From a virus, in IMG/VR virus record IMGVR_UViG_3300017726_000021, positions 1-37,054 of that record: DNA of 37,054 bases; one strand, 5' to 3'. The first letter of the stretch is position 1; every line of letters begins with the position of its first letter. The notes below the pieces were generated by a model, which was not told the origin of the DNA, made no database searches, and worked only from the letters and a program-made list of their open reading frames with translations. Below are positions 1 through 37,054 of the stretch, piece by piece. The translations under genes and the position numbers were made by a program.

Positions 1-3000
1 CTATTGGTAACGGAGTCAACATTGGTGCTGTTTCTGCAACTATTGTCAATATTAGATCTCTTTCTAAAGATTTTAAACTTCTTGACATCGAAGATAATAT
101 TGCGGTACTGAAAACTAAAGATAAATTCCACGGTCTTGCGGTTGGTGATGATGTCATCGTTACTGTCGAACCAAACTCAAGTATCGCTACTCAAAGGTAT
201 GATGTAGAAACTAAGAAGTATCATACTATTCAGCTGAATAATATTGAAAGATCTACTGCGATTAATTATTCTGGTCTTTCTAGAATTTCTATTATTGGTG
301 CTGGAACATCATTTGCGCCAAGTCAAACTTATACTGGCGTCACTGCAGAATTCTTTGGCGAAGGCAGACTTGGTGTGACTCACGGTTCGCTTAATATTAC
401 TACAGATGCCAACGGTAGAGTTGCAACTGCTGTGATTGCTGATGGCGGTGCTGGATATCAATACGGTGATGTAGTCAGTGTAGCGGTTGGCACACTTGGT
501 GGCAATGTGCAAAGTCAGAAACCATCTTTCTTTGTTGATGCAGCTGGATTTGGTTACAATGAAACTGAATTGATCGTTGACAACTCAAATGGTATTTCTA
601 CTGGAGATATCATACAAATCACTGAAGAAAGATTAGAAGTTGTCAGTGTAACTGGAAATATCATTACAGTTATCAGAGGAGCTCAAAATACAGAAATTGT
701 CGATCATTTAGATGACATTGCCGTAGAATTGGTCACAAAGACATATAGATTTACTAAAGACAGTGTTGTTAATTTTGGATCTAGTAATGCATATGTTGAT
801 AACTATGATCCATCTACGCAACAGCTTGATGTTTACTATGTAAATGAGGGTGACCAGATTATTGCAGATAATTCTATTTTTGTAGATGAAAGCACTCCAA
901 CCAAGCAAGCACAGATTGATAGTGTTACTGACACGTCTCTCAGATTCAGATTCCGTAAAGATGGTGAGTCTGAATGGTTTAAGAACATTAGTCTTGATAT
1001 TCAAAGAACATATCGATACATCTTTGATACTAGTAGTCCTACCTTGGTTGGTAGACATCTTAAGTTCTACGAGAATGTTTATAGAACTAGAAATCTTCTT
1101 CAGGCATTTGAGTCCATCGAAAAACCTGGATTCTCTGGTTCATACACTTCTTTCCAGCTAGGTTACGGTATTCCTATTGACGGAACTAATTGGGAGCAAA
1201 AACCAGTTATTGCTGTTCCTCCTAAAATCTATTATGATGAACCCTTAAGCAAAATTAATTCGGAAGATCAATTCTTTACTCTTGTAGAAGATCCATTTGC
1301 TGGTAAGCACGCTGTATTCTATGGCTTTGAATACGAATTTGCTTATAGACTACCCAAGGCACCTCAGCAAGAAGGATTTACAAACGTTCAGTACTTTACA
1401 GATTCTCTGTATGCTATTGGTAGCATTAAGAACGTTAAAGTTATTAGTGGTGGTAAGAACTTCACATTACCCCCACAACTTCCTGGTGTCTTCTTGAATA
1501 AGAGGTTTAGAGGTGCATTTACTCCTTTAATCGAAGATGGCAAGATTACTTCGGTAAACATTATTGATACGGGACTAAACTACTCCCAACCCAAGGTTTT
1601 ACTTGAGAACACTGGTGGTGGCGCTAATGCTCAGTTCCGTGTTGAGCTGACTAATCAAGGTGCTGTTGGTCGTATTGTGCCTACAGAAGAAGGTTCTGGA
1701 TATGGTCCTGATACTACTGTGAGACTATATGAGTCTGACGCAAAACTATATGCTCACGGCGAGAATATTGGTAGGCTTGCCACTTTAGAGATTATTTCTT
1801 CTGGTAAAAACTTTAATAATGATCCATCATTGCTGCCACAGGTCAATCCTCCTATTGTGATGACTTTAAGAAACTTCCCTGATAGGGCATTCTTAAATGG
1901 TGAACAAATTACTCAGAGAGATGCCAATGGGAAGATGATCGCATTTGGTCGTGTTGACTATTGGATCAATGGTATGAACATTCTGCGAATTAAGCAGGTT
2001 CAGGGTAAATTTGATCAACGATATCCTCTTTATGGCGAAGCGCTTCGCAGCACAGCTGATATTCAGAAGATTTACGTTGCTAAGATTGATCCTGTTATTG
2101 GACCTACTAGCACATCGATTGGTAACTTCCAAACTGACCGTAGTAAGCTGTCTGCTGTGTCGCAGAAGATTCAAGATGGTATTTACTATCAAGATTATTC
2201 TTATGTGGTTAAATCCACCATTTCTATTAATGACTGGAGAGACTTTGTTAAGAAGTTCACTCACCCTGCAGGATTTAACCTGTTTGGTGAAGTTCTAATC
2301 GAATCTTTCGGTGATGCCGAGCAACCAGCAACTATTGACACTCCTCAGTCTGGCACTAAGGACAATGGTTTTGGTGCTGTCATTAGTATTATTGAACCTG
2401 GTGTTTTAGGAGTTACTACTAGTCATAAAGCTACGAGAATTACTCAATCTCACGTCAGAGTTGATACATTCAGACAGCAGCGTGGTCTTGGCACTCTTAA
2501 CTACAGTGAGCGTAACAATGTAGAGATCGAGGTATTTGACCTTGCCGTATCTCCTGAATTCGATGGTGAGGTGCAAGTAGACGGTTCGGTTACTGGCACA
2601 AGAACCTTTACGCTGTTCAAAAAAGATATCAATGAACCGTTGGTGCCATACAAAGCACAGCAATTGCTGGTAACTCTAGATGGTGTGCTGCAGGATCCCG
2701 ATACTGCATATACTGTCTCTGGTAGTACAATTACATTTGCTGAAGCTCCTCTCGGACCATTTGTTGATGCTAAGACTGGCATTAATGTTCCTGGAGTTAA
2801 TTTCTACGGTAAGTCAATTAAATTCCAAGACAATATTAACAATGACCGTTATATGCTTGAGGCAAATAATATTACCTCACAGTTTGATGGTACTAGTACT
2901 AATTTCGATCTCGGTATTGAAATTGTCAATGACGACCACGTATTCATCTCTTTGGATGGTGTTCTTCAAGAACCTGGAGTCGCATACAACCTTGTGGAAG

Positions 3001-6000
3001 GTGGTGCAGGCGAAGTTACCTTTACAGAACCTCCTAGACAAGTTGGTAAGATCCTAGAGCTGGATATTACTGATGCAACTAACTTCTTAGTTAATGATTT
3101 TGTTGTTGGACAGACATCTGGAGCACGTGGCGAGATTGTCGCTAAACGTTACTTTGTCGATCACAGATTCCTCAATGCTGCAGATCTATTAGCTGACAAC
3201 AGTACAATTCTTGCTGAAGAAGCTGTTGGAATTTTAGATGATACCAGTAAGTTTGATGGATTCACTTATCCTGGTCTAGGTAGAAACCAGTGTATCACTG
3301 ATCTCAAATCTGTTCTGAAAAATATTTCTAGAGATTTGCAACTTGGTGGCAATAGTAATACTTGGGATGCTGCTAAAGAGTATTTGCTCAATCCTGCTGA
3401 CCCTAACTCGGATCTTAAGCATATTGAAGGTGAAGTTGAAGCTACACTATGGGCGATGAAGTATTTTAAGGATATGTCTATCCTTACTATTCGTAATCAC
3501 TTTGGTATTGGCAATCTCACTAGTCAACAACGTTTTGCTGATACGACGTTCAGTATGACACCTACAAATGCTCTTTATACAGCATCTAGCGGTGTCCTAG
3601 TCCTTACACTCCCTGGTCACGAACTGTCTTCTAGTGACAAAGTTGCAATTGCAACTGATTCACTTGTATTTACTTGCGATAAGGATAGCAATCAAACGCA
3701 GCATAGCTATCCTCGCAGTACAGATCCTGCTGCAGGTGTTATTCTGTCTATTGTATCAATTTCTGGCGATGATGTTACTATAAATGTTGGTGCTTCACCA
3801 GCTGGTGAGCAATATAGTCATTCGTTTGTAAGTTCTTCTGCAAATAGCATCGGTAAGTATAACGATGTTTACAATAAGACAAATGCTGTCGCAGACGAAT
3901 TTATTGATAGCGCTAATCTATTAAATGCTAACCGTAACTTCATTGCTGAAGAAGCTGTCGCTATGATGCTTGCTGGTGGCGGAACGATTTCAGACCCTGC
4001 TTTCAATACTGCTGTATCGATTGTTTCTGCCACTGCAACAACTATTACTGTCGATGTTGGCAAATCAGATTCTATAGATGCACATACTTTCGATAGTGCA
4101 CTTGCCAATTCTGTTATCACTGGTGGTAACTATACTCATACATTGCAAGAAGTTGCTGCAAATTCAATACAAGTAACTTCTGGTCCTGCTTTAACTCCGA
4201 CTGATGCTACTTACGATCCAGCAACTGGTGAGTTTGTAATGACAGTTGTTGGGCACACTCTTACGACTAGCAGTACAGTTACTATTGCAGATGACGCATT
4301 TATATTCAGATGCTCGATGGATCAGAATGCTACACCGCATAGTTATCCTCGTTCTACTGACCCTGCATCTGGACAGCAATTAGCAGTCACTAGTGTTACC
4401 ACTGATACATTTACGGTTAATGTTGGTGTGTCTGCTGAAGTAACTTTCACACCTACTAACGGTACCTATGATCCTCTGACTGGAATGATGATGCTGGATA
4501 TCGGCACTCATACTCTTGCTCAAGGAACTAGCATCAGACTGTTGACAAATGGTATTTCATTCACCTGTGATCTGGACAATTACACAGTAGCGAAGGCATA
4601 TCCTCGTGCATCTTCTCCTGGAAGTTCTGATGATTGTTGCGATGATGTTAAGGATATGCTAAAAGCTATAGCTTGGAACTTACAATATGGTGGCAACAAC
4701 AAAGTCTGGGATGCTGCAGAACTCTATGTCGATAGAGATGGATATCTGAATCATATTACCCAGAAAGTACCCGAAACCCTACAAGTATTTGCAAATGTCA
4801 AAACTCTCGCTGCTGATGTCATTCGCAACAACGTTATCACACCAGCTGGTACCCACGGAGTCACTCAGGTGTTTGATAACAGCATTACTGTTGAGACAAA
4901 TGAGTGTGCATCTGTAGAATCCGCTATCGGTGTTTTGGTAGATTTGGTTGGTAATGCTATCCAAACTCCTAGCACATTTGAAGCAAACGTTGCAAGAACA
5001 CTACCTTTAGTTTGGCCAACTGAGTTCAGCACCTTGACTCCAACTCGTGATTTGACAATCACTATAGATGCTGCTAATCCATATTGCCAACAGGTCGAAT
5101 CTGCAGTTAATGTTCTTTTCAATATTGTCACTACAACAATTTCAGAAGCTGCATTTAACAATACCAATCATTTGCTGAATGTTGCACAGGACTTCCCAAA
5201 TCCCAACAGAATTCAAGTTGAGATGACTAAGAAGGACTTCCTACAGGGTGAAGATATCCAGTCTGAAGCTTCTCTTCTTACGGCAACTACTCAAAGCGTA
5301 TCTTCTATCAACCCTGGTATCCAGCAAAAATTCTTCGGATTCAAGCAAGGTAAGTATTACAAACTGGATTCTATTGAGTCTCAGTTTAATGATGCTCAAA
5401 CTATCTTCGATTTGGAAAGAAGTGGCGTTCCTTTCTATTCAGAAAGATCGCAAAATCTCGTTGTCATCCTGAATGGTGTTATGCAGGTCAACCGCGTAGC
5501 ATATCGTGTGGAAGACAACCTTGTCGTATTTAATGAAGCTCCTGCCTTTGGTTCTGCTTGCTTCATTCTTTACTTCTATGGTTTGGACCCTGAGCGTGTT
5601 TTGATCGGTTATAATATCGAACCACCTGGCACATTTAAGAAGTTCTTTAAGTTAACTCTGGATCAACAGATTTTGCTACCTTTGGAAGGTGCTCAATGTT
5701 GGGTTTCTACAGAACCTGTAACTAACATTGTAAGAGAATATCCTTATTCGTTTGCACGGGGTAGAATTTATAAGCAAGCGTGGACTCCTGGTCAGCAGAA
5801 TGTTCTTTTTGTGGAGGGTGTGACTGCACAGAAATCAAACTGGTTGAATGGTACCTTAAGTGTTACTAGAGACAGAGGATCAACTGCTCCTATTATTGAG
5901 CTGCAAATTCTAGATGTTGAAGAGCAAGTCAATGAAGACTTTAGAGAAAAACTATTCAACAGACAGGATAGAATCAAGTCTAATCTCAGTCAGGGTGACT

Positions 6001-8450
6001 TAATCAAAATTGATGGCGAGGCAGAGACTCGTGGTATTGTGAGAGCTGCTAGAGATGCACTGGTCACTTCTGGTTATGATTCTGATACTTCTGGTATCGT
6101 GTCTTCTTTCTTTAGAAGTTACGAATATGAAGTTGTTCTTAACGTTGGTCCTTATTCTGGACAGATTGAGGGTTTTGGCGCTCAAGCAATTGCTAAAATC
6201 GACGCTGAAGTAAGATTCCACACTTTACAATCTTCTAGAACTGAAGGTGTGGAGTTCTTACCTGGTGACGAAGTTGTTCAATATCAAGATCAGAATGATA
6301 CTTCTAGTCCTGTTATTTGGAGAGCAGTTGTCAAAGCATATGCTCCTAAAGATAAGGCAATTGAATTTAGAAGTGAATATATTGATGGCACTACTCCCGT
6401 TGTTTATACAGATCCCGACGTTAACACTTTCCGTACTGGAGAAAGAATTTACGTTGAAGCTACACCTAGTACAAATGCTATCGCATTGCAGTACTTAGAA
6501 CCTGGTGGTGTTAATCGTGTTGTCTTGACTAGAAGAGACAATTCTGCATACTACGAATCTTTCAGAGAATGGAAGCAAGCAAATGTTTGGAACAAAGGTG
6601 AGAATTTATTAGGTAACGGATTCGTTCCTATGAATGCCAGTGCAAATAATGAACCTGGGGAGTATGACTTTACATCTTCAATTTATGACGATCAACTAAA
6701 TCCTCAGATCTCCAAAAATTATCGCGAACCTCCCGTGATGATCTTTAGATCTTCACCTGTCACAGATTCTAATGGCGATTCTTTAGGTTCTCCTACTGGT
6801 GGTGGCGCTCGTGCTACTGCAATTGTTGTTCGTGGAGAAATTGTTGATACCGAGCTTATTTCTTCTGGTTCTGGTTATAAAGTTCCTCCTCAAATCCTCT
6901 TTACTAGAGGTTACTTTGTGTTCCGTAAGGATCCTCTGAGTGTTGCCAATTTCACGACATTTGGTATTGAACCTCCGACTATTGACTCTCCTGTCGGTGT
7001 TCAAAGCTTCTTGCAAACCATCTTCAAAGGTGGCGATCGCACCCGTTGGACTCTGTTCAACTCCTACGCTCCTGCTGGTGATAACCTTGTATTTGGTAAT
7101 GCTGGTGCACCGATCTATCAAGTTAAAAAATACTATGATGGTCGAGTAATTATTCAGAAAATTCTGGATCTTACTAATAAGATGCATCCTCAGCCTGAGA
7201 TCTACATCAATCTGGCACCAGAAGATGTTCGTTGCTATTGGAAGGAAACTACAGTTCTGCAGTCTCAGATGACTGGTGGTGTACAAGGAATCTCTTGTGC
7301 ACTTACTAAGTACAAGAAAACTGAGACTAAAGTTCAATATAATGCTGGTGTTATTGAAAAGAGAGCTTTCAATAATCCTAATCTGATTGGTTTTGACACT
7401 TACAACACGGGTTCTCTTGGACTGACTATCGGTTCGTTGGAGTCTATGAAGTTTGAAATTCAACCCCAATCTAATAATTCTATCGGACAGAATGGTTACT
7501 ATACCGATTCTGCTGGTAGGCAGATTAATTATGTAATGGGTGATATGAACCTTGACTTCTGGTCTAATTTGTATCCAAACCTTACGATTGGCGATTTCGA
7601 GAATCCCGATATCCTCAATTCTCAGGTATATGCTGAGGGAGATCAAAACTACTTCCGTTATCAGCAAGGTTCCGAAATACATTTCAGAACTACCAGCAAA
7701 GCTATGATTCTTGATAATACCTTTGGGGATGATGTTCTGTTAGTAAACAGTACGAAAGGATTCCCTGCATCTGGCGGTAAGTTAATTATTGCCGATGTAG
7801 CTGCGGATAAGAGAGAAGAAATGACTTACACTTCTTCCACATCGGATAGATTCTTAGGAGTCCAAAGATTGAATCCTTTGAGCACAGTGGAAGAAGGTTC
7901 CAGATTTGCCGCTATGACTAACACCAAACTTACGCAATATGTGAGTCTATCTAACGGTGGTACTGGATTGAGTTACAATGGAGGATTTATTTCCGATGTT
8001 CAATATTACTTATTCTATGGCGGTAACGTTGGTAGCAATAGAATAATCCACTGGACTTTCAGTACAGCTAATGAGATTCAATCTTTCCAGAATCACAACA
8101 CTATTACTGTTGAATATATACGAGGTACTGGATCTAATGGCGGTGAATATCCAGGGCAAGATTTAGAACTATGGTTCTGGTCTGCAAATACAAATTATGT
8201 AAAAGCAGGAAATGTTTGGTCCTCTGGTGATGCTGCTGGGGGAGATTGGAGCACAACTACATTGAATATCCCTGCTACTATCCAAACAGAAATTAATAAT
8301 GGCAACGCATACCGAATGTACTTCCAGCAACTTAGTATTCAAGCAGGTGGTGCTGACTACTTCGGTCTCAGAACTTGGTGGCTTGATGACACTGACGGCG
8401 AACCCACATATCCAAAGGGAACAGTCGTGATGTCTGCGAATAAACTATAA
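1..8450 (+). CDS. gp7: Giant baseplate wedge protein, gp7-like (5' end outside the window)
   Basis: The frame is open from base 3, so the true start lies upstream; the internal GTG at 375 is not a start. At least 2815 residues are visible, against about 1030 in T4 gp7. The link to gp7 is a conserved block at 2181-2298 (YVVKSTISINDW, then FTHPAGF, then GEVL) that aligns with T4 gp7 (YVMKIKSNLPSSRW, then FVHPVGF). Another clue is its position directly before gp8. About 2090 residues follow this block. They contain tandem beta modules: GVLQ-type repeats, three Cys/YPR repeats, two helical WDAA repeats, and SG-GY-PP repeats. In T4, gp7 is the wedge initiator that organises gp10, gp8 and gp6. The extension is probably a phage-specific elaboration. 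The C-terminal about 150 residues look like a separate beta-sandwich. I am fairly sure of a virion baseplate role and less sure of strict gp7 orthology. Confidence 0.7.
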   Translation, partial: IGNGVNIGAVSATIVNIRSLSKDFKLLDIEDNIAVLKTKDKFHGLAVGDDVIVTVEPNSSIATQRYDVETKKYHTIQLNNIERSTAINYSGLSRISIIGAGTSFAPSQTYTGVTAEFFGEGRLGVTHGSLNITTDANGRVATAVIADGGAGYQYGDVVSVAVGTLGGNVQSQKPSFFVDAAGFGYNETELIVDNSNGISTGDIIQITEERLEVVSVTGNIITVIRGAQNTEIVDHLDDIAVELVTKTYRFTKDSVVNFGSSNAYVDNYDPSTQQLDVYYVNEGDQIIADNSIFVDESTPTKQAQIDSVTDTSLRFRFRKDGESEWFKNISLDIQRTYRYIFDTSSPTLVGRHLKFYENVYRTRNLLQAFESIEKPGFSGSYTSFQLGYGIPIDGTNWEQKPVIAVPPKIYYDEPLSKINSEDQFFTLVEDPFAGKHAVFYGFEYEFAYRLPKAPQQEGFTNVQYFTDSLYAIGSIKNVKVISGGKNFTLPPQLPGVFLNKRFRGAFTPLIEDGKITSVNIIDTGLNYSQPKVLLENTGGGANAQFRVELTNQGAVGRIVPTEEGSGYGPDTTVRLYESDAKLYAHGENIGRLATLEIISSGKNFNNDPSLLPQVNPPIVMTLRNFPDRAFLNGEQITQRDANGKMIAFGRVDYWINGMNILRIKQVQGKFDQRYPLYGEALRSTADIQKIYVAKIDPVIGPTSTSIGNFQTDRSKLSAVSQKIQDGIYYQDYSYVVKSTISINDWRDFVKKFTHPAGFNLFGEVLIESFGDAEQPATIDTPQSGTKDNGFGAVISIIEPGVLGVTTSHKATRITQSHVRVDTFRQQRGLGTLNYSERNNVEIEVFDLAVSPEFDGEVQVDGSVTGTRTFTLFKKDINEPLVPYKAQQLLVTLDGVLQDPDTAYTVSGSTITFAEAPLGPFVDAKTGINVPGVNFYGKSIKFQDNINNDRYMLEANNITSQFDGTSTNFDLGIEIVNDDHVFISLDGVLQEPGVAYNLVEGGAGEVTFTEPPRQVGKILELDITDATNFLVNDFVVGQTSGARGEIVAKRYFVDHRFLNAADLLADNSTILAEEAVGILDDTSKFDGFTYPGLGRNQCITDLKSVLKNISRDLQLGGNSNTWDAAKEYLLNPADPNSDLKHIEGEVEATLWAMKYFKDMSILTIRNHFGIGNLTSQQRFADTTFSMTPTNALYTASSGVLVLTLPGHELSSSDKVAIATDSLVFTCDKDSNQTQHSYPRSTDPAAGVILSIVSISGDDVTINVGASPAGEQYSHSFVSSSANSIGKYNDVYNKTNAVADEFIDSANLLNANRNFIAEEAVAMMLAGGGTISDPAFNTAVSIVSATATTITVDVGKSDSIDAHTFDSALANSVITGGNYTHTLQEVAANSIQVTSGPALTPTDATYDPATGEFVMTVVGHTLTTSSTVTIADDAFIFRCSMDQNATPHSYPRSTDPASGQQLAVTSVTTDTFTVNVGVSAEVTFTPTNGTYDPLTGMMMLDIGTHTLAQGTSIRLLTNGISFTCDLDNYTVAKAYPRASSPGSSDDCCDDVKDMLKAIAWNLQYGGNNKVWDAAELYVDRDGYLNHITQKVPETLQVFANVKTLAADVIRNNVITPAGTHGVTQVFDNSITVETNECASVESAIGVLVDLVGNAIQTPSTFEANVARTLPLVWPTEFSTLTPTRDLTITIDAANPYCQQVESAVNVLFNIVTTTISEAAFNNTNHLLNVAQDFPNPNRIQVEMTKKDFLQGEDIQSEASLLTATTQSVSSINPGIQQKFFGFKQGKYYKLDSIESQFNDAQTIFDLERSGVPFYSERSQNLVVILNGVMQVNRVAYRVEDNLVVFNEAPAFGSACFILYFYGLDPERVLIGYNIEPPGTFKKFFKLTLDQQILLPLEGAQCWVSTEPVTNIVREYPYSFARGRIYKQAWTPGQQNVLFVEGVTAQKSNWLNGTLSVTRDRGSTAPIIELQILDVEEQVNEDFREKLFNRQDRIKSNLSQGDLIKIDGEAETRGIVRAARDALVTSGYDSDTSGIVSSFFRSYEYEVVLNVGPYSGQIEGFGAQAIAKIDAEVRFHTLQSSRTEGVEFLPGDEVVQYQDQNDTSSPVIWRAVVKAYAPKDKAIEFRSEYIDGTTPVVYTDPDVNTFRTGERIYVEATPSTNAIALQYLEPGGVNRVVLTRRDNSAYYESFREWKQANVWNKGENLLGNGFVPMNASANNEPGEYDFTSSIYDDQLNPQISKNYREPPVMIFRSSPVTDSNGDSLGSPTGGGARATAIVVRGEIVDTELISSGSGYKVPPQILFTRGYFVFRKDPLSVANFTTFGIEPPTIDSPVGVQSFLQTIFKGGDRTRWTLFNSYAPAGDNLVFGNAGAPIYQVKKYYDGRVIIQKILDLTNKMHPQPEIYINLAPEDVRCYWKETTVLQSQMTGGVQGISCALTKYKKTETKVQYNAGVIEKRAFNNPNLIGFDTYNTGSLGLTIGSLESMKFEIQPQSNNSIGQNGYYTDSAGRQINYVMGDMNLDFWSNLYPNLTIGDFENPDILNSQVYAEGDQNYFRYQQGSEIHFRTTSKAMILDNTFGDDVLLVNSTKGFPASGGKLIIADVAADKREEMTYTSSTSDRFLGVQRLNPLSTVEEGSRFAAMTNTKLTQYVSLSNGGTGLSYNGGFISDVQYYLFYGGNVGSNRIIHWTFSTANEIQSFQNHNTITVEYIRGTGSNGGEYPGQDLELWFWSANTNYVKAGNVWSSGDAAGGDWSTTTLNIPATIQTEINNGNAYRMYFQQLSIQAGGADYFGLRTWWLDDTDGEPTYPKGTVVMSANKL
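2181..2298 (+). other. gp7 family signature block
   Basis: Residues about 727-765 of the visible protein carry YVVKSTISINDW, FTHPAGF and GEVL. T4 gp7 has the same order of Tyr-Val, Trp, Phe-x-HP-x-GF near its C-terminus. This short block is the main reason for calling the giant protein gp7-like. Confidence 0.6.
2656..3035 (+). repeat. Two GVLQ-type beta modules in gp7
   Basis: Two neighbouring copies read LLVTLDGVLQDPDTAY and VFISLDGVLQEPGVAY. Each is followed by a short strand ending in an AP or PP turn (ITFAEAP, VTFTEPP). A third copy lies at about 5382-5550 (LVVILNGVMQVNRVAY, VVFNEAP). The same module occurs in the fibre genes at 21752-23122 and 24534-25703. Confidence 0.75.
3291..3510 (+). 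repeat. Helical WDAA module, copy 1, in gp7
   Basis: The segment starts at a Cys (CITDLKSVLKNI) and continues with LQLGGNSNTWDAAKEYL and a following helical stretch ending in TIRNHF. Copy 2 lies at 4635-4840 (CCDDVKDMLKAI, LQYGGNNKVWDAAELY, VIRNNV). The two copies bracket the Cys/YPR beta repeats, so the whole unit appears to have been duplicated. Confidence 0.65.
3550..4620 (+). repeat. Three Cys/YPR beta repeats in gp7
   Basis: Copies begin near 3550, 4190 and 4438. Each opens with TPTNALY-, TPTDATY- or TPTNGTY-like strands, then a GH-L segment, then FTCDKD, FRCSMD or FTCDLD, then HSYPRSTDP, HSYPRSTDP or KAYPRASSP. Copies 1 and 2 retain the His before SYPR; copy 3 lacks it. YSHSF, AHTF and YTHTL motifs lie between copies 1 and 2. 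Confidence 0.7.
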
Positions 8451-8464
8451 TTAAAGTCACTAAA

Positions 8465-8472
8465 TATAAATA
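8465..8472 (+). promoter_or_regulatory. T4-type late promoter for gene 8
   Basis: Exact TATAAATA in the 55-base gap between gp7 and gp8, overlapping an upstream CTAAATA at 8460-8466. This matches the consensus read by the T4 gp55/gp33 late machinery. Transcription would start about six bases downstream, leaving a leader of roughly 28 bases before the gp8 ATG. No strong Shine-Dalgarno sequence is visible. Confidence 0.75.
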
Positions 8473-8505
8473 ACCACGGATCCAGTCTCAGTATACGAAA
8501 ATCCA

Positions 8506-10326
8506 ATGTCTGCAATTATCACTGATCTTTTTAGAATTCATAATGCACAGCAGTTCGTTGAGGCGCTGGCGGAACCCGACACTGCTTCCCCCTCAGAGGA
8601 AACAGCAGCTGAGTCTGGCACCCAACGTACTCGACTATACTTCTTTATTGGACGCCCCCAAGAATGGCGTGCATATTTAGAACTATATGCTATCAATAAC
8701 ACTTTCCAGGAAGGCGAGATCGTCTACCAAGGTAGTTCTTACCCTGGTGGCGCTACCGTTTACGGCACGGTCGAAAAAGTGTTTCCCAATTCAGTCCTTC
8801 TCTCTGGCGTCAATGGCGCTTCGGGACAGAACTCCAACTTTGTTGCTGGAGTCGCTGTAACAGGTAATACTTCTGGTGCTACTGGTAAAGCTGGTGTATG
8901 GAGAACTGGTACAGAGAACACTCCTACACAACCTTTCGACTCGCAAGAAGAAAAGTTTGAGATCTTCGATGATATGATCTCACTCAAGCGTGTGAAAAAA
9001 GATGACGTGACCTTTGTGGTCAAGCGTTATAATTTCGGCGCTAACACTGTGTACGATATGTACAAGCCTGATTATAGCAGTGCTAAAACTTCTGCTACAG
9101 GTTCATCTTCATTGTTTGCTGCCACATTCTATGTGATGAACAGCAGCTATGAGGTTTTCAAATGCATCTACAACGGTCAGACCCCTACCGATCCTAACGG
9201 TGTTGTTTCTGTAACAGAACCAACTAAAGTTCAGTCAATCTCTGGTATTTTCATCGAACCTGAAGATGCTGGCAACCCTGGATTCCGTACGGATGGTAAG
9301 CGTCCATACGTTTGGAAGTATATGTACACCATCCCTACCGATAGTGTGCTGAAGTTCCTCTCCACTGACTTCCTTCCTATTGTGGAAGAAACTGCAGTTA
9401 TTACTTCTGCTGTTGATGGTGCTATCGATAATATTCTTATTACTGATTCTGGTACCAACTATGACCCTGGTACCTACTATGCTCCTATTCAAGGTAATGG
9501 TAGTGCTGGTATTGCTAAACTAGTTGTTGATTCAGGTGCTATTGTCGAAGCAAGTCTTCAAGCTTCTGGTACAGGATACACATACGCTTCAATTAATTTG
9601 AGCGATGTCTATAGCGATGCTGCTCTCACAACCCCCTCTAACATCGACGCTAACACCGATGCTACTGGTGGTGCCCTGGAAGTGATTATCCCCCCTCAAG
9701 GTGGACACGGAAAGGATCCTGTAGAGGAATTGGGTGGTAAGCGTGTGATGATTAACACTCGCTTGACCTACGATGAAGGCGAAGGCGACTTCCCAACTGA
9801 TAACGACTTCCGTCGTATCGGTTTGCTGCGCGACCCATATAACTACAACTCTACCGATTTCGCTACTGCTGACAACCTGAGTGCAACTCCTGCACTTAAG
9901 CTGCAGAACCCATCTGGCGATTTCTTCGTTGACGAAGAAATTTCACAAACTTATACCGATGGCAATGGCGATACAGTTGTTGCTAAAGCAACTGTAGTTT
10001 CTTGGAAGGGTACTGTTGACGGCGTAACCTACAACATCGTTAAGTACTTCCAGTCTCCTGACCGTCACACACATAACGGCGTTGTGTATGATTTCAGCAA
10101 TGGTGCTGATACAGTTTCTGGCGGAACTTCGCTTTCTACTGCTACGGTAAATAGTACATATAATACTCCTGGTGGTCAGACTGACGGCGGTGTTATCTTT
10201 GCTTCTGGTCTCGCTAATCCCGAAATCGAAGGCAACTCTGGTGACATCATCTATATTGAGAACCGTCGTGCAATTTCTCGTGCTTCTGACCAGATTGAAG
10301 ACATTAAACTCGTTGTTGAGTTCTAA
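8506..10326 (+). CDS. gp8: Baseplate wedge protein gp8
   Basis: 606 residues, against 334 in T4. gp8 is a structural wedge subunit that bridges gp7, gp6 and gp10 in the baseplate. Two parts match T4 gp8. YVWKYMYTIPTDSV at residues 268-281 corresponds to T4 YVWEYLFEIPPDVS. The C-terminus IYIENRRAI, DQIEDIKLVVEF (residues 582-606) corresponds to T4 MIYMENRPPI, DQTEEINILFTF. The extra length is mostly beta modules. Two FxxGExV/SGATG modules lie at about 8704-8900 and one SG-NY/SG-GY module at about 9430-9600. The ATG at 8506 is the first after the late promoter. CGT is common for Arg here, unlike the AGA-rich gp7 and DUF4815 genes, which hints at high expression. Confidence 0.88.
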   Translation: MSAIITDLFRIHNAQQFVEALAEPDTASPSEETAAESGTQRTRLYFFIGRPQEWRAYLELYAINNTFQEGEIVYQGSSYPGGATVYGTVEKVFPNSVLLSGVNGASGQNSNFVAGVAVTGNTSGATGKAGVWRTGTENTPTQPFDSQEEKFEIFDDMISLKRVKKDDVTFVVKRYNFGANTVYDMYKPDYSSAKTSATGSSSLFAATFYVMNSSYEVFKCIYNGQTPTDPNGVVSVTEPTKVQSISGIFIEPEDAGNPGFRTDGKRPYVWKYMYTIPTDSVLKFLSTDFLPIVEETAVITSAVDGAIDNILITDSGTNYDPGTYYAPIQGNGSAGIAKLVVDSGAIVEASLQASGTGYTYASINLSDVYSDAALTTPSNIDANTDATGGALEVIIPPQGGHGKDPVEELGGKRVMINTRLTYDEGEGDFPTDNDFRRIGLLRDPYNYNSTDFATADNLSATPALKLQNPSGDFFVDEEISQTYTDGNGDTVVAKATVVSWKGTVDGVTYNIVKYFQSPDRHTHNGVVYDFSNGADTVSGGTSLSTATVNSTYNTPGGQTDGGVIFASGLANPEIEGNSGDIIYIENRRAISRASDQIEDIKLVVEF

Positions 10327-10344
10327 TTAAAAGAGACCTAAGAG

Positions 10345-13300
10345 ATGCCACAAAACACTAACCTGAATAGATCCCCGTATTTTGACGATTTTGATACGGG
10401 GAAAAACTTCTATAGGATTCTGTTCAGACCTGGTTACTCAATCCAAGCGAGAGAGTTAACTCAGCTGCAGTCTATGCTGCAGGATCAGGTCGAACAAGTC
10501 GGCAATAGTATGTTCAAACAGGGTCAAATGGTGATCCCTGGCGAAGTCTCGTATTCTAATACGTATGACTATGTTAAGTTAAGTAGCGTCTCTCAGGTTG
10601 CACAAAACGTAAATGGCGAAATTAATTTCGTCAAATACAATATTTCTCAGCTGGTCGGCAAGATTCTTGTCGGTCAGACTTCTGGTGTTAAGGCATTTGT
10701 TGATAATCACGCTTTAGAAACTACAACAGACGCTGATACTATTTTTGTTAAGTATGTCAGTTCAGGTTCTGATAATACTGACGTTAGGTTTAGACAGGGC
10801 GAATCTCTCAAATTAGAAACTCCTACAACGGATAACGATCCGACTCTAGTTGTAGGTACAGATGGAATCAAACCAGCAGATACTACTGCTATGGGTTTTG
10901 GTTCTGCTGTAAACGTTCAGAAAGGCATTTACTTTATTAATGGACATTTTGTCCAGAACGAATCTCAAACTCTTATTCTAGAGAAATACAGTGCTATTTC
11001 TTCTTATAAGATTGGTTGGGATATTACAGAATCAATTGTCACTCCAGAAGACGATCCTTCGCTGAAGGATAACGCTCAGGGTTACTCTAACTATTCTGCA
11101 CCTGGAGCTCATAGACTGAAGATTACTTTGAATCTTCAAAAGTTTGCTGTTGACGCTCCATCAAATAAAAACTTTGTTCAGCTTGTCTTCCTGGAAGAAG
11201 GTAAAATCCAGAGACAAATTACTCAAACTTCACCTAGTCAGATTGAAGAGATTCTGGCACGTAGAACTTATGACGAGTCTGGCGATTATATCGTAAAGAA
11301 TTTTATTGCCGACCTTAAAGAATATTACAACGCTGATGGATCTGGTTACTATGATGTCAATTCATCAACTGGTCTAGTCAACGGTTTATCTGAACTGGCA
11401 GCTGATGGAAAGTTTATTGTTGGCATCGGTCCTGGTAAAGCTTATGTTCGTGGTTACGAAGTAGAAAGTACAGATACTAAGTATCTCGAATTAGATAAAG
11501 CAAAAGATACTCAGAGTAGAGAAAATACCAGACTATATTCCACACCTTTGCCTACAGTTGGTATACGTGGAGTTCACGGTTCTGTTCCTATTAGTGCTAC
11601 TTCTGATGGAGAATCTACACCATTTAAGAAAGCTAATTTTTATAGAAAATTTATTGATTCTTATCTTGGCGATAATGGTTCCAAAAACAGTCAAGATACA
11701 GGCATTTTTGTTGCTAGCGATCTAAGAGGAACAACTTATAATACCGATGCTGCAACTATGACAGTATGGGTATATCCTGGTGTCGATCCTGTCAATGGTG
11801 AGCCTATTGACCTTGCAACTAATACTACAGATATTGTTTACACCGACTTGAAGGTTGGCACTTCAGCATCTGTGTTCCACTTTAATGGCACCTCTTATGA
11901 TGAGATTAAAGTTGTTGCCGCAAGATTTAATCAAAAATACAATACGGATAGAGATAGAAACGTTCCTTGGAGCGAAGATAGTGCTACTGGTGGTATGAAT
12001 GAATCTGGTTCGGAGCACGTTGTGCACGAACTGATTCTAAGAGGTCCTATTGCAACTCTATACAGCATTCATCAATCTTACCAAGCACACGGTCCTGTAA
12101 AGCTGGGAGGTTCTGGTGGTGGCGCTAGTAATGGTATCTCTCTATATGGTAACAATACTGGTGCAACTTATTATGGTATGGTTCTAGACTATACTCTTCC
12201 AGTGCACCCTATCATTGGTAGAGCTATTGCAAGAGACTTCAAATTCCAAACAGTTCCTGTTGGATTTGATAAAACTCGTGGCGTTGTTGCTTCTAGTAAT
12301 CAGCAAGACTCTACATTCACATTCAGTTATACCAACCCCATTCTTTTCACCAAGATTGTTTTAACTGGTATCCACGCATTTGAAACTGGTTCTAATATCC
12401 AGGGTTCTATCTCTGGTGCCACTGCTGTTATCGAAGGTGGGTTGTCGGTTGGGCAAAATGATCCCGAGAATGCAACTTTATCTCATTCTAATACAATTGT
12501 ACTATCGAATGTTATTGGAGAGTTTGAAGAGGGAGAAGAAATTTTTGATATGGATGACAGTGCCAAAGCTGCTGTCATTGCTGTAGAAGGTCGTATTAGT
12601 CACTTCACTGTTCCTTATGGTGGTGAAAATTATTCTGATCAGATGGAGTTGAAAATTGGTCAGAGACAATATCGCGGTAACTACACTACTGTTAGAAGAG
12701 AGACTGCTGTTGACGGCATCGATGGTCAGCAGGATTATGTCCACTCTGTTACTTTCACCGAATTAGGTAGGAGAGAGATTTCTGATAAATTCCTCAGTCC
12801 TCCAATTGTTGAAGTTATTGATGTTGGTGGTGTACACAGTGCTAGCGATCCAGATGCTTATGTAAAAGCATTCCTTTATAAGAATGTCATTCAAACGTTT
12901 GGTACGGAAGATCTTCGTTCCGTTGGAATGACACACGGTAATAGTTCTAGAACGTTCTCTGCAGATATTCAGTATGCAGATACCGATTATACAGAATTTA
13001 AAACTATCACCAACAACCTACAGTATTCTGGCAGAACAGATTGCGACTTTATTGAAGCTACTAACTATAGTGCACGTCCTGCAGATGAACTTAAAGAAGA
13101 TGATTTAATTCAAATCACTGCTGATGGTGTTACGTATCGTTATGAAGTTGCGTATGCTTGCAATGCTACTACCGATACAGTTGCCAGAATTTATTTAAAA
13201 CAGCGTCTCTTAGCTAACTTCGATTCTAATACTGTTTCTAAGATTCGTGCAAAAATTGAAAATTCTGGAAAATCAAGTCTAGTTCTTCCTCTGCCAAACA

Positions 13301-16300
13301 GTAAAATTTATTCGATTCTTTCGGATGATGCAAATACTGAGATTACTTATTTCTCAAGAAAGCAATTTATTGAATCAGTTACTGTTGATGGTACCACAAA
13401 CGAAATTACTATTGCTGCACAGCTTGACTTTGGTCAACAGCAATTTGCTCCATTTAATCAAAGCGATTATGTAATGGAGATCTATACTGCTGGTGCTACT
13501 ACTACAAGATATGGCGGTGCTACTGGTGATCTAGTGAGAGAAGGAGATATTCTCTATATTGATCGTTCGATGATCTCGATCACTAGTGGTTCTGAGGGAA
13601 ATACTGCTGGCACTATTGCCATCAAGCTTCCACCCGATTACTTCTATCAAGCAGGTGCTCTGAATCTGGCAGATATGAAGTTGAAAATCAGTTGTACTAT
13701 TGAGACTGCAAACGCAAAACCAAAACTAAAAACATCTGTCAAGAAGAAAAGAATTTCTATTGCTTCGGATATCGATAACGATATTATCCCAATTAGAGGC
13801 GATGATTACGACAATCCAACTGGTCAGGTCAAGTCTTTCTCCGATGTATACAAGTTGCGTTATGTCTATGAAGGGCAAGCTGGTATTGCACCGTCTGTTG
13901 ATGAAGATGGAACTATTCTAGGTAACAGTGGAATTGATATTACAGATTACTTCTTATTCGATGATGGTCAAAGAGATTCTTTGTATGACACATCTGCATT
14001 AATTAGAAAACCTGGTTTCAGAACTCCTACTGGTACCCTAGTTATTGGATTTGATTATTTCAAGCATTCGGAAGGAGACTTCTTTGCAGTTGATTCTTAT
14101 CTCCACGAGAACGGTGTTTCATATTCTGAAGTTCCCAAATTTACTTCTAATGTATATGGCAGCAAGTCTTTAGCAGATGTAATTGACTTCCGTCCTTTGG
14201 TTGGTACATCAGCATTTATTCCTGGTTATCTGAATGCCAGTGTGATGGATCCATCATCCAATGTTTCTGAAGTGTTTACAAGTGGTGGTGTTACTGCAGC
14301 ACTTCCTGCTGACACACAAAGCTCTGCCAGTATTCCATACACCTTTGCTTGTCAGTATGAATACTACGTTGACAGAATTGATACTATTTACTTGAAGAAA
14401 GACGGTAACTTTATTGTTAAAAAAGGTGCTGGTTCTAACGATCCTCAGTCTGCACAAACAATTGACGAAGCTATTAAGATCTTCAAGATTTACATTCCTG
14501 CGTTTACTGAAAATCTCAGAAAAATCAAAGTTTTCCCTGTGGAAAACAAGCGTTTTACAATGCGCGATATCTCCAAATTGGAGAAGAGAATCGAACGTGT
14601 CGAGAGATATACAATGCTGTCTATCTTAGAACAGTCAGCTCTTAACACTCAAATTAAGGATGGTCAAACTGGTCTTGATAGATTTAAGTCTGGTTTTGCT
14701 GTCGATAACTTCGAGAACTTCAATCTCTCTAATATCAACAGCGTTGATTATAAGTGCGCTCTTGATCTCACTCGTGGTTCGATGCGTCCCGAGTCTAAAG
14801 AGACTAGTGTTACTTTGCTTGAGCACGATCCAAATCCAACTTCTAGACTTTTGTCTGGTTATGTGGTCAATAAAGGTATGGTTACTCTACCATTCACCAC
14901 AAAAGTTCTCGCTCAAAACAACTTTGCGACAGAAACTATTCCTGTCAATCCTTTCCTTATCTTTGCCTTTAAGGGAACTGCAGCTCTTTCTCCTAATGTC
15001 GATCCGTGGTTCGATGAGTATAGTCTGCCATCTTTGAATAATAACGACAACCAGACATTAGATCCTCTGGAAGTTTATACCGATGGAGATGTTGCCCTAT
15101 CTCAAATTCACGATGTTAGTAAGATCTCTATTCTTGGTAACGATTCCGAGTTTAGCAATGTCAATTCTCTAAGCTCTGATGCTCCTCAAACTGCAGAAGC
15201 TGAAGTTATTCAGTCTAAGATTACCAGTTCTTCTAATCTGGCATCTCAGAATACAGAGCTTCCTTTACAGCAAAGCAGTACTTCCATCGGAGAAAAAGTT
15301 CTTTCTACTTCATTCACTCTGTATGTGAAAGAGCAATATGTTGAGTTCCATCTTCGTAAGATGAAACCTAATACTAGATTGCATACTTTCTTGGATAATA
15401 TCAATATCGGTGGGTATGTGGTACCAGATCGTAACTATTCTGGCATTCCTGGATCTTCCCTCAGGTCTTGGGGAGACAATATAGTAACAGATGATGCTGG
15501 AAATGCTTCTGGTATTATTCTAATTCCTTCAGGTAGAAAACCATCCTTAGGCACTTTCCACGAAGAAAACATCGAAGACTTGACTTTTGATGAGTCTGTT
15601 GGGCTTAAATTCCCTCTGGGCGTTAAGAAGATTAAGTTTACGAGCAGCAGCACTAACGGACATCATCCTCAATCATTTGCCAATGTTTCTTTCTTCGCAA
15701 CTGCAATTAAAGAAACTGCTCCTAATGATATCATCGCTGTTGAAAATCTTAGCGATGATGAGAAAACAGATGGTACACAGTACACAGAGAATATCCTCAA
15801 CCCAGAGGTTTCTGTTGTTGACCCACTAGCACAAACTTTCCGTGTTGAAAGCTTTAATGGTGGCGTATTTGCATCTTCTGTAAATATGTACTTCTCGGAA
15901 AAAGATCCCATCTTGCCAATTTCGGTGAAGTTAGTTGATACTATTGCTGGTAGACCTTCTAAAAATGTCATACCTGGTTCTGAAGTTGTAATAGATCCTA
16001 ACACCTATCTTCGTGTTATTTGTAGTGGTGGACACACTCTCATTAAAAATGAGATCATCGAAGGCGATACTTCTAACGCACAAGGTCCTTTAATCAAAGT
16101 TCTGGATTCTCAGAATACTCCTGTTCCTGAAGTCAATGGCAACTTCAATCTGGCAACTACTCAAGTTTATACTTTAATCTTGGGAGACCACAACAAAGAG
16201 AGTTTCATAGCTGGCGAACCTCTGGTTATCACTTCACTGACTGTTGCTAATAACAGCAGATCTGGTGACGAGATTGTATCTGTGGAAATCGTTCAGGATT

Positions 16301-18594
16301 CTGGATACATCTCTCGTATTATTATGGACGATCTTGGAGATGGGTATGCAGGTTCGACAACTGTCACAATTGAATCTCCTCAATTGCCTGGTGGCGTTAC
16401 AGCTACTGCAGTTCCTAGTGTCACAGATCAAAAGATCTATGAAATTAATCCTACTTTAGGTGGTACCGAGTATACAATTCCTCCAAGTGTATTGATTGTT
16501 AGTACTAATGCCACACAGCTGGCATCTGCTACAGCAATTATTAAGTATAACAAACCTGCAGTTAGGATGGGTGTTGCTACAGATAGCAAGGCACTTATTC
16601 CTACAGAGTTCCATTTCGATTACCCGATATATCTAGAAAATGACCGTGAGTATGCTCTTCTCATCGAAACAAATAGCACTCAGTACCAAACATTCATTTC
16701 TCGCCTCGGTGAGACTGAAATTAACAGTAACTCTACAGTTACTACTCAGCCTTTGCTTGGTTCGCTGTTTAAATCTCAGAATAGCACTCTTTGGACCGCG
16801 AACCAATACGAAGACCTGAAGTTTGATATCTTTAGAGCACAGTTTGATATTACTAAGATTGGTGTTGTTCGTCTCGTCAATGATGATATGGGATATGACA
16901 ACCTTCCACCAAGTCCTGTCAGAACTGATGCTGATGGTTCTGGTACTACTTCGAGTCAGCTGTTTGGTGCCAATACTAAGGTTATCAAAATTGACCATAA
17001 AAACCACGGTCTTAATCCTGGATCCTTTGTTGCTCTGAAGAATGTTGGTGGTGTCGGTGGTTATTCGACTACTACTTTAAACAATCAAATCTTACCTGTT
17101 ATTAATGCTGGTATCGATTTCTATACTGTGGAGATGCCTACTGTTGCAGGCGGTAATGGTACTGGTGGTGGTAATATTGGTGTTGCTCTTGGGCAAATTA
17201 AGTATGAGAAAGCAGTCATTAAAATTGATGCTATTGATTACCCTGAAACGACACTCTCAACTATGGTTGAGACTACTAAGATCAAACCTATCGATAGCAG
17301 AGAAACTATCGTTGACTATGAGATTGAAAAACCAGTTGATATTATTCTCAATAAAGAATACTACTTCCCAACGCAAAGAGTTATCGCTTCTAAGCTGAAC
17401 GAGAAGATATATTCTGATCGTATGAACGATAAGAGATCAATGACCGTTAGTGCTACACTTTCTACCACTAATCCAAATCTTTCTCCTATTATAAACCTCA
17501 AGAATCCAAAGGCAATTCTCACCACCAACCGTGCTGAGTCTCCGAATGGTACTGAAGATAGATACGGGAAGAAAGTTCAGCAGGTTGAAGTTTATAAGAC
17601 AGTTGTTATGAGACTAACGGATAATGCAGCTTCTCCTGCAACTCTTGGTTCTGCTCAAACGTTTGAAGTTACTTCTGGCGAAGGACAAGTTATTACTGGT
17701 AAGACATCTGGCACTAAGGGTGTTCTGTCTTACTGGGATGCATCTTCTCCTGGTGAGATGTATGTGAGAATTACCGAAGGTGATGGTTTCATTATTGGTG
17801 AAGAACCTGAATTCAGTGGTTCATCTTCTTATAATAAAGAGTGGAACTTTGATGGCAGTACCACTAATCCTGTGAGTGGTGCAGCTACAGGGTTTACTTT
17901 ACCTCTAAAAATTGCTGGAGATCTTTCTCTCGCACAATTCGATATTGATCCTGGAAGTAACGTTGCGTTAGATGATGATTCTAAGACTGCCGTTGCTAAT
18001 CGTTGGAACCAAGAAAACTATCGTTTGATCTTCTCTTCTAACAATTCATTGTTTGTTGCTGGAGATTTAATCGGTTCTGGTGATAGCACTACTGGACTGT
18101 ACGAAGCTGGTTTTGATGTTATCAATAAGAGTTTCAATGTTCCTCAGGAAATTAAAACTGTATACGAAGCTTATGGTTTCTTATACACACCTGAAAGACT
18201 TAAGAATTCTTCTAACGTCGCAAATTATGTCACTAAAGAAATTTCGCTAGATAATCCTGGTAGTGGTATTACAGTCAAACTGACTGCTGCTCTACAAGAA
18301 ATAGACGACATTTCGTTGATGTATAAAACTAAGAGAGCGTCACAACAGGTGTTCTTTAAAGAAATCAACTGGACATACTTTAACACCACTGGTGTTCCTG
18401 ACAAGACTGTTTCGCCTTCCACAGGTACAAACTTCTCGCCAATTACTGAATCCGAAGAAGACTTCAAAGAATACTCATTTACTATTGGTGGATTGAAAGA
18501 TTTTAATTCTTTCGCTATCAAAGTTGTATTGAAGTCACGCAATCCATCTATGCCCCCTAGAATTAGGGACCTTAGAGCAATTGCAACTTATTAA
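10345..18594 (+). CDS. Giant virion structural protein, DUF4815 type
   Basis: 2749 residues. The N-terminus (SPYFDDFDTGKNFYRILFRP, then ARELTQLQSMLQDQVE) is the hallmark of the DUF4815 family of large myophage structural proteins. Later blocks fit the same family: VNPFLIFAFKG with WFDEYSLP near residues 1534-1562, MKPNTRLHTFLDN near 1673, and DPLAQTF at 1826-1832 followed by YFSEKDPILPISV. Inserted between them are FxxGExV/SGA modules and SG-GY modules shared with gp7 and gp8. The gene follows gp8 by 18 bases with no promoter of its own, so it is probably co-transcribed. A GAGACCTAAGAG leader supplies a weak ribosome site. In T4 this position is held by gp9 and gp10, so an attachment role for fibres at the baseplate is a reasonable inference, but it is unproven. 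Confidence 0.8.
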   Translation: MPQNTNLNRSPYFDDFDTGKNFYRILFRPGYSIQARELTQLQSMLQDQVEQVGNSMFKQGQMVIPGEVSYSNTYDYVKLSSVSQVAQNVNGEINFVKYNISQLVGKILVGQTSGVKAFVDNHALETTTDADTIFVKYVSSGSDNTDVRFRQGESLKLETPTTDNDPTLVVGTDGIKPADTTAMGFGSAVNVQKGIYFINGHFVQNESQTLILEKYSAISSYKIGWDITESIVTPEDDPSLKDNAQGYSNYSAPGAHRLKITLNLQKFAVDAPSNKNFVQLVFLEEGKIQRQITQTSPSQIEEILARRTYDESGDYIVKNFIADLKEYYNADGSGYYDVNSSTGLVNGLSELAADGKFIVGIGPGKAYVRGYEVESTDTKYLELDKAKDTQSRENTRLYSTPLPTVGIRGVHGSVPISATSDGESTPFKKANFYRKFIDSYLGDNGSKNSQDTGIFVASDLRGTTYNTDAATMTVWVYPGVDPVNGEPIDLATNTTDIVYTDLKVGTSASVFHFNGTSYDEIKVVAARFNQKYNTDRDRNVPWSEDSATGGMNESGSEHVVHELILRGPIATLYSIHQSYQAHGPVKLGGSGGGASNGISLYGNNTGATYYGMVLDYTLPVHPIIGRAIARDFKFQTVPVGFDKTRGVVASSNQQDSTFTFSYTNPILFTKIVLTGIHAFETGSNIQGSISGATAVIEGGLSVGQNDPENATLSHSNTIVLSNVIGEFEEGEEIFDMDDSAKAAVIAVEGRISHFTVPYGGENYSDQMELKIGQRQYRGNYTTVRRETAVDGIDGQQDYVHSVTFTELGRREISDKFLSPPIVEVIDVGGVHSASDPDAYVKAFLYKNVIQTFGTEDLRSVGMTHGNSSRTFSADIQYADTDYTEFKTITNNLQYSGRTDCDFIEATNYSARPADELKEDDLIQITADGVTYRYEVAYACNATTDTVARIYLKQRLLANFDSNTVSKIRAKIENSGKSSLVLPLPNSKIYSILSDDANTEITYFSRKQFIESVTVDGTTNEITIAAQLDFGQQQFAPFNQSDYVMEIYTAGATTTRYGGATGDLVREGDILYIDRSMISITSGSEGNTAGTIAIKLPPDYFYQAGALNLADMKLKISCTIETANAKPKLKTSVKKKRISIASDIDNDIIPIRGDDYDNPTGQVKSFSDVYKLRYVYEGQAGIAPSVDEDGTILGNSGIDITDYFLFDDGQRDSLYDTSALIRKPGFRTPTGTLVIGFDYFKHSEGDFFAVDSYLHENGVSYSEVPKFTSNVYGSKSLADVIDFRPLVGTSAFIPGYLNASVMDPSSNVSEVFTSGGVTAALPADTQSSASIPYTFACQYEYYVDRIDTIYLKKDGNFIVKKGAGSNDPQSAQTIDEAIKIFKIYIPAFTENLRKIKVFPVENKRFTMRDISKLEKRIERVERYTMLSILEQSALNTQIKDGQTGLDRFKSGFAVDNFENFNLSNINSVDYKCALDLTRGSMRPESKETSVTLLEHDPNPTSRLLSGYVVNKGMVTLPFTTKVLAQNNFATETIPVNPFLIFAFKGTAALSPNVDPWFDEYSLPSLNNNDNQTLDPLEVYTDGDVALSQIHDVSKISILGNDSEFSNVNSLSSDAPQTAEAEVIQSKITSSSNLASQNTELPLQQSSTSIGEKVLSTSFTLYVKEQYVEFHLRKMKPNTRLHTFLDNINIGGYVVPDRNYSGIPGSSLRSWGDNIVTDDAGNASGIILIPSGRKPSLGTFHEENIEDLTFDESVGLKFPLGVKKIKFTSSSTNGHHPQSFANVSFFATAIKETAPNDIIAVENLSDDEKTDGTQYTENILNPEVSVVDPLAQTFRVESFNGGVFASSVNMYFSEKDPILPISVKLVDTIAGRPSKNVIPGSEVVIDPNTYLRVICSGGHTLIKNEIIEGDTSNAQGPLIKVLDSQNTPVPEVNGNFNLATTQVYTLILGDHNKESFIAGEPLVITSLTVANNSRSGDEIVSVEIVQDSGYISRIIMDDLGDGYAGSTTVTIESPQLPGGVTATAVPSVTDQKIYEINPTLGGTEYTIPPSVLIVSTNATQLASATAIIKYNKPAVRMGVATDSKALIPTEFHFDYPIYLENDREYALLIETNSTQYQTFISRLGETEINSNSTVTTQPLLGSLFKSQNSTLWTANQYEDLKFDIFRAQFDITKIGVVRLVNDDMGYDNLPPSPVRTDADGSGTTSSQLFGANTKVIKIDHKNHGLNPGSFVALKNVGGVGGYSTTTLNNQILPVINAGIDFYTVEMPTVAGGNGTGGGNIGVALGQIKYEKAVIKIDAIDYPETTLSTMVETTKIKPIDSRETIVDYEIEKPVDIILNKEYYFPTQRVIASKLNEKIYSDRMNDKRSMTVSATLSTTNPNLSPIINLKNPKAILTTNRAESPNGTEDRYGKKVQQVEVYKTVVMRLTDNAASPATLGSAQTFEVTSGEGQVITGKTSGTKGVLSYWDASSPGEMYVRITEGDGFIIGEEPEFSGSSSYNKEWNFDGSTTNPVSGAATGFTLPLKIAGDLSLAQFDIDPGSNVALDDDSKTAVANRWNQENYRLIFSSNNSLFVAGDLIGSGDSTTGLYEAGFDVINKSFNVPQEIKTVYEAYGFLYTPERLKNSSNVANYVTKEISLDNPGSGITVKLTAALQEIDDISLMYKTKRASQQVFFKEINWTYFNTTGVPDKTVSPSTGTNFSPITESEEDFKEYSFTIGGLKDFNSFAIKVVLKSRNPSMPPRIRDLRAIATY

Positions 18595-18842
18595 TGCCTA
18601 GTACAATACTTGCTGAAATGTGGGCTAAAAATTACAACTACCATAAGGTAAAGGGTCACGATGATCTCCATCGTGACGAATCGGGAGCGATTATCAATCA
18701 CGATAAAAGCTCCTTTGAGGCATACAAGCGTTCAAAAATGCTTGCCGAAAGAAATATTAGTTATGCAGATGAAATTGATAATTTAAAGAAAGATGTTTCC
18801 GACATCAAATCTCTTTTAAAGGAACTTATTTCCAAACTATAA
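18594..18842 (+). CDS. Small coiled-coil protein, unknown function
   Basis: 82 residues. The start overlaps the preceding stop by one base (TAATG), which implies translational coupling. The N-terminal half is polar and aromatic (WAKNYNYHKVKGHDDLHRDE). The C-terminal 25 residues form a heptad-like coiled coil (IDNLKKDVSDIKSLLKELI). No catalytic motif is visible. A small adaptor or assembly factor for the large structural protein upstream is plausible from coupling and coiled coil alone. I do not recognise a T4 counterpart. Confidence 0.75.
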   Translation: MPSTILAEMWAKNYNYHKVKGHDDLHRDESGAIINHDKSSFEAYKRSKMLAERNISYADEIDNLKKDVSDIKSLLKELISKL

Positions 18843-18845
18843 ATA
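18838..18845 (+). promoter_or_regulatory. T4-type late promoter overlapping a stop codon
   Basis: Exact TATAAATA whose central TAA (18840-18842) is the stop codon of the 82-residue gene. It lies 24 bases before the next ATG, and an AAGGA ribosome site (18853-18857) sits between them. Confidence 0.75.
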
Positions 18846-18869
18846 CTCACATAAGGATCTGTTTAAACA

Positions 18870-20411
18870 ATGGCGCTTACACGAATCAGGAGAACTGGTT
18901 TAAATGATGGGCTAGTCAGTGACGCCAAACTGGATAGTGGTGTAGGCACCCAAGCGGTGACAACTTCCACTATCAGAAATGGCGCTGTTACTACCCTGAA
19001 GTTAGCAGATAACTCCATCACCACAGAAAAACTCAGTACCTCTGTAGGGCTTGAGGCAATTGACACTTCGGTGCTTAGAGACGGATCAGTTACTCCACCT
19101 AAGATCGATACCACTAGCACATTTAATTTTAACTCTGCTACTGTCGCAACTTCTCTAAACGTTACTGGTAAAGTTTCTAGAGATGATGCAGTTGGAGTTG
19201 ACGTTTCTGGTTCCGATATTACCATTGCAGGTGGTGCTGGTACTGGATCTGCTACTGGTGGTTACATCAGACTCAAGACATCCAAAGCTAGCGGAACTAG
19301 TGGATCCTCTGCTAACAATCTTACAGATGCCATTGTTGTTACTGGAGAAGGTAAGGTAGGCATTGGAGTTGGTTCTCCTACAGAAGATCTCGAAGTTGCA
19401 AACAACGTTGTAATCAACGGAGAACTAACTGTTCTTGGCGGCACTACGACAGTTTCCACAACCAACACTGTGATTGGTGATAAACTGATCGAACTTGGCA
19501 ATGGTGTTGTTGGTTCTCCAGCTGGAGACAGTGGTATTGTATTTGAGCGTGGTAGTGAAGACAATGCATTCATCGGTTATGATGAATCAGAAGATAAATT
19601 TGCAATTGGAACTGGTAGCTTTACTGGTACAACTTCTGGCGATCTCGGTATTACCAGAGGAACTTTAATTGCTGATTTAGAAGCAGCTTCTATCGCAGTT
19701 GCTGGTGTTGGTTCTTCAGTTACTTTCGATGGTGCAGTAGTCACTATTGAACCAACTGGATCTAATGTTCCTTTGCTGAAGGTTGATCCCACTAACAATA
19801 AGATGGGTATCGGTCAAGAGCCCAACAATGCTCTTGCGCAAATCTTGCAAGTTCAGGGTACTGTCGGTGCTACTGCATTTATCGGTGATGGTAACGGTCT
19901 GACTAACCTGTCTGGTTTTACTGGAGCAGGCGATGGTACGGAATCCATTCCTGGTATGTCATTCTTCCAAGATCAGGATAATGGTTTCTATAGACCATCT
20001 TCCGATCAAATGGGATTGTGTCTTGGTGGTGCTGAGAAAATTCTTTATAATGATCAGGGAGATTCACTAGTCTTAACTCGTGATATTCACGGTCAAGACT
20101 GCGGACAAGTTGTTACAGCAACTATTCAAGCAGCCGTTATTGATACATTCACAATTGCCGATTACTACAGCGGCAAGTATGTTGTTCAGGTTGTATCTGG
20201 TGCTTACGTTCAGGTCAAAGAAGTCCTGATTATGCACGATGGTACTGACATTTTCATCGAAGAATATGCCACTATGACTTCTGGTGGTCTTAATGAAGGT
20301 GCACTAGGTACTATTACTGCACAGTATAATGGAGCAAACATCGAAGTTATATTCACTCCGTCATACGCTACTAATACTGTCAAGTACTTCAGATCACTCA
20401 TCAGATCCTGA
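18870..20411 (+). CDS. Modular tail-fibre-like structural protein
   Basis: 513 residues. The N-terminal about 80 residues carry imperfect repeats of the type GAVTTLKLADNSITTEKL. The middle has a VGIGVGSPTEDLEV motif near residue 164, then a VNGELTVLGGTTT-like and GIVFERGSEDNAFIGYDES segment known from cyanophage and other phage fibre proteins. The C-terminal domain (residues about 425-513) starts DTFTIADYYSGKYVVQV and contains HDGTDIFIEEY. A related domain ends the 389-residue protein at 24534-25703. The composition (Gly, Thr, Ser, Val, Asn) fits trimeric beta-structured fibres. A role in host attachment is inferred; the receptor is unknown. Confidence 0.75.
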   Translation: MALTRIRRTGLNDGLVSDAKLDSGVGTQAVTTSTIRNGAVTTLKLADNSITTEKLSTSVGLEAIDTSVLRDGSVTPPKIDTTSTFNFNSATVATSLNVTGKVSRDDAVGVDVSGSDITIAGGAGTGSATGGYIRLKTSKASGTSGSSANNLTDAIVVTGEGKVGIGVGSPTEDLEVANNVVINGELTVLGGTTTVSTTNTVIGDKLIELGNGVVGSPAGDSGIVFERGSEDNAFIGYDESEDKFAIGTGSFTGTTSGDLGITRGTLIADLEAASIAVAGVGSSVTFDGAVVTIEPTGSNVPLLKVDPTNNKMGIGQEPNNALAQILQVQGTVGATAFIGDGNGLTNLSGFTGAGDGTESIPGMSFFQDQDNGFYRPSSDQMGLCLGGAEKILYNDQGDSLVLTRDIHGQDCGQVVTATIQAAVIDTFTIADYYSGKYVVQVVSGAYVQVKEVLIMHDGTDIFIEEYATMTSGGLNEGALGTITAQYNGANIEVIFTPSYATNTVKYFRSLIRS

Positions 20412-20419
20412 TATAAATA
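20412..20419 (+). promoter_or_regulatory. T4-type late promoter
   Basis: Exact TATAAATA placed one base after the TGA of the 513-residue gene and 28 bases before the ATG at 20448. No Shine-Dalgarno sequence is evident in the leader. Confidence 0.75.
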
Positions 20420-20447
20420 AACCCAGATACTAGTTGCCCTATCACAA

Positions 20448-21101
20448 ATGACTGTCAGAAACGTAGCGAAAAATTATACGTTTGAGCAACAGCGCCTTGA
20501 GATTAATGACATTGGCGCTGACAATGGTGATTTTTCTGGCAAGGTCATTGGCCAAGCTGTGGTAAATAACCTTATTGCTCAAACAATTACTGATTGCTTA
20601 CTTGAATTAGATACAGAGTTGGGACCTATCGCCTCTATCACTGGCGAAATTCCTGCTAACGATAAAGATAACGTGGTGGAAGCAGTTAATTATATCACTG
20701 ATACTATCATTAAATCGTTATCCCAGTTAACTACTGTGGATAAAACTAGTATTGTTAATGCTGTTAATGAACTAGATCAAGATGTAGGCGACTTGACATC
20801 TCTGTCTGCTAACATTGTAGACCATTCAAGCTTAGTTGCTGCTCTCAACGAAACAAAAGATGTCATTGTTGGTGTTCTTTCTAACTTAAGTACAGTTTCC
20901 AAATCCAGTATCGTTGCTGCGATTAATGAAATTAAAGATACTACTATCGGAAACTTAAACAACCTCACTACACAAAATAAAGCAAACCTTATTAATGCTA
21001 TTAACGAATTGCAAATTGAGGTAAACACTCTTGCTGCTCAGGTTGGTGTATCTGTGGAAGCAGGTCTCGACGCTACTGCTCTCGCTATCGCTTTAGGTTA
21101 A
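20448..21101 (+). CDS. Tail-associated protein with five INEL-type repeats
   Basis: 217 residues. From residue about 58 to 197 there are five copies of a 25-29 residue unit. The best-preserved form is LSTVSKSSIVAAINEIKDTTIGN; others contain IVNAVNEL, LVAALNET, LINAINEL and, degenerately, VVEAVNYI. Such K-x-S/N-I/L-V-x-AINEL repeats are widespread in phage tail and fibre proteins and probably form a helical shaft. The C-terminus ends ATALAIALG, similar to the end of the 75-residue protein at 25763. The gene abuts the next one (TAA, six bases, ATG). Confidence 0.75.
   Translation: MTVRNVAKNYTFEQQRLEINDIGADNGDFSGKVIGQAVVNNLIAQTITDCLLELDTELGPIASITGEIPANDKDNVVEAVNYITDTIIKSLSQLTTVDKTSIVNAVNELDQDVGDLTSLSANIVDHSSLVAALNETKDVIVGVLSNLSTVSKSSIVAAINEIKDTTIGNLNNLTTQNKANLINAINELQIEVNTLAAQVGVSVEAGLDATALAIALG
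20619..21030 (+). repeat. Five tandem INEL protein repeats
   Basis: The unit is 25-29 residues with core [IV]V-x-A-[IVL]-NE. Copies are centred on VEAVNYI, VNAVNEL, VAALNET, VAAINEI and INAINEL. The first copy is the most diverged. Confidence 0.75.
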
Positions 21102-21107
21102 TAAAAA

Positions 21108-21752
21108 ATGGCAAATAAATTCCTATCCACTTCTAAAACGGGCGTTGGTGTTTCCGACACTAGTATCTACGCAGTAGAACTGCAAGGTACTCAGGTTGAA
21201 AAACAGAGCGTGTTAATTGGATGCAACTTATCCAATACCACACAGACAGCTGTTATCGCTGCTGTAAAGGTCAGTCGATATCCAGCATATTCTATCGATC
21301 CGCAGTATCCTAAAGATGATGTATTCATCGTAAAGAATGTTCCAATTCCTGCAGGATCATCATTTGAAATTATGCAGGGTCAAAAGATTATTCTGGAATA
21401 TAATCCAGATGGATATAGACTATCGACACCTAATGTAAGCGATACATTAGCAGCTAATATGACTAGTGCCAGTGTCGTATCTTTAACTGTTACAGATAAC
21501 ACTGGTCCTAAGTTTAACGCTCAAGACTATATCAAGATCAATAACGAAATTATGCAGATCACCTCCCTTCAGGGTACAGGTGACGAAATACTTAACGTAG
21601 ACAGAGCGCAAGCAAACTCTACTCCTACTACTCATACTAGTGGAGATTCTGTTCAAAAAATTGATGTTGGGTTGGGTGATGAAATCATAGTTACTTGTGA
21701 TACTAATTCAGCTCTAGATTGCATTTCTAGTATTATGGAGGTCTCAGTCTAA
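21108..21752 (+). CDS. Small beta-rich virion protein, unknown function
   Basis: 214 residues. The N-terminal half (SIYAVELQGTQVEKQSVLIG, later NVPIPAGSSFEIMQGQKIIL) resembles the organisation of the 125-residue protein at 23147: strands, then a P-x-G/SGE-SFE turn, then a strand. The C-terminal half is a module with YIKINNEIMQITSL, then LNVDRAQANSTPTTHTSGD. It is similar to a segment of gp7 at about 585-735 (IIQITEERLEVVSV, VIRGAQNTEIVDH). No enzyme motif is seen. Location among fibre genes suggests a decoration or collar-type structural role, which is inference. Confidence 0.7.
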   Translation: MANKFLSTSKTGVGVSDTSIYAVELQGTQVEKQSVLIGCNLSNTTQTAVIAAVKVSRYPAYSIDPQYPKDDVFIVKNVPIPAGSSFEIMQGQKIILEYNPDGYRLSTPNVSDTLAANMTSASVVSLTVTDNTGPKFNAQDYIKINNEIMQITSLQGTGDEILNVDRAQANSTPTTHTSGDSVQKIDVGLGDEIIVTCDTNSALDCISSIMEVSV

Positions 21753-23122
21753 TGGCATATCTTGGATTAAATCCCGAAGCATATGTTTCTAAAATTAAGG
21801 AGCTCCAAGATATTTCGTCGTCATTTAACGGCGTTGATGTAAATTTTCCGCTTCGTACTACCAACGGTGATATAGTCACTGTTTCTCAATCAATGCAACT
21901 CACCGTTAGTTTAAACGGTGTTCTGCAACAACCCAATACTGCTAGTGCTTCTGGTGGTCCTGGATCTTTTTGGGTTCAGGGAGATCAACTTTATTTCTCA
22001 GAAGCTCCTAGTACTGGAGATGTTTTCTTCGGTCACGTTCAAAATTCAGTTGTTAACAATATGGATCGTTCGGAGATTTTCTCCGAATCGTTTGTTGCTA
22101 ACGGAATTGACGTTGACTTTACAATGTCAAAATCTCCACCAAATGTTCACGCAATTTTGGTGACTATTGATGGTCTGGTGCAGCATAAAGATGCATACAC
22201 TCTGACTAGTCAAAACCTAATTCTTCGTTTAGATGATGCTCCTAGTATTAACTCGGTTATTGAAGTTACTCACATTGGGTTCTCTTCATCTCTGGTTGGA
22301 CCCACTAGTGCTGTTAGTTCTTTCTACGGAAGATCTGGTGCTGTCGAACTTCTCAATACGGATGACGTAAATGTTAGAGACGTTGACTGTTACGGTTCTA
22401 TTGGCGTCGGTAATTTTAGTCCTAGCTTTAAGGTTGATATCGACGGTGGTTCTGGGACTTCTAATTGCCTCAGGGTACAGGCACAGTCTTTGCCAACGAT
22501 TACTTTAGAATCTTCCAACACAGGTGGTACTACAAAGTTCATCCAAAATGGTGATGACTTCCATATGTTCGCCACAGCTGGTGGTGTTACTACTGATATC
22601 TTTGTAGCAACTCAAGGATATATTACAACTGAGAATTCTATTGGTAGTCCTGCTGATAGAACTACTGTTAACATTGCAGGTGATTCATCTGGTGTAACTA
22701 AAGCACTGAATGATAATACTACTGCAATTGCTACAACGGCATTTGTCCGTCAGGAAGTTGCTGATTTGGTTGGGTCGTCACCAGGCGCACTCGATACATT
22801 ACAAGAATTGAGTACAGCATTAGGGGATGACCCTAATTTTTCTGTCACCATTAACAATGCTATCTCATTGAAAGCAGATGCTACTAATGGTACTACTAAC
22901 TTACAAACCTTAAATAACGCAACTATTAATGGGGTTAGCATTCAAGCTGATCCTGGTGGTCCTACTCCCAATAGGATTCGTCTTGGAAACGTTATTTACC
23001 CTGCTACCCAAACTGCTGATATTGGTTATAACCTCGTGGTTGTTAGCAGCAATATTGATGGGACTGTAAATATGGAATTCAGCGACCGCAATGAAATGCG
23101 GGACATCTGGTTGTTCAGCTAA
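21752..23122 (+). CDS. Tail-fibre-like protein with N-terminal MAYLG anchor
   Basis: 456 residues, starting in a TAATG overlap with the preceding stop. The N-terminus MAYLGLNPEAYVSKIKELQ continues into a GVLQ module (LTVSLNGVLQQPNTA, LYFSEAP). A second copy follows (ILVTIDGLVQHKDAYTL, LRLDDAP). Then come FYGRSGAV and IGVGNFSPSFKVDIDGG. Residues about 324-366 contain TAIATTAFVRQEV, GALDTLQELSTALGDDPNF, a classic phage fibre motif. The N-terminus is paralogous to that of the 389-residue protein at 24534, which suggests that both use the same virion docking site. The far C-terminus is short (RDIWLFS). Confidence 0.8.
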   Translation: MAYLGLNPEAYVSKIKELQDISSSFNGVDVNFPLRTTNGDIVTVSQSMQLTVSLNGVLQQPNTASASGGPGSFWVQGDQLYFSEAPSTGDVFFGHVQNSVVNNMDRSEIFSESFVANGIDVDFTMSKSPPNVHAILVTIDGLVQHKDAYTLTSQNLILRLDDAPSINSVIEVTHIGFSSSLVGPTSAVSSFYGRSGAVELLNTDDVNVRDVDCYGSIGVGNFSPSFKVDIDGGSGTSNCLRVQAQSLPTITLESSNTGGTTKFIQNGDDFHMFATAGGVTTDIFVATQGYITTENSIGSPADRTTVNIAGDSSGVTKALNDNTTAIATTAFVRQEVADLVGSSPGALDTLQELSTALGDDPNFSVTINNAISLKADATNGTTNLQTLNNATINGVSIQADPGGPTPNRIRLGNVIYPATQTADIGYNLVVVSSNIDGTVNMEFSDRNEMRDIWLFS

Positions 23123-23125
23123 ATA
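23119..23125 (+). promoter_or_regulatory. Cyanophage-like late promoter (CTAAATA) with strong ribosome site
   Basis: CTAAATA overlaps the TAA stop at 23120-23122. It is followed by an excellent Shine-Dalgarno sequence (AAGGAGGA, 23128-23135) before the ATG at 23147. The motif lacks the first T of TATAAATA, so the promoter call is less secure than the exact matches. If it does start a transcript about six bases downstream, the ribosome site would be at the very 5' end. Confidence 0.5.
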
Positions 23126-23146
23126 TCAAGGAGGATACAATATACA

Positions 23147-23524
23147 ATGGCTCTTTCAAGAGGAAAATTATCAGGCACTGGAGGGAAGAACATTCAGTTC
23201 GTTCCCACAGGCACTCCTGGTACGGTTTACGTAAACCCTGCAGCTACAAAGACATATTTCAAGGGTTTTGTTGTTTTTAATGGCAACACTACTACTGAAA
23301 CTATTAACTTGTATCTCGCTGAAGATAACGTAGGTGCACTCGATACTATCGATGCTGCAACTAAGCCACAGCAGTTTGTTAGACAAGAGTTAAGTTCTGG
23401 TGAAACGTTTTACGTTGAACTAAACTATCCCATCGTTCTCGAAGACGCGAATGATGCAATTTATGGTCTGACTGACACAGCAAACAAAGTTACAATCATT
23501 CTAATTGGCGATAAGGAGTCATAA
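23147..23524 (+). CDS. Small beta-sandwich-like virion protein
   Basis: 125 residues preceded by AAGGAGGA. The sequence has alternating strands (FKGFVVFNGNTTTETINLYL) and a SGETFYVELNYPIVLED turn-strand pattern, similar in layout to the 214-residue protein. There is no signal peptide or membrane segment. The strong ribosome site suggests many copies. A decoration or fibre-joint role is guessed from context only. The next gene starts immediately after the stop (TAAATG). Confidence 0.7.
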   Translation: MALSRGKLSGTGGKNIQFVPTGTPGTVYVNPAATKTYFKGFVVFNGNTTTETINLYLAEDNVGALDTIDAATKPQQFVRQELSSGETFYVELNYPIVLEDANDAIYGLTDTANKVTIILIGDKES

Positions 23525-24511
23525 ATGCCTTTTCGCATCGGCAGTTTAAAAACTCAAAATTACGAAAGTCGGTTGGATGACTTGACCGATGAAGGACATT
23601 TGCGTCCTTTCTATGACACTACTAAAATTCGCAAGACTCCTTTTGAGGCAGCAAGAATTGTTCGTGTGACTCCTCAAGATGGATCCGCAGCTTTTAACTG
23701 GAACTTAGATACTCAAGGATCTTTAGTTTTAAACATAGGAGAGTATCAATTAGAAACAGTTGTTTCTGATGATGCTATGTTTACAGTGCAATTCGTAATG
23801 TGGGGAGCTGGTGGAGCTGGCGGTAAAAACACTGGCGGCATTGGTGGCGGTGCTGGATATACAGCTGGCGGTTTGAGACTGCTCTCAACTCAACTGTATC
23901 ACATTTGTGTTGGTGGTGGTGGGGATTCTAGATCATCTGCATCAGTCACTACTGGCGGCGAATGTGGAGGTGCCTTAGGAGGTCTTTTGGGTAATGAATA
24001 TGGTGGATGTGGTGGAGGATTCACAGGAATCTTCCGTGATTCTGCTGTTCAATCAAACGCACTTTTGATTGCAGCTGGTGGCGGGGGCGGTGGTGCCGAT
24101 CAACGTGGTGGAGCAGGCGGTTCTTCCAACGGTCAAATCGGTCAACTGTTCGATCAAAGAGGCGGTGGTGGAGGTTCCCAAACTGAGGGAGGTTTCGCTG
24201 GTTTTACTGATTCAGTTTCTGGTTCTGGATTATCAGGTGGCAGAGCAGGATCTCTGTTGACATATCCAGGCGGTGGCGGCGGTGGCGGTTACTACGGTGG
24301 CGGTGGCGGCGGTAGTGGCGACGTTAATGGTCACGGTGGTGGTGGCGGAGCTGGTTTCATAGATCAGACTCGTATCATTGCTGGATCATATTCTGCTGGT
24401 TCAAATGAAGTCCCTGGTAATGATGCAGATCCCAATAGAGGAGTTGCTGGGCAGGGTGGTATACCCAATCAGTCTGGGACAGACGGTAAATTCGCCATCA
24501 TTGGCACCTAA
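23525..24511 (+). CDS. Glycine-rich adhesin-like protein
   Basis: 328 residues. The first about 90 residues are an ordinary mixed domain (FRIGSLKTQNYESRLDDL). From residue 92 (MWGAGGAGG) to the end it is a Gly-rich domain with poly-Gly tracts (PGGGGGGGYYGGGGGG, HGGGGGAGF). The pattern resembles Gly_rich/ALK-type glycine-rich regions (PF12810-like) and is analogous in composition to T-even gp38 adhesins, which fold as polyglycine II bundles. Spacing motifs such as GGGGGGADQRGGAGG fit packed Gly helices joined by variable loops. A receptor-binding role at a fibre tip is a reasonable inference from family analogy. A ribosome site AAGGAG (23513-23518) lies at the end of the preceding gene. Confidence 0.75.
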   Translation: MPFRIGSLKTQNYESRLDDLTDEGHLRPFYDTTKIRKTPFEAARIVRVTPQDGSAAFNWNLDTQGSLVLNIGEYQLETVVSDDAMFTVQFVMWGAGGAGGKNTGGIGGGAGYTAGGLRLLSTQLYHICVGGGGDSRSSASVTTGGECGGALGGLLGNEYGGCGGGFTGIFRDSAVQSNALLIAAGGGGGGADQRGGAGGSSNGQIGQLFDQRGGGGGSQTEGGFAGFTDSVSGSGLSGGRAGSLLTYPGGGGGGGYYGGGGGGSGDVNGHGGGGGAGFIDQTRIIAGSYSAGSNEVPGNDADPNRGVAGQGGIPNQSGTDGKFAIIGT

Positions 24512-24519
24512 CATAAATA
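24512..24519 (+). promoter_or_regulatory. Late-promoter-like CATAAATA
   Basis: One mismatch to TATAAATA, just after the TAA of the Gly-rich gene, in the 22-base gap before the ATG at 24534. The short leader contains a T tract and AAAGA as a possible weak ribosome site. Confidence 0.5.
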
Positions 24520-24533
24520 TTTTTTAAAGACAG

Positions 24534-25703
24534 ATGGCGTACTTAGGAGTCACACCCAAAATTGGTAACATCCGTAAATTGGATGACGTTGCTGCACAGT
24601 TTAATGGTGTGGCGGTTACTTTCAATATGCGTGTTGGTGGGCAAGTAATTTTTCCTGGTTCGCCTCTGCAAATCCTCATCTCACTTGGTGGTGTGATGCA
24701 GGAAGCAAATGTTTCTTATCAGATCAATAACGATCAGATTACATTTTCAGATCCTCCGAACCCTGGTATTGATTTCTTTGGTCTTGTCATTGGTGATACC
24801 ATCGATGTTGGAGAGCCTTCAGATAATACAATTAATGCGGTTAAATTAAACCAAGGTGCCACCTTTACGATGGGTGGTTTGAATGTTAATGGTCCTATTG
24901 CTATTGATAGTTCTACCTTAGTTGTAGACGAAATCAATCACCTAGTTGGTATTGGTACTGCATCTCCTTCTAATAGATTATCAGTATCTGCTGGTGATAT
25001 CGAGCTTGATCCCTCCAACAATTTAACTTGGGGTACTGGTATTAACAGATCTCAAATTACAGGTGCAGATCAAAACCTCGTATTGAAATCTAATATTGCG
25101 GATTTGAATGGATCTATTCAATTGAATGGTTCGTCAGTGGTTATGAATAACACTCTGACTATTGCTCAAAACAGTAGCACTACAAATATTGTAGGGTCTG
25201 GAAATATAATGCAATTCAGTAATGCTGGGAACACAGCAACTCCTGGATTGGTAGTAAGCAACGTTGGCATTACTCTTAACAGAGAAACGAATTGCAACTA
25301 CAATATGATGATCAGCAACCAACTCAACGTTGGAACATATCTACAGATTGAAACTTACAACACTGGTGATCATATCAACATCACCAATTACACTGGCATT
25401 TCTGCTGGTACAGTTACAACTACTGCTGCTACAGAAGCTTTCGACACTTTAAATGCGACTAATATTAGAGGTGCCAAGTATCTAGTTTACGCTTCTCAAG
25501 GTGGCGATGTTTCTACCAGTGAAATTATTGTAACGCACGACGGAACTGATGCGTTTGTAACTATGTTCGGTGATGTTCATACCAATCCTGGCAACGCTGT
25601 CTCTACATTTACAGTAGAACTTGTGGGTGGTAATGTAGAGGTCAGAGCAACTGCAACAATTGGAACCTTCATTCAATATACTCGCTTCACGATGAACGTG
25701 TAA
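24534..25703 (+). CDS. Tail-fibre-like protein with N-terminal MAYLG anchor, second paralogue
   Basis: 389 residues. The N-terminus MAYLGVTPKIGNIRKLDDVA and the following GVLQ-type module (ILISLGGVMQEANVSYQI, ITFSDPP) are paralogous to the 456-residue protein at 21752. The middle has VGIGTASPSNRLSV and repeated short beta strands. The C-terminal domain (from residue 303, FDTLNATNIRGAKYLVY, then HDGTDAFVTMF and GGNVEVRA) matches the end of the 513-residue protein. It thus combines the N-terminus of one fibre with the C-terminus of another. It is probably a host-recognition or side-fibre component. Confidence 0.75.
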   Translation: MAYLGVTPKIGNIRKLDDVAAQFNGVAVTFNMRVGGQVIFPGSPLQILISLGGVMQEANVSYQINNDQITFSDPPNPGIDFFGLVIGDTIDVGEPSDNTINAVKLNQGATFTMGGLNVNGPIAIDSSTLVVDEINHLVGIGTASPSNRLSVSAGDIELDPSNNLTWGTGINRSQITGADQNLVLKSNIADLNGSIQLNGSSVVMNNTLTIAQNSSTTNIVGSGNIMQFSNAGNTATPGLVVSNVGITLNRETNCNYNMMISNQLNVGTYLQIETYNTGDHINITNYTGISAGTVTTTAATEAFDTLNATNIRGAKYLVYASQGGDVSTSEIIVTHDGTDAFVTMFGDVHTNPGNAVSTFTVELVGGNVEVRATATIGTFIQYTRFTMNV

Positions 25704-25707
25704 TTGG

Positions 25708-25715
25708 TATAAATA
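25708..25715 (+). promoter_or_regulatory. T4-type late promoter
   Basis: Exact TATAAATA in the 59-base gap after the 389-residue gene. A purine-rich ribosome site (GGGGGAAAGGGA, 25745-25756) precedes the ATG at 25763. It probably also drives the 1792-residue gene, which has no clear promoter of its own. Confidence 0.75.
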
Positions 25716-25762
25716 TATTCTGAAAACCTATATCCGAACCTATCGGGGGAAAGGGAACCACG

Positions 25763-25990
25763 ATGGCAACGTCAAATATCAATTTTAATGCCAAGAACGG
25801 GTTATCCGTAGCTGGCACCGAAGTCGTTGACGGCTCTCGTAACTTACGTAACATTACATCGGGAAACATCACGGGAAACCTGGACATCGGTGGAGATGTG
25901 AACCTCACTGGAGTTAATAAAACATTTAAAGTGGGAGGTGTGGGTATCACATCTACCATTGCTGCGTTGTCCATCGCACTCGGTGGCTAA
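25763..25990 (+). CDS. 75-residue beta-solenoid-like structural protein
   Basis: The start is supported by a strong purine-rich ribosome site and the late promoter. The sequence (FNAKNGLSVAGTEVVDGSRN, then NITSGNITGNLDIGGDVNLT) shows short repeated turns like those in fibre shafts. The C-terminus IAALSIALGG resembles the end of the 217-residue protein. It is too small to be a full fibre. A tip, joint or trimerisation peptide is possible, but I do not recognise it. Confidence 0.65.
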   Translation: MATSNINFNAKNGLSVAGTEVVDGSRNLRNITSGNITGNLDIGGDVNLTGVNKTFKVGGVGITSTIAALSIALGG

Positions 25991-26023
25991 TTCCATTTTC
26001 AACATAAACCCAGAGATTAAAAA

Positions 26024-29000
26024 ATGGCAAAGAAACTAGTCACTGACTACGAATTTGTACCGTATGATCCCAATACACTTACGGGTGGTACGGTCACGCT
26101 TAAAGACAACCTTAGTGGCGAGAGGATTCTTCTCATCACTAACGTTACAAATAACGAGATTCTTTATAACTTCTCAGACCCTACTAAGGGATTCCAGACT
26201 ACCGTTAATGGTACTGGTTGCGATTATAACGAGGATTTCGAGAAAACAATCATCTCGCTTGCAACTGATACGTCCACGATGAGTGCGACGGACCAGTTAC
26301 AAATTTTCGTGGAATCGTTTGCTTCTACGTTTGAACCAGCTGAAACGTTTGTTGACCCTGTGTCCAAACTCAGAGTTTCAAACCCAGAAACGATGATTGA
26401 CACGGACTTTGAGTATGGTCCGCAGGCAACGAAGTGGGAAACTCTTCAGCTTGTCAACAACATTCCGTCAACGTACTCCGCTACGAGTGACACAACAATT
26501 CCGTTTATCGAGAGTGTCATCACTCAAGCTAACTCGGATACCATCACAGTCTCGACTCTTTATGAGCACTCACTGACTGCTGGTGTTCCTATTGTGGTTA
26601 CTGGTCTTGCAGTTACAACTGCTGAAGGTTCTTACCTGATTCAGTCTGTTCCTACTCCAACCACATTCACGTATAAAGCACGCGCTACACAGTCGATTAC
26701 GGCGAACGTGGTGGGTTCTTATACCTCTATCATTCCTGGTCTCTTCTACGAAGGTTCTGCTATCAGTCTCCAGACTGATAAAGGCATCGTGGCAGATACT
26801 TTTGAGTATACCGTTACTGTCGATTCTGCAGGCGGTCAGGATTACTTCTCTATTGACGGAACTATTCCAGGTGGAACACCGTTCCAGCTCAACAAAAACG
26901 GAATGTACATCTTTAAGTTGGATGATGCATCCAACATTGGACATCCATTCCGCGTATCCACAACTGCTGATGGTATTCACGGTGGTGGTGTTGCATACAC
27001 AGATGGTGTATATGTAAACAGCACAGAAGGTGTTGCTGGTTCTTATGTTCGTGTTTACGTTACTGAGAACACCCCTGCAACTCTATATGCATATGATGCT
27101 AATGCTGGTAACACTGGCGTTGGTTTCGAGATTCAGTTCAATCCTGTTGCTACAACAAAGGTTGTTCTTTCAACGTCTTTCGAGAATGGTTTTAGCGACG
27201 GTACAGCACTGTACTTCGTTAACACGATTTCACCTAAGATTCTGTCTATCGGCAATACAACAGCAACTGCTGCTGACGGTCGTGCAGTGATTGATTATGA
27301 GAATACCTTCTCTGGTACTCTCAACCCTGATATGGCTGAGTTCCAACCATATGATCACAAGCCTACAGCGCTTTACACTGTTGACGATTCTAACGTCGAT
27401 TACACCAACAGTACTATCACCCTGACAGGTACGAACGCAAACAACTTCCGTTCGCGTTATGCATTGATGTATTACCCAAATGCGGGTGATTATTGCATCG
27501 AGAACCTTCAGCGTAACGGTGTATATTACACCCGTGTTGAGTCTACCTCATCTGCTGATGGTGGTACTGCAGTTATTAAACTGTCTAACGCTTGTTATGC
27601 TGCAGCAAGTGGTGGTAACCCTGGTAGCAACGGTATCATCAACCTTCGCAATGACTCTGGATCTTTGCAAGGAAACGCTGCAACGTATAACTACGGTAAG
27701 CATAACTTTGCTTTAGTTCATAAGTATGCCAGTGATGAGAAGCCTTGGTGGGATTGGTACTGGCGTTATCGCTGGATGTCTAACAGCGTAAACTCTACTC
27801 ACTCTGGTAGAGACTTTGCGGAAGTTAGTAGCAACCGAGGCATCTCCAACTCTAGCTGGAACCGTGCTTACTTTATGACGATGAACCGTCGTCAGTATAA
27901 TTCTAGCGGTGATCTGAACAGCTCTAACTACGACGGTCGTTTTAATAACAACTGGTATAACGGTAGTAATTCGGTCTGGGGATATAGTCCAGGTTGGAAC
28001 TACGATGACTATCTGCCAGAGAGCGAAACATCTCTGACTAACGGTAACTGGAACCCTCTGTACGACAGAAATCACTATCGTACTAACAGATATCGTTATA
28101 ACTATTCTCTCGACCACGGCAACGGATTCCACTTCCGTTATGGTTACGACTGGTGGAATGGATACTATAGAGGTCACGGATCCTGGGTTTGGAACTGGAA
28201 CAGTGACTACTACGGCAACGCTTTCCTGATGCTTGTTCAGGATCGTTCTACCGATGATGATACGTTCTACGTAGAGAACCACGGCGCGGTCACTAACGAC
28301 CAGATCGCAATGACTCGCACAGCAGGTGCGGATCCTCGTTACTACTCCAGTGAGAGTGGTATCTCAAGCTTGACCCTACCAGCGACTGTATACGTCGAGA
28401 AGGTTGATAACAACCGTTTCCGTATCAAGTCCTCTACAGGTGCCTCTCCGTATCGTCTGATCGATGCTGTGGGTACGTATGGTATGACGGGTATCTTCTC
28501 CAACCCTCTCCGTAACTCTTTCTACTACGAGAACCATAACTTGTCTAACGGCGAGCGTTTGTTCTACACCACGGCTGGTACCGCAATTGGTAACTTGACG
28601 CCTAGTAGTCAGTATTACGTTAAGGTTGTTAGCAACGATCGTTTTGCCCTTGGTTCGAGTTCTTCCTTCAGCTATCCTGGTGGAGAAATCGATGTCACTT
28701 CTGGTGGTTCAGGTACTCAAGTGTTTGAGAACCAGACTGCTGCATTCGGTGCTACTGATGGTGCCTATAGTGTTAGTGATGTCAAAGACGCAACTCAACT
28801 TGTTATCGAAGTTCCGTTCCAGATCGTTCCTTCCACGAAGACGTTCGACGCACGTGAAACTGGTAGCTCTGGTATGGTCGATACTACTGATCACACCTTG
28901 CGCATCGAAAATCACTTTATGAAGACTGGTCAGCGTGTAATTTATCAGGATGCTGGCGGTACAACCGTTGGTGGTCTGGTTGATAACCGTGACTACTTCG

Positions 29001-31402
29001 TGATCGTGATTGATCAAGATCATCTCAAACTATCAGAATCACTAGCAGGTGCTCTTGCTGGTACTAATGTCCAGTTCACTTCTGGTGGTTCGCAGACACC
29101 TCTGCAGAAACTGATCCATACTAATATGGACGGTCGTGTGGTTGGTGCTGGTTTGGTTGCTACACAGACTGGTTCACGTATTGTTATTGGTACTGATACG
29201 AACTTCACACGCTACTTTAAAGTGGGTGATCCGTTCCGTTATGTTAATAATAATTCTGCTGGAACGTTCTCGATTATCGAGACTACTATTGCAGCAATTA
29301 AGGATGACACTGAACTGCTGACAACTGATGATGCAGTATTTACTACAGGAGCTGTCAACTCTTCTGGTCCTACCGAATACTTCATCGACACCGCAATTTA
29401 TGTGCGTCCTGATGGATTCTTCCTCCACAGACCATTTGACGGTGGTATGGAGATTGGTACTAGTAAGTCTCCAGACGGTCAGATTGTAAGACAGACACGT
29501 AGATATTTCCGTTACCAGTCAGGTAAAGGTATCCAGTGTTCACTTGCTATTAACTTCTGTCCTAAGAACCCTGCAATCCGAGTCTTCTACTCACCTTACG
29601 TTGATGGTACAACCTATCACCGCGTTATTGTTGAGACGAAGCTTCCACATAACCTTGAAGTTGGTACAACTATCAAGTTCGTTGATGCTGATGACGTTTC
29701 TTATAACGGCACCTATAGTGTTGCCACTATAACTGACGAATTTACTTATACTTTCATTCTTGATCAAGAGCCTACATCATCTGCTGCTGGCGGTTTCACA
29801 GGTTACCACGTTCTTAACTGGAGTGGTTCCAACGTCCGTTGCGGTATGTACGACTTCCAGAACGGTATGTTCTTTGAGTACAACGGTTCAGTACTGAACT
29901 GTGTCCGTCGTTCTTCTACTACACAACTGACTGGTCGCGTTTCTGTGACTCGTGGTTCTAATGTGGTTGATGGTGATGACACTGCGTTCATCTCACAGCT
30001 GTCCGTGAATGATTACGTTGTTATTCGTGGTCAGTCCCATAAAGTTATTCGTGTTGTTAACAACAACCAGATTGTTGTTCAACCACAATACAAGGGTATC
30101 ACCGCTGCTAACATCATTCTGACTAAGACAATCGATACCAAGAAGCCTCAGGGCGAATGGAACGTCGATAACTGTGATGGATCTGGTAAGTCTGGATTTA
30201 TTCTAGACATCAGTAAGATCCAGATGGCGTATATGGACTACTCCTGGTATGGTGCTGGTAAGATTCGTTTCGGATTTAAGGATCAGAACGGTCACGTTAA
30301 GTACATCCACGAGTTCAAGCACAACAACCGCTTGACCGAGGCATACTTCAGATCTGGTAACTTGCCTGCACGTTATGAGATTCAGAACGTTGGTATTCCG
30401 ACTTACATTCCGTCTCTGTTCCACTGGGGTACTTCTGTTATCACCGATGGTAGATTCGATAGTGACAAAGCGTATCTGTTTACTGCATCTGGTAACTTGC
30501 TGAAGTTTACCAACGAAGTTGCACAAAGCGCTACAACGAACCAAAACTCGTCAATCCAATCCCAATATAACGTTGGTGAAGGTTGGTCGCGTAATATGCG
30601 TTTCTACATTAGAACGTTCTTCCCAACTAGTGAGTCTGGTAAGCTAACACAGGGTACTACTGTGTATCAGACTACCATTGCTAATGGTTGGTTCGTAGAT
30701 GGTCGCGCTATCTATCGTTCTCGTTCTTCGAGCGGTAATCTAGAAGTTGACTTCTTGTATATCGATACTAACGGTAACGAGCGCTTCCAGTACAACAGAG
30801 GTACCAGCATCATTAATAGTGATCTGGGTAGTCCTGCTGTTCCTAGTGGCACTCAATTCTCGGTTGGTGCAGTTACTGGTACTGACAACGTGGTGCCTTC
30901 GCAGATTCCGTTGGTGTCTATTCGCCTGTCGCCTTCTGTGGACTCTTCGCTGTCTGGTTCCTTGGGTGAACGTGAGATCATCAACCGAATGCAGTTGCAG
31001 CTCAACTCTCTTGACATCGTGAACACGCACGAGTGCGAGATCAAACTGATCTTGAACCCGTCGCTGTCCACTGACCAATACTTAGACGTGGCACCTCCGT
31101 CACTGTCTCAGTTGATCAAGCACACGGTGGACGACACCTACGCTGGTGGTCTTGAGATCTTCTCCTTCCGTGCTGCTGGTGGTCAGATTGACAACTCTGG
31201 TAAGCGTGGTACAGGTTCCATCTCGTATGATATTAGCACCCTGGTTGAGATGGGTAACTCCATCCTCGGCGGTGACGGTATCTTCCCGAACGGACCTGAC
31301 CTCCTGACTGTTATCGCTGAACCTGTTGACCTTACGGGTGTGAACAACACCTCACCCTTCACCGTCACGGGTCGTATTTCCTGGAGTGAGTCTCAGGCAT
31401 AA
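26024..31402 (+). CDS. Large virion structural protein (1792 residues) with SWYGAG and SGNLPARYE signature
   Basis: The N-terminus is MAKKLVTDYEFVPYDP. Residues about 273-373 look cupredoxin-like: GHPFRVSTTADGIHGGG from 306, then LYAYDANAGNTG at 354-365. Residues about 573-731 are extremely rich in Trp, Tyr, Asn and Arg. Several H-L-x-x-G modules follow (ENHNLSNGERLFYTTAG, ENHFMKTGQRVIYQDAG, LPHNLEVGTTIKF). From residue 1405, DYSWYGAGKIRFGF and then TEAYFRSGNLPARYEI form a signature I associate with large phage structural proteins. The C-terminus has GNSILGGDGIFPNGPDLLTV. The gene uses CGT and C-ending codons far more than its neighbours, which suggests an abundant product. It sits between the fibre block and gp13. 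A baseplate or fibre-base role is inferred. No T4 counterpart is recognised. Confidence 0.8.
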   Translation: MAKKLVTDYEFVPYDPNTLTGGTVTLKDNLSGERILLITNVTNNEILYNFSDPTKGFQTTVNGTGCDYNEDFEKTIISLATDTSTMSATDQLQIFVESFASTFEPAETFVDPVSKLRVSNPETMIDTDFEYGPQATKWETLQLVNNIPSTYSATSDTTIPFIESVITQANSDTITVSTLYEHSLTAGVPIVVTGLAVTTAEGSYLIQSVPTPTTFTYKARATQSITANVVGSYTSIIPGLFYEGSAISLQTDKGIVADTFEYTVTVDSAGGQDYFSIDGTIPGGTPFQLNKNGMYIFKLDDASNIGHPFRVSTTADGIHGGGVAYTDGVYVNSTEGVAGSYVRVYVTENTPATLYAYDANAGNTGVGFEIQFNPVATTKVVLSTSFENGFSDGTALYFVNTISPKILSIGNTTATAADGRAVIDYENTFSGTLNPDMAEFQPYDHKPTALYTVDDSNVDYTNSTITLTGTNANNFRSRYALMYYPNAGDYCIENLQRNGVYYTRVESTSSADGGTAVIKLSNACYAAASGGNPGSNGIINLRNDSGSLQGNAATYNYGKHNFALVHKYASDEKPWWDWYWRYRWMSNSVNSTHSGRDFAEVSSNRGISNSSWNRAYFMTMNRRQYNSSGDLNSSNYDGRFNNNWYNGSNSVWGYSPGWNYDDYLPESETSLTNGNWNPLYDRNHYRTNRYRYNYSLDHGNGFHFRYGYDWWNGYYRGHGSWVWNWNSDYYGNAFLMLVQDRSTDDDTFYVENHGAVTNDQIAMTRTAGADPRYYSSESGISSLTLPATVYVEKVDNNRFRIKSSTGASPYRLIDAVGTYGMTGIFSNPLRNSFYYENHNLSNGERLFYTTAGTAIGNLTPSSQYYVKVVSNDRFALGSSSSFSYPGGEIDVTSGGSGTQVFENQTAAFGATDGAYSVSDVKDATQLVIEVPFQIVPSTKTFDARETGSSGMVDTTDHTLRIENHFMKTGQRVIYQDAGGTTVGGLVDNRDYFVIVIDQDHLKLSESLAGALAGTNVQFTSGGSQTPLQKLIHTNMDGRVVGAGLVATQTGSRIVIGTDTNFTRYFKVGDPFRYVNNNSAGTFSIIETTIAAIKDDTELLTTDDAVFTTGAVNSSGPTEYFIDTAIYVRPDGFFLHRPFDGGMEIGTSKSPDGQIVRQTRRYFRYQSGKGIQCSLAINFCPKNPAIRVFYSPYVDGTTYHRVIVETKLPHNLEVGTTIKFVDADDVSYNGTYSVATITDEFTYTFILDQEPTSSAAGGFTGYHVLNWSGSNVRCGMYDFQNGMFFEYNGSVLNCVRRSSTTQLTGRVSVTRGSNVVDGDDTAFISQLSVNDYVVIRGQSHKVIRVVNNNQIVVQPQYKGITAANIILTKTIDTKKPQGEWNVDNCDGSGKSGFILDISKIQMAYMDYSWYGAGKIRFGFKDQNGHVKYIHEFKHNNRLTEAYFRSGNLPARYEIQNVGIPTYIPSLFHWGTSVITDGRFDSDKAYLFTASGNLLKFTNEVAQSATTNQNSSIQSQYNVGEGWSRNMRFYIRTFFPTSESGKLTQGTTVYQTTIANGWFVDGRAIYRSRSSSGNLEVDFLYIDTNGNERFQYNRGTSIINSDLGSPAVPSGTQFSVGAVTGTDNVVPSQIPLVSIRLSPSVDSSLSGSLGEREIINRMQLQLNSLDIVNTHECEIKLILNPSLSTDQYLDVAPPSLSQLIKHTVDDTYAGGLEIFSFRAAGGQIDNSGKRGTGSISYDISTLVEMGNSILGGDGIFPNGPDLLTVIAEPVDLTGVNNTSPFTVTGRISWSESQA
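27737..28217 (+). other. Trp/Tyr/Asn/Arg-rich region of the 1792-residue protein
   Basis: Residues about 573-731 contain roughly 15 Trp and 20 Tyr in about 160 residues. Examples are KPWWDWYWRYRW, YRYNYS, YDWWNGYYRG and SWVWNWNSDYYGN. The rest of the protein has a normal composition. The reading frame is intact and codons remain CGT- and TAC-rich, so it is genuine coding sequence. Confidence 0.85.
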
Positions 31403-31428
31403 TACGGGAAACCGATTGACCTGGACAA

Positions 31429-31435
31429 CTAAATA
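31429..31435 (+). promoter_or_regulatory. Late-promoter-like CTAAATA just before a terminator
   Basis: CTAAATA in the 89-base gap after the 1792-residue gene. A start site about six bases downstream would put the hairpin at 31445-31466 at the very 5' end of the transcript reading the 70-residue gene. Confidence 0.5.
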
Positions 31436-31444
31436 CTCTATACT

Positions 31445-31471
31445 AGGGGGGACTTCGGTCCCCTCTTTTTT
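31445..31471 (+). terminator. Intrinsic terminator with UUCG tetraloop
   Basis: A stem of ten pairs (31445-31453 with 31458-31466, including one G-T pair) closes a C(TTCG)G loop and runs into TTTTTT at 31466-31471. The GGGGAC/GTCCCC core is perfect. This is the strongest terminator in the window and ends the structural operon. Confidence 0.9.
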
Positions 31472-31491
31472 ACGTAATTAAAGAATCCAAA

Positions 31492-31704
31492 ATGACCACT
31501 GAAGAACTTATTCTCAACTTCTCTACTCAGGCTAAAGACCTGATGAAAGAGATTGCTGACTACGAACAGAAGCTTGCAAATGCCAAAGAGCGTTACCTGA
31601 AACTCCAAGGTGCTGTAGAAGGATTGAATATCCTGCAGGATCAAAATGAACCAGATGGCGAAGCACCCGAGCGTGAACTGCTTACCGAAGCAGAGGTTGC
31701 CTAA
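31492..31704 (+). CDS. Small coiled-coil protein, unknown function
   Basis: 70 residues. Residues about 10-50 form a continuous amphipathic helix (LMKEIADYEQKLANAKERYL). The C-terminal tail is acidic (NEPDGEAPERELLTEAEVA). It is a one-gene unit flanked by a terminator upstream and an inverted repeat downstream, which implies expression separate from the structural genes. No known domain is recognised. A small assembly factor or chaperone is possible. Confidence 0.75.
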   Translation: MTTEELILNFSTQAKDLMKEIADYEQKLANAKERYLKLQGAVEGLNILQDQNEPDGEAPERELLTEAEVA

Positions 31705-31723
31705 GCTTTAGTATCCGACTTTC

Positions 31724-31780
31724 TACCCTTCTCTCTGTTAAAGCAGTACTTTACGTACGGCTAAATAGATAAGAAGGGTA
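31724..31780 (+). other. Inverted repeat enclosing a late-promoter motif
   Basis: TACCCTTCT (31724-31732) and AGAAGGGTA (31772-31780) are perfect reverse complements separated by 39 bases, followed by TTTTT at 31781-31785. Inside lies a smaller GTAC-TTTAC-GTAC hairpin and the CTAAATA at 31761-31767. It may act as a weak terminator for the 70-residue gene, or as an operator-like site for gene 13. Confidence 0.45.
31761..31767 (+). promoter_or_regulatory. Late-promoter-like CTAAATA before gene 13
   Basis: CTAAATA located 23 bases before the gp13 ATG, inside the loop of the inverted repeat. It would drive the 13-14-15-16 cluster. An AAGAAGG ribosome-site-like sequence (31771-31777) follows, overlapping the right arm of the repeat. 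Confidence 0.55.
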
Positions 31781-31790
31781 TTTTTGTGCG

Positions 31791-32594
31791 ATGGCGTCAC
31801 CAAGTACGAGAACTGAATTACAGAACTATTGCAAGAGGCAGCTTGGCGAACCTGTCTTGCAAGTTAACGTTGCCCAAGAGCAGATCGATGATCTGACGGA
31901 TGACGCTTTGCAAAAATTTGCAGAGTGGACATACAACGGCACCGAAAAAATGATGCTGAAGCACGAGATTACGGAAGATGATGTCACAAGATTTAAATCG
32001 CAAAATCAAACCACATCAGTTTCAGGAAGCGAGTGGACTGAAAGGGATAACTACATCCCTATCCCTGAACACGTTTATGGTATTAATCGTATTTTTGGTA
32101 TTAAGTCTAGTGGGATCAGAGGTGCTCTTTTTGGTATTGAGTATCAAATATTTCTTAATGACCTCTACCACTTTGGTGCTGTAGATATTTTAAATTATTA
32201 TATGACTAAGAGTTATCTAGAAACTCTTGACTTTGTTTTGAACAACGGAACATTTATTCAGTATAGATGGAATCAGAGACAAGATCGTCTTTATCTTGAT
32301 ACAGCAGCTGAGGATATTAAAAAAGGTGAGTTCCTGATTATCGAATGCTATAGAGCATTGGATCCCACCACATACACACAAATTTATAATGATCCATTCC
32401 TGAAGAAGTATCTCACCGCTCTCGTAAAGAGACAATGGGGTACCAACTTGACAAAATATACTGGTGTTCAACTGCCTGGTGGGATTTCTCTCAATGGAGA
32501 AAAGATTTACACCGAAGCTGTTGCTGAAGTAGAAAAAATAGAATCTGAGATTCTTTCTACTTATGCCTTACCGCCCTACGATCTTATCGGGTAA
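31791..32594 (+). CDS. gp13: Neck protein gp13
   Basis: 267 residues, slightly shorter than T4 gp13 (309). The N-terminus (LQNYCKRQLGEPVLQVNV, then QIDDLTDDALQKFAEW) corresponds to the gp13 family opening (short helix, LG-PV-x-x-NV, DDAL-x-x-F). The sequence LKHEITEDDV and the middle IPIPEHVYGINRIFGI also fit. gp13 joins the portal to the tail and helps close the packaged head with gp14. It is the first gene of the neck cluster and overlaps gp14 by one base (TAATG). Confidence 0.9.
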   Translation: MASPSTRTELQNYCKRQLGEPVLQVNVAQEQIDDLTDDALQKFAEWTYNGTEKMMLKHEITEDDVTRFKSQNQTTSVSGSEWTERDNYIPIPEHVYGINRIFGIKSSGIRGALFGIEYQIFLNDLYHFGAVDILNYYMTKSYLETLDFVLNNGTFIQYRWNQRQDRLYLDTAAEDIKKGEFLIIECYRALDPTTYTQIYNDPFLKKYLTALVKRQWGTNLTKYTGVQLPGGISLNGEKIYTEAVAEVEKIESEILSTYALPPYDLIG

Positions 32595-33457
32595 TGCCTA
32601 CTAGTCCTTACTTTCCCGCTTTACACGGCGGTACATCTGGAGAACAGGGTCTTGTACAAGATCTTGTAGATGAACAAATTAAACTTTTTGGGAGTGACAT
32701 TAAGTATATTCCAAGAGTGATGATTCAGGACGATGTGTTGAATGATGTCGTTCTTTCACGTTTTGAGGATATATACGTAGTGGAGATGCTTCTACAAAAC
32801 GTAGAAGGATTCGGTGGAATGGGTGCTGAGCTCGTTACAAAGTTTGGTCTCCGTATCACAGACGAAGCAACATTTGTTGTTTCTGTCAATAGGTGGAGTC
32901 AAGTTGATGCAGCAAATCCGCAACTTCCTGATCGACCCAATGAAGGAGATATCATTCATTATCCCTTAACAGGTGATAATTACGAAATCAAATTCGTTGA
33001 AAAAGAAATGCCTTTCTTCCAATTGGGGAAAGTTTATTTCTACACCATCACCGCTGAAATTATGGAGCGTGGTAACACTCTCTTTGATACTGGCGATCTT
33101 GCTGTTGATCAACTAGAGAAGGAAGCTTATACCTTCCCGATTACACTGATCAATGTTACTGGCACCTTTGCTGAAGGTGAAGACTTTACAGCAGCTGGTG
33201 GTGCTTCTGGTACTGTCGTAGACTTTGATTCTGGCACTGGTAAACTTACCGTTGTCTATCCTAAAGGATCGTTCCAAGAAAATGAGATTGTCACAGGTCC
33301 AAACGGCAGCGGTACTATTCAATCGTTCACTACTGTTACCATAGAAAGTATACAGTATGACGATAATCAAATTATTGAATTCAAGGCAGATGATGTCATT
33401 GACTTCTCCGAAAGAAATCCATTCGGAGATATCGGAAATAAGACAGGTAGTTTCTAA
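32594..33457 (+). CDS. gp14: Neck protein gp14 with an inserted beta module
   Basis: 287 residues. FGSDIKYIPRVMI, FGLRITDEATFVVSVNRW, GDIIHYPL and FFQLGKVYFYTITAEI match T4 gp14 in order (YYVPREYV, FGMQVQDEVTLSINPNLF, GDLIYFPM, FYQLGQNAIRKITA). Residues about 184-253 hold an extra beta segment absent from T4 (GTFAEGEDFT, ASGTVVDFDS, NEIVTGPNGSGTIQSF). It is the same FxxGExV/SG-x-G module found in gp7, gp8 and the DUF4815 protein. The ending SERNPFGDIGNKTGSF parallels the T4 end. It is coupled to gp13 and gp15 by TAATG overlaps. Confidence 0.9.
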   Translation: MPTSPYFPALHGGTSGEQGLVQDLVDEQIKLFGSDIKYIPRVMIQDDVLNDVVLSRFEDIYVVEMLLQNVEGFGGMGAELVTKFGLRITDEATFVVSVNRWSQVDAANPQLPDRPNEGDIIHYPLTGDNYEIKFVEKEMPFFQLGKVYFYTITAEIMERGNTLFDTGDLAVDQLEKEAYTFPITLINVTGTFAEGEDFTAAGGASGTVVDFDSGTGKLTVVYPKGSFQENEIVTGPNGSGTIQSFTTVTIESIQYDDNQIIEFKADDVIDFSERNPFGDIGNKTGSF

Positions 33458-34251
33458 TGTTACAGTATTTCTATAACGGCACTATTCGGCGTACAGTCAT
33501 TGCGTTCGGTACTATTTTTAATAATATCGAATTGCGTGACTTAGACGAAGCTGGCAACGAAGTGATTCGCGAAAAGGTTCCTCTAGCATATGGTCCTAGA
33601 GATAAATTTGTCGTGAGATTGGAAGATCTACCTAATGTAGACAAACAGTCTCAGGTGACTCTTCCGAGATTATATTTTGAGATGACTAGTTATACGTACG
33701 ATGGTACGAGAAAGACTAGTCCTATTCAAATATACAAGAATACGGATGACGCAACTGGCGGTGTCAGAAAGCAATATATGCCTGTTCCTTATAACATAGG
33801 ATTTGAATTAGGTATTCTTGCTAAGTCTCAAGATGATGGTTTGAGTATCCTGGAACAAATTCTTCCATATTTCCAACCAGCTTTTAATATCCCTATCAAG
33901 ATGATTCCTGATATGGATGAAGTTAGAGACGTTCCTGTTGTTCTTAACAATGTTGATTACACCGATCAATATGATGGAGACTTTAAGCAACGTCGTTACC
34001 TAGAATACAGATTAAGTTTTACAGTAAAAACATATCTCTACGGTCCTCTTACCAACATCAGTGTTATTAAGAAATCTATTATGGAGATTGGTAATATGTC
34101 TGACTCGAATAGAAGAAAAGATATTCGTCTTACATATACACCTAAGGCACTGGAAGATAAAGATGGCGATGGTGTGATTACATCAGCTGATGATGCTTTA
34201 GTAGCACCAGATGACAACTTTGGTTTTAATGAAGGTTTTGAATTCTTATGA
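33457..34251 (+). CDS. gp15: Tail sheath stabiliser / tail completion protein gp15
   Basis: 264 residues. The opening MLQYFYNGTIRRTVIAFGTI and the later ILEQILPYFQPAFN are near-identical in pattern to T4 gp15 (MFGYFYNSSFRRYATLMGDL and IVEQILPYFQPHFN). gp15 caps the tail tube and sheath and contacts gp13/gp14. The core matches to about residue 210. The remaining C-terminal tail is an extension with a Ca-binding-like loop: D234, D236, D238, G239, I241, D245, matching the dockerin/EF-hand pattern DxDxDGxIxxxD. The stop overlaps gene 16 by four bases (ATGA). Confidence 0.92.
   Translation: MLQYFYNGTIRRTVIAFGTIFNNIELRDLDEAGNEVIREKVPLAYGPRDKFVVRLEDLPNVDKQSQVTLPRLYFEMTSYTYDGTRKTSPIQIYKNTDDATGGVRKQYMPVPYNIGFELGILAKSQDDGLSILEQILPYFQPAFNIPIKMIPDMDEVRDVPVVLNNVDYTDQYDGDFKQRRYLEYRLSFTVKTYLYGPLTNISVIKKSIMEIGNMSDSNRRKDIRLTYTPKALEDKDGDGVITSADDALVAPDDNFGFNEGFEFL
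34156..34191 (+). other. Dockerin/EF-hand-like loop in gp15
   Basis: Codons for residues 234-245 (DKDGDGVITSAD), followed by DALVAPDDN. Positions 1, 3, 5 and 12 are Asp, 6 is Gly and 8 is Ile, as in dockerin-type calcium loops. Only one loop is present. Confidence 0.6.
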
Positions 34252-34685
34252 GCAAACTAGACGAAAATATGCAAGACGTTTTTAATCTTCCTGACGAGGA
34301 AGTCGAAGTGGTACAGTCTACAGTTGTTCCAGAAGAAAAGAAAGTCAGAGAAGAAGATGTCACGAAGGACTATGAATATACTCGTGGTCAACTTTACAAC
34401 CTAATAGAAAAAGGTCAAGAAGCTTTGAACGGTATTCTTGACGTTGCTGCATCGTCTGATCATCCCAGAGCATACGAAGTTGCAGCTTTGATGATTAAAA
34501 ATTTAGGAGATACAACTGATAAGTTGATGAAACTCCAGAAGGATACTAAAGAAGTAAAAGAAGGAAAAGACGCAAAGGGTCCGTCAACAGTAAACAATAC
34601 TATGTTTGTTGGTAGTACTGCCGATCTTGCGAAGATGCTGAAACGTGCAGAACTAGAAGGAAATGAGGAGCAAATAGATAAATAG
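34248..34685 (+). CDS. gp16: Terminase small subunit gp16
   Basis: 145 residues, against 164 in T4. The alignment is clear in the core: KDYEYTRGQLYNLIEKG, SSDHPRAYEVAALMIKNLGD and TDKLMKLQKDTKEV. These correspond to T4 DDYGVVRRNMHFQQQ, NADSPRHMEVFATLMGQM and NREILKLHKDMKDI. Near the end, NNTMFVGSTADL corresponds to T4 NATVFMGSPTEL. gp16 forms oligomeric rings that present concatemeric DNA to the large terminase gp17. Its ATG overlaps the gp15 stop. Unlike T4, no gene 17 follows directly; four membrane-type genes intervene. Confidence 0.88.
   Translation: MSKLDENMQDVFNLPDEEVEVVQSTVVPEEKKVREEDVTKDYEYTRGQLYNLIEKGQEALNGILDVAASSDHPRAYEVAALMIKNLGDTTDKLMKLQKDTKEVKEGKDAKGPSTVNNTMFVGSTADLAKMLKRAELEGNEEQIDK
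34677..34684 (+). promoter_or_regulatory. Late-promoter-like GATAAATA overlapping the gene 16 stop
   Basis: One mismatch to TATAAATA. It overlaps the final codons and the TAG at 34683-34685. It lies 21 bases before the ATG at 34706 and may start a separate transcript for the following four genes. Confidence 0.55.
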
Positions 34686-34705
34686 AAGAGCCTTGATTGT
34701 ATTCG

Positions 34706-35125
34706 ATGCCTGACGAAGTTAAAAAAGAAGACCCTAAAAAGAAAGGTCTTCTCGGTAAAATTAAAGAGGCAGCAGATGACAAAGAAGAACAGCTTGCTAT
34801 TCTGTCTACTTTTGTTAGGCTCGGCATTCTTGTGTGGAGCGGGGGAATTCTCACGCTTGCATACATCAAACTTCCACCTGCACTGGGTATCCCAGAGCAG
34901 AAACTAGATCCGACTTTTATTGCCAGCGTCTTCACTGGAGTTTTAGCTACTTTTGGTGTCCAGGCAGCGAAGAAAGCAGGAGAAGGTGGTGGTAGTAATG
35001 GTGGTATCACAAAAGACCAGATGGAAAGATTGATTGAGAAAGCAGCACAAACTGCACCTTCGCAGACTATTCGTCTTGAGCAGGGACCAATCAAAATTTC
35101 TACAGATGAAACCTACAAAATGTAA
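34706..35125 (+). CDS. Putative two-helix membrane protein, unknown function
   Basis: About 139 residues from the ATG at 34706, beginning MPDEVKKEDPKKKGLLGKI. A TTG at 34697 would add three residues; an AGAAGAG ribosome site lies closer to the TTG, so the start is not settled. The N-terminus is basic and charged. Two hydrophobic stretches follow: about 25 residues around FVRLGILVWSGGILTLAYI, and FIASVFTGVLATFGVQAA. They are followed by a Gly/Ser linker (GEGGGSNGG) and a soluble helical tail. Two membrane helices and a short length are compatible with a holin, but nothing proves this. Confidence 0.7.
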   Translation: MPDEVKKEDPKKKGLLGKIKEAADDKEEQLAILSTFVRLGILVWSGGILTLAYIKLPPALGIPEQKLDPTFIASVFTGVLATFGVQAAKKAGEGGGSNGGITKDQMERLIEKAAQTAPSQTIRLEQGPIKISTDETYKM

Positions 35126-35127
35126 CG

Positions 35128-35361
35128 ATGCAAAAAATTATTAACGTACTTTCAATTCTTTCATTTGCCGTATCTGGTGCCATCGTTGGTGGCGGTGCAT
35201 ATGTATATGCAAATAAAGATGCAATGATCGAAAACGCAAAAGATCAAATCGCAGCTGCAGCTGCAGAAGCAATTACAGGAGCACTTCCTGGAATGATGGA
35301 TGCTGCTATGCCTGAGATGCCAGAACTACCAACTTCAACAGGACCCGCTTTGCCTTTCTAG
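35128..35361 (+). CDS. Small single-pass membrane protein, unknown function
   Basis: 77 residues, starting two bases after the previous stop. One hydrophobic segment lies near the N-terminus (VLSILSFAVSGAIVGGGAYVY). It is followed by an Ala-rich amphipathic helix (DQIAAAAAEAITGALPGMM) and a Pro/Met tail (PEMPELPTSTGPALPF). There is no lipobox and no clear signal-peptidase site. It could be membrane-anchored during infection or a virion membrane-active peptide. It is not recognised. Confidence 0.7.
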   Translation: MQKIINVLSILSFAVSGAIVGGGAYVYANKDAMIENAKDQIAAAAAEAITGALPGMMDAAMPEMPELPTSTGPALPF

Positions 35362-35363
35362 AT

Positions 35364-35966
35364 ATGTCTGACCTCAACTCAACCGACCAAGCACCACGCA
35401 AGTCACCTATTAAAGGTATTGCATTGACCTTGGGTGGACTCTTTGCACTAGCGCACGTTGGATTGTTGGGGTATGTCATTCATAGACCAGAGCATCCTCA
35501 AGTCCCTACCATCAATATCCCACGCGGCACACCGTATTCTTCTTACAAAATTCAAGCAGGTAAGGAAGGTTACAGTATCGAATACAAAGCAAACGATCCT
35601 GCTATCCTTGAGTCACAGAAATCCTTAGACCTTACTAAAAGTAAAAGTGGTTTCTTTGGTGGTAAGACATTTGAAGACCGCACCGAGTTTCGTAGTGATC
35701 AATACACTATGGATGGGACTAGAAATATTGGGGGTGTTGACAGCGAGGGAAAGTCTGCGAAAGACGTACAGTGTTTAATAGCGGACGCTGGCGCACGCTC
35801 ACAAGGTGCAATGGCAGGTAGTGCTCTAGCTGCTGGTGTTGCTGCTCCTGCCCTTGCTAGCGTCCCCTACGTGGGTTGGTTGGCAGGTGGATGGGCATTG
35901 CTCTTAGGACAGAAAGTAGGATCGAGTCTCGGTTCTACAGTTGGTAGTGTATTTGATGATTGCTGA
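35364..35966 (+). CDS. Membrane-associated protein with glycine-zipper C-terminus, unknown function
   Basis: 200 residues, two bases after the previous stop. An N-terminal hydrophobic helix (GIALTLGGLFALAHVGLLGYVI) follows a short polar leader. A soluble middle region carries KIQAGKEGYSIEYKANDP and SKSGFFGGKTFEDRTEF. The last about 60 residues are Ala/Gly-rich (AMAGSALAAGVAAPALA, GWLAGGWALLLGQKVG), ending SVFDDC. This topology suggests two membrane-interacting segments. Two Cys (about residue 137 and the last residue) could pair. The stop overlaps the next start (TGATG). Confidence 0.7.
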   Translation: MSDLNSTDQAPRKSPIKGIALTLGGLFALAHVGLLGYVIHRPEHPQVPTINIPRGTPYSSYKIQAGKEGYSIEYKANDPAILESQKSLDLTKSKSGFFGGKTFEDRTEFRSDQYTMDGTRNIGGVDSEGKSAKDVQCLIADAGARSQGAMAGSALAAGVAAPALASVPYVGWLAGGWALLLGQKVGSSLGSTVGSVFDDC

Positions 35967-36772
35967 TGGACATCATTATTAATGAGATAAACACTGATAG
36001 TATCTCAATTGATGATATTAATTTCAAACCAATTACCAACAGGTTGCCATCAGTACCTCAAGTATATCAAACACAACCTGTAGTTGTAAATATTGGCGTC
36101 CCTGTCATTAATATGCCTGGATGTGTAGAAGCTCACGAGCAGAATAAAAAAGATAACTTTGCAATTAATGTAGAAGATCCTAAAGGCGTAAAGGTATTTT
36201 GTGATGCTGGAACTCCATCGTACAATCCGATGGACTACGATAAAAAAAATCTCGATTTTAGTAGTGAAGCTCCTGTACCTGCATACAAAGGATCAGAAAC
36301 TAATCCACCTACAGACACAAAAGCACCAGGTACTCCACCACCACCTACTCCACCACCACCAAACATTCAGTGTCCTACTCAAGAACAGTTATCTAAAGAA
36401 CCCGTGGGGTTCCTGTTCGATAGTGGACGCAAAGAAGTATTAGGATACAAGTTGGTTGGAGACCAATGTATCCGAGAGGTAGGTGATGTACCTATAGTTA
36501 CACAAGTATTAAATGGATTACCCCCAACTGGTGTTGTGATCACCACTGGGGGTATTGCTGTAGTTGCTACTACATCAGCACTGCTTGCTAAACCATTTGC
36601 TGACATTCTTCTGAAGGTAATCAAACCTACAGTGAAGAAAGTTATTAAAAAGATTGCTGCTATCCGTGGTAAGAAAGTTAAGGTCTTGTCTCTAAGGGAG
36701 CGCCAAGTAGAGCAGCGTCATCGGAATGAGGCGATACGGGTATTGAAGTCGGCACTGAAACCGAAGGGATAG
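35966..36772 (+). CDS. Proline-rich protein with C-terminal hydrophobic and basic segments, unknown function
   Basis: 268 residues from the ATG at 35966, chosen because it overlaps the preceding TGA (TGATG); the upstream TTG at 35960 is less likely. Four Cys occur (MPGCVE, VFCDAG, IQCPTQ and DQCIRE). A Pro tract (TPPPPTPPPP) separates the N-terminal part from a domain with GFLFDSGRKEVLGYKLVGDQC. A hydrophobic segment (VVITTGGIAVVATTSALLA) then leads to a strongly basic tail (KPTVKKVIKKIAAIRGKKVK). The tail could bind nucleic acid or lipid. It overlaps the minus-strand gene by 95 bases at its 3' end. Confidence 0.75.
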   Translation: MDIIINEINTDSISIDDINFKPITNRLPSVPQVYQTQPVVVNIGVPVINMPGCVEAHEQNKKDNFAINVEDPKGVKVFCDAGTPSYNPMDYDKKNLDFSSEAPVPAYKGSETNPPTDTKAPGTPPPPTPPPPNIQCPTQEQLSKEPVGFLFDSGRKEVLGYKLVGDQCIREVGDVPIVTQVLNGLPPTGVVITTGGIAVVATTSALLAKPFADILLKVIKPTVKKVIKKIAAIRGKKVKVLSLRERQVEQRHRNEAIRVLKSALKPKG

Positions 36773-37054
36773 AGTGACGATGTTGCTTGACAGTAGTTAC
36801 ATTTTGCACCACAACGTCAGCACATATTTTATAGTAAGGACTTCTGGGGTGGAAACTGATTCCTTCTTTCATTAAATTTCCACAATTCTTCAAACGAGCA
36901 ATCTCAAAGTCCAATCTTTTATTGGCAGTCAGTTGTTTCATCATCTCGATATTAGAAGATGCTGCTTCTTTACAAAGATCTTGTAACTTTTTATCTGTAG
37001 GTGTGCTCCACGTCATAGAGAATCCTACACCTAGACTATAGTTATCCTTCTGTC
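36678..37054 (-). CDS. C-terminal part of a minus-strand protein (5' end outside the window)
   Basis: The frame is open to the right edge of the window (the visible part starts QKDNYSLGVGFSMTWS), so the ATG at 37016 is probably internal. About 124 residues are visible. They include LGVGFSMTWSTPTDKKLQDL, CKEAASSNIEMMKQLTANKR, ARLKNCGNLMKEGISFHP and YYKICADVVV. The Cys pattern and CADVVV look like a genuine folded protein. The LGVGFSMTW segment is like the last strand of a beta barrel. It is convergent with, and overlaps, the preceding plus-strand gene. Function is unknown. Confidence 0.6.
   Translation of the reverse strand, partial: QKDNYSLGVGFSMTWSTPTDKKLQDLCKEAASSNIEMMKQLTANKRLDFEIARLKNCGNLMKEGISFHPRSPYYKICADVVVQNVTTVKQHRHSIPSVSVPTSIPVSPHSDDAALLGAPLETRP

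Follow-up and report, generated by a model that had tools for sequence, protein, structure and literature searches.

Genetic context of the 1792-aa protein

The window analysed in this study, i.e. the whole 37,054-nucleotide stretch of viral DNA forming positions 1 to 37,054 of IMG/VR record IMGVR_UViG_3300017726_000021, encodes on its plus strand a protein of 1792 aa (26024..31402) that carries a module rich in aromatic residues. Judged by profile match and gene order, this is a virion structural protein of T4-like cyanophages, and thus of a known kind: the whole ORF matched the phrog_5838 profile (E 3.3e-191) in four stretches, the best of which covers residues 393-1457. The PHROGs category of the protein is 'head and packaging'; the gene order suggests that it is located in the tail. 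The ORF lies between tail-fibre-like ORFs on one side and, on the other, a gp13-like neck (head-tail adaptor) gene (31791..32594, plus strand; phrog_211, E 1.6e-46); gp13-like, gp14-like, gp15-like and terminase genes are found directly 3' of it. Homologues of the protein likewise precede gp13-gp14-gp15-gp16 in phages S-BM3, S-CAM1 and S-CAM3; in S-RSM4 the homologue sits elsewhere and is annotated as 'similar to structural protein in S-PM2'.

Four modules of the protein (all on the plus strand) deserve separate description: (i) a conserved N-terminal module (residues 1-258, 26024..26797) with the motif DTDFEYGxQxTKWE, defined by blastp and alignment A5, matched by blastp in S-BM3, S-CAM1, S-CAM3, S-RSM4 and contig L026, and presumed to serve as the virion anchor, (ii) the module immediately preceding the aromatic domain (residues 375-550, 27146..27673; alignment A2), whose mean identity to A6-group proteins is 39%, (iii) the most conserved structural module (residues 1364-1490, 30113..30493; SWYGAGKIRFGF...RSGNLPARYEI), which shows 63-71% identity to its counterparts in S-BM3, DSL-LC01, ctQRb9, L026 and L027 and has more than 500 relatives in IMG/VR, and (iv) a conserved C-terminal module (residues 1624-1792, 30893..31399), recognised by blastp to isolates and by identity to the A6 group. 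In the family members from isolates, residues 1-258, 1097-1500 and 1624-1792 are conserved, and the intervening part is largely swapped from phage to phage. The structural proteins of the phrog_5838 (T4-GC_863) type known from S-PM2, S-RSM4, S-BM3 and S-CAM1 share these three conserved regions with the window protein, and the homologues from S-BM3, S-CAM1 and S-CAM3 also share its place before gp13. However, all examined isolate proteins lack the aromatic domain, and other modules occupy their middle part.

Some further features of these proteins and their surroundings were recorded. A sub-threshold match to PF12195, the phage endosialidase beta barrel (E 0.0094, 16.3 bits, cut-off 35), was obtained for residues 166-233 (26519-26722 of the window), and short 'NHG/HGL' modules resembling this region seem to be repeated along the 1792-aa protein. 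The window also contains a 2749-aa ORF (10345-18594; phrog_358, a family of unknown function, E 0), flanked by a baseplate wedge gene and tail-fibre-like genes. In the Actinomycetia phage DSL-LC01, the 2853-aa homologue (L040:669-9230) is labelled 'ALK tyrosine kinase receptor', which is evidently a misannotation. In S-CAM1 (L038:1264-3787) and S-CAM3 (L039:1656-3728), the tail-fibre gene and the gene homologous to that of the 1792-aa protein are immediately preceded by genes for phosphoheptose isomerase, heptose kinase/adenylyltransferase and a nucleotide-sugar epimerase, possibly an LPS-related cluster.

Aromatic segment and extent of the domain

The densest accumulation of Trp, Tyr, Asn and Arg was found in residues 572-732 (27737..28217, plus strand), a segment of 161 aa composed of 15 W, 20 Y, 26 N, 21 S, 15 G and 14 R, with I, L and V totalling 10. 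The first-pass annotation of this DNA had given about 15 Trp and 20 Tyr, numbers that proved exact, and the two clusters it singled out (WWDWYWRYRW and YDWWNGYYRG) are both present. When all window proteins were shuffled 200 times, the maximum W+Y count averaged 17.0 and never exceeded 21, vs 35 in the real segment; the next-best stretch of the same length contains 19 in any ORF of the window and 15 within the 1792-aa protein. The first-pass annotation called the composition unlike anything else in the window; as a general statement this would be too strong, since the homologues described below match the segment in both position and composition. The term 'insert' was appropriate insofar as related phages lack this accessory module; the homologous unit is somewhat longer than the dense segment and comprises approximately residues 551-750 (27674..28273, plus strand), as delimited by alignments A3 and A11 and by an iterative HMM.

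A family of SGxD aromatic domains

The first-pass annotation had suggested a search for similar segments in related phages, and such segments were found. Scanning with the module of residues 1364-1490 provided more carrier proteins, a profile of the aromatic segment retrieved distant homologues, and the set was enlarged by iterative HMM building and further scans. In 13-15 close relatives the segment is present at 64-87% identity and is nearly gap-free; several of the other homologues were aligned through gapped, low-identity regions. The resulting family consists of 71 non-redundant copies (less than 90% identity) of 165-249 aa, all of them, in the material searched, inside the same virion protein family and from uncultured viruses only, several of which carry photosystem genes. 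The sole invariant columns of the 77-sequence family alignment (A11) are the S, G and D of an SGxD motif, represented in the window by SGRD (residues 594-597; 27803..27814, plus strand). One further D (position 196 of A11) is near-invariant, and the polar residues conserved family-wide are few.

The distant homologues occupy the same place in the protein as the window copy. Copies from uncultured cyanophages in IMG/VR (L088, L085, L113, L137 and others) share with it this position, the SGxD motif and the richness in aromatic residues, at an identity of 20-28%; many uncultured homologues contain some 25-35 additional residues, in a stretch with no counterpart in the window type. The profile of the distant A6 group scored the window-group domains at 26-48 bits, vs a maximum of -5.6 for 2000 shuffles of the window domain, which indicates homology rather than a bias in composition. 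For the short members of the A7 type the direct link is weaker (at most 15.5 bits vs a shuffle maximum of -2.2, some window-type copies falling below the shuffle maximum), and their assignment to the family relies also on intermediates and position. Taken together, the alignments show the segment to be a member of a divergent, previously undescribed accessory domain family.

The distribution of the domain is patchy: it is present in 74 and absent from 60 of 135 distinct long ORFs of the carrier family. No match to it was detected in the records of cultured phages (tblastn of divergent copies gave nothing, or chance matches at E>=2), and two scans of GTDB genomes revealed no cellular or prophage copy. 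Genes of the psbA/psbD type, encoding the photosystem II reaction centre, were identified on 6 of the 22 tested domain-carrying contigs of relatives, among them the two largest contigs of the window type (187 and 149 kb). At least those contigs are therefore derived from cyanophages; on the others, which are incomplete, the lack of such genes carries little weight.

Other aromatic-rich modules, apparently unrelated to the SGxD domain, occupy the same variable middle of related proteins. A second type (A12) was found in four members of the carrier family (L136:4260-4682, L184:3763-4200, L133:4581-5024 and L189:4617-5033), with 20-25 W+Y per 100 residues and an invariant W and Y near 'NxxWxxY'. 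Its presence in the same proteins makes the hyper-aromatic composition a recurrent trait of their variable middle. An hhalign comparison (E 0.4, 9 columns) lent no support to kinship of the two types. Among members devoid of the SGxD domain, L204 (at residue 476 of the ORF that starts at 1743) and L256/L260 (at residue 427) also show stretches dense in W/Y, with 25-27 of these residues per 100.

Comparison with domain and structure libraries

Searches of Pfam and PHROGs with the aromatic domain revealed no family at E<=1 except isolated chance matches; in Pfam there was one chance-level match overall, and no carbohydrate-binding module or lectin family was matched. The profile search of the PDB gave nothing credible. 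Its single weak hit was to the designed protein SAKe6 (8pjz), which we take to be a designed propeller, where one stretch matched the A6 profile (whole-sequence E 0.001). No stretch passed alone, the full-family profile gave no match and there was no match in fold; the hit was therefore treated as compositional. AlphaFold2 modelling of the domain alone with 77 homologues produced short strands and helices (pLDDT 57, pTM 0.55), and this model had no Foldseek match in the PDB, none in VIA and only meaningless ones in BFVD; for residues 375-840 with 15 close homologues the pLDDT was 33. The domain is thus what is new at this locus, with nothing credible in the libraries searched and no copy in cultured phages, and the kind of carrier protein was already known. 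The suspicion of undescribed biology voiced in the first-pass annotation is borne out to the extent that the module is real and conserved and has no credible counterpart in Pfam, PHROGs or the PDB.

Selection and divergence

For residues 561-745 compared with ten relatives, dN/dS was 0.06-0.14 where computable (synonymous sites were saturated in four of the ten pairs), similar to the flanks. Such values on the sense strand exclude a reading-frame artefact and indicate a functional domain rather than junk; in close relatives, the codon comparisons show, purifying selection preserves it. Antisense to the segment there is a Val/Thr/Pro-rich open frame of 189 codons (27713-28282, minus strand), which is probably a by-product of the Trp, Tyr, Asn and Arg codons.

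A different picture emerged over longer distances. Compared with the A6 group, the aromatic domain averages 27% identity, vs 57% for the N-terminus, 73% for residues 1361-1500 and 59% for the C-terminus. At 80-85% identity of the structural module, the median for the aromatic domain is 41%, and values down to 54% occur even when the module is >=95% identical. By these measures the aromatic domain is the fastest-changing part of the protein, far ahead of the conserved module in the same chain. Rapid divergence and lineage-specific aromatic residues would fit a recognition surface, although the divergence is also compatible with escape from host defence or with relaxed structural constraint.

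Core-like and surface-like aromatic residues

Among 13 close members, 55% of the aromatic positions are invariant, vs 30% of the polar ones. We followed the 48 aromatic columns of the window group into the A6 group, where 26 stay hydrophobic (mostly aromatic), 12 turn polar and 10 are mixed. The first set has the pattern expected of a core, and the second is a candidate lineage-specific surface; more than half of the aromatic columns thus appear to act as a hydrophobic core, not as a binding surface. Across the family (whose sequences are not independent) W+Y content correlates negatively with that of ILV (-0.68) and FILVM (-0.74), and weakly with most polar classes, threonine excepted (-0.58). 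This trade-off with aliphatic residues is seen in three of the four subgroups and is absent inside the window group (r = 0.10). The aromatic residues are evenly spaced, with lags 2, 4 and 6 enriched and lag 3 depleted, as on beta strands. The first-pass annotation had held that its reading would be refuted if homologues revealed an ordinary known domain with the same residues buried in its core: the core-like pattern does apply to more than half of the columns, but no known domain matches.

Proposed role and alternative explanations

We propose that the module forms an accessory domain of its own, about 200 residues long, within the giant tail/neck-region protein of T4-like cyanophages. It would adopt a beta-rich, globular fold, with a core in which Tyr, Trp and Phe largely take the place of Leu, Ile and Val. 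Other aromatic residues, specific to the lineage (among them W584, W658, Y660, Y663, Y680, F704, Y708, W721, Y729 and Y730), are probably exposed and, together with Asn, Arg and Asp, may contact a ligand on the host surface; a picocyanobacterial polysaccharide or LPS would be the likeliest ligand. The domain would in this way help to determine to which cells the virus adsorbs. A role in recognition, probably of a glycan, is suggested by the accessory placement, the fast divergence, the exchange with other W/Y-dense modules and the surface-type residues (Y, W, N, R, S, G). That the module helps the virus to recognise its host is probable on these grounds; the complete model, comprising fold, aromatic core and ligand-binding surface, has the best support of the readings considered, and we take it to be about evenly balanced between right and wrong.

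The main rival is a structural spacer or clamp, i.e. a domain that folds and decorates the fibre or neck, with aromatic residues serving only stability or subunit contacts and rapid divergence reflecting weak constraint instead of receptor contact. Such a domain would account for the core-like behaviour of most aromatic columns, for a location in the middle of the chain between conserved modules (tail tips are usually terminal) and for dN/dS values that do not exceed those of the flanks among close relatives. However, the domain is present in some proteins and absent from others, gives way to different aromatic modules in the variable middle of the chain, and diverges far more than the flanks, all of which is typical of recognition modules; we regard the spacer as possible but doubtful.

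An enzymatic domain acting on carbohydrate or peptidoglycan is a good deal less probable. Clefts of glycan-active proteins are usually lined with aromatic residues, and the SGxD motif or neighbouring acidic residues, including the near-invariant D, could be catalytic; yet no enzyme family was matched in Pfam or PHROGs, and few polar residues are conserved throughout the family.

The membrane-active element considered in the first-pass annotation is very improbable: the Trp/Tyr content is as high as in interfacial membrane segments, but the maximal 19-residue hydropathy of residues 572-732 is 0.06, GRAVY is -1.46, the net charge is 0 and aliphatic residues are scarce, and conservation extends over 200 residues, as in a domain, and not over a short amphipathic stretch.

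Least credible is a target of a diversity-generating retroelement (DGR) or a similar hypermutation system, which would give rise to variable positions rich in Tyr, Asn, Ser and Trp: the N, S, Y, G, D and W composition does resemble that of hypermutated binding sites, tentaclin-type DGR domains among them, but neither the window nor four relatives' contigs of up to 187 kb (incomplete) encode a reverse transcriptase, purifying selection on the segment is strong, and variation extends across some 200 residues, where many aromatics are invariant, without hypervariability concentrated in a short 3' repeat. DGR-diversified receptor-binding domains such as tentaclins (PMC10743442) resemble the aromatic domain in accessory placement and presumed recognition role; given the absence of a reverse transcriptase (in the DNA just mentioned) and of a family match, and the purifying selection, this is a likeness of idea only.

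Implications

A wider conjecture may be formulated, which is speculative and at present rather unlikely. Uncultured marine T4-like cyanophages might draw on a library of interchangeable hyper-aromatic recognition modules, of two or more apparently unrelated types and with up to 28 W+Y per 100 residues, for the middle of this protein. The cores of these modules would be built from Tyr/Trp instead of aliphatic residues, and their exposed aromatic/Asn/Arg surfaces would act as an antibody-style paratope for the surface glycans of picocyanobacteria. A globular domain with a largely Tyr/Trp core and very few aliphatic residues would, if true, be a structural curiosity in itself.

Little is understood of how abundant ocean cyanophages tell apart picocyanobacterial hosts that closely resemble one another, and receptor-binding parts are seldom recognised from sequence. 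The analysis provides a domain with defined limits that can be expressed (residues 551-750), a family of 71 variants sharing a core, and the positions of lineage-specific aromatic residues, which makes the hypothesis of its role in host recognition directly testable.
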